This document shows, piece after piece, positions 1 through 58,039 of a DNA stretch of 58,039 bases (position 1 is its first letter; every line of letters begins with the position of its first letter). The stretch spans positions 1 through 58,039 of the forward strand of contig JAKLDR010000017.1 of NCBI GenBank assembly GCA_022703445.1, in the 5' to 3' direction. The notes beneath the pieces were generated by a model. That model was given only the letters and a program-made list of their open reading frames with translations. It was not told the DNA's origin and did no database searches. The stretch is from Planctomycetota bacterium. GTDB lineage: Bacteria; Planctomycetota; SZUA-567; JAKLDR01. The position numbers and the translations under genes are program-made.

Positions 1-1185
1 AAGCTCATGGAGAGGAGCTTCGAGCTCCTCGGCCGGGTCGGCAACAAGATGATCAACGTCTCGGTGGTCGATGAGACCCAGTTCGGCGAGCCCGAGGGCA
101 TGATCAACTGGGTGAAGAAGGGCGAGAACAGCTACGACTACGACTTTGCCATCTTCGACCGCTACCTGGCGCTGGCCACCAAGCACTGCGGCAAGCTCGA
201 CTACGTCTGCCTGCAGATCTGGCACGCCGGCGGCTGGGAGGCCCGGCCCGTCGACAACAAGTGCACGGTCACAGTCCGCGACGAGAAGGGCGCCAAGACC
301 ATGATGCAGGTGCCCAAGTGGGGCACGCCCGAGGCGGTCGCCTTCTGGAAGCCGTTCTTCGACAAGGTCCAGGAGCGGCTGGCCAAGGCGGGCATGGACA
401 AGGCCCTGACCATAGGCATCCTCTCCTGCTCCACGGCGCCGGACGCGGTCTTCAAGACCACGGCCGAGGTGCTGCCGGGCGGGGCGGCCCGCTGGCAGCG
501 CGGCTGTCACGTGGCCACCGACTCGCCGACGCCCTACAACGTCAGCAAGGGCTGCACGAACCTCGTGAGCCTGCACGAGCACTGCTACGGAATGAGCATG
601 GTCAGCCCGCAGATCGAGAAGCTCCCGCCCATCCACGACTTCCGCGGCCGGCCGGGCACCGCCTACCAGCGGATATCCTCGCACGAGGCCACGGCTTCGC
701 TGCTGTCCTTCAAGCTGATGACCGAGAACGGCATCTGGTGCCAGAAGCAGGGCATCGGCCGCATCTGCCTGGACTTCTGGAGCGTGCTCAAGGCCAAGGG
801 CGGATCGGACACCGGCGGGTTCGACATCTACAACCGCTACCCGCACTCCAGCTGCGCCCAGCGCGAGCCCAGCCTCAAGAAACTGAGCTGGCCGAGCCCC
901 GAGGGCGCCGAGGTGACCATCAACTTCGAGGCCTTCGCCGAGGGGCTCCAGGAGTCCGAGGCCATAATGGCTATCAGCAAGGCAGCGGCGGCTGAGGCGA
1001 CGATCGGCAAGGAACTGGCCGACAAGTGCCGGGCACTGCTCCGCGAGCGGCTGATGTTCTGCCACGCCCGTGACATCTGCGTGTGGAACCACCCGTACTA
1101 CCACCTGGACCACTACGGCTGGCAGGACCTGACCAGGCGGACCTTCGACCTGGCCGGCGAGGTCGGCGCCAAGCTGGGCAAGTAG
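1..1185 (+). CDS. GH123/DUF4091-like secreted protein, 3' part (5' end outside window)
   Basis: This is the C-terminal ~394 residues of a large protein; the frame is open from the first base, so the true start lies upstream. It aligns over its whole length with the catalytic-barrel half of the next gene, with roughly four in five residues identical by eye, which points to a recent tandem duplication. Shared landmarks are LSCSTAP, HEHCYGM, FRGRPGTAY, GIWCQKQG, RICLDFW and SCAQREPSLK. The barrel resembles GH123/DUF4091 glycoside hydrolase-like proteins. I cannot locate the usual acidic pair: the stretch where I would expect it reads SCSTAP. A role in extracellular glycan processing is inferred. 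The stop is 12 bases before the next start, so the two are probably co-transcribed. Confidence 0.8.
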   Translation, partial: KLMERSFELLGRVGNKMINVSVVDETQFGEPEGMINWVKKGENSYDYDFAIFDRYLALATKHCGKLDYVCLQIWHAGGWEARPVDNKCTVTVRDEKGAKTMMQVPKWGTPEAVAFWKPFFDKVQERLAKAGMDKALTIGILSCSTAPDAVFKTTAEVLPGGAARWQRGCHVATDSPTPYNVSKGCTNLVSLHEHCYGMSMVSPQIEKLPPIHDFRGRPGTAYQRISSHEATASLLSFKLMTENGIWCQKQGIGRICLDFWSVLKAKGGSDTGGFDIYNRYPHSSCAQREPSLKKLSWPSPEGAEVTINFEAFAEGLQESEAIMAISKAAAAEATIGKELADKCRALLRERLMFCHARDICVWNHPYYHLDHYGWQDLTRRTFDLAGEVGAKLGK

Positions 1186-1197
1186 GAGACGGCGGAC

Positions 1198-3819
1198 ATG
1201 CCTTTGAATCGAAGGATGGCGATGATGACCACGGGCAGAATGGCCTGGCTCGGCGCCTTTGCGGTGGTGCTCCTGGCTGTCCCTGCTACGGCTGGCCAGC
1301 CGCCCAAGGCCGCTCCCGCCGCGGCGGAGTCCGGGGCCGACGTGCTCAACATGACCAGCTACTGGCGCTGGCACACCGGCATGAAGCCGCCGGAGTACAG
1401 CGAGGGCGGCAAGCTGGTCCCGCTCAAGCCGCCGTCGGTCTGGGGCATCGCCAACGTCGACCGCCTGGACAGCCCGGTGCCTCCCGACGACTGGGCCGGG
1501 GCGGACTTCGACGACTCCTCCTGGCCACGCTCGCGCCTGGAGTGGTGCCGCCGGCCGGCCTTCTCGCGTTACTCGACGAGCCGGGTCTTCTTCCGCGGCA
1601 AGTTCGCGGTGACCGACCCGGAGGGGGCCAAGCTCAAGCTGAGCTTCACCTACGTCGGCGGCGTGGTGGTCTACGTCAACGGCCAGGAGCTTTGCCGGGC
1701 AAGCCTCCCGAGCGGCAAGCTCGAGGCCGATGCGCCGGCCGAGGTCTATCCGGACGACGCCTTCGTGGGCAAGAACGGCAAACCCATCCCCAGTGCCGAC
1801 CGCGTCAAGAAGGCCTCGGGCGAGGACAAGGCCGCGCTCGAGGCGGGCATCGCCAAGCGAACCCGGACGCTCGCGCCGGTCGAGATCCCCGCCAAGCTGC
1901 TCCGCAAGGGCACCAACGTCCTGGCCATCGAGGTCCGCCGCGCGCCCTACCACCCCAGCTCCCTGACCTGGTTCGCCAAGTCCGGCACCGAACTCGGAGC
2001 GGGCTGGATAACGGCGGGGATCGACGGAGTCAGGCTCTCCGCCGGCGGCGCGGGCGCTGTCCCCAACACCTCCCGGCCGGCGGGCCTGCAGCTCTGGAAC
2101 CAGGACCGCTGCGACCGCGTGGCGCTGGCCGACTACGGCGACCCCAACGAGAGACTCCAGCCCGTGAGGATTTTCGGCGCGAGGAACGGCCACTTCTGCG
2201 GCCAGCTGGCGCTGGGCTCGACCGAGGCGCTCACCGGCATCGGCGTGACCGCCACGGCGCTCAAGGGCGCCAAGGGCGAGATCCCCGCGGCGAACGTCGC
2301 GGCGCTTTTCGGCGTCTCCAACGGGATGCGCGGCGGTCCGTGGTTCCTGAACCTCGCCGCCAAACCGCCGGCCCAGGTGGCCGCCGACAAGTCCTTCGGC
2401 GGGGCCGTCCAGGAGATCCTGCTGCGCGTGAGGATCCCCAAGGACGCGGCGGCCGGGGCCTACAAGGGGACGGTGACCGTCTCGGCCTCGGGGAAGCAGT
2501 TCGAAGTGCCGCTGGAGGTCAACGTCTCCGACTGGACCCTGCCGGACCCGACCGACTACCGCACCTACGTCGGCATCTACCAGTCGCCGATCAGCGTGGC
2601 CATGCAATACAGCGTCCAACCCTGGAGCGATGAGCACTGGAAGCTGATGGAGAAGAGCTTCGAGCTCCTCGGCCGGATCGGCAACAAGATGATCAACGTC
2701 TCGGTGGTCGACGAGACCCAGTTCGGCGAGCCCGAGGGCATGATCAACTGGGTCAAGAAGGCCGACGGCACCTACGACTACGACTTCGCGATCTTCGACC
2801 GGTACCTGGCGCTGGCCACCAAGCACTGCGGCAAGCTCGACTACGTCTGCTTCCAGGTCTGGCACGCCGGCGGCTGGGAGGCCCGGCCGGTCGACAACAA
2901 GTGCACGGTCACGGTCCGCGACGACAAGGGCGCCAAGACCATGGTGCAGGTGCCGCGCTGGGGCACGCCCGAGGCGGCCGCCTTCTGGAAACCGTTCTTC
3001 ACGCAGGTCCGGGAGCGGCTGGCCAAGCAGGGGATGGAGAAGTCCCTGACCATCGGCATCCTCTCGTGCTCCACCGCCCCCGAGGAAGTCTTCAAGACCA
3101 CCGCCGAGGCGCTCCCCGACGGCGCCGCCCAGTGGCAGCGCGGCTGCCACGTGGCCACCGATGCACCCAAGCCGTACAAGGTGAGCAAGGGCAGCAACAA
3201 CCTGGTCAGCCTGCATGAACACTGCTACGGCATGGACATGGTCAAGCCGGACGTCGAGCCCCTGCCGCCCATCCACGAATTCCGCGGCCGGCCGGGCACC
3301 GCCTACCACCGCATATCCAACGAGGAGATAACCGCCACCCTCCTGACCTACAAGCAGGAGCCCGAGTTCGGCATCTGGTGCCAGAAGCAGGGCGTGGGAC
3401 GCATCTGCCTGGACTTCTGGAACGTGATGAAGGCCAAGGGCGGCTCGGACACGGGGCTCGACGTCTTCAACCGCTACCCGCACTCCAGCTGCGCCCAGCG
3501 CGAACCCAGCCTCAAGCGCCTGACCTGGCCGGGCGCCGAGGGCGCCGAGCCGGACATGGACTACGAGGCCTTCGCCGAGGGGCTGGAGGAGCTCGAGGCA
3601 GCCATGGTCCTCTCCCGCGCGGCCGCCAAGCCGGATGTCGTCGGCAAGGACCTGGCCGACAAGTGCGCCAAGGTGCTCCGCGAGCGGCTGATGTTCTGCC
3701 ACGCGCGTGACCACTCGCGCTGGGGCCAGATCTACTACCACCTCGACCACTACGGCTGGCAGGACCTTGCCAAGCGGACCTTCGATCTGGCCGGCGAGGC
3801 CAGCGCCAAGCTCAAGTAG
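1198..3819 (+). CDS. Secreted GH123/DUF4091-like protein
   Basis: 873 residues. The N-terminus has a basic stretch and a hydrophobic core ending in VPATAG, a signal peptide. Residues ~40-290 look like a jelly-roll carbohydrate-binding-type domain (VYVNGQEL, then TNVLAIEVRRA). Residues ~400-455 form the beta-sandwich linker typical of GH123/DUF4091 proteins (AGAYKGTVTV, DWTLPDP). Residues ~460-873 are the TIM-barrel-like part. LSCSTAP lies at ~622-628 where a catalytic acid would be expected, so activity on sugars is uncertain. The start is supported by a purine-rich stretch just upstream. It sits between its close paralogue (1-1185) and an FG-GAP protein, and a third paralogue follows at 16418. 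The substrate cannot be read from the sequence. Confidence 0.85.
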   Translation: MPLNRRMAMMTTGRMAWLGAFAVVLLAVPATAGQPPKAAPAAAESGADVLNMTSYWRWHTGMKPPEYSEGGKLVPLKPPSVWGIANVDRLDSPVPPDDWAGADFDDSSWPRSRLEWCRRPAFSRYSTSRVFFRGKFAVTDPEGAKLKLSFTYVGGVVVYVNGQELCRASLPSGKLEADAPAEVYPDDAFVGKNGKPIPSADRVKKASGEDKAALEAGIAKRTRTLAPVEIPAKLLRKGTNVLAIEVRRAPYHPSSLTWFAKSGTELGAGWITAGIDGVRLSAGGAGAVPNTSRPAGLQLWNQDRCDRVALADYGDPNERLQPVRIFGARNGHFCGQLALGSTEALTGIGVTATALKGAKGEIPAANVAALFGVSNGMRGGPWFLNLAAKPPAQVAADKSFGGAVQEILLRVRIPKDAAAGAYKGTVTVSASGKQFEVPLEVNVSDWTLPDPTDYRTYVGIYQSPISVAMQYSVQPWSDEHWKLMEKSFELLGRIGNKMINVSVVDETQFGEPEGMINWVKKADGTYDYDFAIFDRYLALATKHCGKLDYVCFQVWHAGGWEARPVDNKCTVTVRDDKGAKTMVQVPRWGTPEAAAFWKPFFTQVRERLAKQGMEKSLTIGILSCSTAPEEVFKTTAEALPDGAAQWQRGCHVATDAPKPYKVSKGSNNLVSLHEHCYGMDMVKPDVEPLPPIHEFRGRPGTAYHRISNEEITATLLTYKQEPEFGIWCQKQGVGRICLDFWNVMKAKGGSDTGLDVFNRYPHSSCAQREPSLKRLTWPGAEGAEPDMDYEAFAEGLEELEAAMVLSRAAAKPDVVGKDLADKCAKVLRERLMFCHARDHSRWGQIYYHLDHYGWQDLAKRTFDLAGEASAKLK

Positions 3820-3844
3820 CCCGATCACGGAGAGGAGACCGACC

Positions 3845-5749
3845 ATGACTGCACACGCCCCCATCCGCCGACTGGCCGTGGTCCTGGCCGCCACGGGAGC
3901 CGCCCTGCTCCTGGGCAGCGGGGCCGCCCTGGCCCTGATCAACCCCCGCTTCACGCCCAACGATCTGGTCGAGCAGTCCAACCAGATCCTGGTCGTGAAG
4001 CTGGCCAAGCCCGGGGCGAACAACGTCGTGCCCATGACTCCGGTGCGGGCGCTCAAGGGCGCCAAGCCGGACAAGGCCATTGCCCTCAACCTGGCGGCCG
4101 CCGCCCAGCAGGAGTGGGCCAAGAAGATCGGCGAGATGGCCGCCGAGCGCGGCGAGACCCCGGCCCTGCTCTTCGTCGGCGAGCGCCGGGAACAGGGGCA
4201 GGCCGAGGGCGAGGGCGTCAAGGGCGCGGTCCTGCAGATCGACCGGGCCTGGGTGGTCCTGGAGCCCGGCCAGGACGGCGCCTGGAACATGGTCCGCGTC
4301 GACGACAAGCTCCAGGGCACCTGGGACGGCGGCTCCGACATGATGCTCAGGGCCATCGAGCACATCCTCAAGCACCCTCAGGACCTGGTGCCGGTCAGCG
4401 TCAACTGCGACTGGGCCGGCACGAAGAAGCCCGGGAAGGTCGAGGGCCAGGTTGCCTCTGCCGCGGCGGTGGACCTGGACGGCAAGGGCGCGTTCGTTCT
4501 GCACGTCGCCTCGGCCGGCGGCGACCGGCTCTTCGGCTGGGATGCCGGGAAGAAGGACTTCGCCGACCTCACCGCGGCCCGCAAGCTCGGCGGCCGCTCG
4601 CGGGCCTCGGCCTGGGGCGACTTCAGTGGCGACGGCAAGCTCGACCTGGCCAGCTGGGACGGCGCAGCGCTGACCGTCCATCTCCAGGCCGCCGACGGCA
4701 CCTTCGGCGGCAAGCCGGCCGATGCCGGCTTCAAACCCGAGGGCGGCTGCCTGTCCCTGGCGGCGCTCGACACCGGCGCCGGCAAGCGCGCCGGGCTGCT
4801 GGCCACCACGGCCAAAGGGCCGGTGCTGCTCCGCCCCGATGGCGACGGCTTCAAGGCCGAACCGCTGCCGGTCCCGGAGGGGGACCTGGGTCAGGCCAGC
4901 GCCTGCCTGGTCGCCGACCTGGACGCCGACGGCTGGGCCGACGTCCTGGCGCCCTTCGAGAAGGCCGCCCTGATCTTCAGGGGCAAGGCCGCCGGCGCCT
5001 TCGAGGCCGCCAAGAAGGTGGAAGCCCTGGGCACGACCAAGGGGCCGGCGACCTGTTCGGCCGGCGACTACGACGCCGACGGGCTGCTCGACGTCTTCAT
5101 GATCGGCCCCGGCTGCTGCCACCTCTGGAACAACCGCGGAGGCCTGACCTTCGCGGAGTCCTTCGGCCACAGCGGGGAGATGTGCTACACGGCCCAGCCA
5201 TCGGCCGGGTTCGTCTCCCAGTCCTGCGACATCAACAACGACGGCCTGCCCGACCTCTTCATCGCCTTCGCCGACGAACATCCGCACATGTACTTCAACC
5301 GCGGATACCGCAGCTTCGGCAAGGCGCTGAGCCTGGTCTGGGAGAACGCCGAGTTCACCCGCGAGGCGGGAGCCGGCCAGCGCGGCGCGGTCGTGGCCGA
5401 CCTCACCGGCGACGGCGCCCAGGACATGGCCCTGGTGCACGCGGACGGCAGCGTCCAGGTCTGGGTCCGGGGGGTGGCCGAGGGCGACGACAACCGGCCG
5501 CTCGGAGCGCAGGTCCTGCTCGGGGCCTCTGCCGGCACGGCCGGCCCGGCAACCGTGACCGCCTGGAACGACCGCCGCCCGCTGGGCGCGCTGAGCGTCT
5601 CGCCGGGATCGCCGGGCGGCTTCTTCGGGCTGCCCGCGGCCGGCACCATCAAGCTCCGCTGGCAGCTGCCCGGGGGCAAGCCGCAGGAGAAGACCCTCGA
5701 AATCGAGGGCAAGGTCCGGAACGTGTTCCTGGGGACGGACGCCAAGTAG
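3845..5749 (+). CDS. Secreted FG-GAP/VCBS repeat protein
   Basis: 634 residues from the ATG that follows a strong GGAGAGGAG ribosome site; the open frame extends further upstream but without a signal peptide. The N-terminus (IRRLAVVLAATGAALLLGSG) is a signal peptide. Residues ~25-180 are an uncharacterised domain. The rest carries at least five FG-GAP/VCBS-type calcium-binding motifs of the DxDxDGxxD kind: DFSGDGKLD, DLDADGWAD, DYDADGLLD, DINNDGLPD and DLTGDGAQD. They should build a beta-propeller of integrin-alpha type. The C-terminal ~80 residues (GFFGLPAAG) resemble the ASPIC-type tail often found after such repeats, but this is a guess. It lies 25 bases after a GH-like gene and 16 bases before a propeller gene, so it is probably in the same transcript. 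A role in binding outside the cell is inferred. Confidence 0.82.
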   Translation: MTAHAPIRRLAVVLAATGAALLLGSGAALALINPRFTPNDLVEQSNQILVVKLAKPGANNVVPMTPVRALKGAKPDKAIALNLAAAAQQEWAKKIGEMAAERGETPALLFVGERREQGQAEGEGVKGAVLQIDRAWVVLEPGQDGAWNMVRVDDKLQGTWDGGSDMMLRAIEHILKHPQDLVPVSVNCDWAGTKKPGKVEGQVASAAAVDLDGKGAFVLHVASAGGDRLFGWDAGKKDFADLTAARKLGGRSRASAWGDFSGDGKLDLASWDGAALTVHLQAADGTFGGKPADAGFKPEGGCLSLAALDTGAGKRAGLLATTAKGPVLLRPDGDGFKAEPLPVPEGDLGQASACLVADLDADGWADVLAPFEKAALIFRGKAAGAFEAAKKVEALGTTKGPATCSAGDYDADGLLDVFMIGPGCCHLWNNRGGLTFAESFGHSGEMCYTAQPSAGFVSQSCDINNDGLPDLFIAFADEHPHMYFNRGYRSFGKALSLVWENAEFTREAGAGQRGAVVADLTGDGAQDMALVHADGSVQVWVRGVAEGDDNRPLGAQVLLGASAGTAGPATVTAWNDRRPLGALSVSPGSPGGFFGLPAAGTIKLRWQLPGGKPQEKTLEIEGKVRNVFLGTDAK

Positions 5750-5765
5750 GCGAGGAGGGACGGCC

Positions 5766-8324
5766 ATGAGATCCCTGCTGATATTCACGGCGGCCTTTGG
5801 CCTGGCGACGGCCGGCGTGTCCGGAGAGACCTCTTTCACGACGAAACCCGCCGCCGCCAAGGCCGGTGACGGCGCCGCCATCACCTTCGCCGTCTCCGCC
5901 TCCACCGACGTGGAGGTCGCCGTGCTGGCCGTCGACGGCAAGGTGGTCAGACACCTGGCCGCCGGGGTGCTCGGCGGGAAGATGCCTCCGCCCGAGCCGC
6001 TGAAGGCCGGGCTCTCCCAGCAGATCGCCTGGGACGGCAAGGACGACACCGGCAAGCCCGCGGCCGGCGGACCTTTCAGGATCCGCGTCCGTGCCGGGAT
6101 GCGCGCCGAACTCGACGGCTTCATCGCCGAGAGCCGCAACTGGATCGCCCCGGGCAGCGACGCGGCGACCACCCTGGCCACCGACGCCAAGGGCAACCTG
6201 TATGTCCTCAGCCCTTCGGTCCAGCCGAAGTTCGGCCACAGCTACTGCCTGCAGCTCTTCAACCGCAAGGGCGAGTATCAGCGCACCCTGCTGCCCATGC
6301 CGGCCAACCTGGCCCGGGACAGGGCCCGGCCCTTCGGCCTGATCGAGACGCCCGGCGACGCCATCGTCCCCGTCAACCGCAACGGCAACTGGCCGCAGTT
6401 CTACTCGCTGGGCGAACTGCAGTTCATCGCCAACCGCGTGGCCGACGACGGGGTGGTCAGCATCTTCGACGGGTTCTCCGTCGGCCGGGTCGCCCCGGAC
6501 GGCGGCTCGGCCGATCCCGCCTTCGGTCGTCCGGTCTGGCAGAAGCGCCCGGACTACTACGCCACGCTCGGGCCACGGATCCTGACGCCCTCGCCCGACG
6601 GCAAGTGGCTGTACCTCTCGGGCTTCCGGGCCGACGCGCCCTTCCCGGAGGGCCGCGTCTACCGCATGAAGGCCGAGCCTGGCGGCTTCATGGAGAAGTT
6701 CGTCGACCTGCCCGCTCCCGCGGCTCCGGCCAAGCTCGACGGCGAGGGAACCAGCTACCCCTGGTTCAGCATCGGCACGGGCGGGGCGGCCTTCGACCCG
6801 GAAGGTAATCTGTTAGTCTGCGACCGGCTGGCCGGCTGCGTCCGGGCCTTCAGCCCCGAGGGCAAGGAGCTGGGCAGCGTCAAGGTGGAGAAGCCCCAGT
6901 ACGTGGCCTGCCACCGCAAGACCGGCGAGGTCTACGTGCTGACCAACAAGTACAGCGGCTATGCCGCGGCCGAGAAGAGCCTGATCAAGTTCTCTGGCTG
7001 GAAGGCCGACGCCCGGCAGGTGGCCCGGCTCGACTTCAAGCCCAACGGCTACAGGGGCAGCTTCGCGCTGGACGACTCGGCCGATCCTCCGGTGGTCTGG
7101 GCCGTCGGGGACCTGACCGGCAAGCTCTGCCTGCTGCGCCTGGAGGACCGGGGCAGCAAGTTCGAGCAGACCGCCAACCTGATGGACCTCAACAAGGACC
7201 GCTTCGGGGTCAAGCCGCGCATGGCCGTGCACCCGGACACCGATCTGGTCATCTGCAACAACGGCGCCGACGTCTGCGGCGGCTACAACGGGCTGACCGG
7301 CGCGGAGGTCAAGCTGCCCTTCGCGCTGGCTTCCGACATGGGCGTCGGGCTGGACGGCAACTGGTACCTGCAGATCTCCGGCGGCGGGGTCGGCGGCTAC
7401 AGCGGCCCGATCTGCCGCTTCGACCGCGACCTCAAGCCCATCCCCGTCCCGGGCGCGCCGGCGGGCAGCCCCAACCGGCTGGGCGACGTCTACGGCCGGA
7501 TGGGCGCCGGCTACTGCACGGTGGGTCTGGCCGCCGACTGGAAGGGCCGGGTCTACTCCATGCAGATGCACGACTTTGGCGTCTACAGCGTGGGGGCCTT
7601 CGGGCCTGACGGCAAACCGGAGGACCCCGGCCGGATGAGGGACGATCCGGGGATGCAGAAGAACCCGCGCTACAAGAGCGCCATCTTCGGCCCCATGGAC
7701 ACCCGGCCCGGCGGCATCCAGCTCGACTACCAGGGCAACATCTACGTGGGCTTGAGCGCCGTGCCCACCGACCACCGGCCGCCGGCCGGCTTCGAGAAAG
7801 ACGACGCCTACCGGATCAGCGTGGGCAGCGTGGTCAAAGTCAAGCCCGAGGGCGGGGCCATCGTCGGGCTCAAGGACAAGGCCGCCGCGCCGGCGGGCAA
7901 GGCCGGACTGGTCATGAATGCGGGCTCGCCGGGGGCGACGACGGCCCGCTTTGTGGAGAACGGCCTGGCAGCCTACCCCGGTCTGGGATCCATGGCCGGC
8001 GGGCTCGGCCACCTCTGCATGTGCCGCCAGCCCATGTTCCAGGTGGACGGCTTCGGCCGGATCTTCTACCCCAACGCCATCACCTGCTCGGTCCGCGCGG
8101 TCGACAACGCCGGCAACGAGATCCTCGCCTTCGGGGCCTACGGCAACATCGACTCGCGCGGCCCCGGAGCCGACAGCCTCATCAAGAAGCCCGACGTGCC
8201 GCTGGGCTGGCCGGAGGCGGTGGGGGTGAGCCAGAAGGCCATCTACGTCTCCGACGTGCTCAACCGGCGCATCGTGCGCATGGCCCGGAAGTACGCGGCG
8301 GATGAGGTGTGCGAGGTGAAGTGA
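5766..8324 (+). CDS. Secreted FlgD-Ig/beta-propeller protein, paralogue 1
   Basis: 852 residues, preceded by GAGGAGG. A short signal peptide (LLIFTAAFGLATAGVSG) leads into a FlgD-like Ig domain at ~30-110, recognisable from VEVAVLAVDGKVVRHLAAG and then AWDGKDDTGKPAAGGPF. The remainder is NHL-like propeller sequence (GGAAFDPEGNLLVCDR, IQLDYQGNIYVGLS, VDNAGNEILAFG). A CxC motif (C751, C753) lies in a conserved late segment shared with the next three genes, followed by FGRIFYPNAIT. The protein ends in EVCEVK, an ending also shared by the family. Function is unknown; secretion and a scaffold or sugar-binding role are inferred from fold and neighbours. A 45-bp hairpin-forming nonamer repeat begins 3 bases after the stop. 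Confidence 0.82.
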   Translation: MRSLLIFTAAFGLATAGVSGETSFTTKPAAAKAGDGAAITFAVSASTDVEVAVLAVDGKVVRHLAAGVLGGKMPPPEPLKAGLSQQIAWDGKDDTGKPAAGGPFRIRVRAGMRAELDGFIAESRNWIAPGSDAATTLATDAKGNLYVLSPSVQPKFGHSYCLQLFNRKGEYQRTLLPMPANLARDRARPFGLIETPGDAIVPVNRNGNWPQFYSLGELQFIANRVADDGVVSIFDGFSVGRVAPDGGSADPAFGRPVWQKRPDYYATLGPRILTPSPDGKWLYLSGFRADAPFPEGRVYRMKAEPGGFMEKFVDLPAPAAPAKLDGEGTSYPWFSIGTGGAAFDPEGNLLVCDRLAGCVRAFSPEGKELGSVKVEKPQYVACHRKTGEVYVLTNKYSGYAAAEKSLIKFSGWKADARQVARLDFKPNGYRGSFALDDSADPPVVWAVGDLTGKLCLLRLEDRGSKFEQTANLMDLNKDRFGVKPRMAVHPDTDLVICNNGADVCGGYNGLTGAEVKLPFALASDMGVGLDGNWYLQISGGGVGGYSGPICRFDRDLKPIPVPGAPAGSPNRLGDVYGRMGAGYCTVGLAADWKGRVYSMQMHDFGVYSVGAFGPDGKPEDPGRMRDDPGMQKNPRYKSAIFGPMDTRPGGIQLDYQGNIYVGLSAVPTDHRPPAGFEKDDAYRISVGSVVKVKPEGGAIVGLKDKAAAPAGKAGLVMNAGSPGATTARFVENGLAAYPGLGSMAGGLGHLCMCRQPMFQVDGFGRIFYPNAITCSVRAVDNAGNEILAFGAYGNIDSRGPGADSLIKKPDVPLGWPEAVGVSQKAIYVSDVLNRRIVRMARKYAADEVCEVK

Positions 8325-8327
8325 GCT

Positions 8328-8372
8328 AGTCCGGCGAGCCAGACCGGTCCGACCGGTCTGACTCGCCGGACG
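8328..8372. repeat. Five-nonamer palindromic repeat (45 bp), hairpin
   Basis: The block reads as five consecutive 9-bp words with loose consensus RGYCNGRCY: AGTCCGGCG, AGCCAGACC, GGTCCGACC, GGTCTGACT, CGCCGGACG. Bases 8329-8371 fold into a ~20-bp stem with one mismatch and a 3-base loop centred on 8350. There is no following T-run, so it is not a classic intrinsic terminator. Related five-word blocks lie at 10995 and 13653. Confidence 0.85.
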
Positions 8373-8395
8373 TGATCGAGACGGGAGACGAAGTC

Positions 8396-10981
8396 ATGAG
8401 AGTGAAACTGACCACTTTGTTGCTGATGATCTGTCCGGCCCTCGCCGCCGGCGAAGCCTCGTTCAGCACCAAACCCTCGGCGGCGAAGGACGGCGACAAG
8501 GTGAAGATCGCCTTCGCCGTCGCCGCCTCGACCGACGTGGAAGTCGCGGTGCTCGCCGCCGACGGCAAGGTGGTGCGCCACCTCGCCGCCGGCGTGCTCG
8601 GCGGGAAGAACCCGCCCCCCGAGCCGCTCAAGGCCGGTCTCTCCCAGGAGATGGCCTGGGACGGCAAGGACGACTTCGGCAAGGCCGCGGCCGGCGGCCC
8701 GTTCAAGATCCGGGTTCGGGCCGGCACCGGCGTCAAGTTCGGCCGGTTCATCGGCGAGGACCCCTGCAACTTCGGGGCCATCGAGAGCCTGGTCCCGGAC
8801 GAGGCCGGGAACATCTACGTGACCGCCGCGGGCCGCTGTGGCAACCAGATGGCCATGGTCCTGCGGGTCTTCGACTCGGAGGGCCGATACCTACGCGAGA
8901 TGGCGCCCTTCCCGGCGGACCTGCCGGCCGGCGCCATGAAGGAGGTCGCCCGCTGGGACGAGGAGGCCAAGGCCTGGAGGCCGCGCAACCTCCGCAACCT
9001 CAACCCTGACTTCTACGGCCAGCCCGGCGGTTACTGGGGCAATCCGACCTTCACGCTGGTGGGGGCCGGCAGCAAGACCGGCGTGATCATGACCGAGGGC
9101 AGCCGAATCCGCCGCCTGGCGCCGGACGGATCCGTCGTCGGCGGCTCGTTCGGCGGGGATGCCATCTGGGGCAAGAAGGGCCTGCACAACACCGGCGGTG
9201 GCCCGCTCTACCTGGCCGTCTCTCCGGACGGGAAGTACCTGTACCTCTCGGGCCCCTATTCCTCAAAGACCGCCTACGGCCACGAGTTCGATCCGGCCTT
9301 CCCGCCTGGACGGGTATACCGCATGGAGATCGGCAAGGGTACCATGGAGCCGTTTGTCACGCTGCCGGTCATAGGGGAGAACCCGGCCAAGGCCGGCCTG
9401 GGCTGGTGCAGCAAGCACATCGCCTTCGCCGGCAACTACACCGTGCCGCACGGGCCGGTCCACGGCGTGGCCGTTGACAAGGACGGCAACCTGCTGGTCG
9501 CCGACCAGGATAACCAGCGCGTGGCGGTCTTCTCGCCCGACGGCAAGGAACTAGGCAAGATCGACGTGCCCTACCCGGACCTGGTCGCCGTCCACCCCAG
9601 GAGCGGCGCGGTCTACGTGGTCACGAAGGAGATAAAGGGTTACCAGAACTACAAGAAGACTTTGCTGAAGTTTTCCGGCTGGAAGGACGGCAAGCAGCAG
9701 GCCAGCCTGGACCTGGGCAGCGACGGGGCGGCCATGCCCCAGATGTCCCTGGCGGCCGGAGAGAAAGCCACGGTCCTGTGGGTCTGCGGCGTGAAGGGCG
9801 GCCTAGTGCCATTCGAGGACAAGGGCGCGACGCTCGAGCCGGCCAAGATCACGTTCGGCCCCAAGGTCGACGTCCCCGTCTACTGGGCGCGCATGTCCAC
9901 CGACTACGAGCGGGACGAAATCTACGTCAACGACGGCGGCGCGGGGCAGTGGCGCTACAACGGCGCGACCGGCGAAGGCGGCCGGCTCAAGAAGAACGGC
10001 AAGCCCTTCAACGGCCCGGAGGTGGCCGTGGGCTACGACGGATTGCTCTACGTCCGGAGCGGAGACGGCTACTCCGGCCCGCTGGAGCGCTACACCCACG
10101 ACCTGGACCCGGCCCCGTACAAGGAGACCGGCACGCACGTGCTCTCCGGCTACATCTACAGCCGGATGGGCAACGGCTTCGCCGAGCGCGGCCTGGGCGC
10201 CGGCCCGGACGGCAAGGTCTACACGACCTTCATGTACAAGTGGGTGGCCTACGCCATGGGCGGTTTCGGGCCGGACGGCAAGCCGCTCCATGGCAAGTAC
10301 CTGGAAGGGTCCTTCCCCGGCGGGAAGGGCTACCCGCCGGACCTCAAGGCCGCGGTCATCGGCCCGCTGCCGCAGATGAACGGCGGCATCCGCGTGGACC
10401 TCAAGGGCGACATCTACACCGGGCTGATGTACCGCCCCAAGGACTGCGTCCCGCCCAAGGGCTTCGAGAAGGACCAGGGCTACCGCGTCTCGGTCGGCAG
10501 CGTCGTCCGGTTCTCCCCCGAACAGGGCGGGACTATGCCCGGCAACGACGGGGCCGCCCAGTCCGCGACCATCGAGGGCGTCAAGCAGGCCTATCCCGGG
10601 CTGGCGCCGTTCAGCAGCGCCGCCGAGGCCTTCGGCGGCAACTCCTGCTGCGTCTGCCGCGTGCCGCGCTTCGACCTGGACCCCTACGGCCGGCTGATCC
10701 TGCCCAATGCCATGACCAATTCGGCGCTGCTCTACGACAACGCCGGGAACGTGATCCTCGAGTTCGGCCGGTACGGCAACTTCGACTCGCTGTACGTTAA
10801 CCCCAACACCGAGACCGGCAAGGCCAAGAAGCCCACCGTGGCCGGGCCGGAAATTCCGCTCGGCTGGCCGACCTGCGCTGGCTTCAGCGAGAAGGCCTTC
10901 TACGTGCTCGACACCTACAACCGCCGGGCGGTGCGGGTCGACCCGACGTGGAAGACGGAGGAGACGTGCGAGGTGAAGTGA
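8396..10981 (+). CDS. Secreted FlgD-Ig/beta-propeller protein, paralogue 2
   Basis: 861 residues from the ATG at MRVKLTTLLLMICPALAAGEA, which gives a clean signal peptide and follows GGGAGACG; an upstream in-frame ATG would add eight residues and overlap the repeat zone, so I reject it. The FlgD-like Ig domain spans ~30-110, nearly the same as in paralogue 1 (VLAADGKVVRHLAAGVLGGK). NHL-like segments follow (HGVAVDKDGNLLVADQDNQR, IRVDLKGDIYTGLM, YDNAGNVILEFG). The conserved CxC is C752/C754 in SCCVCR. It ends EETCEVK. Closest relative in the window is the preceding gene. Function unknown; probably an extracellular binding or scaffold protein. Confidence 0.82.
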   Translation: MRVKLTTLLLMICPALAAGEASFSTKPSAAKDGDKVKIAFAVAASTDVEVAVLAADGKVVRHLAAGVLGGKNPPPEPLKAGLSQEMAWDGKDDFGKAAAGGPFKIRVRAGTGVKFGRFIGEDPCNFGAIESLVPDEAGNIYVTAAGRCGNQMAMVLRVFDSEGRYLREMAPFPADLPAGAMKEVARWDEEAKAWRPRNLRNLNPDFYGQPGGYWGNPTFTLVGAGSKTGVIMTEGSRIRRLAPDGSVVGGSFGGDAIWGKKGLHNTGGGPLYLAVSPDGKYLYLSGPYSSKTAYGHEFDPAFPPGRVYRMEIGKGTMEPFVTLPVIGENPAKAGLGWCSKHIAFAGNYTVPHGPVHGVAVDKDGNLLVADQDNQRVAVFSPDGKELGKIDVPYPDLVAVHPRSGAVYVVTKEIKGYQNYKKTLLKFSGWKDGKQQASLDLGSDGAAMPQMSLAAGEKATVLWVCGVKGGLVPFEDKGATLEPAKITFGPKVDVPVYWARMSTDYERDEIYVNDGGAGQWRYNGATGEGGRLKKNGKPFNGPEVAVGYDGLLYVRSGDGYSGPLERYTHDLDPAPYKETGTHVLSGYIYSRMGNGFAERGLGAGPDGKVYTTFMYKWVAYAMGGFGPDGKPLHGKYLEGSFPGGKGYPPDLKAAVIGPLPQMNGGIRVDLKGDIYTGLMYRPKDCVPPKGFEKDQGYRVSVGSVVRFSPEQGGTMPGNDGAAQSATIEGVKQAYPGLAPFSSAAEAFGGNSCCVCRVPRFDLDPYGRLILPNAMTNSALLYDNAGNVILEFGRYGNFDSLYVNPNTETGKAKKPTVAGPEIPLGWPTCAGFSEKAFYVLDTYNRRAVRVDPTWKTEETCEVK

Positions 10982-10994
10982 GCGTTGCCCGAAA

Positions 10995-11039
10995 GGTTCG
11001 ACCCCTCAGAAGAGTCGGGCCGGTCCGACTGGTCTGACA
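10995..11039. repeat. Five-nonamer repeat (45 bp)
   Basis: Five in-phase 9-bp words: GGTTCGACC, CCTCAGAAG, AGTCGGGCC, GGTCCGACT, GGTCTGACA. It is more degenerate than its relatives at 8328 and 13653 and forms only a weak stem (AGTCGG with CCGACT). It lies 13 bases after the stop of the upstream gene and ends 14 bases before the next start. Confidence 0.7.
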
Positions 11040-11053
11040 AAGGAGTGGGGACA

Positions 11054-13639
11054 ATGAAGACAGCTGCAGCCACCTTCCTGTGCGCCTTGCTCTGGACGGT
11101 CTCTTCGGCCGCCGGCGAACCGGCGTTCACCGCCAAGCCCTCGGCCGCCAAGGCCGGCGACGGTGCCAAGATCAGCTTCGGGGTCTCCGCACCGACCGAC
11201 GTGGAAGTGGCAGTGCTCGACGCCAAGGGCGCGGTGGTCCGCCACCTGGCCGCAGGGGTGCTCGGCAAGAATGCCCCCGAACCCTTCAAGAAGGACGTTC
11301 TGGCCCAGGAGATTGCCTGGGACGGCAGGGACGACACGGGCAAGCCCGCGGCCGGCGGGCCGTTCAAGGCCCGAGTGTCGCTGGGCGCCAAGCCCAGGCT
11401 CGACAAGCACGTGGGCTGGGACGGCAACACCCTGGGCGGCATCGTGGGCGTGGCCGTCGGCAAGGGCGGCGAGGTCTTTGTGCTGTCCTCCGAGTACTAC
11501 CGCGGCGGAACGGACCTGCGCGTGCTCGACAAGGACGGCAAGTACCTGCGCACCATCATGCCCTACTCCGCGGCCACGCCGAAGGAGCGGACCACCCCGG
11601 TCGGCCACCTGGAGATCGACGGCGAGAGGCTGCCCATCGTCTTCAACGGCCTGGGCAAGACCACCCACACACTGACCAGCGGCATGCGTCAGCAGAACAT
11701 GGCCTGGCACCCCAAGGGTTACGTGGTCATGGTCAGCGCACTCGGGAGCATGGCCGAGCACGGGCCGATGCGGCACCTCCTGGCCGTGCACCCCGAGGGC
11801 GGGGCCCCCGAGGGCGTGCCCTTCGTCGGCCCGCGGCTGCGCAAGCCCACCGGCTTCAAGGGCGGGGCCGGGGAGGGCACGGCCGGCTGCTTCGACCACA
11901 TCGCCGCGAGCGCCGACGGCGAATACGTCTACCTTTCCGTCAACGGCTACAGCCGCCTGGACGCCAAACAGCACGCCGTCTACCGCATGAAGTGGTCGGA
12001 CGCGGAGCTCGGCGCGCCGTGGCTGGGCAAGGGCGAGGCCGGCGCCGACGACGAGCGCTTCAACGGTCCCGCGGGCCTGGCCGTCGACAAAGAGGGACGG
12101 GTCTACGTCTGCGACTACGGCAATAACAGGGTGATGGTCTTCGACAAGGACGGCAAGCTCCTTGGCAAGTTCGCGGCCGACAAGCCGCACCAGATCGCCG
12201 TCCACCCGGCGACCGGGGACATCTACGTCTTCTCGGTCAACATGTCTCCGGGCTGGGCGCGGCTGCTGGGTGCCGAGGGCGTGCTCCGCAAGTTCGGGCC
12301 TTGGGGCAAAGGAGAGCCTAAGGAGGTCGCGAAGCTCGACGCCAAGGGCATGGGCTTGATGGCGCTGGACCCCGCCTCCTCCCCGGCGCGGCTGTGGCTG
12401 GCCGGGGCCGGGCTCGTCCCGGTCACCGACAAGGGCGCGGCGCTCGAGGCCGGCGCCTCGGTGGCCAACGGCAACGGGCTGGGCATGGCCGGGTTCATCT
12501 CCGGCGACCCGGCGCGCAACCGCGTCCTGATCTACCTCTACGAAACCCAGAAGCCCACCGTGCACAGCCTGGATCTGGCCACCGGCAAGCGCACGCCGTT
12601 CTGCGGCGGCACGGCCACCGCCCTGGACCGCGATGGCAACGTCTACACGATGGGCGGCCGGGACAGCACCATCTACCGCTTTGACCCGGCGGGCAAGCCC
12701 CTGCCCTTCGCGGGCACCGGCTCCCACAAGATTGCCACCAAGGGCTGGCGCGGCTACGGCCCGAGCATGGGTATCGGGGGCATCGCCGTCGGCGCCGGCG
12801 GGGACATCTACGTGATGCGCACCTCTAACGTGGGATTCCTCGTCGGACGCGTGGACGTCTACGGCCCCGATGGCAAGCTCAAGAAGGAGGACCTCGTCGA
12901 CGGCCTGAGCGGCACTGGCTCCGGCCTGGCCGTGGACGCGGCCGGCAACGTCTACGTCGGCGAGAATCTCAAACCCGCCGATGCCCCCCTGCCTGCGGAG
13001 TTCACCGGCAAGGTCCCGGACAAGCCCTGGGTCTGGTGGAAGGCCAAGCGCGAGGCCCCCTGGGACTACCCGTACTGCAACCCCTACCTCTTCGACCTGG
13101 GTTCGGTCTTCAAATTTGGCCCAGAGGGCGGCGTCTTCTACGGTCACAACCAGGGCCTGCTCAAGGACCCCAAGTTCGAGGCGCGGCCGGCCGACAAGCT
13201 CGAGGCCGCCCCGGCCGGCGCGGTCAGCCTGCGCACCTCCTGTCTGCGCGCCGAGATCAAGGTGGCCGGCGCCAAGTGGCGCCACCCCGGCATGGGCCCG
13301 GTGCCCGGCACCGACGGCCCCAGCGGCGACCCGGGCTGCGTCTGCTACAACTCGCACCTGGCGGCCGACCCCTACGGCCGGGTCTACGTACCCAACGTCT
13401 TCCGCTTCTCGGTGGAGATGCTCGACACCGGCGGCAACCCGATCGCACGGATCGGGCGCTACGGCAACGCCGACAGCGCCGGTCCGGGATCGAAGGTCCC
13501 CGAGCCGGAGATCGGCCTGATCTGGCCGGCCTTCGTGTCCTGGGGCGGCGGGAAGATCTTCATCTCCGACGCGGTCAACCACCGCGTGACAGTGGTGAAG
13601 TTCGAGCATGTGGCCGAGGAGATGTGCGAGCTGAAGTGA
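11054..13639 (+). CDS. Secreted FlgD-Ig/beta-propeller protein, paralogue 3
   Basis: 861 residues from ATG at 11054 (MKTAAATFLCALLWTVSSAAGEP, a clear signal peptide), preceded by AGGAGTGGGG. An upstream TTG would translate the nonamer repeat and is rejected. The FlgD-like Ig domain is at ~30-108 (VEVAVLDAKGAVVRHLAAG). Propeller segments include AGLAVDKEGRVYVCDYGNNR, GGIAVGAGGDIYVM and SGLAVDAAGNVYVGEN. The late conserved segment carries C762/C764 (GCVCYNSH) followed by YGRVYVPN, then IGRYGNADSAGPGSK. It ends EEMCELK. It is much closer to paralogue 4 than to 1 and 2. Function is not known. Confidence 0.82.
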   Translation: MKTAAATFLCALLWTVSSAAGEPAFTAKPSAAKAGDGAKISFGVSAPTDVEVAVLDAKGAVVRHLAAGVLGKNAPEPFKKDVLAQEIAWDGRDDTGKPAAGGPFKARVSLGAKPRLDKHVGWDGNTLGGIVGVAVGKGGEVFVLSSEYYRGGTDLRVLDKDGKYLRTIMPYSAATPKERTTPVGHLEIDGERLPIVFNGLGKTTHTLTSGMRQQNMAWHPKGYVVMVSALGSMAEHGPMRHLLAVHPEGGAPEGVPFVGPRLRKPTGFKGGAGEGTAGCFDHIAASADGEYVYLSVNGYSRLDAKQHAVYRMKWSDAELGAPWLGKGEAGADDERFNGPAGLAVDKEGRVYVCDYGNNRVMVFDKDGKLLGKFAADKPHQIAVHPATGDIYVFSVNMSPGWARLLGAEGVLRKFGPWGKGEPKEVAKLDAKGMGLMALDPASSPARLWLAGAGLVPVTDKGAALEAGASVANGNGLGMAGFISGDPARNRVLIYLYETQKPTVHSLDLATGKRTPFCGGTATALDRDGNVYTMGGRDSTIYRFDPAGKPLPFAGTGSHKIATKGWRGYGPSMGIGGIAVGAGGDIYVMRTSNVGFLVGRVDVYGPDGKLKKEDLVDGLSGTGSGLAVDAAGNVYVGENLKPADAPLPAEFTGKVPDKPWVWWKAKREAPWDYPYCNPYLFDLGSVFKFGPEGGVFYGHNQGLLKDPKFEARPADKLEAAPAGAVSLRTSCLRAEIKVAGAKWRHPGMGPVPGTDGPSGDPGCVCYNSHLAADPYGRVYVPNVFRFSVEMLDTGGNPIARIGRYGNADSAGPGSKVPEPEIGLIWPAFVSWGGGKIFISDAVNHRVTVVKFEHVAEEMCELK

Positions 13640-13652
13640 ACGCCCCTTCGTC

Positions 13653-13697
13653 GGTCCGACCGGTCAGACTGGTCGGACCAGTCCGACTAGTCTGACA
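13653..13697. repeat. Five-nonamer palindromic repeat (45 bp), hairpin
   Basis: Five perfect-phase 9-bp words: GGTCCGACC, GGTCAGACT, GGTCGGACC, AGTCCGACT, AGTCTGACA (consensus RGTCNGACN, each nearly palindromic itself). Bases 13663-13696 form a ~16-bp stem with one G-T pair and a 2-base loop. It starts 13 bases after a stop codon and ends 17 bases before the next start. Confidence 0.88.
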
Positions 13698-13714
13698 TAA
13701 GGAACTGGAGACGG

Positions 13715-16309
13715 ATGAGAACTACCCTAGCAGCCTCCCTTCTGTGCGCCACACTCTGCGCCGCCTGGTCGGCCGCCGGCGAGCCCTCCTTCACCGCCAA
13801 GCCGACGGCCGCCAAGGCCGGCGACGGCGCGAAGATCAGCTTCGCCGTCTCCGCGCCGACCGACGTCGAGGTGGCGGTGCTCGCCGCCGACGGCAAGGTC
13901 GTCCGCCACCTGGCGGCGGGCCTGCTCGGCAAGTCGGCGCCCGAGCCCTTCAAGAAGGACGCCCTCGCCCAGGAGGTCGTCTGGGACGGCAAGGATGACG
14001 CCGGCAAGCCCGCGGCCGGCGGGCCCTTCAAGGCCCGCGTTTCGCTGGGCGCCAAGCCGAAGTTCGAGAGAATCGCCGGCTGGGACGGGGCCACCCTGGG
14101 CTCCTCGGTCGCCGGCATGGTCGTCGGCAAGGGCGGCGAACTCTTCGTCATCGACAGCGACCGCGGCTGGGGCCGGGCCGGCATCCGGGTCTTCGACAAG
14201 GACGGCAAGTACCTCCGGACCATCGTGCCCTATCCGGCGAACACCCCCAAGGAGCGTGCCGCCGGCGTCTTCGGCCTGGAGGTCGACGGCGAACGCTTTC
14301 CGATGGTGGCCAGCGGCCACTGCGGCAGCCTGGTACCGCTCTTCGCCGGGGTGAAGACCCAGACGCCGGCGTGGCACCCCAAGGGCCACCTGGTGCTCTT
14401 CAGTGCGGTGGGCACCATCGCCGAGCACGGGCCGCCGCGGTACTTGCTCGCCATGCATCCGGAGGGCGGCGCGCCCGAGGGCGTGGGCTTCGTCGGCCCA
14501 CAGCTCCGCGCGCCGATCGGCTTCATGGGCGGCGCCGGCGAGCGCGACCACAACTTCTACGACCATCTGGCGGTCAGCCCCGACGGCGAATACGTCTACC
14601 TCACCACCTTCAAGCTCTACGACAAGAGCCAGCCGCACGCCGTCTACCGCGTCAAGTGGTCCGACAAGGAGCTCGGCGCGCCATTCCTGGGGAAGCTCGG
14701 CGAGTCCGGCGCCGACGACGCGCACTTCAACAACCCCCAGGGTCTGGCCGTCGACAAAGCCGGGAACCTCTACGTCTGCGACCGCGGCAACAACCGCGTC
14801 ATGGTCTTCGACAAGGACGGCAAGCTCCTCGGCAAGTTCGCGGTCGAACACCCCTATGAGGTGGCCGTGCACAACGGCACCGGCGAGATCTACACGGTCA
14901 GCCGCAAGTGTCCGGCCGACCGCAACGAGAAGATTCCCCCGGTCCGGGTCAGCAAGTTCTCGCCGTGGGGCAAGGGCGAGCCCAAGGAGTTGGCGCGGAT
15001 CGAGGCCGGGATCTCGGCCATCGCACTCGACCCTGAGTCAACGCCCGCGCGGATCTGGGGCGAGTCAGGCAGGGGCATCGTCCAGCTGCTCGACAAGGGC
15101 GCGGCCCTGGAGGTCGGCGCGACCATAACGAGTTCCAACGGACTGGCCTTCCCGATGTTCATCGCCGCCGACCCGGCCCGTGACCGGGTGCTGGTCCGCG
15201 AGAAGTCCGGCGGCCTTTTCACGCTCGACCTCAAGAGCAACAAGATCAGTCCGCTGGGCCTCAAGGGCACCGACCCGGCACTCGACCGCGACGGCAACAT
15301 CTACATCATGGACGGCTACGGGACGAACTCCATGTCCCGCTATGCGCCCGACGGCAAGCCGCTGCCCTTCGCGGCTACCGGCTCGCACAAGCTCGCCACC
15401 GGCGTCTACCGCGGCTACGGCCCGGACATGGGTCTGCGCGGACACTGTGTGGCGCCGAACGGCGACATCTACCTGATCCGCTCCTGCAACGTCGGCGCGG
15501 GCGCGGGCGGCGGGGCCGGCGCGGTGGTCGACGTCTTCGGCCCGGACGGCAAGCCCAAGAAGACGCCGCTCGTGAACGGCCTGGGCACCGGCGATTGCGG
15601 CCTGGGCGTGGACGCCGCCGGCAACGTCTACGTGGGCGTCAACGTCAAGCCCAAGGACAAGCCGGTGCCGGAGGCCTTCGCCGGCAAGGTGCTGATCGAG
15701 CCCTACGTCTGGTGGCGGAAGTTCAAGCGCGAGCCGCCCTGGCACTACCTCTACTACAACCCGTACCTCTATCACTGGGGCTCGGTGATGAAGTTCGGCC
15801 CGGAGGGCGGGGTCTTCTACGGCAACTCCATGCCGGTGCCGGACAAGAACGCGGCGCCGACCTTGACGCTGGCCGAGGCCCCGGCCGACGCCGTGGCTCT
15901 CAAGACCGGCTACCTGGGCCGCGACCTCAAGGTCGCCGGCATGAAGTGGCGCTACGCCGGCTACGGGCCGGTGCCGACCTCCGACACCAACTGGGGCGAC
16001 CCGTCCTGCATCTGCATGACCGCGCGGCTGGCCGCCGACGAGTACGGCCGGGTCTTCGCGCCTAACCCGTACCGCTTCTCGGTGGAGATGCTCGACGCCG
16101 GCGGCAACCAGATCGCCCGCATCGGCCGCTACGGCAACGCCGACAGCGCCGGGCCGGGCAGCAAGGTGCCCGAGCCGGAGATCGCCTTTGCCTGGCCGGC
16201 CTTCGTCTCGGTCGCCGGCGGCAAGGTCTACGTCGGCGACCCGGACAGCCGCCGGATCAGCGTGATCCGCTTCGAGCACGCAGCGGAGGAGACGTTCGAG
16301 GTGAAGTGA
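13715..16309 (+). CDS. Secreted FlgD-Ig/beta-propeller protein, paralogue 4
   Basis: 864 residues, signal peptide LAASLLCATLCAAWSAAGEP, FlgD-like Ig domain at ~30-108, then NHL-like repeats (QGLAVDKAGNLYVCDRGNNR, CGLGVDAAGNVYVGVN). The family CxC is C765/C767 (SCICMT), followed by YGRVFAPN and IGRYGNADSAGPGSK. It ends EETFEVK, the only family member whose last motif has Phe instead of Cys. Very similar to paralogue 3 along the whole length, so this pair is the most recent duplication among the four. Ribosome site GGAGAC lies upstream. Exact role unknown. Confidence 0.82.
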   Translation: MRTTLAASLLCATLCAAWSAAGEPSFTAKPTAAKAGDGAKISFAVSAPTDVEVAVLAADGKVVRHLAAGLLGKSAPEPFKKDALAQEVVWDGKDDAGKPAAGGPFKARVSLGAKPKFERIAGWDGATLGSSVAGMVVGKGGELFVIDSDRGWGRAGIRVFDKDGKYLRTIVPYPANTPKERAAGVFGLEVDGERFPMVASGHCGSLVPLFAGVKTQTPAWHPKGHLVLFSAVGTIAEHGPPRYLLAMHPEGGAPEGVGFVGPQLRAPIGFMGGAGERDHNFYDHLAVSPDGEYVYLTTFKLYDKSQPHAVYRVKWSDKELGAPFLGKLGESGADDAHFNNPQGLAVDKAGNLYVCDRGNNRVMVFDKDGKLLGKFAVEHPYEVAVHNGTGEIYTVSRKCPADRNEKIPPVRVSKFSPWGKGEPKELARIEAGISAIALDPESTPARIWGESGRGIVQLLDKGAALEVGATITSSNGLAFPMFIAADPARDRVLVREKSGGLFTLDLKSNKISPLGLKGTDPALDRDGNIYIMDGYGTNSMSRYAPDGKPLPFAATGSHKLATGVYRGYGPDMGLRGHCVAPNGDIYLIRSCNVGAGAGGGAGAVVDVFGPDGKPKKTPLVNGLGTGDCGLGVDAAGNVYVGVNVKPKDKPVPEAFAGKVLIEPYVWWRKFKREPPWHYLYYNPYLYHWGSVMKFGPEGGVFYGNSMPVPDKNAAPTLTLAEAPADAVALKTGYLGRDLKVAGMKWRYAGYGPVPTSDTNWGDPSCICMTARLAADEYGRVFAPNPYRFSVEMLDAGGNQIARIGRYGNADSAGPGSKVPEPEIAFAWPAFVSVAGGKVYVGDPDSRRISVIRFEHAAEETFEVK

Positions 16310-16315
16310 GAACCG

Positions 16316-16396
16316 GGTGACAGGTGGAGGGTGGATGACGGAAGGTCCGGAAACACGTTTCCCTTGCTCTGCGCCTTCCACCATCCACCTTCAACC
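16316..16396. repeat. Heptamer-phased inverted repeat
   Basis: The left arm (16316-16350) is five 7-bp words: GGTGACA, GGTGGAG, GGTGGAT, GACGGAA, GGTCCGG. The right arm (16376-16396) is three words which on the other strand read GGTTGAA, GGTGGAT, GGTGGAA. The arms can pair as an imperfect hairpin around a 25-base loop. It begins 6 bases after the stop of the propeller gene and ends 21 bases before the next ATG. Confidence 0.75.
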
Positions 16397-16417
16397 AATT
16401 GCGACAGGAGGCCCATC

Positions 16418-19054
16418 ATGCGTTTGTTCCTGACCTGCACGATCATCTGGAGCCTGGCCGCGGCGGGGGCCCTGGCAGGCGAACCGGCCAAGACCGAGGC
16501 GGTCCCGGCCGGAGCCGTCGACATCCTCAGCCCCGAAAGCTACTGGCGCTGGTTCCTGACCCTGCGCAAGCCGGTCATCCCGGTCGAGGCCCTCAAGGCC
16601 GCCGGGCAGGAGGCCTCCGCGCCCAAGTCGCTGGTGGGTCGGGAGGTGCCACCGCCCTATAGCGAAGTCGACCAGCAGGCAAGCCCCCCGCCGCCGGCCG
16701 GCTGGGACGCTGACTCCTTTGACGACTTCAGCTGGCCGCGCTCGCGCCTCACCTGGCTCGCGCCCAACGCCTTCGGGCGATTCTCCAGCGCGGCGCTCTC
16801 CCTGCGCGGCCGCTTCCAGGTCACCGACCCGGCGGCGGTCCAAGGCCTCTACCTGACCATCAAGTACTACGGCGGCGTGCGCGTCCTCCTGAACGGGAAG
16901 GAAGTCGCCCGGCAGCACCTGCCCGCCGGAGAACTGGCCCCGGAAACCCCGGCGGAGATGTACCCCAAGGACGTCTACCTGGACGACAAGGGCGTGATCG
17001 TACCATTCGGGGATCACGAATACAGCTGGGGCCGGGTGCAGGGCGAGGCCAAGAAGGACGCCGAGACCCGCCGCGCCAACCGCACCCGCGTGCTCGGACC
17101 GATCAGACTCCCGGCCGACGCTATCCGCAAGGGCCAGAACCTGCTCACCGTCGAGGTCCGGCGCTGCGAATACCCCTTCGAGGCCCTGCGCTGGTTCAAG
17201 GCCCCCGAGGGGGGGACCAAGCCGTTCTGGAAGCCGATCAACATCTTCGACCTGCGCCTGCAGGCCGCCGGGACCGGGGCGGCCCCCAACGTCGCCCGGC
17301 CCAAGGGAGTGCAGGTCTGGACCGAGAACACCAACGACCGCATCAGCCCAATGGACTTCGGCGACTCCGGGGAGGGGCTCCGGCCCGTGCGCATCGTCGG
17401 CGCGAAGAACGGAGTCTTCCTGGGCCAGGTGGTGATCGGCTCGGACGCGCCCATCAAGGGCCTCAAGGTGACGCCCGGCGACCTCAAGGCCGCCAAGGGA
17501 GGCGGAACCATCCCCGCGGCTGGAACCGAACTGCTCTACGCCCTGCCGGACAAGAGCTTCTACGGCCAGCCAACCTGGTTCGATGGCCTGCAGACTGAGG
17601 CGCCGGCGGAGGTGGCCGTCTTCAAGAACGGCGGCGCGGTCCAGCCGGTGCTCCTGCGCGTGACCGTCCCCCGGGACGCGCCGGCCGGCGACTACCGCGG
17701 CGACCTGACCGTAACCGTGCCCGGGACCGCCGACGTCAAGGTTCCGGTCGAACTGAACATCGCCGATTGGACCCTGCCGGACCCGAAGGACTACCGCACG
17801 TACGTGGGCGTCTACCAGTCGCCGACCTCGCTGGCCATGCAGTACAAGGTCCCGGAGTGGTCCGAGGAGCACTGGAAGCTCATGGAGAAGAGCTTCGCGC
17901 TCCTGGGCCGCGTCGGCAACCGATTGGTCAACGTCGCCGTGGTCGACAAGACCCAGTTCGGCAACGACGATGGCATGGTCTACTGGGTGAAGAAGGCCGA
18001 CGGCAGCTACAGCTACGATTTCAAGGTCTTCGACCGCTACATGGACCTGGCCCAGAAGTACTTCAAGCTCGACTACGTGGCCGTCCACATCTGGCACTCC
18101 GGCGGCTGGGAGACCCGCGCCGCCGACCAGGAGAACACCGTCACGGTGATCGACGAGAAGACCGGCGAACGCTCGCACCTGCAGGTGCCCAAGTTCGACA
18201 CCGAGGAGGCCAAGAAGTTCTGGAAGCCGCTGCTCGACGCGCTCCAGGAGCGGCTGGCCAAGCGGGGGCTCGAGAAGGCCATGATCCTGGGCATCCTCTC
18301 CGACGGCACCGCGCCCAAGGAAGTCTTCAGGATGTTCAATGAGATCTTCCCCGGCGGGGCCAAGTGGATGCGGGGCTGCCACAGCGGCACCTACAGCGAG
18401 AAACCCGACGGGCTGCCCGGCGGCGGAGTGACCGTGCTCCACGAGTTCTGCTACGGCACACCGCTGGAGGGCGCCAAGCCGGCCCAGCCCTACTACAAGC
18501 AGCGCTGGTGGCCTGGCACCGACTACGAGCGCATGGGCAACCACGACAACGGCGTGGCCCTCAGCTGGTACCGCGAGACGGGCATGACCGCCCTGATGCG
18601 CCGCACCCGCGGGGTCGGCCGCATATGCCTGGACTTCTTCGACGTCATGGCCAAGCCATCCGCCGGAAGCGGCGGAGTGGGCAGCGTGCGGACCATCTAC
18701 AACCGCTGGCCGCACTCCAGCTGCGCCCAGCGCGAACCCAGCCTGAAGTGCATGCTCCGCCCGGCGCCGGAAGGGCCGACAACCACCCTGCGCTACGAGG
18801 CCTTCTGCGAGGGCATCCAGTTCGCCGAGGCCCTGGTGGCCCTGAGCGAGGCCATCGACGTCAAGGCTGCCGCGCTCGGCCAGGACAAGGTCGCCGCCTA
18901 CCGCAAGCTGCTAACCGAAATGTGGCAGCGCGAGGTGCGCGTCGGTGGCGGCTCGCCGCTGCGCCCGAACCACGGCGGCTGGCAGGACCAGATCCGTCAG
19001 CTCTTCGAGGCAATGGGGGAGAGCGCCAAGGCAGGCTCCGGGTCGGGCAAGTAG
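16418..19054 (+). CDS. Secreted GH123/DUF4091-like protein, third paralogue
   Basis: 878 residues from the ATG preceded by ACAGGAGG at 16404-16411; MRLFLTCTIIWSLAAAGALAG is a signal peptide. The in-frame upstream ATG runs through the inverted repeat and is rejected. Domain order matches the 1198 gene: jelly-roll-like N-terminal half (VRVLLNGKEVARQHLPAGE), beta-sandwich (AGDYRGDLTV, DWTLPDP), then the barrel-like part. It has diverged more: at ~627-633 it has LSDGTAP where the other two have LSCSTAP, so it keeps an Asp that could be functional. The shared SCAQREPSLK and GVGRICLDFFD motifs are present. It closes the run of secreted paralogues. Substrate unknown. Confidence 0.84.
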   Translation: MRLFLTCTIIWSLAAAGALAGEPAKTEAVPAGAVDILSPESYWRWFLTLRKPVIPVEALKAAGQEASAPKSLVGREVPPPYSEVDQQASPPPPAGWDADSFDDFSWPRSRLTWLAPNAFGRFSSAALSLRGRFQVTDPAAVQGLYLTIKYYGGVRVLLNGKEVARQHLPAGELAPETPAEMYPKDVYLDDKGVIVPFGDHEYSWGRVQGEAKKDAETRRANRTRVLGPIRLPADAIRKGQNLLTVEVRRCEYPFEALRWFKAPEGGTKPFWKPINIFDLRLQAAGTGAAPNVARPKGVQVWTENTNDRISPMDFGDSGEGLRPVRIVGAKNGVFLGQVVIGSDAPIKGLKVTPGDLKAAKGGGTIPAAGTELLYALPDKSFYGQPTWFDGLQTEAPAEVAVFKNGGAVQPVLLRVTVPRDAPAGDYRGDLTVTVPGTADVKVPVELNIADWTLPDPKDYRTYVGVYQSPTSLAMQYKVPEWSEEHWKLMEKSFALLGRVGNRLVNVAVVDKTQFGNDDGMVYWVKKADGSYSYDFKVFDRYMDLAQKYFKLDYVAVHIWHSGGWETRAADQENTVTVIDEKTGERSHLQVPKFDTEEAKKFWKPLLDALQERLAKRGLEKAMILGILSDGTAPKEVFRMFNEIFPGGAKWMRGCHSGTYSEKPDGLPGGGVTVLHEFCYGTPLEGAKPAQPYYKQRWWPGTDYERMGNHDNGVALSWYRETGMTALMRRTRGVGRICLDFFDVMAKPSAGSGGVGSVRTIYNRWPHSSCAQREPSLKCMLRPAPEGPTTTLRYEAFCEGIQFAEALVALSEAIDVKAAALGQDKVAAYRKLLTEMWQREVRVGGGSPLRPNHGGWQDQIRQLFEAMGESAKAGSGSGK

Positions 19055-19080
19055 CTCCCGGCCTGATCCCGCCACTTGCG

Positions 19081-19137
19081 GCCCGGTCGGCGGCGACTAG
19101 ACTCTTCCCGGGGGGAAGGCTATGCCGCCGACCGGGC
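19081..19137. other. Perfect 14-bp stem-loop in a 292-bp intergenic stretch
   Basis: The gap 19055-19346 opens with GCCCGGTCGGCGGC (19081-19094) matched by its exact reverse complement at 19124-19137; the 29-base loop itself contains CTTCCC and GGGAAG. No T-run follows. It could be a factor-dependent terminator or RNA-end protector for the upstream gene. The following ~130 bases hold a 74-codon open frame with no ribosome site; I call no gene there. Confidence 0.6.
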
Positions 19138-19273
19138 TGACACCGAAGAGGCGCTGCGCAGCGGGCGGGCCGACCTCTGCCCGGTGCTGGCCGTCAACGA
19201 AGCGCGCTCCCGCTTCCTGATCTTCACGGAGACCACCGAGACCTTCGGCATCGAAATCGTCGTCCGGGCGCGC

Positions 19274-19301
19274 TTGCGCGCCGGAACCGCCTGGCCATAA
19301 T
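19274..19301 (+). promoter_or_regulatory. Predicted promoter with palindrome over the -35
   Basis: TTGCGC (19274-19279), 16-base spacer, CATAAT (19296-19301), about 45 bases before the next start. The -35 box lies inside the palindrome GGCGCGC-TT-GCGCGCC (19267-19282), a possible operator. A small stem (CCGGGC with GCCCGG) lies in the predicted leader. Confidence 0.45.
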
Positions 19302-19346
19302 CCCTGCCACCGGGCCGGTCCGCCCGGCAGTTGAAGGAGCCCCGCT

Positions 19347-21710
19347 ATGCGCCGCAAGCTGCTCTGCCTGCTCCCCATCGGATGTCTGGTTCTCGGCGGC
19401 ATCCTGGCCGTCCGCTCGGCCGCCGTCGGCGCCGACGCGCCCACCACCCCGCCCGCGGAGGGGCCGCTGACGGTAAAGTCGCCGCGGGACTTCCTCCCGC
19501 GCAACCCGCTGGCCTACGTCGAGCTCCGCGAGGCCGGGGTGCTGGAGGCCAAGCTGGCCGCCTTCAAGGTGTGGGGCGACCGGAACGCCGCGGCCAAGGG
19601 CATGGCCCGCCTCGGGGACATGGCCGCCAGGCAGCTGGCCCTCCAGGGCGGAGGCGATGCCAAGGAGATCCGGCAGGCCCTGGCCCAGATCCGGGCGATC
19701 AGGCTGGCCGTCTACCCGCCGATCTCATGGCCGCCGGAGCCGCTGGCGGCCGTGGAGGTGGGCGACCCGGCCGCCTTCCTCAAGCTCCTGGGGGGAGCCC
19801 AGGGCCCGAAGAAGCTCGCGCCGCACCGCGGAACCGAGCTCTGCCTCCTGCCGGTGAGCATGAACGGCCAGCGCAAGACCGTCGTGGCCGCGGCCGTCGG
19901 CAGCACCGTGCTGCTCTCGCCCTTCGAATCGCGCGTCCGCCAGGCCCTGGACGTGGCCGCCTGCGGGCAGGGCGCCCTGGAATCCTCGCCGGGCTTCGCC
20001 GACTGCGCCAAGCGCTTCGGGAACCGCCCGCTCTGGGCCTACTTCAATGCCGAGGCGCTCTGTGCCGTGGGCATGCTCGAGGACCACGACGCCGACGAAG
20101 GCCAGCCGATCCTGACCGCCCTGGCCCTGCCCAGCTACCGATGGGCCGGCCTGGGCAGCGCGCTGGGCGATGGGCCGGTGCCCTTCGAGGCCCACGTCGA
20201 GTACTTCCCCTGGAACCCGCTGGGCGACGTCCTCGGCCGGGTGCGCGCCGCCGACGACTGTGTGGCCGCGGCCGTCCCAGCCGACGCCACTTTCTTCGCC
20301 TCGGCCGGACTGGGCGACCCGGCGGAGGCCTGGAAGGCCCTCAAGGCCAGGCTGCTGGCCGTGGGGCCGCTGGGCGGCGGCGGAGGCGACGAGGGCCGCG
20401 ACGAGATCGCCCGCGGACTGGAGGAGATGGACAAGGGGTTCACGCAGGCCCTGGGGGCCGGCCTGGAGAAGGACCTCCTGCCGCTCCTGAGCGGCGACCT
20501 GGGCTGCTTCGTCTCCGGCGGCGAGGACGCGGAGTTCGGCATGGTCCTGGCCGCCCGGGACGACGCCTCCGCCCGGAAGCTCATGGACGTGCTCAAGGTC
20601 AAGGACGGGACCGTCGGACAGGTCGGAGGCGAGAAGGGCGGCGCGCTCCGGGCCGCCCGCGTCGGCCGCGCCGTGGTCCTGGGGGAGGACGAGGACCTGC
20701 TGCAGAACGTCGTGGCCGCGGCCGCCGCCGGAAAGACCATGGGGGCTTCGCCGGCCTGGAAGGCCCAGTGCGAGGCGCTGGGCGCCGACCGGGGCGCCAC
20801 GGCCTTCATGCCCTCCGGAGCGCTGCGCCGCGCCGCCGGCCGCGAGCCCTGGGGCCAGCTGCTGGCCGAGGACGCCCACGGGGCCGCCGCTCTGAGCGTC
20901 ACCAGGACCGGGCTCACCCTGCGCTGCACCGGGCCCATGGAGGCGGTCCTCCTGGCCCCGGCGCTCGGGGAGCTCGACCGCATGGCCGCCGAGATGGAGC
21001 GCACCGCCTGCCAGCAGCGCCTGGAGGCGCTGTCCGCGGCCGCCCGCGAGTTCTCGCGCAGGAACGGCGGCCGGCTGCCGGGCTCCCTCGACGAGCTCGG
21101 CCCGGACTTCCGCGCCGGGGCGGCCGGCCGGAGCTGCCCGACCAGCGGCAAGGAGTACGTGGTGGAGGCCATCGGCCAGCTGCCCGACCGGGCGGTCAAG
21201 GCCGGCCGCAGCTTCGTGTGGTGCCACGAGTCCGGCAACCCCCACCGCGACATGAGCTGGATCATCCAGGCCTACGGGCCGGGCAACCTCAGCGTGGGCA
21301 TGCAGGGTGCCGGCGGGCTGGAGAAGCGCCTGGTCCAGGACCGGGCGGTGCTGGCCCTGGCCGACCCGGCGCGCGCGCCGGTCTCCGACGAGGAGCGCAA
21401 GGCCATCGCCGCGGCCGCCGCCGAGCTCGGCGCCGCCGAGTTCGACAAGCGCGAGGCGGCCAGCCGGAAGCTGAAGGAGCTCGGCCCCAAGTGTCTGACG
21501 GCCATGGCCGGTCTGCTCGACAGCAAGGATCTGGAGGTGGCCGGCCGGGCGGAGAACATCGTCCAGGAGCTGACCGGCATCCGCGACCGCGCGACAGTCC
21601 GCCGACTGGCCGGCCTGCCCCAGGCCCAGGGAGGCGGCCCGGCCCCGCCGGTCAAGCCGCCGCCGCCAGTGCACGTCCCGCCGGTCAAGCCACCCGTGGA
21701 GCAGTTCTAA
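19347..21710 (+). CDS. Secreted protein of unknown function (DUF3352-like appearance)
   Basis: 787 residues, with AAGGAG 8-9 bases before the ATG. The N-terminus LLCLLPIGCLVLGGILAVRSAAVGA is a signal peptide or anchor. The early segment (PRNPLAYVELREAGVLEAKL) and later repeats of the type DATFFASAGLGDPAEAWKAL resemble the DUF3352-like substrate-free domains common in planctomycetes; this is recognition of style, not a confirmed family. Residues ~540-660 look like a type II secretion G-like or prepilin-derived segment (QQRLEALSAAAREFSRRNGG, then LDELGPDF, SCPTSGKEYV). Residues ~675-755 (VSDEERKAIAAAAAELG, KREAASRKLKELG) resemble a HEAT-like helical stretch. It ends in a Pro/Lys-rich tail (VKPPPPVHVPPVKPP). 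Function unknown. Confidence 0.7.
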   Translation: MRRKLLCLLPIGCLVLGGILAVRSAAVGADAPTTPPAEGPLTVKSPRDFLPRNPLAYVELREAGVLEAKLAAFKVWGDRNAAAKGMARLGDMAARQLALQGGGDAKEIRQALAQIRAIRLAVYPPISWPPEPLAAVEVGDPAAFLKLLGGAQGPKKLAPHRGTELCLLPVSMNGQRKTVVAAAVGSTVLLSPFESRVRQALDVAACGQGALESSPGFADCAKRFGNRPLWAYFNAEALCAVGMLEDHDADEGQPILTALALPSYRWAGLGSALGDGPVPFEAHVEYFPWNPLGDVLGRVRAADDCVAAAVPADATFFASAGLGDPAEAWKALKARLLAVGPLGGGGGDEGRDEIARGLEEMDKGFTQALGAGLEKDLLPLLSGDLGCFVSGGEDAEFGMVLAARDDASARKLMDVLKVKDGTVGQVGGEKGGALRAARVGRAVVLGEDEDLLQNVVAAAAAGKTMGASPAWKAQCEALGADRGATAFMPSGALRRAAGREPWGQLLAEDAHGAAALSVTRTGLTLRCTGPMEAVLLAPALGELDRMAAEMERTACQQRLEALSAAAREFSRRNGGRLPGSLDELGPDFRAGAAGRSCPTSGKEYVVEAIGQLPDRAVKAGRSFVWCHESGNPHRDMSWIIQAYGPGNLSVGMQGAGGLEKRLVQDRAVLALADPARAPVSDEERKAIAAAAAELGAAEFDKREAASRKLKELGPKCLTAMAGLLDSKDLEVAGRAENIVQELTGIRDRATVRRLAGLPQAQGGGPAPPVKPPPPVHVPPVKPPVEQF

Positions 21711-21725
21711 GAGCGTTCTGCCGTA

Positions 21726-21746
21726 GGCAAGGGGCAGCAGGCAAGC
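21726..21746. repeat. Three heptamer words, single arm
   Basis: In the 71-bp gap between convergent genes there are three 7-bp words, GGCAAGG, GGCAGCA, GGCAAGC, 15 bases after a stop codon. They resemble one arm of the heptamer elements seen elsewhere; I see no matching second arm. Confidence 0.35.
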
Positions 21747-21781
21747 ACCGGCTGCGCGGATGCAGGCTAGGTTGTGCCGCG

Positions 21782-24700
21782 CTAGGGCACGGTGACAACC
21801 ATGCTCTGGCTGCCACCGGCGGCCGGAACTGCGCCGCCCGAAAGGCCGGGCACTGTCACTGGCACTTTGCTGAGCGTCGTCGTGCCCAGTCCCAACTGCC
21901 CGTAGCTGTTGTAACCCCAGACCTTGACCGTCCCGTCGGTCAGCAGCACGAGGTTGTGGTTGAGGCCGCTGGCGATCCGAGAAACGCCGGCCAAACCGGA
22001 AACCACCACCGGCACCTTGCTGGTGACAGTCGAGTTGTTGCCCAGCTGCCCGTACTTGTTCGCACCCCAGGCCCGCGCCGACCCGTCACCCAGCAACGCC
22101 AGCGTGTGTGACAGCCCGCAGTTCACCGCGCTCACACCGCTCAGCCCCGAAACCGCCACAGGCAGCTTGCGGTTCGTCACCGTCCCGTCGCCCAGCTGAC
22201 CGGTGGCGTTGTAGCCCCAGGCCCGCACCTCGCCGCCAGCCACCAGCGCCATGCTGTGGTAGCCACCGGCCGAGATTGCCGCCACACCGGACAGCGGCGC
22301 CAGTCCGGTCGGGTCTCTTACCGCCGCAGGCACCTTGCTGGTCGTCGTCGAGTTGTTGCCAAGCTGGCCGCGGTTGTTGTAGCCCCAGGCCATCACCCCG
22401 CCGCCGTTCAGGAGCGCCAGCGTGTGATTGCGCCCGGCCGCCACCGCTGTCACCCCGGCAGCCAGACCGGCATGCGCGTTGATCGTCGGCACCTTGACCG
22501 TGACTGTCGTCCCCAGTCCCAGCTCCCCGTGGGCGTTGTAGCCCCAGACGGCCACCGTGCCGTTCTCCAACAGCGCCACAGAGTGGTACTGCCCGGCAGC
22601 GGCCGCCACTGCCTTCAGCCCCCCGGGCATGGCGATCGCCACTGGCGTCTTCCGGCCCGTCAGCGTCCCGTCTCCCAGTTGACCGTACTTGTTCGCCCCC
22701 CACGCCATGACCGTGCCGTCGGCCATCACCGCCAGCGTGTGGAACTCACCGGCCGCCAGAGAGGCAACGCCGCTCAGCCCGGGCACCGCCGCCGGCGACT
22801 TGGCGGTCGTCGTGGTGCCCAGCCCCAGCTGGCCGGAGTTGTTGTAACCCCAGACCTTGACCGCCCCGCTAGCTCCGCTCACCGTGATCGACACCGTCGC
22901 CACGTTGGAGTCGGCCGCCCCGTCGTTGGCCTTGAACGTGAAGCTGTCCGCACCGCTGTAGCCGGCCACCGGCGTGTACGTCTGGCTCGCTCCGCCGCCG
23001 GAAAGCGTGCCGTGCGCCGGACCGGCAACGATCGCGTACGTCAGATCGTCCCCGTCCGCGTCCGTCGCCACCAGCGTGATCGCCTTGGCCACGTTCACCG
23101 CCGTGCTCACGCTCTGCGCGTTGGCTACCGGGGCGTCGCTCTCTTCGGTAACCGTTATCGAGACGGTGGCAGTCGGAGAGTCCAACAAACCGTCGTTGAC
23201 CTTGAACGTAAAGCTGTCCGGGCCGTTGTAGTCCGCAGATGGGGTGTACGTACGGGTCGCGCCAGTCCCTGAAAGCGCACCATGAGCCGGCCCGACAACC
23301 ACTGCAAAGGCCAACACGGCGCCCTCGGCATCCGACCCGGTCAGCGTGACGACTTTGGCCACATCCTCAGCGGTGGTCACCGCCTGGGCATCGGCCACTG
23401 GAGCAGTATTTGGGACGGTGACATTCCATGTCTGTGCAATAGTGCCACCACGTCCATCGGAGATGGTGACAACAAGAGTATGGCTGCCGATGTCAGCCAA
23501 GACCGGACTGTAGCTCAGAGTGTCCGTCACTACCGGGACATTTTCGCCGTCGATCTTCCACGCATAGGTAAGCGCGTCCCCGTCGGAATCCCAGGCTTCG
23601 ACGCTGAAGGCCTGCGTCGCACCCACGGCTACCGTTGCCGGATTGGCGGGACTGAACGAAGAGATCTGCGGCGCATGGTTCGGCGCCGTGATAGTGATGC
23701 TAACCGTGGCAACGTTGGAGTTCAGATGGCCATCCGTGGCCCGAAACATGAAGCTGTCTGTCCCAACGTAGCCAGCCTCAGGGTAGTATATCCAGGAACC
23801 GTTCCTTCCCTCCAGCACGCCATGTTCTGGCCATGAAACGAGCCAATAGTTAGGGGCATCGCCATCTGCATCTGTGGCGTCCAACTGGAAAATCACGCAG
23901 GTGTCATAATCTGTGACAAGGTTCTTGTTGCTGGCAACCGGCGCATGATGCGCCCCCGTTGTCACCAAGTCAACGGTCGTTACCGACCTCCTGCCGTTGG
24001 CAGCACTGGCCACCACCCTAAAGGTGAATATGTCAGCAACATCAGGAGTGAAAGTTGGATTCCTGGCTGAGTTGGATGACAATGTGGCGGAGGAACCCGT
24101 AGGCCTGCGCACCAAAGTCCAATCCCAGGCCGTGGTCTCCTCTCCGACCACATTGAGTTGCCTCGCCTCCCCGACCGTGGCATTGCCTTGGTCAATAGTT
24201 ACCGAAGCAGCAACGCCTGGCGTCGCCTTCAAGAGGGCGCCAGGCCCGCGCTGCAGAACATAGACTCTGCCTCCTGGATCGGCCGCCACACCTATGAGCC
24301 CCGCGCGCGTTTCCCCTCCACTTCCAAAAGCAGTGGCGCCTTGAGCTTCGTTGCCCAAGACGGTGCGGACCAGTCCGGTAGCCCCTATATGCCTAATCGC
24401 ATCGCTGTCCGAAACATATACGTTCCCATCAGTATCCACTGCAATGCCGTCGGCATTCCCTACCCCGGCACGGTCTCCAAGACCGTCGCGCACCGCCCCA
24501 GTCTCGCCCACAAGGGCGCTGATCTCCCCCAAAGGAGTCACACGAAAGACAACATGGGTGCACGCTACCAGGACATTTCCGGAGTTGTCGACGGCGACAG
24601 CTTTGGGGGAGGCCCAAAGAGTCGCCAGAGTGGTTACAGCGCCTTCCGTCGATATCTTCCTAACCTTGAGATTGTTACTGTCGGCCACATAGACGTTGCC

Positions 24701-27700
24701 GGCATTGTCAACCGTCACCCCGGTGGGATGGTCGAAACGGGCATCAATACAAGGCCCGTCGAAGAACCCGGGGGAACTGCCGGCGTAGGTCGTAACCACA
24801 CCGACGGCAGATATCTTCCGTATCCTATTGTTCTCGGTGTCCGCAACGAAGACGTTTCCGTCAACATCAACAGCAACACCCTGTGGAGAGTTGAAACGCG
24901 CGGCGTCACCTACTCCATCGGCAGTCCCCCACGCACCAGCCAGTCCTGCAAGTGTGCTTGTCTCTCCGGCTGGGGTAACCTTGCGTATGGTATGATTGTT
25001 GCCATCGGCGACGAAGAGGTTGCCTGTATTGTCCACAGCAACGCCTTTCGGATAATAGAATTGCGCCTGTCTGCCAATGCCGTCCTGGCTGCCGTGGCTG
25101 GCATGAGAACCGGCTACGGTTGTCACGGTACCGGCCGGAGTCATCTTCCTGATCGTGCAGTTAGTGAACTCGGCAATGTAGAGATTGCCGGAACCATCCA
25201 ATGCCAGCCCCGCAGGATCGCAGAACCGCGCGTTGACGCCTACGCCATCCCGCCAGCCGGAACTGCCTGCAAGGCCCGCCACGGTTGTCACCTCGCCAGC
25301 CGCAGTGATCTTTCGAACGGTATTATTCACGCAATCAGAGACATAAAGATCTCCCGCGCCGTCCACCGCGATTCCTGTCGGGGAATAGAAGCGTGCATCG
25401 CCCCCCTGGCCGTCGGCCGATCCTCTGTTGCCGGCTGAGCCGGCAATCGTGGACACGGCTCCCAAGGTGGATATCTTCCTGATCACCGCATTCCCGGAAT
25501 CGGTGACATACAGATTGCCGGCCCCGTCGACCGCTACGGCTCTTGGCCACTTGAACCGAGCGTCAGGCGCAGCTCCATCCACATATCCGGCAACACCCGC
25601 CGCACCGGCAACGGTGCTCACATCTCCAGCCGGAGTGATCTTGCGGATGGTGTGGTTGCCGCAATCCGCCAGGTAGATGTTGTCGGCACTGTCGATGGCC
25701 ATTCCTTGCGGACACAAGAAACGTGCCGCAGCACCGGCCCCATTGGCGCTGCCAGAGACTCCTGGGCTACCCGCAAATGTTGTTACGGTCCCGTCCAGGG
25801 CTATTCTGCGTACAACGTGAGCCTCATACTCCGAAGCGTATATGTTGCCGCTGGAATCGGCGACTGCTCCGTAGAGTTCACCAAAACTGGCAGCCCCTCC
25901 TCGTCCATCTACACTGCTGGCCCCGCTGGAACGCGGAAACCCGGCCAGGGTCGTCACCACGGCTGAGTTGGATATCTTCCTTACACACCCTACTTGGGCG
26001 ACGTAAATATCCCCGGAGGCGCGCACAACCAGGCCACGAGGCCAGAAGAACCTTGCGGCCTCTGCAACCCCGTCCCGCACCCGGACAGGGTGATCTGCTC
26101 CAGCCAACGTATCAGGAGTCAGGGGGCTTCTGCCCATCGCCAATGGTTTCTCGCGAAAACAGGCAACGATAGTATGATTGTCGACAACGTTGGCAAATGA
26201 GTAGCTGCTGACTACGCCAACGGACACGCCGTCCACCAACACTTCCGCAATTGCGTAATTGGCGCCAGGAGTGATCGCGAAGGACTGCCCTTCACCCTGC
26301 GCAACCCAAACAACGCCCGAGGGGCTTATGGAACCTCCAGGGCCGGCGGATGCGACGATAGCCGAACCCGTAACCGTAAGATCGACGGTCGTAATCGAAC
26401 TCTTGCCGGCAGCATCAGTGGCCACCAACCTGAAGCGATACAGATCGGCCACATCAGGAGTGAACGTGGGGTTGCGAACGGTTGATGATGACAAAGTGGC
26501 CGTGGAACCTGCTGGCCGGCGGATAATGCTCCACTGCCAGGATGACGCCGTCTGGGGGGCGGCGTCCAGTTGCCGCAACGCGCCCAGGCTTCCAGCGGCT
26601 TGGTCAATCGAGGCGGTGTCAGCTATGCCGGCCGCACCTATGCGAATCGCATGAACTGCCTGATCGGCCACATACAGACTGCCGTTCGTATCCACGGCGA
26701 TGCCACAAGGAGAATCAAACCTCGCATATCCGTCGGTCCCGGGATCGTTTCCTGCGGTATAGACGCTAGATGTCAGGCTCGCAGTGCCGGCCACGGTTGT
26801 CACCTCTCCAGCAGCTGTGATCTTGCGTATTGTGTGGTTACCGGCGTCTGTTACGTAGATGGCCCCGGCGCTGTCAACAGCAATACCACTGGGACCGTTG
26901 AAGTATGCGGCACTGCCCGTGCCATCAATGCTCCCGGAAGAGCCTAAGCTGCCAGCAAAAACGGAAACATCCCCGGCGGAGGTGACCTTACGGATCACAT
27001 TCTGAGACGGGTGGGTCATGTACAGGTTGCCCGCGGCATCGGCCGCTATACGCACGCCCGCAGCTGTCGCCAACGTCGTAACCACGCCTGCCGGGGTTAC
27101 CTTGCGCACCTTGCCATTGGCCGAGTCAGCCACGTAAATGTTGCCGTCTGGACCCACAACCAGACCGGTTGGACTATCGAAGCGCGCGTCAGTACCAGTC
27201 CCGTCAACATCTCCGCTATTGCCTGCCAAGCCTGCCAGGGTGGTGACCACACCTGCAGGTGTAATTCTGCGGATCGTGTGGTTCCCCGTATCGGCCACAA
27301 GAACATTGTCGGACGCGTCCACGGCTACCCCACAGGGCACAGCGAATCTTGCGTTGCTGCCAGTTCCATCCGCGCTGCCGCTCTGTTGCGCCAAGCCGGC
27401 AAACGTTGTGACCTCGCCGATCGGAGTGATTTTGCGAACAGTGTAGTTGGCGCGATCGGCCACGTATACATTACGACTGCTATCGACAGCCACACCCTGC
27501 GGTACTCTGAAACGCGCAGCACCGCCAACACCGTCAGCACTCCCAACACTTCCAGCCAGGCCCGCCAACGTCGATACCACGCCTGCCGGAGTGATCTTCC
27601 TGATCAGGTTGTTGCCCGTGTCGGCCACGTAGACGTTACCATTGAGATCAAGGGCCACGCCCTTTGGTGAAAGAAACCTCGCCGCATTCCCTGCACCGTC

Positions 27701-28639
27701 CTCGCTACCGTACACGCCTGATAGTCCGGCCAAAGTTGACACAACCCCGGCAGGGGTGATCTTGGACACCGTATGAGCTTCGGTATTGGCCACATAGACA
27801 TTGCCACCAACATCAACAGCCAGACCTCTAGGGCTGCCTACGCCGGCAAGAGTGGTCACGACTCCAGCTGGTGTTATCTTTCGTATCCTACCGTTCCCTG
27901 TATCACCAACATAGACGTTGCCGCCAGCATCTAGAGCTATGCCCTCGGGGCTGAAGAACCGCGCATCGGCGCCTACCCCATCCCCGCTTCCTGACTGCCC
28001 CGCCATGCCCGCCAAAGTCGAGACTTCCCCCGTCGGCGAGATCTTCCTAATAGTATGGTTAAAGGAATCTGCCACGTATATTATGCCGTTCGCGTCAACC
28101 GCAATCCCGAAGGGCCAGTAGAACCGAGCCTGGCCGCCTGTCCCATCAGCGCTCCCAACGATCCCTGATGACCCTGCCACGGTCGTTACTATGCCTGCCG
28201 GGGTAATCTTGCGAATCGTTTGCTTGGACGTATTGGCTACGTATACATTCCCGTTCGGGTCCACAGCCACGCCGCCAGGAAGCCCAAACCGCGCAACATG
28301 GCCCCTGCCATCCGTCTGTAGCCCCTGGTTCGGAGCTAGTCCAGCCAAAGTTGTCACTTCGCCAGCTGGGGATATCTTGCGAACAACGCTGTTGCCGGTA
28401 TCAGCCACATATACGTTGCCAGCCAGATCTACAGCAACACCACTTGGGTCATGGAATCTTGCGACACTTGCGGTACCGTCTACGGCTCCCGGCGATTCCA
28501 CGGGGCCAGCCAGTGTGGTATAGGTTTTGTACTCACCGGCAAGAGCTTCCGGGGCATTGTTGGCAAACAACACCAGACCAGCCAATATGGCCACTGCAAG
28601 GGGGAGCGCCTTCTGAATAGCAGCAACGATCCTCAACAT
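21782..28639 (-). CDS. Giant secreted NHL - Ig/PKD - cadherin-like - RCC1 repeat protein
   Basis: 2285 residues from the ATG at 28639, chosen because AAGGAGAG stands ~10 bases upstream and IQKALPLAVAILAGLVLFA makes a signal peptide; 17 further residues upstream are in frame but lack a ribosome site. Approximate order: twelve NHL repeats (~30-665, type GVAVDxxGNVYVADTGNxxI), a PKD-like domain (~670-760), an InlB-B-like segment (~765-835, GPGGSISPSG), twelve more NHL repeats (~840-1440), a second PKD-like domain (~1460-1560), three to four cadherin/VCBS-like Ig domains (~1565-1925, DxDGD and YSGADSFTFKANDG), and seven RCC1 repeats (~1928-2285, VWGYNNSGQLGLGT). It should therefore form several beta-propellers. 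No sorting signal or anchor is visible. G+C and codon choice in the NHL half are clearly lower than around it. Cell-surface display or adhesion is inferred. Confidence 0.88.
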   Translation of the reverse strand: MLRIVAAIQKALPLAVAILAGLVLFANNAPEALAGEYKTYTTLAGPVESPGAVDGTASVARFHDPSGVAVDLAGNVYVADTGNSVVRKISPAGEVTTLAGLAPNQGLQTDGRGHVARFGLPGGVAVDPNGNVYVANTSKQTIRKITPAGIVTTVAGSSGIVGSADGTGGQARFYWPFGIAVDANGIIYVADSFNHTIRKISPTGEVSTLAGMAGQSGSGDGVGADARFFSPEGIALDAGGNVYVGDTGNGRIRKITPAGVVTTLAGVGSPRGLAVDVGGNVYVANTEAHTVSKITPAGVVSTLAGLSGVYGSEDGAGNAARFLSPKGVALDLNGNVYVADTGNNLIRKITPAGVVSTLAGLAGSVGSADGVGGAARFRVPQGVAVDSSRNVYVADRANYTVRKITPIGEVTTFAGLAQQSGSADGTGSNARFAVPCGVAVDASDNVLVADTGNHTIRRITPAGVVTTLAGLAGNSGDVDGTGTDARFDSPTGLVVGPDGNIYVADSANGKVRKVTPAGVVTTLATAAGVRIAADAAGNLYMTHPSQNVIRKVTSAGDVSVFAGSLGSSGSIDGTGSAAYFNGPSGIAVDSAGAIYVTDAGNHTIRKITAAGEVTTVAGTASLTSSVYTAGNDPGTDGYARFDSPCGIAVDTNGSLYVADQAVHAIRIGAAGIADTASIDQAAGSLGALRQLDAAPQTASSWQWSIIRRPAGSTATLSSSTVRNPTFTPDVADLYRFRLVATDAAGKSSITTVDLTVTGSAIVASAGPGGSISPSGVVWVAQGEGQSFAITPGANYAIAEVLVDGVSVGVVSSYSFANVVDNHTIVACFREKPLAMGRSPLTPDTLAGADHPVRVRDGVAEAARFFWPRGLVVRASGDIYVAQVGCVRKISNSAVVTTLAGFPRSSGASSVDGRGGAASFGELYGAVADSSGNIYASEYEAHVVRRIALDGTVTTFAGSPGVSGSANGAGAAARFLCPQGMAIDSADNIYLADCGNHTIRKITPAGDVSTVAGAAGVAGYVDGAAPDARFKWPRAVAVDGAGNLYVTDSGNAVIRKISTLGAVSTIAGSAGNRGSADGQGGDARFYSPTGIAVDGAGDLYVSDCVNNTVRKITAAGEVTTVAGLAGSSGWRDGVGVNARFCDPAGLALDGSGNLYIAEFTNCTIRKMTPAGTVTTVAGSHASHGSQDGIGRQAQFYYPKGVAVDNTGNLFVADGNNHTIRKVTPAGETSTLAGLAGAWGTADGVGDAARFNSPQGVAVDVDGNVFVADTENNRIRKISAVGVVTTYAGSSPGFFDGPCIDARFDHPTGVTVDNAGNVYVADSNNLKVRKISTEGAVTTLATLWASPKAVAVDNSGNVLVACTHVVFRVTPLGEISALVGETGAVRDGLGDRAGVGNADGIAVDTDGNVYVSDSDAIRHIGATGLVRTVLGNEAQGATAFGSGGETRAGLIGVAADPGGRVYVLQRGPGALLKATPGVAASVTIDQGNATVGEARQLNVVGEETTAWDWTLVRRPTGSSATLSSNSARNPTFTPDVADIFTFRVVASAANGRRSVTTVDLVTTGAHHAPVASNKNLVTDYDTCVIFQLDATDADGDAPNYWLVSWPEHGVLEGRNGSWIYYPEAGYVGTDSFMFRATDGHLNSNVATVSITITAPNHAPQISSFSPANPATVAVGATQAFSVEAWDSDGDALTYAWKIDGENVPVVTDTLSYSPVLADIGSHTLVVTISDGRGGTIAQTWNVTVPNTAPVADAQAVTTAEDVAKVVTLTGSDAEGAVLAFAVVVGPAHGALSGTGATRTYTPSADYNGPDSFTFKVNDGLLDSPTATVSITVTEESDAPVANAQSVSTAVNVAKAITLVATDADGDDLTYAIVAGPAHGTLSGGGASQTYTPVAGYSGADSFTFKANDGAADSNVATVSITVSGASGAVKVWGYNNSGQLGLGTTTTAKSPAAVPGLSGVASLAAGEFHTLAVMADGTVMAWGANKYGQLGDGTLTGRKTPVAIAMPGGLKAVAAAAGQYHSVALLENGTVAVWGYNAHGELGLGTTVTVKVPTINAHAGLAAGVTAVAAGRNHTLALLNGGGVMAWGYNNRGQLGNNSTTTSKVPAAVRDPTGLAPLSGVAAISAGGYHSMALVAGGEVRAWGYNATGQLGDGTVTNRKLPVAVSGLSGVSAVNCGLSHTLALLGDGSARAWGANKYGQLGNNSTVTSKVPVVVSGLAGVSRIASGLNHNLVLLTDGTVKVWGYNSYGQLGLGTTTLSKVPVTVPGLSGGAVPAAGGSQSMVVTVP

Positions 28640-28668
28640 GGAGCACACTCTCCTTCCATGCGTATTTA

Positions 28669-28697
28669 AGTATGCCTCATTTAACCACATCCGTCAA
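28669..28697 (-). promoter_or_regulatory. Predicted sigma70-type promoter of the giant gene
   Basis: On the minus strand TTGACG (28697-28692), a 17-base spacer and CATACT (28674-28669) stand about 30 bases before the ATG at 28639. The surrounding sequence is unusually AT-rich for the window. Confidence 0.6.
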
Positions 28698-28775
28698 GCT
28701 CGCGGCCGGGAAACTTGGCCACGGAATAGTGCCGTGACGCACAAGGAAGTTGGCAGTTTGGCAGGTACCCCAGCT

Positions 28776-29276
28776 CTATTTCCCCGCCGGAACGGTGACC
28801 GCCAGGGGCGCGGCCTCGGCCCGGCCCAGGGTCAGCTCCAGGGCGCAGGGGTCGCCGCGCTTGGCCGCGGCGGACGGGTCGTAGGCGGCCCGCAGGGTGT
28901 ACCGCCCGGGAGGGGCGTCGGGGAAGAGGGAGCGGAGGCTCTGCGTCCAGACCAGGTGCTCCCCGCGGCGGAGGATCCTCGACCGCCCGGGGGGCGCCTG
29001 GAAGGCGGCCGGAAAGCCGCCTGCCGGCGCTCCCTCGCCCTCCAGCACCACTACATAGGGGCTGCCCCGCCCTGGTCCGTCGTGGACGACCAGGTCTATC
29101 CCGCCGACGTTGCGCAGCGCCAGCTCCAGGCCCGAACCGGAGACGCGCGCATCCATGGTCAGCTGCTCGGCCGTGAACCGGCCGCGCCAGTCGTGGAACA
29201 GCGCGTAGTAGGCGGTGCAGGAGCCCAGGGCCATGACCGCCCCGAGCAGCGCCAGCCAGGACAGCCGGCTCTTCAT
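28776..29276 (-). CDS. Putative lipoprotein, unknown function
   Basis: 166 residues. LSWLALLGAVMALGSC is a lipoprotein signal with lipobox LGSC, so the mature protein would start at Cys20 and be membrane-anchored. The remainder is a small beta-rich domain (GSGLELALRNVGGIDLVVHD, then LVWTQSLRSLFPDAPPGRYTLRAAYD), resembling a single Ig-like fold. I recognise no family. It begins 7 bases after the amidohydrolase stop and is the last gene of the purM operon. Confidence 0.72.
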   Translation of the reverse strand: MKSRLSWLALLGAVMALGSCTAYYALFHDWRGRFTAEQLTMDARVSGSGLELALRNVGGIDLVVHDGPGRGSPYVVVLEGEGAPAGGFPAAFQAPPGRSRILRRGEHLVWTQSLRSLFPDAPPGRYTLRAAYDPSAAAKRGDPCALELTLGRAEAAPLAVTVPAGK

Positions 29277-29283
29277 CCCGGGC

Positions 29284-30084
29284 TCAGGCCTTTTCCAGGC
29301 CCAGGATCTTCGCGGCCGTGCCGCCCATGACCGCCTTGCGGTCCGACTCGGGCAGCTTGAGACCCTCGAAGAGCTTCCGGTAGTCGTTCATCACGTCGCC
29401 CATCTTGTCGATGGACACGTCCGTGCCGAAGAGGATCTTCTCCCAGGGGCCCCGGCCGCGGCGGTCGCCGTACTGCTTGTTGCCGGCCCACCACAACAGC
29501 TGCCCGAAGAACTCCGGCGGCTTGGCCTTGAGCGAACTGCCGGTGATGTCGAAGTACAGGTTGAGGTGCCAGCGGCAGAGCATGGCCGCCTCCTCGTACC
29601 AGGGGTTGCCCAGGTGCGCGCCCCAGACCACCAGGTTCCGGAAGCGGCGGCAGACGGCGTCCAGGAAGATGGGCCGCATCCGGGCGGAGTCGACGTCCTG
29701 CAGGCGGTTGTAGTCCGAGACGGCCACCACCCCCAGATGGAAGAGCATGACCTTGCCGAGCTGCTCGGCGGCCTCGTAGATCGGCCAGAGGCACTTGTCG
29801 TTGTAGGCCACCTTGGGGTAGATGCACTTGAAGCCCCGGAAGCCGTCCTCGTGCAGGCGCATGACGTCGTTGACGGTGTGGGTGCCTAGCTCGAGGTACG
29901 CGAAGGGGATGATCCGGTCGGGGTGCTTCTCCGCCGCCCTGAGGACGTCGTCGTAGCTGGGGCGCTCGCAGACCGAGTCGTTGAAGACCACCAGCTTGTC
30001 GATGCCCAGCCGGACGGCCTCCTCCACCAGCCGGTCGCCGCCGCGGTCCTGGGGGTTGAGATGGACGTGAGTGTCGATGATCAA
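29284..30084 (-). CDS. Amidohydrolase-2 family metal-dependent hydrolase
   Basis: 266 residues from a TTG start at 30084, chosen because AGGAGG lies 7 bases upstream and the protein then begins directly with IIDTHVHLN, as members of this family do. H6 and H8 form the HxH metal site; later candidates are the His in MLFHLG and the Asp in LFGTDVSIDKMGD. The TIM-barrel amidohydrolase fold (amidohydrolase 2/PF04909 type) acts on C-N or C-C bonds of small carbonyl compounds; the substrate is unknown. A much longer open frame continues upstream through the kinase gene in another reading frame and is a high-GC artefact. A stem-loop (GAGCGGCG with CGCCGCTC, ~30120-30138) lies between kinase and this gene. 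Confidence 0.85.
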   Translation of the reverse strand: MIIDTHVHLNPQDRGGDRLVEEAVRLGIDKLVVFNDSVCERPSYDDVLRAAEKHPDRIIPFAYLELGTHTVNDVMRLHEDGFRGFKCIYPKVAYNDKCLWPIYEAAEQLGKVMLFHLGVVAVSDYNRLQDVDSARMRPIFLDAVCRRFRNLVVWGAHLGNPWYEEAAMLCRWHLNLYFDITGSSLKAKPPEFFGQLLWWAGNKQYGDRRGRGPWEKILFGTDVSIDKMGDVMNDYRKLFEGLKLPESDRKAVMGGTAAKILGLEKA

Positions 30085-30158
30085 GGGTGGCCTCCTGTGT
30101 CGTGCGGCCGGCGGCCGGCCCGAGCGGCGGTCGCCGCTCCGGCTGGCCGTCCGGCGGG

Positions 30159-32630
30159 TCAGCGGTCGCCCAGGGCCTTGATGACCCGGGGATCGGACGG
30201 GCGGATCAGTTTTGCCTGCTCGTAGGCCTTGCGGGCGGCGTCCGCCTTGCCGTCCTTGAGGCAGCGGTCGGCCTCGTCCATCCAGTAGCAGAACTGCCGG
30301 TCGCGGTCCAGTTCGGCCGCCTCCTGCTTCAGACCGGCGTCGGTGGAGAACCGCGCAGCGGCCATGTATTTGCCCATGGCGGCGAACCAGTTGCCCTTCT
30401 CCTCGTCGATCCGCGCCAGGGCGACGCCCTCGCTGGAACGGTACTCCAGGAGCTTGTGCTCCAGGCCGGAGAGCATGCTGGGGTCGCTGTCGCCCAGCTG
30501 CCGGTATCCGTCCACGGCCAGCCCCATCTCCCGGACCGCGTCGGAGAAGAGCCCGGCCTTGAAGGCCTCCTCGGCCAGCTTGCGGTGCTCGCGGAAGTTG
30601 GCCTTGGCTACGATGTCCGCCGCCTCGGCCTTCAGCACCGGCAGCCAGACCCGGTTGGCCTTGGCGCGGGCCTCGGTGAAGTTCCCGGCGTCCAGGGCCG
30701 CACGGGCGCCGCCCAGGGCGCTCCAGTTGCGCCAGCCCACGAAGAACACGACCCCGGCCACCAGCCCGACGAGCACCAGCAGCAGCCGCCGGGCGCGCTT
30801 GAGGGAGAGCGACTTGCGTGCCGAGGTCAGCCCCTCGCGAGCCACGCGGTTCTTGGGGATGATGCCGGTGAGCTCCTGCCAGGCCCGGGCGCTGGCCGCC
30901 AGGTCGCCCTTGGCCTTGGCCATCTGGGCGGCCTTGCGCAGCTCGTTGACGCGGTCGCGCTTGACGACGGCCTCGGCCAGCGCCTGTCTGGCCTCCTCGT
31001 GGTCCGGCTCGATCTTGAGCAGGGCCTCGTAGTGGTTGACGGCCTTGTCGAAGTCCTCGTCGGCGTAGGCCTCGGTGGCGGCCGACAGCCTGGCCTCCAC
31101 GATCAGCCGGCGGGCCTGGGCATGGGTCGGCTCGGCGGCCAGGACCTTCTCCCAGACCAGCACCGCCTGGCTGTAATCCCGGTTCTGGCGGTGGCCGTAG
31201 CCCTCCTTGAGCAGGAACTCGATGCGCTGACGGGTGCGCTCGACGTTCTTCAGGCCCTGCTTGGCCCGCTCGCTGGCCTGGTCGAGGGTCAGGGCCTTCT
31301 GGAAGAGGACCCCGGCCTCCTCGATCCGCCCGCCGGAGACCGCGGCTTCGGCCTGCTCGGCCAGCTTCAGCGCCGGGACCACCGCCTTCTCGAGGTGCTC
31401 GATCTGCTTGATCAGGGCCTCGTCGCGGACGTCCTCCTCCAGCGCCTTCCAGCGCTTGAGGGCCTCCTCGTAGTGCCCGGAGGAGATCAGGGTGCGCAGC
31501 TCGGTGCCGGCCATGCGCTTGTCGGAGGCGCGCTTCTCGATGTCGCGCAGCGCCGTGCGGGCCTCGGCGTCGTCGGGCGAGACCTCCAGCAGCCGGCGCA
31601 GCTCGCGGGCGGCCTGGGCGTACTTGCCCTGCGTCGACAGGTCCCTGGCCGCCTTCTTGCAGCGCGCCGCGGTGTCCATGATCTGCTGCCGGGACTGCGG
31701 GGCGGCGAAGATCCGTGAGTCCGCCCCCGGAACCGTGAACCCGGACCCCGCCGGGGACGGCTCGGGCAGGCCCACCGGCATGGTCCGGCTGGGGTCGGGC
31801 GCGCCGGACGGCGTCCGGAGCAGGCCCTCGAGGGCCAGCGCCACTTCCGTCATGGACTGGAAGCGCTCGGCGCGATCCTTGGCCATCATCCGGACCACCA
31901 CGTCGGACAGGGACGCCGGCAGGGTGGGCACGATCTGGCCCGGCGGAACCAGCGGGACGTGCTTGTGCCGGTACATCATGCTCATGGCCGTCTCGGCCTC
32001 GAAGGGCAGCCGGCCGGTCAGGCAGCGGTAGAGCGTCCCGCCCAGCGAGTAGATGTCGGTGCGGCTGTCGAGGTCGCGCCCGTCGCACTGCTCCGGAGAC
32101 ATATACGCCGGGGTGCCCATGACCGCCTGGGTCTCGGTCATGGCGCTGTCCAGCTCTTTGGCCAGGCCGAAGTCGGAGACCTTCACCACCCGCTTGGCGG
32201 TGAGCATGATGTTGTCCGGCTTGACGTCGCGGTGGATGATGTTGGCCGCGGCGGCGCACTCCAGGCCGCGGGCCGCCTGGCGGATGAGCTCGGCCGCGTC
32301 CCAGGGGTCGAGCAGCCCCTGCTTCTCGAGCAGCTCGGCCAGGCTGCCGCCCTCGACCAGCTCCATGATCATGAAGTGCCGGCCGTCCTGGTTGCTGACG
32401 TCGTAGACCGCCAGGATGTTGGGGTGGTTGACCTTGGCGATGGCCCGGGCCTCGCGCTGGAAGCGCTCGACGAAGGATGGGTTGTGGGCCAGGTGTTCGG
32501 CCAGGATCTTCACGGCCACGATGCGGTCGAGCGAGACCTGCCGCGCGCGGTAGATCACGCCCATGCCGCCCTGCCCGATCTCCTCGATGAGCTCGCAGCC
32601 GCCCAGCTTCATCCCGGCCAAGCCCGCCAT
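30159..32630 (-). CDS. Membrane Ser/Thr protein kinase with helical-repeat region
   Basis: 823 residues. The kinase domain spans ~10-275 with all key motifs: GQGGMG loop (19-24), Lys41 in VAVKIL, HRDVKPDN (133-140), DFG (153-155) and GTPAYMSPE (172-180). It is the bacterial PknB/Hanks type. After a Pro-rich linker, ~330-600 carries TPR-like helical repeats (RIEEAGVLFQKALTLDQASE, NHYEALLKIEPDHEEARQAL). A single membrane helix at ~613-630 (LLLVLVGLVAGVVFFVGW) is followed by ~190 more residues of helical repeats on the far side. It starts 3 bases after rpiB and the Sua5-phosphatase fusion is one gene further upstream, so kinase and phosphatase are co-expressed. Targets are not known. Confidence 0.93.
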   Translation of the reverse strand: MAGLAGMKLGGCELIEEIGQGGMGVIYRARQVSLDRIVAVKILAEHLAHNPSFVERFQREARAIAKVNHPNILAVYDVSNQDGRHFMIMELVEGGSLAELLEKQGLLDPWDAAELIRQAARGLECAAAANIIHRDVKPDNIMLTAKRVVKVSDFGLAKELDSAMTETQAVMGTPAYMSPEQCDGRDLDSRTDIYSLGGTLYRCLTGRLPFEAETAMSMMYRHKHVPLVPPGQIVPTLPASLSDVVVRMMAKDRAERFQSMTEVALALEGLLRTPSGAPDPSRTMPVGLPEPSPAGSGFTVPGADSRIFAAPQSRQQIMDTAARCKKAARDLSTQGKYAQAARELRRLLEVSPDDAEARTALRDIEKRASDKRMAGTELRTLISSGHYEEALKRWKALEEDVRDEALIKQIEHLEKAVVPALKLAEQAEAAVSGGRIEEAGVLFQKALTLDQASERAKQGLKNVERTRQRIEFLLKEGYGHRQNRDYSQAVLVWEKVLAAEPTHAQARRLIVEARLSAATEAYADEDFDKAVNHYEALLKIEPDHEEARQALAEAVVKRDRVNELRKAAQMAKAKGDLAASARAWQELTGIIPKNRVAREGLTSARKSLSLKRARRLLLVLVGLVAGVVFFVGWRNWSALGGARAALDAGNFTEARAKANRVWLPVLKAEAADIVAKANFREHRKLAEEAFKAGLFSDAVREMGLAVDGYRQLGDSDPSMLSGLEHKLLEYRSSEGVALARIDEEKGNWFAAMGKYMAAARFSTDAGLKQEAAELDRDRQFCYWMDEADRCLKDGKADAARKAYEQAKLIRPSDPRVIKALGDR

Positions 32631-32633
32631 GCC

Positions 32634-33089
32634 CTATTCCCCCTTGCCGCCACAGGGACCGACCGAATCGATCTTCCTGACCCGGCGCAGGTGGCGGTCG
32701 CCGTCGAAGGGCGTCTCCAGCCACAGGCCCAGCAGGCGCCGCGCCTCGGCCGGAGCCAGCACCCGGGCGCCGAGGCAGATCACGTTGGCATTGTTGTGCT
32801 GCCGGGTGATGCGCGCGCTCATCTCGTCGTAGACCAGGGCGGCGCGGACCGCCGGGAAACGGTTGGCGGTCATGCACATGCCCTGACCGGTGCCGCAGAC
32901 CAGCACGCCCCGCTCGGCCCGGCCGTCGGCGACCATGCCGGCCACCGCCGCACCGAACTCGGGATAGTCGCAGGAGGCCGCCCCGGCCGTCCCGCAATCG
33001 GTCACCTCGGCGCCCCTGGCGCGGAGTTCCTCGATGAGCGCGGCCTTCAGTTCGAAGCCGGCGTGGTCGGAGCCGACGGCGATCCTCAT
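32634..33089 (-). CDS. rpiB: Ribose-5-phosphate isomerase B
   Basis: 151 residues, the usual length for RpiB. It interconverts ribose 5-phosphate and ribulose 5-phosphate in the pentose phosphate pathway. Visible signature residues: SDHAGFELK at the N-terminus, catalytic Cys65 in VLVCGTGQG, and RQHNNANVICLGARV with the paired substrate-binding region. The ATG overlaps the upstream stop as ATGA (33089-33086), indicating translational coupling. It fits with the preceding purine genes, which consume PRPP made from ribose 5-phosphate. A LacAB/RpiB sugar-phosphate isomerase of other specificity is possible but the Cys-type active site favours RpiB. Confidence 0.93.
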   Translation of the reverse strand: MRIAVGSDHAGFELKAALIEELRARGAEVTDCGTAGAASCDYPEFGAAVAGMVADGRAERGVLVCGTGQGMCMTANRFPAVRAALVYDEMSARITRQHNNANVICLGARVLAPAEARRLLGLWLETPFDGDRHLRRVRKIDSVGPCGGKGE

Positions 33090-34143
33090 GTGTGCTGAGC
33101 CACCCTTTCCACCAGAACCGCGATCCGGTCGCGGCAGTCGCGGTAGGCGGCGATGTCCGACCCGGCCGGGTCGAGCAGGTCGCCGGAGGGATCCAGCAGC
33201 TCGGTCCGCTCGGCAGCCTCGGGAACCATCTCGAGGATGCTGGTGCGCTGCCGCTCGGTCATGGTGTAGATGCGGTCGGCGGCGGCGATCAGCCCGACGG
33301 ACAGCGGCCGGCTGCGGTGGGCGGAGATGTCCACGCCCGCCTCGGCCATGACTTCCAGGGCCAGCGGGTTGACCTCGCCCTCGCGGATCAGCCCGGTCCC
33401 GGCCGAGAGCACGTGGTAGATGCGGCCGCGCGTGCCGGCCAGGCGGTTTCCGCCGCGCACGGCCAGGATCTTCTTGAGGAAGCCCTCGGCCATGGGGCTG
33501 CGGCAGGAGTTGCCCGAGCAGACGAAGAGGATGGTGTAGCGCGAGGCCTCGCTGAGCTCGGCCTGGGTGATCGGTCCGTCGCGGAGCACCTCGACGCCGG
33601 AGTCGCGGGCCAGCGCGACGGTGGACGCCTGCCCATGCTTGACCGGCCCGCCGTCGAGCAGCACGTCGATCTTCCCGCCCAGGGAGCGCAGGACGGACTC
33701 GGCGTCGAGCGGTGGCTCGGCCCCCGCCGGGTTGGCGCTGGGCACGGCCACCGGGCACTCCGCCCAGGCCACCAGCGCGCGCGCCACCGGATGGTCCGGC
33801 AGGCGCAGGCCGACCGTCCCGCCCGAGGGCAGGGGCACCACGATGGTCAGCGGCCCCGGCCAGAAGAGCCGGGTCAGCTTGCAGACCAGCGGGGAGACGT
33901 CGCACTTGACGTAGCGCTCGATGTGGCCGTGGTCCGGGATCATGATGGCGAAGGGCTTGCCCGGCTCCCGCTGCTTGACATCGGAGAGCCGGCGCATGGC
34001 CGCCGGGTCGTCGGCGTTGGTGCCCAGGCCGTAGACCGTCTCGGTGGGGAAGGCCACCAGCCGGCCCTCGCGGACCGCGCGGGCGGCGCTGCGGATCTTG
34101 GCGTCGTCGCCGTGCGAGCCGTCGAGCCGGAGGATCCTGGTCT

Positions 34144-34147
<4 letters not shown>
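33086..34147 (-). CDS. Fusion: Sua5/YrdC threonylcarbamoyl-AMP synthase + low-molecular-weight protein-tyrosine phosphatase
   Basis: 353 residues in two domains. Residues ~15-200 are Sua5/YrdC/YwlC (VAFPTETVYGLGTNA, PGKPFAIMI, FWPGPLTIVVP, VPSANPAG), the enzyme that makes threonylcarbamoyl-AMP for tRNA t6A. Residues ~204-353 are a low-molecular-weight tyrosine phosphatase/arsenate-reductase fold: the C(X)5R loop is CSGNSCR at 210-216 and a DP motif lies at ~328. Both domains appear intact. The start overlaps the purD stop by four bases (ATGA) and its stop overlaps the rpiB start. The phosphatase half lies two genes before a Ser/Thr kinase. A tyrosine or arsenate substrate cannot be told apart from sequence alone. 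Confidence 0.92.
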
Positions 34148-35454
<1,307 letters not shown>

Positions 35455-35472
35455 GCGATCTCCCGCGGGCTG

Positions 35473-36558
35473 CTAGGCGAACTCGAAGTCCGGAGCGCCG
35501 GACGGGCGCTCCACGACCTCGCCGATGGGCCAGGTCGGCACCCCCAGCCGCCGCAGGCGGCGGGCGATCGCCCGACTGAAGTACTCCGGGCAGATCAGGC
35601 ACATGCCGATCCCCATGTTGAAGGTGCTGTACATCTCCTCCTCGGCCACGCCGCCGATGCGCTGTATGGCGGTGAAGACCGGCGGAACCGGCCAGGAGCC
35701 CTTCTTGACGCGGGCGGCGGTCCCGGCGGGCAGCACCCTGGGGAGGTTGCCGGGCAGGCCCGAGCCGGTGATGTGCGCCAGGGCCCGGACCACCTTCTTG
35801 ACGCGGTACTCGGTGAAGAGCTTGAGGAGCGGCTCCACGTAGATGCGCGTGGGGGTGAGCAGTTCCTCGCCGAGGGTCTTCCCGAACTCGGGGACATCCT
35901 CGTCTAGCTTCCAGCCGGACAGCTCGATGAGCACCTTGCGGGCCAGGCTGTAGCCGTTGGAGTGGAGCCCCGTCGAGGCCATCCCCAGGACGACGTCGCC
36001 GGGCTCCACGTGCGAGCCGTCGATGATCTTGTGCTTCTCGACCACCCCGACCGCGAAGCCGGCCAGGTCGTACTCGCCGTCGGCGTAGAAGCCGGGCAGC
36101 TCGGCGGTCTCGCCGCCGATCAGCGCCGAGCGCGACTGCTTGCAGCCGGCGGCTATGCCCTTGACCACCTGCTCGCCGACGCCCGGGTCGAGCCGGCCGG
36201 TGGCGAAGTAGTCCAGGAAGAACAGCGGCGTGGCGCCGGTGGTGATCATGTCGTTGACCGACATGGCCACCAGGTCGATGCCCACGGTGTCGTGGACACC
36301 GGTCAGGAAGGCGACCTTGAGCTTGGTGCCCACCCCGTCGGTCGAGGAGACCAGCACGGGGTTGCGCATCTTCCTGGCGAGCAGGCCCATCTGGCCGTCG
36401 AGCTGGAAGAGCGCGGCGAAGCCGCCCACGCCGCCGATCACCTGCGGACCATAGGTCGACTGACAGAGCTTCTGGATCCGGTCGACCATCTGATCGCCGG
36501 CCTCGATGTCCACACCTGCGTCGCGGTAGGTGAGGCCCTTCTTCCTGGCGGTAGACAA
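35473..36558 (-). CDS. purM: Phosphoribosylformylglycinamidine cyclo-ligase (AIR synthetase)
   Basis: 361 residues from a TTG start; typical PurM length is ~345. The TTG is chosen because it puts the conserved TYRDAGVDI 10 residues from the N-terminus, as in known PurM proteins, and a GGGGGGCGAG stretch stands upstream; the ORF extension beyond has no PurM similarity. Signature segments: SSTDGVGTKLKVAF, AMSVNDMITTGATPLFFLDY, LIGGETAELPGFY, GMASTGLHSNGYSLAR, ITGSGLPGNLPRVLP. It catalyses the ATP-dependent ring closure of FGAM to AIR. It is the first gene of the minus-strand operon that runs to 28776. Confidence 0.96.
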   Translation of the reverse strand: MSTARKKGLTYRDAGVDIEAGDQMVDRIQKLCQSTYGPQVIGGVGGFAALFQLDGQMGLLARKMRNPVLVSSTDGVGTKLKVAFLTGVHDTVGIDLVAMSVNDMITTGATPLFFLDYFATGRLDPGVGEQVVKGIAAGCKQSRSALIGGETAELPGFYADGEYDLAGFAVGVVEKHKIIDGSHVEPGDVVLGMASTGLHSNGYSLARKVLIELSGWKLDEDVPEFGKTLGEELLTPTRIYVEPLLKLFTEYRVKKVVRALAHITGSGLPGNLPRVLPAGTAARVKKGSWPVPPVFTAIQRIGGVAEEEMYSTFNMGIGMCLICPEYFSRAIARRLRRLGVPTWPIGEVVERPSGAPDFEFA

Positions 36559-36598
36559 GCTCGCCCCCCGGTAGTCTCCCCTCGGCCCCCCGTGTAAA

Positions 36599-36626
36599 AT
36601 ACTAGTGAAGAGCCACGCCCAGTCAA
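36599..36626 (-). promoter_or_regulatory. Predicted promoter of the purM operon
   Basis: Minus strand TTGACT (36626-36621), 16-base spacer, TAGTAT (36604-36599), about 40 bases before the TTG start of purM. It is an AT-rich island in a GC-rich divergent intergenic region. Confidence 0.6.
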
Positions 36627-36687
36627 GCCGAGAATAGCAGCGCCCGGCGGCCCCCGCCTCCGGACTGCCGCCGGAGCATTCCCGGCG

Positions 36688-36716
36688 TTGCGGCCGCGCG
36701 GCGCCGTGCCTAGAAT
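36688..36716 (+). promoter_or_regulatory. Predicted promoter of tldD-tldE
   Basis: TTGCGG (36688-36693), 17-base spacer, TAGAAT (36711-36716), followed by GGAGG at 36731 and the tldD ATG at 36743. It gives a short leader of about 20 bases. Confidence 0.55.
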
Positions 36717-36742
36717 GCGGACTGGCGAACGGAGGCGATGCC

Positions 36743-38131
36743 ATGAAGGATGTGCTGCTCCAAGCCCTGGCCGGGGCCCCGGACTGGACCGAGCTGCGCT
36801 GGCACCGGCGCAGCCAGGTGCGCGTCACCGTCGAGAAGGGCGAGGTCCGCCAGGCCAAGGTTGACACCTACCAGGGCGTGGGTGCCCGGGTGCTGGCCGG
36901 GGGGGCCTGGGGGTTCTCCTCCACGTCGACGGTCGATCCCGCGGCCATCGGCCGGGCAATCACCGAGGCGGCGGCCATCGCCCGCTTCCTGTCCTCGGCC
37001 CGGCAGGAGAAGGCGCGGCTGCCGCAGCTGGCCCCGGCCAGGGCGGAGCACCTCGCGGCCCCGGCCGACCCGGTCACCGCCCACTCCCTGGAGGAGAAGC
37101 TCGAGCTGGTCCTCCGGACCGAGCGCGAGACCCGCGCGATGAGCCCGGCGGTCTCCAGCGCCACGGCCACCTACAGCGAGTACGTGGACGAGAAGTGGAT
37201 CGTCAACTCCTCCGGCGTCTGCGTCCACGAGCTGGACCACAAGCCGGAGTTCGGCGTCTGGGCGGTGGCCTCGAAGGACGACCAGAAGTCCTTCGGCGCT
37301 CGCTTCGTGGGCGTCGACGGCGGCTGGTCGGACCTGCTCGCCAAGGCCCGGCCCGCGGAGATCTCCGGGTACGCGGCCCGCCTGGCCGTGGACAAGCTCT
37401 CCGCCCCGTACCCCGACGGCGGGGTCTTCCCGGTGGTCATGGACCCGGAGATCGTGGGCCTGCTCTGCCACGAAGCCATCGGCCACACCGTCGAGGCCGA
37501 CTTCGTGCTCTCAGGCAGCATCGCCGCCGGCAAGGTCGGCCAGAAGGTGGCCGGGGACCTGGTCACCCTCTGCGACAGCGGCGCATCGGAGCTCAAGCCG
37601 CTGGCCGCCGGCAGCATGGCCTTCGACGACGAGGGCACGCCGGCGCGCCGGGCGGTGCTCATCGAGAACGGCGTGCTCCGCGGCTACCTGCACAACCTCG
37701 AGACCGCCGCCCGGTTCGGCGTCGAGCCCACCGGCAACGCCCGCGCCTGGGAGTACGACAACGAGCCGCTCATCCGCATGCGCAACACCTACCTGGAACC
37801 GGGCGGGGGCAAGGTGGAGGAACTGATCGCCGGCATCAAGGACGGCTACTACCTCAAGGGCTCCGGCGGCGGCCAAGCCGACGCCAACGCCGAGTTCATG
37901 TTCTCGGCCGGCGAGACCTACCGGATACGCGACGGCAAGGTCGCCGGGCTCTGCCGCGACGCGACCCTGAGCGGCCAGGCCTTCGAGGTGCTCAAGTCCG
38001 TCGACGCCCTGGGCGACGATTTCGAGTGGGCCATGGGCTCGGGCCACTGCGGCAAGGGGCAGCCCGCCAAGGTCGACGGCGGCGGGCCGTCGATCCGCTG
38101 CAGAGTCACCGTGGCCGGAAAGCAGGAGTGA
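36743..38131 (+). CDS. tldD: TldD family zinc metalloprotease subunit
   Basis: 462 residues, the usual size. The zinc-binding HExxxH is at 243-248 (HEAIGHTVEAD), the hallmark of TldD. Other conserved segments are GVWAVASKDDQK, DEGTPARRAVLIENGVLRGYLHNL and GSGGGQADANAEFMFSAGE. TldD works as a heterodimer with TldE (next gene) to cut small unfolded peptides; in other bacteria the pair matures peptides such as microcin B17 or degrades CcdA. GGAGG stands 7 bases before the ATG. The next gene starts 5 bases after the stop, so expression is coupled. Confidence 0.95.
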   Translation: MKDVLLQALAGAPDWTELRWHRRSQVRVTVEKGEVRQAKVDTYQGVGARVLAGGAWGFSSTSTVDPAAIGRAITEAAAIARFLSSARQEKARLPQLAPARAEHLAAPADPVTAHSLEEKLELVLRTERETRAMSPAVSSATATYSEYVDEKWIVNSSGVCVHELDHKPEFGVWAVASKDDQKSFGARFVGVDGGWSDLLAKARPAEISGYAARLAVDKLSAPYPDGGVFPVVMDPEIVGLLCHEAIGHTVEADFVLSGSIAAGKVGQKVAGDLVTLCDSGASELKPLAAGSMAFDDEGTPARRAVLIENGVLRGYLHNLETAARFGVEPTGNARAWEYDNEPLIRMRNTYLEPGGGKVEELIAGIKDGYYLKGSGGGQADANAEFMFSAGETYRIRDGKVAGLCRDATLSGQAFEVLKSVDALGDDFEWAMGSGHCGKGQPAKVDGGGPSIRCRVTVAGKQE

Positions 38132-38136
38132 CGGCG

Positions 38137-39474
38137 ATGCCTGACCTGAAAGCCATCTGCCACCAGGCCGCCGAGAGCGCCCGGCGCTCGGGCGCCGGCC
38201 AGGCCGAGGCCTACGCGCACGAGACGGTCAGCCGCTCGGTGAAGATCGAGAAGAACGACATCCACCTGGCCTCCAGCGCCACTTCCTGCGGCCTGGGCGT
38301 CCGGGTCTTCGTGGAGAAGGCCCTGGGCTTCGCCTCCACCAACAGCCTGGACTCCGCCGAGGCCGCGCGCGCGGCCGGCGCGGCGGTGACCGTCGCGCGA
38401 TGCACCATGCCGGACGAGGCCAATGAGCTGCCCGAGAAGGCCGCGCTGCCGGCGGTCCCGGGCCTGCACGAGGAGGCCCTGGCGGCCACGACCATGGCCG
38501 AGACCCTGGACCTGGCCCGGACCATGCTCGCCGCCGCCCGCGACTTCGACCGGCGGGTGACCATCGACGGCGGCAGCGTCGACGTGGTCACCAGGCGCCG
38601 GGCGGTGGTCAACACCCGCGGGGTTGCTGCCGAGGAGATCTCCAGCCACATAATCTACCTGCTGATGGGCATGGCCAAGGACGGCGATGACGTCTCCTCC
38701 TTCCAGTTCGAGTTCGATGTCCACCGCGAGCGCGCCCGGGTGGACGTCGCGGGCCTGGGCCGCCGGCTGGCCGGCAAGGTGGTGGCCACCCTGGGGGCCG
38801 GCAAGGGCGAGAGCTTCAGGGGCCCGGTGATCCTGAGCCCCGACGCCGCCGCCGAGGTCCTGGCCTCGCCCATCCTCTTTTCAGCCGACGCCAACATGGT
38901 TCAGAAGGGCATGAGCCCGTTCGCCGGCAAGCTCGGCCAGGAGGTGGCGGACGCCCGCATCACGGTGGTGGACGACGGGCTCCTGCCCGGCGGGGTGGCC
39001 AGTTCCGCATTCGACCGCGAGGGCGTGCCCCACCGTCCGCTGACCATCGTCAAAGATGGCACGCTCCAGAGCTACATGTACGACACCCGCACCGCCCGCC
39101 GCGGCGGGACGCGGAGCACCGGCCACGCCGTCGGCGGGGCGCGCTCCGTACCCGCGATCGGTCCTACCAACCTGACCTTCGCGCCCGGGAACGTCGGCAA
39201 GGACGAGATCATCGCCGGCGTCGACCGGGGGATCCTGGTGACTCGCCTGTCGGGCGGCCCGGACCCGGTCTCCGGCGACCTCTCCGGAGTGGTCAAGGGC
39301 GGCTTCCTGATCAGGAAGGGGGAGATCGCCCAGCCGCTGACCGGCACGGTGATCCAGGCCAACAGCTACGAGCTGCTCAAGAAGGTCACCGCGGTCAGCC
39401 GCGAGACCGAGACCATCTACAGCTTCAGGATGCCCTACGTGCGGGTGGAGGACGTGTCGGTGACGAGCGGGTGA
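38137..39474 (+). CDS. tldE: TldE/PmbA, partner subunit of TldD protease
   Basis: 445 residues, start after AGGAG inside the end of tldD. It is homologous to TldD but lacks the HExxxH motif, as expected of TldE/PmbA. Recognisable segments: KIEKNDIHLASSATSCGLGVRVF, FDREGVPHRPLTIVKDGTLQSY, NLTFAPGNVGKDEIIAG, TGTVIQANSYELLKKV. It shapes the substrate channel in the TldD-TldE complex. A heptamer inverted-repeat element begins 6 bases after its stop, between it and the convergent TPR gene. Confidence 0.93.
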   Translation: MPDLKAICHQAAESARRSGAGQAEAYAHETVSRSVKIEKNDIHLASSATSCGLGVRVFVEKALGFASTNSLDSAEAARAAGAAVTVARCTMPDEANELPEKAALPAVPGLHEEALAATTMAETLDLARTMLAAARDFDRRVTIDGGSVDVVTRRRAVVNTRGVAAEEISSHIIYLLMGMAKDGDDVSSFQFEFDVHRERARVDVAGLGRRLAGKVVATLGAGKGESFRGPVILSPDAAAEVLASPILFSADANMVQKGMSPFAGKLGQEVADARITVVDDGLLPGGVASSAFDREGVPHRPLTIVKDGTLQSYMYDTRTARRGGTRSTGHAVGGARSVPAIGPTNLTFAPGNVGKDEIIAGVDRGILVTRLSGGPDPVSGDLSGVVKGGFLIRKGEIAQPLTGTVIQANSYELLKKVTAVSRETETIYSFRMPYVRVEDVSVTSG

Positions 39475-39480
39475 ACGGCA

Positions 39481-39573
39481 GGCTGGAGACTGGAGGCCGT
39501 AGGCTGTAGGAACAACAAGAGCTTGCTGCCCGCCGACCTCCAGCCTCCGGTCTCCAGCCTACAGTCTACAGTC
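39481..39573. repeat. Heptamer-phased inverted repeat between convergent genes
   Basis: The left arm is four 7-bp words (GGCTGGA, GACTGGA, GGCCGTA, GGCTGTA; 39481-39508) followed by GGAAC. The right arm is five words (39539-39573), which on the other strand read GACTGTA, GACTGTA, GGCTGGA, GACCGGA, GGCTGGA. The TAG stop of the minus-strand TPR gene (39568-39566) is formed inside the right arm. Confidence 0.8.
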
Positions 39574-40306
39574 TGGCCTTCCCCCTCAGTCGTTCCGCCC
39601 GCTCGCCGAGCGTCCGGCGGTAGCGCTCCACGGTGAGCGACGGCAGGGCCTTCTCGAGCACCGTGGCCGCCTCCTCCCGCCGCCCGGCGCGCTCCAGGGC
39701 ATCGGCGAGCAGGGTTAGCAGGTCGGCGCGGCCCTCCTCGATGAGCCCGGTATCGGTGGCGCGCGCGGCCGCGTCGCGGGCCAGGGCCCGCCGGGTGACC
39801 TCGGCCGACCGGTCGTAGTCGCCCTTCCTGAAGAGCAGCACGGCCAGGTAGCCGAGCGTCTCGAGGTTGTCCGGCCGGGCCCGGAGCTGCTCCTCGGCCA
39901 GCCTGACGGCCTCCGGCAGGTCGCCCCGCGCCGCGGCGGCCCGCGCCCGGTCGAGCTGGGCGGGCTCCGCGCCGGGCTGCGGCGGGGAGTCGTCGCCGTA
40001 CACGGCTTCGCCGAACCAGTTGCCCAGGACGCTCACACCGTAGAAGGCGATGCAGACGGCGGGCAGCCCCAGCACGATGATCACGAAGAGGATGACGTAG
40101 GACATTCCTCCTCCGGTGATCCGGAAGACCGCCGGACTGCTCAGGGCCAAGAGCAGCCCCGCGGCCAGGAGCATCCGCCAGGCGTTCCGGGGCTTCTCGA
40201 GCTCGAAGGTGGGCCGGCCGGACTCCTTGCGGGCGGCGACTATCCCCAGGAAGAGGGCCAGCGCGCAGAAGAGCCCCAGGAACACGTAGGAGACGGTGAC
40301 AACCAT
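39566..40306 (-). CDS. Membrane protein with TPR-type repeats
   Basis: 246 residues from the ATG at 40306, which has GGAGG upstream and a good promoter; longer open frames upstream run through the Y-shaped repeat and are rejected. Three membrane helices at ~5-24 (SYVFLGLFCALALFLGIVAA), ~43-60 (MLLAAGLLLALSSPAVF) and ~68-93 (MSYVILFVIIVLGLPAVCIAF). The C-terminal half has two to three TPR-like helix pairs (DLPEAVRLAEEQLRARPDNL, GRADLLTLLADALERAGRRE). It probably presents the TPRs in the cytoplasm as a docking site. Family not recognised. The stop codon falls inside a repeat arm, so the last residues may have been altered by the repeat. Confidence 0.78.
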   Translation of the reverse strand: MVVTVSYVFLGLFCALALFLGIVAARKESGRPTFELEKPRNAWRMLLAAGLLLALSSPAVFRITGGGMSYVILFVIIVLGLPAVCIAFYGVSVLGNWFGEAVYGDDSPPQPGAEPAQLDRARAAAARGDLPEAVRLAEEQLRARPDNLETLGYLAVLLFRKGDYDRSAEVTRRALARDAAARATDTGLIEEGRADLLTLLADALERAGRREEAATVLEKALPSLTVERYRRTLGERAERLRGKARL

Positions 40307-40328
40307 CGTTCGGCCTCCGCTGGCGGGG

Positions 40329-40357
40329 AGTATAAGCCGGCCCCGCCCGTCGGACAA
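40329..40357 (-). promoter_or_regulatory. Predicted promoter of the TPR membrane protein gene
   Basis: Minus strand TTGTCC (40357-40352), 17-base spacer, TATACT (40334-40329), ~23 bases before the ATG at 40306. This is among the best -10 boxes in the window, and it lies downstream of the Y-shaped element, so the gene need not depend on readthrough from the radical SAM gene. Confidence 0.65.
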
Positions 40358-40387
40358 GTCTGCGCGCTTCCGCGGGGCCTGCGGCTG

Positions 40388-40659
40388 AGTGCTCCAATTC
40401 AGGAATCTGTGCGGGGTTGGTTGCGCCCGGCGGGCCGAGATCAAGGAAGGCCGACGAGCCGTATCCGAGAGTGATACGGCGAGGAGGCCTGACGCCGAGT
40501 TCGGCCCGCCCGGCGCAACCCGCAGGGCCGGGCAGCCGGGGTGCGGCGCTGCGTTGCTCGTCGTCGCCGTGTCCTCTCGAACACGGCTTCCTCCTCGCGC
40601 CTTGCGCGGCACCCCGGCTGCCTCGGCCAACCCCGCACGGATTTCTGAATTGGAGCACT
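40388..40659. repeat. 272-bp Y-shaped inverted-repeat element (candidate structured RNA or non-autonomous mobile element)
   Basis: The ends are 33-bp inverted repeats (40388-40420 and 40627-40659) matching at 31 of 33 positions; both exceptions would be G-U pairs in a plus-strand RNA. Inside are two hairpin arms. Arm 1 (40421-40518): TTGCGCC pairs with GGCGCAA, GGCGGGCCGA with TCGGCCCGCC, and the tip GCCGTATC/GATACGGC closes the loop CGAGAGT. Arm 2 (~40526-40626): GGCAGCCGGGGTGC pairs with its complement, and the tip GCCGTGT/ACACGGC closes loop CCTCTCGA. The loops are complementary (CGAGAG with CTCTCG). The right end overlaps the stop codon of the radical SAM gene. No target-site duplication is visible. 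A 90-codon plus-strand frame covers it exactly but looks incidental. Confidence 0.85.
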
Positions 40660-41659
40660 AAGGCCCGTAGTACTCCGCCGGCCGAAGTTCCGCGTAAGCG
40701 CCGGTGGCGAAAAGGGCCTTGCGGACCTCCAGGCACAGGTCGCACTTGCCGGCGTAGCCGCGTTCGGGGGACCGCCAACCGTGCCGCTCTCGGGCCAGCT
40801 CGACCAGTGTCCAGGGGCCCGAGCCGGCCAGGGCCGAGGCGATCGGGTGGGTCTCCGGCCCGATCTGCGGATGGAGATCGTCGAGCCCGGCCACCGCGAT
40901 GCCCGCGCAGCCGGTGAAGAGGTTGCCGTGCAGGTCGATGTGGAAGTGGGTGGTGCGCGCGAGCTCATGGGCGCAGGGCTCTCCGCGGAAGTCCTCCGCC
41001 GGGCAGAGCTCGAAGCCCGCTCGGAGCGCCTCGACCGCCCGGCCGCCGAGGTGCAGCGGGAAGAGCTCCAGCGCCGCGGAGATGTCCCCGGGCCGGCCGA
41101 TGAACTCCAGGAACTCCTCGAGCGTGTGCCGGCCGTCGCCGGGCATGCGCCCCAGCGTCCGGTAGAGGTGCGGCAGGTAGACGAAGGCCCCCTCGGCGCC
41201 GAGCACCTCGCGGGCGGCCTCAACGCAGTTCCGGGTGTTCCGAAAGGGGATGAACTCGCTGTGGTACATAGAGGCGCTGATGAGGACGCATGAGAGTCCC
41301 GCCTCGCGCAGCTGCTCCATCCCGGCGCGCGCCGCCGCCGGAGTCGTGCACCACTGAGCGTTGGTCTCCAGATAGGAGAGCGCCACGCCCGTCCGGCGGG
41401 CCAGGCGGACCACGTCGAGGAGCAGTTCGAAGCGCAGCGTGGCCTCGCCACCGGCCAGGTGCAGCGAGTCGAAGGCCGGCTCCCGGGCGAGCGCCGCGAA
41501 GGCCCGCTCAGCCGTTTCCAGGGAGATCCAGTCGTCCGGGCGCCGCGGCGAGCAGCGGTAGATGCAGTGCCGGCACTCGTTGGTGCAGCGGTAGGTCAGC
41601 ATCAGCCCGCCGGAGACGAGCGGAGGGACCGCGAAGCCTTGCGTTCGACCGGGGCTCAC
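40658..41659 (-). CDS. Radical SAM protein with extra C-terminal cysteines
   Basis: 333 residues from GTG at 41659, with GAGGG upstream. The 4Fe-4S/SAM motif CxxxCxxC is C25-C29-C32 (CTNECRHC), with a further Cys at 36, and a GGE-type motif follows (LHLAGGEATLRF). Later cysteines (FTGCAGIAVAG, GKCDLCLEV, FELCPAEDF, GEPCAHEL) could bind an auxiliary cluster, as in SPASM/twitch enzymes, but I cannot confirm the full set. SAM radical chemistry is certain from the motif; the substrate is unknown. The stop codon is made by the first bases of the Y-shaped element, so the C-terminus may have been shortened or replaced by it. tldD-tldE, which mature peptides elsewhere, lie nearby. Confidence 0.85.
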   Translation of the reverse strand: MSPGRTQGFAVPPLVSGGLMLTYRCTNECRHCIYRCSPRRPDDWISLETAERAFAALAREPAFDSLHLAGGEATLRFELLLDVVRLARRTGVALSYLETNAQWCTTPAAARAGMEQLREAGLSCVLISASMYHSEFIPFRNTRNCVEAAREVLGAEGAFVYLPHLYRTLGRMPGDGRHTLEEFLEFIGRPGDISAALELFPLHLGGRAVEALRAGFELCPAEDFRGEPCAHELARTTHFHIDLHGNLFTGCAGIAVAGLDDLHPQIGPETHPIASALAGSGPWTLVELARERHGWRSPERGYAGKCDLCLEVRKALFATGAYAELRPAEYYGP

Positions 41660-41678
41660 CGGCGTCCCTCGAAAAGAG

Positions 41679-41702
41679 CGGGGCGGCCTTCGGGCCGCCC
41701 CG
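41679..41702. terminator. Bidirectional hairpin terminator (UUCG loop on + strand)
   Basis: A perfect 10-bp stem CGGGGCGGCC/GGCCGCCCCG with loop TTCG. On the minus strand it is followed by CTCTTTTCG, so it ends the acyl-CoA dehydrogenase-etfBA transcript 30 bases after the etfA stop. It also lies just upstream of the radical SAM start. Confidence 0.8.
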
Positions 41703-41731
41703 TTTCGGTCTCCGTGAGCGTCACAGCGCGC

Positions 41732-42931
41732 CTATTTCCCCTTGCGCTCCAGAATCTTCCTGGTCAGGATCGGCAGAACCTCCTTGAGGTCGCCGACGAT
41801 GCCGTAGGTGGCCACCTTGAAGATGGGCGCGTCCGGGTCGCGGTTGATGGCCACGATGGTGTCGGACGACTGCATGCCCACCAGGTGCTGCACCGCGCCG
41901 GAGATGCCGCAAGCCACGTAAAGCTTGGGGCATACGGTCTTGCCGGTCTGGCCGACCTGGTGGCTGTAGGGCTTCCAGCCGGCGTCGACCGCCGCGCGCG
42001 AGGAGCCCACCGCGCCGCCCAGGGCCTTGGCCAGGTCCTCGACCAGCTTGAAGTTCTCGGGCCCGCCCAGGCCGCGGCCGCCGGACACGATGATGTCGGC
42101 CTCGGCGATGTTGACGGTCTCCTCGATCTCGGCGGCGAAGTCCAGGATCTTGGAGCGGCTCAGCAGCCGCGCCTTGTCGGGCGCGACCTTCTCAAGCGTC
42201 CCGCCCCGGCCCGTGCCGGCGGCCGGCGGCTTCATGACCCGCGGCCGGACCGTGGACATCTGCGGCCGGTGGTTGGGGCACAGGATGGTCGCCATGATGT
42301 TGCCGCCGAAGGCCGGGCGGGTCTGCATGAGCAGGCCTTCGGGGTTGATGGCCAGTCCGGTGCAGTCGGCGGTGAGGCCGGTGTGGACCTCGACGGCCAC
42401 GCGGGAGAGGAAGCTGCGGCCCGCGCAGGTGGCGCCGGCCAGCATGATCTCGGGCTTCTTGGCGCGGATGAGGTCGGCGCAGATCTTGCCGTAGACCTCG
42501 GCCTCGAAGACGGCCAGCTCCGGCGCCTCGACGTAGTAGACCTTGTCGACCGGGTAGTCGGCCAGCAGCTTCTTGCAGGCACCCTCCATCTTGTCGCCGA
42601 GGACCAGGACGCAGAGGGGCTCCTTGCGGGCGTCGGCGAGCTTCCGGCCCTCGCCGACGAGCTCCAGCACCACCCTCTGGATGTGGCCGTCGCGCTGCTC
42701 GCCGAAGACCCAGACGCCCTTGTAGGCGTCGAGCCCGGCGGCCGCGGGGGCCTTGTCCTCCTCGACGACTATCGCCTCGAAGGGGCAGGCGTCCTTGCAG
42801 GTGCCGCACCAGTTGCAGCTGTCCTTGAACTTGGCGAGCGTCCCGGCGATTTCGATGCCGTCGTAGGGGCAGGCGTCGACGCACTGCCCGCAGCCGCCGC
42901 ACTTGTCGGAGATGATCTTGAGCTTAGGCAT
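41732..42931 (-). CDS. etfA: Electron transfer flavoprotein alpha subunit with N-terminal 2x[4Fe-4S] ferredoxin domain
   Basis: 399 residues. Residues 1-60 are a complete bacterial ferredoxin domain: C11-C14-C17-C21 and C39-C42-C45-C49 (CGGCGQCVDACP, CNWCGTCKDACP). The rest is EtfA, with its FAD-binding C-terminal part (SGGRGLGGPENFKLVED, SSRAAVDAGW, HQVGQTGKTVCPKLYVACGISG). The ferredoxin-fused form is known from CarE of the caffeyl-CoA reductase complex and LctC of lactate dehydrogenase complexes, both electron-bifurcating. It starts 9 bases after etfB. Electron bifurcation to ferredoxin is inferred from the family. Confidence 0.94.
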   Translation of the reverse strand: MPKLKIISDKCGGCGQCVDACPYDGIEIAGTLAKFKDSCNWCGTCKDACPFEAIVVEEDKAPAAAGLDAYKGVWVFGEQRDGHIQRVVLELVGEGRKLADARKEPLCVLVLGDKMEGACKKLLADYPVDKVYYVEAPELAVFEAEVYGKICADLIRAKKPEIMLAGATCAGRSFLSRVAVEVHTGLTADCTGLAINPEGLLMQTRPAFGGNIMATILCPNHRPQMSTVRPRVMKPPAAGTGRGGTLEKVAPDKARLLSRSKILDFAAEIEETVNIAEADIIVSGGRGLGGPENFKLVEDLAKALGGAVGSSRAAVDAGWKPYSHQVGQTGKTVCPKLYVACGISGAVQHLVGMQSSDTIVAINRDPDAPIFKVATYGIVGDLKEVLPILTRKILERKGK

Positions 42932-42940
42932 GTCAGGTTC

Positions 42941-43729
42941 CTACACGACGCCGTTCTTGGCCAGGACCGCGACGAGCTTGTCGGCGCACTGGTCCGCCTC
43001 GCCCTTGAAGACCTCGCCGCCGGCCCGCGGGGGCGGCGCGAAGATCTTCATGACCCGCGTCGGGCTGCCGTCCAGGCCGAGCTTCCCGGGCTGGAGGTCG
43101 AGGTCCGCGGCGGTGAGCTTCTTGAGCTCGTACTTCTTGGCGCGCATCTTGCCCTTGAGGGAGGGCAGCCGCGGCTCGTTGATCTCCTTGACCACGGTGA
43201 TCAGCCCGGGCAGCGGCATCTCCATGGTCTCGACGCCCTCCTCGAGGAGGCGTTCGATGATCATGGACTTCTCCCCGACCTCGCGGATCTTGCGGGCGTA
43301 GGTGGCCTGGGGCAGGTCCAGGTGCACGGCGATGCCCGGCCCGACCTGGGCGGTGTCGCCGTCTATGGCCTGCTTGCCGCAGATGATCAGGTCGAAGCCG
43401 ATCTTGCGGATCGCGGCGGCCAGGGTCAGGCTGGTGGCCCAGGTGTCGCTGCCGGCGAAGGCCCGGTCGGAGACGAGGTAGGCCTCGTCGGCGCCGACCG
43501 AGATGCAGTCGCGCAGCGCCTGCTCGGCCTGGGGCGGCCCCATGGTCACCACCGTGCAAGTGCCGCCGTGCTTCTCCTTGAGGCGCACGCCCTCCTCGAC
43601 CGCGTAGCTGTCGAAGGGGTTGACGATGGAGACCACGCCCTCGCGGATCAGGGTGCCCTTGACCGGGTCCATGCGGACCTCGGTGGTGTCGGGCACCTGC
43701 TTGATGCAGACTACGATGCGCAATGCCAT
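42941..43729 (-). CDS. etfB: Electron transfer flavoprotein beta subunit
   Basis: 262 residues, standard EtfB size. It begins MALRIVVCIKQVPDTTEVR, then NPFDSYAVEEGVRLKEKHGG, GADEAYLVSDRAFAGSDTWA and LIICGKQAIDGDTAQVGPGIA, all typical. EtfB binds AMP or a second FAD in bifurcating ETFs and contacts NADH. AAGGGAGC stands upstream; the gene starts 13 bases after the acyl-CoA dehydrogenase stop. Confidence 0.95.
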   Translation of the reverse strand: MALRIVVCIKQVPDTTEVRMDPVKGTLIREGVVSIVNPFDSYAVEEGVRLKEKHGGTCTVVTMGPPQAEQALRDCISVGADEAYLVSDRAFAGSDTWATSLTLAAAIRKIGFDLIICGKQAIDGDTAQVGPGIAVHLDLPQATYARKIREVGEKSMIIERLLEEGVETMEMPLPGLITVVKEINEPRLPSLKGKMRAKKYELKKLTAADLDLQPGKLGLDGSPTRVMKIFAPPPRAGGEVFKGEADQCADKLVAVLAKNGVV

Positions 43730-43742
43730 GCTCGGTGCTCCC

Positions 43743-44918
43743 TTAGTCGTCCTTCCCCGAAACCGCTTCCTTCATCAGCGCCTTGGCGATCTCGTCGCGC
43801 TGAATCTGATTGGTCCCTTCGTAGATCTGGGTGATCTTCGCGTCGCGCATGTACTTCTCGATGGGGTACTCGCGCATGTAGCCGTAGCCGCCGTAGACCT
43901 GCACGGCGTCGGTGGCCACCTGCATGGCCGTGTCCGAGGCGAAGCACTTGGCCATGGCCGAGTACTTGGTGGGCCGGCCCTCGCCCTTGTCAACGGTCCG
44001 GGCGGTGGCGTAGGTCAGGGCGCGGGCGGCCTCGACCTTCATGGCCATGTCGGCCAGGAGGAACCCGAGCCCCTGGTTGGCCATCACCGGCTTGCCGAAC
44101 TGCTTGCGGGTGCAGGCGTACTTGACGGCCAGGTCGAGCGCCCCGGCGGCGATGCCCACGGCCTGGGCGGCGACGCCCGGGCGCGAGGCGTTGAAGGTGT
44201 CCATGGCGATCATGAAGCCGCGGCCGGGCTTGCCCAGCATGTTGGCCGCCGGCACGCGGCAGTCCTGGAAGACGAGCTCGCGCGTGGAGGAGGCGCGGAT
44301 GCCCATCTTGTCCTCCTTCTTGCCGAAGGTGAAGCCGGGCGTGCCCTTCTCGACGATGAAGGCCGAGGCGCCGCGGGCGCCCTTGGTCTTGTCGGTCATG
44401 GCGAAGACCGTGTAGGTCTCGGCGACCTCGCCGTTGGATATCCACTGCTTGGTGCCGTTGAGGATGTAGCTGTCGCCGTCCTTCTTGGCGACGGTCTCGA
44501 TGGCCGAGGCGTCGCTTCCGGCGTTGGCCTCGGTGATGGCGAAGGCGGCGATCTTCTTGCCGCTGGCGATGTCCGGAAGGTACTTCTTCTTCTGCTCGTC
44601 GCTGCCGTGGAGGATGATCGGGATGGTGCCCAGCCCGGTGGCCGCGAAGGAGAGCGAAATGCCCGCGCAGGCCTTGGAGAGTTCCTCGACCACGATGCAC
44701 ATGTTCATGATCGGGGTCTTGCCGCCGGCGCCGCCGTACTCGTCGGGGATGTACACGCCGCACAGGTCGCTGGCGGCGATCTCCTTGAAGACCTCCCAGG
44801 GGAAGGTGTTCTTCTCGTCGTACTCGGCGGCCACGGGCCGGATCTTCTTGTCGGCCAGTTCCCTGGCGACGTCGCGCATCATCAGCTGTTCTTCGGTCAG
44901 GCCGTAGTCAAGCTCCAT
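43743..44918 (-). CDS. Acyl-CoA dehydrogenase, short/medium-chain type
   Basis: 391 residues, full length. The catalytic base is Glu367 in IYEGTNQIQR, the position used by short- and medium-chain acyl-CoA and butyryl-CoA dehydrogenases. FAD and substrate segments are present (AFAITEANAGSDASAIET, NGTKQWISNGEVAETY, QVYGGYGYMREYPIEKYMRD). It oxidises an acyl-CoA, or reduces an enoyl-CoA when driven by ETF. Gene order (dehydrogenase, etfB, ferredoxin-etfA) is that of Acetobacterium carCDE and resembles bcd-etfBA of clostridia, so it may work in the reducing direction. Ribosome site GGGAGAGAG precedes the start; the leader contains a GC hairpin. Confidence 0.94.
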   Translation of the reverse strand: MELDYGLTEEQLMMRDVARELADKKIRPVAAEYDEKNTFPWEVFKEIAASDLCGVYIPDEYGGAGGKTPIMNMCIVVEELSKACAGISLSFAATGLGTIPIILHGSDEQKKKYLPDIASGKKIAAFAITEANAGSDASAIETVAKKDGDSYILNGTKQWISNGEVAETYTVFAMTDKTKGARGASAFIVEKGTPGFTFGKKEDKMGIRASSTRELVFQDCRVPAANMLGKPGRGFMIAMDTFNASRPGVAAQAVGIAAGALDLAVKYACTRKQFGKPVMANQGLGFLLADMAMKVEAARALTYATARTVDKGEGRPTKYSAMAKCFASDTAMQVATDAVQVYGGYGYMREYPIEKYMRDAKITQIYEGTNQIQRDEIAKALMKEAVSGKDD

Positions 44919-44952
44919 CGCTCTCTCCCGTCCTAAAGGACTAGCAGGGGGC

Positions 44953-45016
44953 GTCCGGAGCAGCCTCCGGACGGGGCGCTATCTTAGTGACGTAGGCGGG
45001 AAATGCAACTGAAACG
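44953..45016 (-). promoter_or_regulatory. Predicted promoter and leader hairpin of the acyl-CoA dehydrogenase-etf operon
   Basis: On the minus strand TTGCAT, a 16-base spacer and TAAGAT lie at roughly 45011-44984, inside the AT-richer patch 44980-45016. Downstream, in the predicted leader, GTCCGGAG and CTCCGGAC (44953-44972) form an 8-9 bp stem with a 4-base loop; a smaller GTCCT/AGGAC inverted repeat lies next to the ribosome site. This could be an operator or RNA control element. Confidence 0.4.
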
Positions 45017-45023
45017 GGTGGGG

Positions 45024-45112
45024 GGGCTTTGGGCTTTGGGCTTTCGGCTTTCGGCTTTGGGCTTTGGGAGCGGCAGTAGTGCTCAGAGCCCAAAGTCCAA
45101 GGCCCAAAGCCC
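45024..45112. repeat. Heptamer-phased inverted repeat
   Basis: Left arm 45024-45065 is six exact 7-bp words: GGGCTTT three times, CGGCTTT twice, then GGGCTTT. Right arm 45085-45112 is four words, which on the other strand read GGGCTTT, GGGCCTT, GGACTTT, GGGCTCT. It ends 8 bases from the stop of the DUF1638 gene and lies upstream of the acyl-CoA dehydrogenase promoter. The same words recur at 57410. Confidence 0.88.
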
Positions 45113-45120
45113 GCTTGGCT

Positions 45121-45888
45121 TCAGCCCGCCGCCTCCGCCCGCATGATGTCCCCGCCCGGGTCGCCGGCGGCCACCCGGTGGCCCGGCGGCACTACCAGGA
45201 ACTCGCTGGCCGGCCAGTCGCCGGACACGAGCCTCTCGATGAGCGCCAGGCTGCCGTCGGTCCGCTCGAAGGTCCAGCCGCGCTCGGCGGCCTTGGCCCG
45301 GGCGGCCCGCTCGGCATCGGCGCCCACCGCGAACGGCGGGGCGATGTAGAGCATCCGGGTGTAGTGCTTGAGCCCCCCGGTGAGCTGTTCCATGATGAAG
45401 TCGGCGTTCTCCTCGCCGTACTCGGCGACGAGATCCTCGCGGGACTTCCCCCAACCGAGCTTGTCCTTGATGTTGGGCACGCCGGCCGGCGAGGCCAGGT
45501 TGGTGTGGTCGCGCTCCAGCCAGCCCGGGCTGAGGAAGTAGGTGCCGGGGGACTGCCCGAAGACCTCGTCGTAGCGCGCGCGTGAGCCGAGCAGCAGGGT
45601 GATGCAGTCGTGAGCCCGGGGGACGACCAGCGGGACGCTCCGGGCGGCCAGGCCCACGATGCCGTTGTTGCAGAGCGCGTAGGCCAGCCCCACCGCGTCG
45701 TAGAGCTCCGGGTCGGCGGCGTCCACCTTCTTCTGGAGCGCGTCGGCCATCCCCGGCTTCTCGACGTCGTGCAGGCCCTGGGTGACCAGCTCCACGTCCA
45801 CGATCCGCGGGCTGCGGGCGGCGGCATGGTGCACCTCGCGGGCCAGGACTTCGCAGGTCAGGATCAGCAGTCTCTTCTGCTCGGACAC
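45121..45888 (-). CDS. DUF1638 family protein
   Basis: 255 residues from GTG at 45888, two bases after the upstream stop and preceded by CGGGAG. The opening KRLLILTCEVLAREVHHAA and the central VGLAYALCNNGIVGLAAR, then PRAHDCITLLLGSRARYDEVF, fit the DUF1638 family. In methanogens and some anaerobes, DUF1638 genes lie with corrinoid methyltransferases and their activators; no such gene is in this window. The biochemical function is not known. It is the last gene of a three-gene unit with two Cys-rich sister proteins. Confidence 0.78.
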   Translation of the reverse strand: MSEQKRLLILTCEVLAREVHHAAARSPRIVDVELVTQGLHDVEKPGMADALQKKVDAADPELYDAVGLAYALCNNGIVGLAARSVPLVVPRAHDCITLLLGSRARYDEVFGQSPGTYFLSPGWLERDHTNLASPAGVPNIKDKLGWGKSREDLVAEYGEENADFIMEQLTGGLKHYTRMLYIAPPFAVGADAERAARAKAAERGWTFERTDGSLALIERLVSGDWPASEFLVVPPGHRVAAGDPGGDIMRAEAAG

Positions 45889-45890
45889 GG

Positions 45891-46253
45891 TCAGGTCACT
45901 CCCGGGGCGAAGCCCCGCTTGGGGTAGGCCGCGATCACCTGAAGCACCTCGCGCACGAAGGCGCACTCGCAGCGGGCCGGGCAGGGCCTGAGCTCATCAC
46001 GGTGCAGGCAGTGTCCGGGGCAGTCGGCCTGCCCGGTGCGGCGCTCCTGATACACCGGCCCGGCGTAGAGGTCGACACAGGACTCCGCCTTCAGCGCCAG
46101 GGTGGTGCCGCAGGAATGGGCAAACAGGAAGAGACCCGCGCCCAGGTCGTCGAAAGCACACTGGTAGCCGACCAGTCGCAGCCCAGGATCGGCCAGGAAG
46201 CCGTCCCGGTCCGCCCAGATGTGTCGGCAGTTTCCGCAGGTCTTGAAGCTCAC
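45891..46253 (-). CDS. Small Cys-rich conserved protein, sister B
   Basis: 120 residues from GTG at 46253, which overlaps the upstream stop as GTGA. Eleven or more cysteines are arranged around CGNC near the N-terminus, HSCGTTLAL in the middle and CPGHC, CPARCEC near the C-terminus, a layout suited to binding zinc or an Fe-S cluster. It aligns along its length with the upstream gene (FLADP, GCGTTxAI, DLYSGPV, CPxxC, FVREIL). I recall similar hypothetical proteins from deltaproteobacteria, but no function is known to me. A redox or metal-handling partner of the DUF1638 protein is only inferred. Confidence 0.72.
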   Translation of the reverse strand: MSFKTCGNCRHIWADRDGFLADPGLRLVGYQCAFDDLGAGLFLFAHSCGTTLALKAESCVDLYAGPVYQERRTGQADCPGHCLHRDELRPCPARCECAFVREVLQVIAAYPKRGFAPGVT

Positions 46254-46609
46254 GGCCGCTTCGTCGCCGTAATCCGCAAGACGGACTGGAGTATCTCCCG
46301 GACGAAGGCCGAGGCGCACTGGGCCGGGCAGGAGTCCAGGTTCTTGGGGTCGAAGCACTTGCGGGGGCACTTGGCCGACGGCGCCCAGTTCACCTTGTGG
46401 ACCGGACCGGAGTACAGGTCGGCGAAGTGCCGCACGGGAATGGCGATGGTCGTGCCGCAGCCGGCGACCTTGTGGTCGAAGACCAGCGCGCTGCCACGGG
46501 GGTTGTCGGTGTCCACCTGGCAGCCGGAGAGCGCCACCGCCGGATCGGCCAGGAAGGCTTCCCGGCCGGGCCAGCGACAGTCGCACTGCGGGCACTTGCG
46601 GAAAGGCAT
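46250..46609 (-). CDS. Small Cys-rich conserved protein, sister A
   Basis: 119 residues from ATG at 46609. Cysteine motifs: CPQCDC near the N-terminus, GCGTTIAI in the middle, CPRKCFDPKNLDSCPAQC near the end. It is a diverged copy of the downstream gene. No ribosome site lies before the ATG, but a promoter (TTGATT, 16 bases, TATCAT) places the predicted transcript start at or within a base or two of the ATG, so translation may be leaderless. An upstream in-frame GTG at 46627 is less likely. Function unknown. Confidence 0.7.
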   Translation of the reverse strand: MPFRKCPQCDCRWPGREAFLADPAVALSGCQVDTDNPRGSALVFDHKVAGCGTTIAIPVRHFADLYSGPVHKVNWAPSAKCPRKCFDPKNLDSCPAQCASAFVREILQSVLRITATKRP

Positions 46610-46615
46610 GACGGC

Positions 46616-46643
46616 ATGATAGTCCACCCCGGATCGGAATCAA
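46616..46643 (-). promoter_or_regulatory. Predicted promoter giving a leaderless transcript
   Basis: Minus strand TTGATT (46643-46638), 16-base spacer, TATCAT (46621-46616). The -10 box ends six bases before the ATG at 46609, so a normal start distance falls on the start codon itself. Confidence 0.5.
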
Positions 46644-46732
46644 GCCGCCACCGGCCTGGCATTCGGCATCCGGACCGTGTAACATGGGCGGTGTGCCGCT
46701 TGGCCTTTCCACCGACGGCCCGGAGAATCGGA

Positions 46733-48259
46733 TTGGATTCCGCTCTTAAGACAGCCAACGCGGTGGACCGCGCCAGGCCGGCCACGGCGGACTGGGTGCG
46801 CCTGCCGCCCGGCGCGCGCGTCGAGCAGCTGCGCGGGTTGCGCCTGGCTGCGGTCGACCGGCTGGAACCGCTCCTGGCGGCGGTGCAGGCTGACACCGGC
46901 AAGGTCCGCGCCGAAGCGCTCATGACCGACATACTCCCGGCCCTGGAACAGATGCTCTGCTACGAGCGCACCGCGGAGCAGGTCCTGGCCCCGCGGCGGC
47001 GTCCCGGATCGCTGCTCTTCCCGGGCGCCGGAGCTTCCGTGCAGTACCGGCCGTTCGGCGTCGTCCTGGTGATAGCCCCCTGGAACAATCCGCTGCAGCT
47101 CTCGCTGCTGCCGGCGGCCACCGCGCTCTTGGCTGGCAATGCCGTGGTCGTCAAACCGTCCGAGCGCACGCCGACGGTGGCCGCAGAACTGCGCGCGCTT
47201 TTCACTGCCGCGGGCCTGGCCGAGCCGCTCGTCCAGGTCATCGAAGGCGGGCCGGATGTGGCCGCCGGGCTGGTCCGGGCGCGGCCCGACCTGGTCTTCT
47301 TCACGGGCGGAGCCGCCGGGGGCCGGGCCGTGCTCCGCCTGGCTGCCGAGCAGTGCATCCCAACCATCATGGAACTCGGCGGCAAGGACCCCATGCTGGT
47401 CTTTGCCGACGCCGACCTGGAGCGCGCCGCCGCAGGCGCGGTCTACGGGGCCTTCGCCCACGACGGGCAGCACTGCATCTCGGTCGAGCGCCTGCTGGTC
47501 GAGCGGCCGGTCTGCGCGGAGTTCGCCCGCGCGGTCGCCGCCGGCGCCGCGGGGCTCTCGCGCGGCCGGGACATCGCCGCGGAGCTCAGACCCGAGGCCG
47601 AGGTCCGGGCCCTCGGGCGGATCGCCGAGGCCCTGGCCGGCGGCGCGCGGCTGCTCACTCCCGCGCCCGGGGGGCGGCCGCAGCTGCCGGCGGTGCTGGT
47701 CGACGTGCCGCTCGACTCGGCGCTCATGCGCGAGGAGACCTTCGGCCCGGTCCTCCCGGTGGCCGCCTTCGACGGCGAGGACGAGGCCGTGCGCCTGGCC
47801 AACTCGTGCAGCCTGGGCCTGGGCGCCAGCGTCTGGACCTCCGACCAGGTCCGGGCCCGGCGCGTGGCCGACCGGCTCGAGTGCGGCGCGGTCTGCATCA
47901 ACAACGTGCTGGTCAACGCCGGCCACCCGGCGCTGCCCTTCGGCGGCGTCAAGGGCAGTGGCTTCGGCCGCTACCACGGGCCGGAGGGGCTGCTGGCCTT
48001 CGTCCAGCCCCAGGCGGTCTGCGAACAGACCGGCCGCGCGGGACGCGAGCTGAACTGGTTCCCCTACGGGCCGGACCTGGAGGGAATAACCACGGACCTC
48101 ATCCGATTGCGCTATGGCAGGAGTCCGGGGCTGCTGGCGCGGCTGTCCGACTGGCTGTCGCTGGGCCGGCGCCGCTCGGCCCGGATGCGTGAACTGGCCC
48201 GCGCGCGCGCCTTCGGGGTGCCCCCCGTGAATTCGGGGCAGGATGGAGACTCCCAATGA
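46733..48259 (+). CDS. Aldehyde dehydrogenase, likely 4,4'-diapocarotenal dehydrogenase (AldH/CrtNc type)
   Basis: 508 residues from TTG at 46733; GGAG stands 7 bases upstream, while longer versions would run into the divergent promoter region. The ALDH active site is intact: Glu214 in MELGGKDP and catalytic Cys248 in DGQHCISVERL, 34 residues apart as usual, with VLVIAPWNNPLQL and FFTGGAAGGRAV for NAD(P) binding. It overlaps crtP by four bases (ATGA). With CrtP and CrtN encoded next, it most likely oxidises the carotenoid aldehyde to the acid, as in staphyloxanthin-type pathways. A hydrophobic C-terminal region (LLARLSDWLSLGRR) may touch the membrane. Confidence 0.85.
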   Translation: MDSALKTANAVDRARPATADWVRLPPGARVEQLRGLRLAAVDRLEPLLAAVQADTGKVRAEALMTDILPALEQMLCYERTAEQVLAPRRRPGSLLFPGAGASVQYRPFGVVLVIAPWNNPLQLSLLPAATALLAGNAVVVKPSERTPTVAAELRALFTAAGLAEPLVQVIEGGPDVAAGLVRARPDLVFFTGGAAGGRAVLRLAAEQCIPTIMELGGKDPMLVFADADLERAAAGAVYGAFAHDGQHCISVERLLVERPVCAEFARAVAAGAAGLSRGRDIAAELRPEAEVRALGRIAEALAGGARLLTPAPGGRPQLPAVLVDVPLDSALMREETFGPVLPVAAFDGEDEAVRLANSCSLGLGASVWTSDQVRARRVADRLECGAVCINNVLVNAGHPALPFGGVKGSGFGRYHGPEGLLAFVQPQAVCEQTGRAGRELNWFPYGPDLEGITTDLIRLRYGRSPGLLARLSDWLSLGRRRSARMRELARARAFGVPPVNSGQDGDSQ

Positions 48260-49758
48260 CTCAGCCGCCCGGCAGGAAGGCGATCGTCATCGGCGCGGGC
48301 CTGGGCGGCATCGGCGCATCGGTGTCCCTGGCCGCCGCCGGCTGGGACGTGGAGGTCTTCGAGAAGAACGCGCACGCTGGCGGCAAGCTCAACCTCCTCC
48401 AGCGCGAGGGCTTCTCCTTCGACCTGGGGCCCTCGATCCTGACCATGCCCCAGGTCTTCGAACGGCTCTGCGCGCGCGCCGGGAAGCGCCTGGCCGACTA
48501 CGTCGAGATCCAGACGGTCACTCCCCACTGGCGGAACTTCTTCGAGGACGGGACCGTCATCGACCTCCACCCCTCCGCCGCGGAGACCGTCGCCCACAGC
48601 CCGTCGCTCGGCCCGCAGGACCGGACCGACCTCGAGTCCTTCCTGGCCTACTCCCGGCGGCTCTACGAGAAGTCCACGCCGGGCTACTTCGACCTGGGAC
48701 TGGACACGGTCCGGGAGATGGTCCGGCACCAGGGGGTGATCTCGGCGCTGCTGGACTTCGACCTGTTCTCGACCATGGACGCCGGTGTCGGCCGCCGGGT
48801 GAAGAACCAGCACCTCCGCGAGGTGCTCGACTACTTCGTGAAGTACGTGGGCTCCTCGCCCTTCCACGCGCCGGGCGTGCTCAACCTGATGGCCCACGTG
48901 CAGAGCGAGTTCGGCCTGTGGTACGTGAAGGGCGGGCTCTACAACCTGGCCCTGGGGCTGGCCCGGCTGATGGTCGACGCCGGTGCCAAGCTGCACACCG
49001 GTGCCGAAGTGGTCGAGATCCTCCGGGACGGCGGCCGGGCCGCGGGCGTGCGCCTGGCCGACGGTTCGGAGCGGCGAGCCGACGTGGTGGTCAGCAACAT
49101 GGAGGTGATCCCCGCCCACCGCCGGCTGCTCGGCGAGGGTGAGGCCGAACTCCGGCGCTTCGACCGCTTCGAGCCGGCCTGCTCGGGGCTGGTGCTCCAC
49201 CTGGGCACCGACCGCATCTACCCGCAGCTGGCCCACCACAACTTCCTCTACTCGAAGAACCCGCGCGAGCACTTCGAGACCGTCTTCCGCAAGCGGCAGC
49301 TGCCCGGGGATCCGACCATCTACCTGGTCGCGCCGACCCGCAGCGACCCGAGCCAGGCGCCGCCGGGCTGCGACAACCTCAAGATCCTGCCGCACATCCC
49401 CTACATCCAGGATCCGCCCTTCGGCCCGGAGGACTACGGGCGGCTCCGCGAGCGGGTCCTCGACAAGCTCGAGCGCATGGGCCTGACCGACCTGCGCCGG
49501 CACGTGATCTTCGAGCACATGTGGACGCCGGATGACATCCAGAAGCTCTACTACTCGAACTGCGGCGCGATCTACGGGGTGGTCTCCGACCGCCGGAAGA
49601 ACCAGGGCTTCAAGGCTCCCAAAAAGAGCGACCGCTGGGAGGGGCTCTGGTTCGTCGGCGGCAGCGTCAATCCCGGCGGGGGCATGCCCATGGCGCTGCT
49701 CTCCGGGCAGATGGTGGCCGACCGGATTCTAGGACAGAAGGGGAACGCCAAACCATGA
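48256..49758 (+). CDS. crtP: 4,4'-diaponeurosporene oxidase-like protein (CrtP/CrtNb)
   Basis: 500 residues. FAD-binding VIGAGLGGIGA starts at ~11. It matches staphylococcal CrtP along its length in remembered landmarks: FDLGPSILTMP, VKYVGSS, SNMEVIP, LAHHNFLYS, DPTIYLVAPT, LPHIPYIQDPPF, MGLTDLRRHVIFEH, GAIYGVVSDRRKNQGFK and VGGSVNPGGGMPM. CrtP oxidises the terminal methyl of C30 carotenoids to an aldehyde. It is placed between AldH and CrtN with ATGA overlaps on both sides, so the three are translationally coupled. The substrate chain length is inferred from the match. Confidence 0.9.
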   Translation: MTQPPGRKAIVIGAGLGGIGASVSLAAAGWDVEVFEKNAHAGGKLNLLQREGFSFDLGPSILTMPQVFERLCARAGKRLADYVEIQTVTPHWRNFFEDGTVIDLHPSAAETVAHSPSLGPQDRTDLESFLAYSRRLYEKSTPGYFDLGLDTVREMVRHQGVISALLDFDLFSTMDAGVGRRVKNQHLREVLDYFVKYVGSSPFHAPGVLNLMAHVQSEFGLWYVKGGLYNLALGLARLMVDAGAKLHTGAEVVEILRDGGRAAGVRLADGSERRADVVVSNMEVIPAHRRLLGEGEAELRRFDRFEPACSGLVLHLGTDRIYPQLAHHNFLYSKNPREHFETVFRKRQLPGDPTIYLVAPTRSDPSQAPPGCDNLKILPHIPYIQDPPFGPEDYGRLRERVLDKLERMGLTDLRRHVIFEHMWTPDDIQKLYYSNCGAIYGVVSDRRKNQGFKAPKKSDRWEGLWFVGGSVNPGGGMPMALLSGQMVADRILGQKGNAKP

Positions 49759-51302
49759 GCTCCAAGCACGTGGTCATCGTCGGCGCCGGCCCGGGCGGGC
49801 TGACCAGCGCCATGCTCCTGGCCCATCGCGGCTGCAGGGTCACGGTCTTCGAGAAGGAGCCGGTCGTCGGCGGGCGCAACGCGGCCATCACCGAGGCGGG
49901 CTACACCTGGGACACCGGCCCGACCTTCCTGATGATGAGCTACATCCTCAAGGAGATGTTCCAGGAGACCGGCCGGAAGGTCGAGGACTACCTGCACTTC
50001 ACCGCCCTGGACCCGCTCTACCGGCTGGTCCTGGGGGACATGGACTTCCGCCCTTCTCCGGATGCGGCCAAGATGCGCGCGAGGATCGCCGAGGCCTTTC
50101 CGGGCAACGAGACCGGACTGGACCGTTTCCTGACAAAGGAGAGGACCCGCTACGAGAGGCTCTTCCCCTGCCTGCAGAAGGACTACTCGAGCCTCCGGGC
50201 CTTCCTGGATCCCATCTTCCTCAAGGCCGCCCCGCAGCTCGGGCTGGGGCGTTCGCTCTTCGACAACCTGGGGCGCTACTTCGCCCCCGACCGGCTCAAG
50301 CTCTGCTTCACCTTCCAGGCCAAGTACCTGGGCATGTCGCCCTGGCAGTGCCCGGCGCTCTTCACCATGCTGTCGTTCATCGAGCACGCCTTCGGCATCC
50401 TCCACGTCCGCGGCGGACTGAACAAGATCTCCGAGGCCATGGCCAAGGTGGCCCGCGAGGAGGGCGCCGAGATCCACCTGGGCGCGCCGGTCCGGAAGCT
50501 CCTGCTGGAGGGGCGCCGCGTTGTCGGGGTGGAGATGGAGAGCGGCGGTAAGGTCGCGGCCGACGCGGTCTTCGTCAACGCCGACTTCGGCCACGCCATG
50601 AAGACTCTCGTTCCCCCCGGCGTGCTCCGCAAGTACGCCCCGGAGCGGCTCGGACGCCTAAAGGTCTCCTGCTCGACCTTCATGCTCTATCTGGGCGTGA
50701 AGAAGCGCTATGACCATCTGCCGCACCACAGCATTCTGTTCGCCGACGACTACCGCCGGAACATCACCGAGGTGGCGGACAGGCTCGTCCTCTCCGCCGA
50801 CCCGTCCATCTACGTCCAGAACGCCAGCCCCACCGATCCGACGCTGGCGCCCGAGGGCTGTTCGACCATCTACATCCTGGTGCCGGTGCCCAACAACCGC
50901 GGCCGGATCGACTGGGCGCGCGAGGGCGACGCCTTCCGGGACAGGGTCCTGGAGCTGGCCGAGCGCCGCGGCGGCTACGCCGGGCTGCGTGAGAGCATCG
51001 CCGTGGAGAGGCGCACCACCCCGGCCGACTGGGAGAACAGCCACGGGGTCTTCGAGGGCGCCACCTTCAACCTGGCCCACAACTTCGGGCAGCTGCTCTA
51101 CTTCCGGCCGCACAACCGCTTCCAGGAGCTGGAGAACTGCTGGCTGGTCGGCGGCGGCACCCACCCGGGCAGCGGGCTGCCGACCATCTACGAGTCCGCC
51201 CGTATCTCGGCCAACAGCTTCTGCCGGGCCTTCGGCCTGGGCTACAGCGTGCCCTCCAGCGTGGGCAACAAGGAGCTGGTCAGGCCGGAGCCGCCCGTCT
51301 GA
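49755..51302 (+). CDS. crtN: Dehydrosqualene/squalene desaturase (CrtN-like)
   Basis: 515 residues of the CrtI/CrtN phytoene-desaturase family, FAD motif VIVGAGPGGLTSAM. Its closest remembered match is CrtN rather than CrtP: SCSTFMLYLGVKK, HHSILFADDYRRNITE, DPSIYVQNASPTDP, LAPEGCSTIYILVP, NLAHNFGQLLYFRP, LVGGGTHPGSGLPT. CrtN desaturates a C30 backbone to diaponeurosporene. No squalene or dehydrosqualene synthase gene is in the window, so the backbone must come from elsewhere. In planctomycetes a squalene route to C30 carotenoids is known. It overlaps the previous gene by four bases and the next start by one base. Confidence 0.9.
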   Translation: MSSKHVVIVGAGPGGLTSAMLLAHRGCRVTVFEKEPVVGGRNAAITEAGYTWDTGPTFLMMSYILKEMFQETGRKVEDYLHFTALDPLYRLVLGDMDFRPSPDAAKMRARIAEAFPGNETGLDRFLTKERTRYERLFPCLQKDYSSLRAFLDPIFLKAAPQLGLGRSLFDNLGRYFAPDRLKLCFTFQAKYLGMSPWQCPALFTMLSFIEHAFGILHVRGGLNKISEAMAKVAREEGAEIHLGAPVRKLLLEGRRVVGVEMESGGKVAADAVFVNADFGHAMKTLVPPGVLRKYAPERLGRLKVSCSTFMLYLGVKKRYDHLPHHSILFADDYRRNITEVADRLVLSADPSIYVQNASPTDPTLAPEGCSTIYILVPVPNNRGRIDWAREGDAFRDRVLELAERRGGYAGLRESIAVERRTTPADWENSHGVFEGATFNLAHNFGQLLYFRPHNRFQELENCWLVGGGTHPGSGLPTIYESARISANSFCRAFGLGYSVPSSVGNKELVRPEPPV

Positions 51303-52447
51303 TGCTTCCCGGCCAGCGCATCCGGCTGGCGCTGGTCCTCGCCTTGGCTGGCGCCGCGGCCTGTTCCGAAAAGACCGATAGGGGGAGAAAGCCCTTGACC
51401 GCATCCGCCCGCACCGACCAGTCAGCCCGAGTCGCCGTCGGCGCCATCCGCTGGGACGCCTGGCATGGGGACAAGGGCACTCCCGGCAAGGCCGTGGAGA
51501 AATCGCTGGGGCCCGCGCACTGGCACTACCGACTGCCGTTCTACGCCAAGGTGGTCGGCCCGGACCGCGTCGAGATCCGCGCCGACAGCCAGGAGGTCAT
51601 GGACCGGGAGATCGAGGCGGCCGCCGCCGGCGGGCTCGACTACTGGGCCTTCGGGTACTACCATCCGCTGGGCTCGCCGATGTTCTCCTGCCTGCCGCTC
51701 TATTTGAAGAGCCGGCTCAAGGCCAAGCTCAACTTCTGCCTGTGGCTGGAGGACATCGGCCCGGTGGAGGACTGGCCGGAGACCGCCAAGGTCCTCGCCG
51801 GGCTGCTGCAGGAGCCGACCCATCAAACGGTCGCAGGCGGCCGGCCGCTGGTCTACGTTCACTGCCAGCTCACGGATAAGTTCGGCTCGGTCGAGGCCGC
51901 CCGGAACGCGCTCGCGACGCTTCGCGAAACCTCTGCCAAAGCCAAGCTGCCACGTCCCTACTTGGTTCTGATGCATCCCGGTGCCCGGCAGAACCGCGAG
52001 CTGCTGGCGGCCGGCGAGTTCGACGCCGTCGGGGCCTATGCCCTGGTCCCCAAGGGCGAGGGCCGGCAGCCGTACGCCGCGCTGGCCGCCGGCGCCGAGC
52101 GCCAATGGGATGACTGGGCCAAGGGCGGCCGGAAGGCCGTCCCGCTGGCCATGGCCGGCTGGGACCGCCGCCCGCGCCAGGAGAACCCGGTGCCCTGGGA
52201 GTCCGGCGACTGGACCAGGAGCACACTGCACTTCGACCCGCCCAGGCCCGAGGAACTCGGCGCGCACGTCCGGAAGGCCGTCGACTGGGTCAGGGCGCAC
52301 CCGGACTCCGCCGAGGCCAAGGCCGTCCTCATCTACGCCTGGAACGAGACCGACGAGGGCGGCTGGCTGGTGCCGACGCTCAAGGAGGGCGCGGCGCGGC
52401 TGGAGGCCATCGGCAGGGCGCTGGGCAGAGATGACGGTGGTGAATGA
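51302..52447 (+). CDS. Putative lipoprotein, GH99/GH71- or WbsX-like barrel
   Basis: 381 residues; IRLALVLALAGAAAC is a probable lipoprotein signal with a weak lipobox (AAAC). VGAIRWDAWHG near residue 45, WAFGYYHPLG, and YAWNETDEGGWLVPT near the C-terminus are landmarks of GH99-like and WbsX proteins, a family that includes endo-mannosidases and proteins annotated as glycosyltransferases. The Glu of WNE and nearby acids are candidate catalytic residues. Its ATG overlaps the crtN stop (TGATG), so it is translated with the carotenoid genes. A part in sugar decoration of the carotenoid is tempting but unproven. Confidence 0.75.
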   Translation: MLPGQRIRLALVLALAGAAACSEKTDRGRKPLTASARTDQSARVAVGAIRWDAWHGDKGTPGKAVEKSLGPAHWHYRLPFYAKVVGPDRVEIRADSQEVMDREIEAAAAGGLDYWAFGYYHPLGSPMFSCLPLYLKSRLKAKLNFCLWLEDIGPVEDWPETAKVLAGLLQEPTHQTVAGGRPLVYVHCQLTDKFGSVEAARNALATLRETSAKAKLPRPYLVLMHPGARQNRELLAAGEFDAVGAYALVPKGEGRQPYAALAAGAERQWDDWAKGGRKAVPLAMAGWDRRPRQENPVPWESGDWTRSTLHFDPPRPEELGAHVRKAVDWVRAHPDSAEAKAVLIYAWNETDEGGWLVPTLKEGAARLEAIGRALGRDDGGE

Positions 52448-52995
52448 TGGCTGCCGACATTCCGCAGCTTCAGCGCGCCATCGCGGACGCCGCCAGGCAG
52501 GCGTTTGCCGAGATCCGCGCAGCGCACCCCGGAGAGGCCTTCTACGCCTTCGCGCTGTACACGGACGACGACGTCATGACCATCGCGGCGGCAGCCAATT
52601 CGGAGGAGGGTCTGCGCCGCAAGCTGGCGGAGCGCGGGGAGACCGACCCGGCGGAGGTGGCACTAATGCGCTGGAACACCGCCGAGTGGGCCTGCGAGGC
52701 CGCCGGCGACGAGCACTTCGACGCGCCGTGCGAGCTGCTCCGGAATCTCGCCGGCAACCTCTTCGGCAAAGGCTTCGCCCGCTTCAAGGAGCAGGTCCAT
52801 CGCGCGATCGTCGGGGCGCTCGGAGATCTCGAGAAGGAAGGGCTCTTCGGCCAGGGCGGCGAGCGCGGCCGGGTCACGGTCTTCGCCTCCATTCCCGGTT
52901 CGGACGACGCTCCGGCTCTCGAGAACGAGTCGGCGCGGGCGCTGAACCCCTCCGAGGTCTACGCGCGGTTCGTCCGCCGGCACATGCCGGGCTGA
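52444..52995 (+). CDS. DUF4303 family protein
   Basis: 183 residues; the start is ATGATG overlapping the previous stop, and the second ATG at 52447 is equally possible. FYAFALYTDDDVMTIAAAAN followed by RWNTAEW and a C-terminal ARFVRRH fit the DUF4303 family, small cytoplasmic proteins of unknown function that are often scattered among toxin-immunity (SMI1-like) genes. No toxin gene is adjacent. It is co-transcribed with the carotenoid operon by position. Confidence 0.75.
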   Translation: MMAADIPQLQRAIADAARQAFAEIRAAHPGEAFYAFALYTDDDVMTIAAAANSEEGLRRKLAERGETDPAEVALMRWNTAEWACEAAGDEHFDAPCELLRNLAGNLFGKGFARFKEQVHRAIVGALGDLEKEGLFGQGGERGRVTVFASIPGSDDAPALENESARALNPSEVYARFVRRHMPG

Positions 52996-53010
52996 AGGAA
53001 GGCCGACGGC

Positions 53011-53478
53011 TTGCTGCACATTTTCGTCGACGCCGACGCCTGCCCGGTCAAGGAGGAGGTCTACCGGGTCGCCGGGCGCTATGCGCTCAACGTCACGGTG
53101 GTGGCCAACTCCTGGATGCGGGTCCCAAGCGACGCGCGGATCGCCTTCGAGCTGGTGAAGGGCTCCTTCGACGCGGCCGACGACTGGATCGCGGGCCACG
53201 CCGGGCCCGGCGACATCGTCATCACCGCGGACATCCCGCTGGCCAGCCGCTGCCTGGCCTCCGGCGCGCTGGTCATCGGCCCGACCGGCAAGCCCTTCAC
53301 CGAGGACAACATCGGCGGGATCGTCGCGACCCGCAACCTGCTCTCCGAGCTCCGCGGCGCCGGCGAGATCACCGGCGGCCCCAAGCCGCTGGCCCCGCAG
53401 GACCGCTCGCGCTTCCTCCAGCAGCTGGACGAGGCCATCCAGCGCGTGCGGCGCAGGCGGGGCCCGGGCGGCGCCTGA
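53011..53478 (+). CDS. YaiI/YqxD family protein (DUF188)
   Basis: 155 residues from TTG at 53011 with GAAGGA upstream; the protein starts LHIFVDADACPVKEEVYRVA, where DADACPVK is the family signature (conserved acids like a PIN-type nuclease). DIVITADIPLASR, GPTGKPFTEDNIGG and the C-terminal LDEAIQRVRRRR are also typical. It is small, soluble and of unverified function; nuclease activity is suspected from the fold. It ends the plus-strand run that begins with the carotenoid genes. Confidence 0.9.
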   Translation: MLHIFVDADACPVKEEVYRVAGRYALNVTVVANSWMRVPSDARIAFELVKGSFDAADDWIAGHAGPGDIVITADIPLASRCLASGALVIGPTGKPFTEDNIGGIVATRNLLSELRGAGEITGGPKPLAPQDRSRFLQQLDEAIQRVRRRRGPGGA

Positions 53479-53574
53479 CGGCGGGCCGGCCAGCCCACCC
53501 CGAGCCTCCTCGCCCCACCGCCGTATCGCCCTGAAGCGCTGTTTCCGGGGCCTCTACGCCCCCATGAAATCCGG

Positions 53575-53602
53575 TTGACGGTGGCCGCCCAAGTGCTACA
53601 AT
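53575..53602 (+). promoter_or_regulatory. Strong predicted promoter of gap
   Basis: TTGACG (53575-53580), 16-base spacer, TACAAT (53597-53602). The predicted leader is ~75 bases and ends in the ribosome site GAGGGAGG before the ATG at 53685. Among the best matches to the housekeeping consensus in the window. Confidence 0.75.
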
Positions 53603-53684
53603 TCACGCTCGATGGAAACATCCCGGCCGCGAGATTTGTATCCGGCCGGCCACCGGAATCACCGTTAGAGAGGGAGGCAGTTCC

Positions 53685-54701
<1,017 letters not shown>

Positions 54702-54709
54702 GGGTTCCC

Positions 54710-54749
54710 GGCCCCGCCGAAGGCACCCTTCGGCGGGGCCTCCCTTTTT
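54710..54749 (+). terminator. Intrinsic terminator of gap
   Basis: A 14-bp perfect stem (GGCCCCGCCGAAGG with CCTTCGGCGGGGCC) and a CAC loop, followed by TCCCTTTTT. It begins 8 bases after the gap stop and lies 20 bases before the rpe start. Confidence 0.95.
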
Positions 54750-54768
54750 CAGCACGGAGCCCGAAACC

Positions 54769-55422
54769 ATGAGCCTGCTGGTCGCGCCGAGCCTGCTCGC
54801 CGCGGACGCGTCGCGCCTCGCCGAAGAGGTCGCCCGCGCCGAGGCGGCCGGTGCCGACTTGCTGCACCTGGACATCATGGACAACCACTTCGTGCCCAAC
54901 CTGACCTTCGGCCCGCACGTCTGCGCGGCGGTCAAGAAGGCGGCCCGGGTGCCGGTGGTCGCCCACCTCATGGTCGAGCGCCCGGAGAGCATGGTCGGGC
55001 CGTTCCTGGACGCCGGAGCCGACGTGGTCACCGTGCACGCCGAGGCGCCCGGCGACCCGCTGGGCGCCTTCGAGCGAGTGCTGGCCTCCGGCCGGCGCGC
55101 CGGGGTGGCCCTGAACCCGGACACACCGCCGGAGGCCGGCGAGCGCTTCTACCCGCGGGCCGGCCTGGTGCTGGCCATGACCGTCTTCCCGGGCTTCGGC
55201 GGGCAGAAGTACATCGCCGCCGCCGCCGAGAAGCTGGCCGTGATCCGCGGGAAGGTCCGGCCCGGCACCTGGCTGGAGGTCGACGGCGGCATCAATGCCG
55301 AGACCGCGCGCCACGCCGTCTCGTGCGGCGCCAACTGCCTGGTGGCCGGCACCTACGTTTTCGGAGCCAAGGACGCGGCCGCCGCGATCAAGAGCCTCCG
55401 CGTCGCGGAGAGGAGCGAGTGA
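54769..55422 (+). CDS. rpe: Ribulose-phosphate 3-epimerase
   Basis: 217 residues. SLLVAPSLLAAD at the start, HLDIMDNHFVPNLTFGP (acid and metal-binding residues), AHLMVERPE, MTVFPGFGGQKYI and VDGGINAETA are family signatures of the TIM-barrel epimerase that interconverts ribulose 5-phosphate and xylulose 5-phosphate. The next gene starts 1 base after its stop. No promoter of its own is obvious between the gap terminator and the ATG. Confidence 0.95.
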   Translation: MSLLVAPSLLAADASRLAEEVARAEAAGADLLHLDIMDNHFVPNLTFGPHVCAAVKKAARVPVVAHLMVERPESMVGPFLDAGADVVTVHAEAPGDPLGAFERVLASGRRAGVALNPDTPPEAGERFYPRAGLVLAMTVFPGFGGQKYIAAAAEKLAVIRGKVRPGTWLEVDGGINAETARHAVSCGANCLVAGTYVFGAKDAAAAIKSLRVAERSE

Positions 55423-55423
55423 C

Positions 55424-56275
55424 ATGGCCTTCGGCGGACTGAAACGACTGGCACTCCGCAGCAAGAAGATCCTGCCCGACGGGGTCTTCATGAAGTGCGA
55501 GGGCTGCGGCGCGATGATCGTCATGAAGGAGACCGAGGAGCGCGGAGGGGTCTGCAAGGAGTGCAACCACCACTTCCGGATCAACGCCCGGCGGCGCATC
55601 GAGCTGACCCTCGACCCCGAGTCCTTCCAGGAGTTCTTCTCCGACCTGCGCTCCTCCGACCCGCTGAAGTTCAGCGGCAAGAAGCCCTACGCCGACCGCC
55701 TCAAGGACAGCCAGGCGCGCTCGGGACTCCCCGAGGCGGCGGTGACCGGCATCGGCAGGATCGACGGCCGGGAGCTGGCCTTCGGGGTCACCGACTTCTT
55801 CTTCATGGGCGGTTCGATGGGCTCGGTGGTCGGCGAGAAACTCACCCGCCTTGCGGAGCTCGCCCTCGAGCGGCGGCTGGCGCTGGTGCTGGTCTGCGGC
55901 TCGGGCGGCGGCGCGCGCATGGACGAGGGCATGTACTCGCTGATGCAGATGGCCAAGACCAGCGCGGCCATCGCCAGGATGCGCGACGCCGGACTGCCCT
56001 ACATCGTGGTGCTGACCAACTCCAGCTACGGCGGGACCATGGCCAGCTGGGCGTCGCTGGGCGATGTGATCCTGGCCGAGCCCCGGGCCATGCTCGGGTT
56101 CACCGGCCCGCGGGTCATCAAGGAGACCCTCAAGGTCGAGCTGCCCCCCGGCTTCCAGGAGGCGGAGTTCATGCTCCGCCACGGCCTGATCGACATGATC
56201 GTGCCGCGCAGCAAGCTCCGCGAGACCCTCGGCCGCCTGCTGGGATACCTGGCCCCGGCCCCGGCCGCGAAATAG
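55424..56275 (+). CDS. accD: Acetyl-CoA carboxylase carboxyltransferase subunit beta
   Basis: 283 residues, standard AccD size. The zinc ribbon is C25-C28-C44-C47 (CEGCG, CKECN), followed by the carboxyltransferase core (MGGSMGSVVGEK, CGSGGGARMDEG, YGGTMASWASLGDVILAEP, GFTGPRVIKET). It transfers CO2 from carboxybiotin to acetyl-CoA in fatty acid synthesis, together with AccA, which is not in the window. Start after GAGAGGAGCGAG at the rpe end. Confidence 0.96.
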   Translation: MAFGGLKRLALRSKKILPDGVFMKCEGCGAMIVMKETEERGGVCKECNHHFRINARRRIELTLDPESFQEFFSDLRSSDPLKFSGKKPYADRLKDSQARSGLPEAAVTGIGRIDGRELAFGVTDFFFMGGSMGSVVGEKLTRLAELALERRLALVLVCGSGGGARMDEGMYSLMQMAKTSAAIARMRDAGLPYIVVLTNSSYGGTMASWASLGDVILAEPRAMLGFTGPRVIKETLKVELPPGFQEAEFMLRHGLIDMIVPRSKLRETLGRLLGYLAPAPAAK

Positions 56276-56279
56276 CCGC

Positions 56280-57398
56280 ATGAACCGCGTCGAGGAGATC
56301 GCCGCCAAGCGCGCCCTGCTGCGCGAGGCCCTGGCCGCCCAGGGCCTTGACGGCGCCGTCTTCTCCACGCAGGCCATGTTCAGCTGGTACACCGCCGGCG
56401 GCGAGAACCGGGTGGTGACCGCTGCGGACGGCGGCGCGGCAACGCTCGTGCTCACCGCCGAGGCCGACTACGCGCTAACCAACAACATCGAGGCCCCGCG
56501 CGTGGGCGCCGAGGCGCTGCCCTCGGGCTCGGGCATCAAGGTCCTGGACTGCCCCTGGCACGAGGACGATGAACGCCTCCCCGCCAAGCTGGCCGAGCTG
56601 ACCGCCGGCCGCAAGCTGGCCGGAGACGCCGGCCAGGCCGGCTGCGTCGCGCTGCCCGAGGCGATCCGGGCGCTGACCTACCGGCTGCTCGAACCCGAGG
56701 TCGGGCGCTACGAGGAGCTCGGCCGGGAGGCCAGCTACGCCATGGAGGGCGCCTGCCGCCGCGCCGAGCCGGGCATGACCGAGGAGGAGGTTGCCGCGGT
56801 CCTGGCCGAGGAGGTCTACGCGCGCGGCTTGGTGCCCACGGTGATCCTGGTGGCCTCCGACGAGCGCATCCAGAAGTACCGCCACCCCCTGCCCACCGAG
56901 AAGCGCATCACCGACCTGCTGATGGTCGTGCTCTGCGCCCGGCGCTGGGGCCTGATCGCCAGCCTCACCCGCATGGTCTACTTCGGCCGGAAGCTCCCCG
57001 AGGACCTGGCCCGCCGGCACCGCGCGGTCCAGGCGGTGGATTCGGCCTTCATCCTCAACACCCGCGACGGGCGCACCGCCGAGGAGGTCTTCAAGCACGG
57101 GCTGGTGTCATACGATGCCAACGGCTTCCGCGACGAGTGGAAGCTCCACCATCAGGGCGGGCCCACCGGCTACCATGGCCGGAGCTACCGCGCCCGGCCC
57201 GGCGAGAAGCGCAGGGTGGTCGCCCCCCAGGCCTACGCCTGGAACCCGTCGATCACCGGCACGAAGAGCGAGGACACGGTACTGGCCGTCCCCGGCGGCG
57301 CGCCGCCCAAGATGCTCACCCAGCCGGTGGACTGGCCGACCACCCAGGTGGAGTGGGGCGGCCAGTGGATCCCGCGGGCGGATATTCTGCTGCTGTAG
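56280..57398 (+). CDS. Peptidase M24-like protein lacking the metal ligands
   Basis: 372 residues. The pita-bread (creatinase/aminopeptidase P) fold is recognisable from RAEPGMTEEEVAAVLAEE, HHQGGPTGYHGR, APQAYAWNPSITGTKSEDT. In active M24 peptidases two Asp, one His and two Glu hold two metals. Here the segment that should carry the Asp pair reads LLMVVLCARRWGLIASLTRM, with Cys or Leu and Ser in their places, so metals are probably not bound. Creatinase is a precedent for metal-free members. The enzyme may act on something other than X-Pro peptides. It starts 4 bases after the accD stop. Confidence 0.82.
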   Translation: MNRVEEIAAKRALLREALAAQGLDGAVFSTQAMFSWYTAGGENRVVTAADGGAATLVLTAEADYALTNNIEAPRVGAEALPSGSGIKVLDCPWHEDDERLPAKLAELTAGRKLAGDAGQAGCVALPEAIRALTYRLLEPEVGRYEELGREASYAMEGACRRAEPGMTEEEVAAVLAEEVYARGLVPTVILVASDERIQKYRHPLPTEKRITDLLMVVLCARRWGLIASLTRMVYFGRKLPEDLARRHRAVQAVDSAFILNTRDGRTAEEVFKHGLVSYDANGFRDEWKLHHQGGPTGYHGRSYRARPGEKRRVVAPQAYAWNPSITGTKSEDTVLAVPGGAPPKMLTQPVDWPTTQVEWGGQWIPRADILLL

Positions 57399-57409
57399 GC
57401 ACGAACAGC

Positions 57410-57608
57410 CGGCTATCGGCTTTGGGCTTTGGGCTTTGGGCTTTGGGAACAACGATACGAATCGAACCACAGAGTACGACTTCGGTTTCCTGGCTTCCGT
57501 TTCTCAGGACCTTGCTCGTTGCTGTCCTATGAGTCCTCTGTGTACTCTGTGGCGAGTCAGCGTTCTGTTGTTTCTGTTCCGATAGCCGAAAGCCGATAGC
57601 CGAATGCC
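57410..57608. repeat. Composite heptamer inverted repeat with nested repeat, between convergent genes
   Basis: The left arm (57410-57444) is five 7-bp words, CGGCTAT, CGGCTTT, then GGGCTTT three times, followed by GGGAAC. The right arm starts GTTCC and has four words (57581-57608) which on the other strand read GGCATTC, GGCTATC, GGCTTTC, GGCTATC. Nested inside is a second inverted repeat, CCACAGAGTAC (57467-57477) and GTACTCTGTGG (57542-57552). The gap 57399-57613 holds nothing else. Confidence 0.85.
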
Positions 57609-57613
57609 GGACG

Positions 57614-58039
57614 TTAACCCTTGAGCACCGCCAGCGGCCGCATCCGGGCCACGATCCTGGCCAGGTTCGCTCCGGCCACCACCTCGACTACCGCGTCGAT
57701 GTCCTTGTAGGCCTGGGGCGCCTCCTCGAGGGCGCCGGCGCGGCTCGCCGCCACGAGCTCGATGCCCTTCATCGCATACTCGAAGTCGTGCTCGGAGATG
57801 GCCCCTCCCCTGCCCCGCCGCCCGGCGGCCTCGGTGCGGCTCATGACCCGGCCGGCGCCGTGGTTGACGCTCCAGAGCGTCTCGGCGCCGCTCTCGACGC
57901 CGGCGAGCAGGTAGCTGGCCGTGCCCATCGAGCCAGGGATGAGCACCGGCTGGCCGGTCGCGGCGAAGCGCCCGCCGAGACGTGAGCCGGGGAAGGCGCG
58001 GGTGGCCCCCTTGCGGTGCACCCAGAGGCGCCGGCCGCC
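57614..58039 (-). CDS. rtcB: RtcB RNA ligase, C-terminal part (5' end outside window)
   Basis: The visible 142 residues are the C-terminal end of RtcB: WVHRKGATRAFPG, then PGSMGTASYLLAG, SVNHGAGRVMSRTEA with the guanylylated His, and HDFEYAMKGIE, ending YKDIDAVVEVV. RtcB joins RNA 2',3'-cyclic phosphate (via 3'-phosphate) and 5'-OH ends using GTP and manganese in RNA repair. The frame continues past 58039, so the start lies beyond the window. The stop is 5 bases from a heptamer repeat arm. Confidence 0.94.
   Translation of the reverse strand, partial: GGRRLWVHRKGATRAFPGSRLGGRFAATGQPVLIPGSMGTASYLLAGVESGAETLWSVNHGAGRVMSRTEAAGRRGRGGAISEHDFEYAMKGIELVAASRAGALEEAPQAYKDIDAVVEVVAGANLARIVARMRPLAVLKG

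Follow-up and report, generated by a model that had tools for sequence, protein, structure and literature searches.

Background

RUP of Streptococcus pneumoniae is a MITE of 107 bp mobilised by IS630-Spn1. It is gene-less and intergenic, with IS630-like terminal inverted repeats (TIRs) and a TA target, and the description available presents it without arms (PMC2229807). ERIC, NEMIS/Correia and Nezha are short palindromes beside genes with strong RNA folds (PMC3733652, PMC2229807); their fold is one stem formed from the ends (PMC2229807), and the portions available of these accounts describe no cassette common to unrelated TIRs. GTAG and CGTC REPs and REP dimers (Di Nocera 2013) form inverted hairpin pairs, some of them inside long palindromes, with ends that supply TAG stop codons (PMC3733652). 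According to the sections available of the same source, REPs measure 20-40 bp and carry an unpaired tetranucleotide tag, GTAG REPs go together with RAYTs, and CGTC REPs combine the CGTC tag with a stem of 8-9 bp starting with A-T pairs, a loop of 4-5 and a CCA tail (PMC3733652). The intergenic CIR repeats of Caulobacter, about 110 bp long with GANTC sites and belonging to alpha-proteobacteria, have been proposed to yield an RNA with two arms and a linker, and no outer TIR stem is mentioned in the text available (PMC2229807). ISY100 duplicates TA, and in the part of the report available three of its 39 insertions were flanked by TA at one end but by A alone at the opposite end (PMC2170065).

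The family presented here resembles RUP in gene content, location, TIRs and TA target, but its members are mainly 165 or 275 bp long, contain one or two conserved hairpin arms, occur in several phyla and use two target classes. It has inner arms and a cassette common to unrelated TIRs, unlike ERIC, NEMIS/Correia and Nezha, an outer stem, unlike CIR, and DDE-type TIRs, unlike REPs. Ends and target classes are like those of IS630-type (DDE_3) and IS5-type (DUF4096) insertion sequences (ISs), but these encode a transposase and the present elements do not. The reading we prefer, with a probability of roughly 0.7, is that the element described below is a copy of a MITE-like family of palindromic, gene-less insertions, likely moved in trans by a DDE transposase recognising the ends, and that its arms are common to elements with unrelated ends.

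A Y-shaped element behind a radical SAM gene

The window, that is the whole stretch of 58,039 nucleotides that was analysed, comes from a Planctomycetota bacterium (contig JAKLDR010000017.1). At 40388-40659 it contains a 272-bp stretch without a gene of its own that folds into a Y. The original prediction had described inverted 33-bp ends, and comparison of the ends reproduced them: after reverse complementation 31 of 33 nt are identical, and the two differences (G/A at position 16, T/C at position 21) are both G-U on the plus strand. The element is also the longest inverted repeat of the window within 600 bp, with 50-nt arms including an imperfect extension; the next longest has 32. In the predicted fold an outer stem of 31 pairs is made by the left and right TIRs (40388-40418 and 40629-40659, both listed on the plus strand). 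It encloses two branches: arm 1, a 102-nt hairpin in minus orientation (40419-40520), and arm 2, a 103-nt hairpin in plus orientation (40526-40628), joined by an unpaired linker (40521-40525). Minimum free energies were -113.7 for DNA and -205.3 for RNA, with z values of -12.35 and -15.64, and no dinucleotide shuffle was as low (0/200 for DNA, 0/200 for RNA).

The arms had been regarded as diverged inverted copies of each other, and this is what the profile comparison gave, since one profile matches arm 1 at 40441-40499 on the minus strand and arm 2 at 40547-40605 on the plus strand. The core of arm 2 reads GCGTTGCTCGTCGTC, tip stem, TTCCTCCTCGCGCCTTGC. The two loops of this copy are complementary over 6 nt, as had been seen, but the suggested kissing interaction is not conserved: in 26 elements the longest complement averaged 2.12, versus 1.86 with shuffled partners (68 of 1000 as high), and kissing loops are thus not a feature of the family. 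The original statement that no named family fits still holds for the sources searched; an Rfam scan of the window gave no match at the gathering threshold, and literature searches found no paper naming this family.

The gene for a radical SAM protein (PF04055; 40658-41659, minus strand) runs into the element, whose right end together with a flanking A makes the TAG stop codon of this gene (40658-40660, minus strand). Next downstream on the same strand is a gene for a TPR protein (39566-40306), likely starting at the ATG at 40304-40306, 81 bp from the element. On the plus strand the element is flanked by TGA on the left (40386-40388, overlapping its first base) and by TAA on the right (40659-40661). 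Both flanks are TNA-like, but they are unequal, and a clean target duplication is absent at this copy.

Copies in the same genome and in other bacteria

The genome to which the window belongs (G000) comprises 6.0 Mb in 314 contigs and is 81% complete. A blastn search for further copies, in which 40 of 106 candidates were scored, gave 40 matches in it, and in some cases two matches represent the two strands of one element. The search profile R1 describes sequence only, because RNAalifold found no pair on the first arm alignment, in which tips of different length were out of register; its training arms include arms from G000, G031 and G047. With a profile of 39 arms, at least 48 arm matches were obtained in the genome, a lower bound from 150 scored of 4697 candidates. 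Merging of matches within 300 bp left about 28 places, at 20 of which both arms exceeded the threshold. Two places at contig ends (C49, C249) share their flank and could represent a single element.

At least four end types were found over the arms in this genome: type A, to which the window copy belongs (AGTGCTCC), type B (AGCAGCCCGTTGAA), type C (AGAACCCATCCC) and type D (AGAGTGCGTCCG). Type A is also present as several half elements. At one further place (L033 1501-1527; G000:C112:73562-73588) a bare palindrome of 27 bp consists of two type A ends only and is flanked by TGA and TAA, identical to the flanks of the window copy. TIRs, multiple dispersed copies and the absence of a transposase gene, which define MITEs, were all found, and there is good support for assigning the elements to a MITE-like family whose members contain one or two conserved hairpin arms.

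Outside this genome the distribution is wide. Profile matches at E 1e-5 or better are present in 41 of 392 Planctomycetota genomes, the own genome included, and are patchy over many families. An exact-pattern scan of 84,980 species genomes yielded at least 112 stretches in named genomes; among the matches listed, the record titles name Acidobacteria, Myxococcales/Polyangiaceae, Gamma-, Beta- and Alphaproteobacteria, Omnitrophota, Gemmatimonadetes, Liptonbacteria and Planctomycetota, the titles being those of mostly draft bins and shown for 80 of the 112 stretches. Bounding inverted repeats were present for members of each of these seven phylum-level groups, not at every locus. Dokdonella immobilis is a carrier that is in culture. 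Viral contigs gave no exact-pattern match in two scans. Several similar elements of about 165 bp (L185, L186, L204, L238, L240) occur in a bin titled Klebsiella pneumoniae (ZE-13nov19-135), which was discounted as evidence for this species because the title is probably wrong or the bin mixed. In G392 many contigs begin about 100-150 bp from an element end. Membership in this family explains long palindromes seen at stop codons of draft genomes.

Insertion sites

Two genomes of one genus, G210 and G047, provide an empty site. A 173-bp element is present in G210 where G047 has GGGCGAGTGACGCTCC, and the arrangement GGGCGAG-TGA-element-TGA-GGCTCC corresponds to a clean gain with a 3-bp duplication of TGA. 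The duplicated TGA ends an open frame in G210 (RILADEYFSLSNRDGIWAWGE before the stop). Insertion with duplication is seen at this one site, which belongs to a relative of the window copy, and ten elements with equal TNA flanks agree with it. A copy in G176 has another inserted into its internal CTAG (L115). Members of the family are thus insertions.

Targets were considered over 83 of 125 elements with defined bounds. TA-type targets were found for 41, of which 31 are CTAG, equal TNA flanks for ten and unequal TNA flanks for three, one of these being the window copy with TGA and TAA; the other 29 fall into no assignable class. TNA is the target of the IS1031 group.

Elements are frequently located at gene ends. 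In 64 of the 125 elements, those that are clean, 33 of 70 inward open reading frames nearby, chosen by GC3 rather than taken from annotations, stop inside the element end, and where both neighbours could be placed (51 elements) these are codirectional in 28 cases, convergent in 17 and divergent in six. Element ends therefore often supply the stop codon of a neighbour, the radical SAM gene of the window being an instance.

Size classes and arms

Lengths of the 125 bounded elements are concentrated in two classes, 29 measuring 155-179 bp and 37 measuring 270-284 bp, together 66 of 125; the remaining 59 include nested, truncated and wrongly bounded ones. The modes at about 165 and 275 bp look as if two TIRs enclosed one or two arms, at 2x31 + 103 and 2x31 + 2x103 nt plus a linker; this sum is arithmetic, and its arm size was taken solely from the long class. 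When 41 clean elements of two-arm length were folded, two branches were predicted in 32, one in seven and three in two, and in 27 of the 32 two-branch elements both branches are 98-110 nt long. The outer stem is kept in all 41 of them and in 23 of 23 elements of one-arm length, in part by construction, because clean elements had been chosen for matching ends. As to the order of the arms in the 41 elements, 18 have swapped triplets, three have like triplets, 15 contain one recognisable arm and five show other arrangements. Recognised arm pairs are thus usually in inverted order.

That pairing in the arms is retained while the sequence differs, as claimed originally from the single copy, was borne out by helix and covariation tests on the tip stems. 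For 122 distinct tips from 168 arms the mean helix comprised 6.25 pairs, compared with 3.67 when the halves were taken from different arms; the maximum mean for such mixed halves was 3.96 in 200 repeats. Covariation was analysed in 31 of the 35 arms with a tip length of 22, the four omitted arms repeating tips already included. In this alignment 82.8% of the cells were paired, versus 62.2% after shuffling and 14.0 to 44.6% when the strands were slid. The covariation score was 0.551 versus 0.238 in shuffles and at most 0.168 in slid alignments, and 43 cells were changed on both sides versus 18.2 in shuffles. For each of these three measures none of 500 shuffles was as high, and all three can be inflated by kinship of the sequences. 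Pairs with a double change (5 versus 4.1 in shuffles, 152 of 500 as high) and further pair types (10 versus 9.8, 291 of 500 as high) showed no excess. We conclude that the tip stems of the arms covary.

The most conserved part of an arm is the mostly unpaired sequence flanking the tip. In arm alignment A2 this conservation is largely by construction, because most rows came from the exact-pattern scan; the conserved flank is also found in arms of the own genome and of G031, which the exact pattern did not find.

An arm cassette combined with different ends

Comparison of types B and C in the own genome revealed unequal conservation of the parts. The two types agree in 70-73 of 79-80 positions of arm 2, in 67-70 of 99 of arm 1 and in only 17-21 of 29-30 of the TIRs. 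An insert of about 51 nt occupies the same arm site in elements of type B (e.g. L022) and type C (L021). The sharing of arms, the insert at the same site and the existence of two target classes together indicate that arms have been exchanged between unrelated ends. The insert is a further palindromic repeat (CCCTTCGACTCGC..GCTCAGGGCCCCGAG..), and several elements of types B and C in the own genome have it at this site in arm 2 (L014, L016, L021-L024 and L028).

The usual view of bacterial MITEs is that they are passive remnants, each of a single parent IS. One structured cassette of near-constant size between ends of unrelated transposases, and across phyla, suggests that the interior of a MITE can be under selection. 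Tentatively, and with less confidence than we have in the family assignment itself, the arm of about 103 nt might be a unit of its own, consisting of the covarying tip stem and the conserved unpaired motif (CGTYGCTCGTCGTC / CCTCCTCGYKCCTYG, or with the triplets swapped), which, in seven phyla, would have been taken up between ends belonging to two or more unrelated transposase families. It might have been selected for making very short elements transposable, through a fold that joins the ends and a docking site, supplied in modules of the same size.

Candidate transposases

Transposases of two kinds were searched as possible partners. Matches to DUF4096 (PF13340), which we take to mark IS5-type transposases, were found in three of 26 genomes. 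The IS in G031 is about 0.9 kb long; its right end (GAGCCTATCTCAGTAGGCC) nearly equals the ends of the elements with TNA targets in the same genome (GAGCCTATCTCACTAGGC, with TAA flanks), its left end is degenerate, and TTA is read on both sides. One end of the PF13340 IS in G029 matches an element from Omnitrophota (L229) at 18 of 20 positions; the elements of G029 itself have a different end, GGCTCTGTCTGG, at six of eight places looked at.

IS630-type candidates were compared by their ends beyond the first four bases. Those of the IS630 in G392 match elements of G332, which belong to a family with CTAG targets, at 15 of 20 and 14 of 20 positions, a likeness reached by 0 and 5 of 2000 shuffles. 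For the IS630 of the own genome (L334), comparison with 102 element ends gave the window type as the best match of both ends, at 13 of 20 positions each (shuffle p 0.004 and 0.008). Shuffle p was < 0.01 for five of 34 IS630 ends tested, two each from G000 and G392 and one from G006; the latter genome is without a profile match and its IS630 end also reached 13 of 20 (p 0.0095), so that the match in the own genome is by itself only moderate. No DDE_3 IS other than L334 (826-2139; G000:C174) was found in the own genome; the transposase of L334 is read in two overlapping frames, which may reflect a frameshift or programmed frameshifting. G176 contains seven IS630 copies with bounds of 1210 bp at CTAG, six of which (L336-L341) directly adjoin a 166-bp element and have the terminal CTAG in common with it. 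At these junctions one mobile element has used the end of the other as its target, and the IS630 ends are unlike those of the G176 elements after TAGTG.

The window copy has TNA-like flanks (TGA/TAA), yet the closest IS end found is that of the IS630 in its own genome. It was not assigned to IS630-derived elements because a duplication of TA, with CTAG favoured, is not seen there, nor to IS5-derived elements, since a PF13340 search of the own genome, at 81% completeness, gave no match and thus no IS of this kind. For the family, movement by transposases of IS5 type and IS630 type seems probable from the likeness of the ends and from the targets. The presence of DDE_3 (PF13358) does not track the elements: 14 of 41 positive genomes contain it versus 12 of 38 others, where others means genomes with no profile match listed, a few of which (G011, G058) have weak blastn matches. 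IS630 is present in seven of 24 named genomes.

No autonomous IS with ends of types A to D was found in the own genome (81% complete). In G000, G047 (= G394), G392 and G393, nothing longer than a short element is enclosed by opposed type B TIRs; a spacing of about 0.97 kb occurs once (G000:C243), where a site with two mismatches adjoins a complete element. No transposase was bounded by element ends in 20 inspected regions of G176, and the three IS630 elements checked contain no arm. An apparent autonomous pair of 1.5 kb in G176 (L136) was dismissed since it encloses host genes, as do two sites with arms 0.7-1.5 kb apart (L278, L056).

If such a transposase acts in trans, it would excise the element at its ends, and the element would be joined at TNA or TA/CTAG, often within a stop codon. 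Insertion there would be tolerated, the element end supplying a new stop. Retention of the arms may be due to folding of the short DNA, in single-stranded or supercoiled form, which would bring both ends together, and the conserved unpaired motif may bind some protein; of these steps the last two are the least sure. The two length classes, the empty site within a genus and an IS with a matching end in the same genome make the idea directly testable.

Alternative explanations

Strong folds at gene ends could also be expected of RNA, and a structured RNA is an alternative that we regard as unlikely, though not negligibly so: the transcribed Y would protect, cut or terminate mRNAs, and selection would preserve this function. 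NEMIS and ERIC, which are MITEs, act on mRNA in this manner according to the account available (PMC2229807), and the location of the elements behind genes, the very stable fold of the window copy and the covariation of the tip stems would all be in line with it. The bias to 3' ends, however, also follows from insertion at stop codons. The G-U nature of both mismatches on the plus strand had been taken as an argument for RNA, and the G-U pairs themselves are correct for the window copy. For the family the argument does not hold on the sense strand: in the 36 of 64 elements that could be used, outer-stem mismatches in the orientation of the abutting gene were A-C in 51 cases and G-U in 31, the opposite of a rescue at the RNA level. 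Selection on an RNA fold of the sense strand is thus not apparent. The A-C excess weakly favours the antisense strand, in agreement with the RNA antisense to the flanking genes that had been considered possible, but it is too small to carry a conclusion.

Part of the original prediction concerned mobility, and the elements do behave as hairpin-rich mobile elements; the version of a BIME-like pair of REPs had to be given up. As a REP/BIME-like element the Y would travel in single-stranded form, as the hairpin substrate of a Y1 tyrosine transposase (RAYT). In favour of this are the inverted order of the hairpin pairs and the TAG ends supplying stops, a property also described for GTAG REPs in the section available (PMC3733652). 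G176, assembled in two contigs, 90% complete and with about 80 near-identical copies, gave no match to the Y1 profile PF01797, and this profile is not associated with the elements (28 of 41 positive versus 24 of 39 other genomes; two matches in G000); the reading was rejected on these grounds and is highly improbable. The window element has paired ends and no unpaired GTAG, and with 272 bp it is several times longer than the 20-40 bp of REPs. Likewise, the stems of CGTC REPs were not recovered, the tip stems of the family starting mostly with C-G or G-C pairs and being followed by CTCCTC. Moreover, the G210/G047 site shows symmetric TIRs with a target duplication, which to our knowledge are not expected of RAYT products. 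The same site argues against a stem-loop system of the IS1272/IS1182 type, in which palindromes are targets replaced by the IS without target duplication. IS1272 replaces stem-loops according to the part available of its description (PMC5678879), and a bare short palindrome with the same ends exists (L033, 27 bp), but at the one empty site, located at a gene end, the element was simply gained and 3 bp were duplicated, leaving this explanation very little room. Insertion of a MITE-like element by a DDE transposase is preferred.

Other repeats in the window

A one-mismatch match to the TIR at 53592-53604 lies just upstream of a GAPDH-like start (TTGACG..TACAAT). It looks like a promoter -10 and is considered a chance match rather than an element end. 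Arrays of short units of the GGGCTTT/CGGCTTT and CTGGAGGC types are located at 39475-39565, 45024-45112 and 57410-57602; they form imperfect inverted repeats and represent another repeat class.
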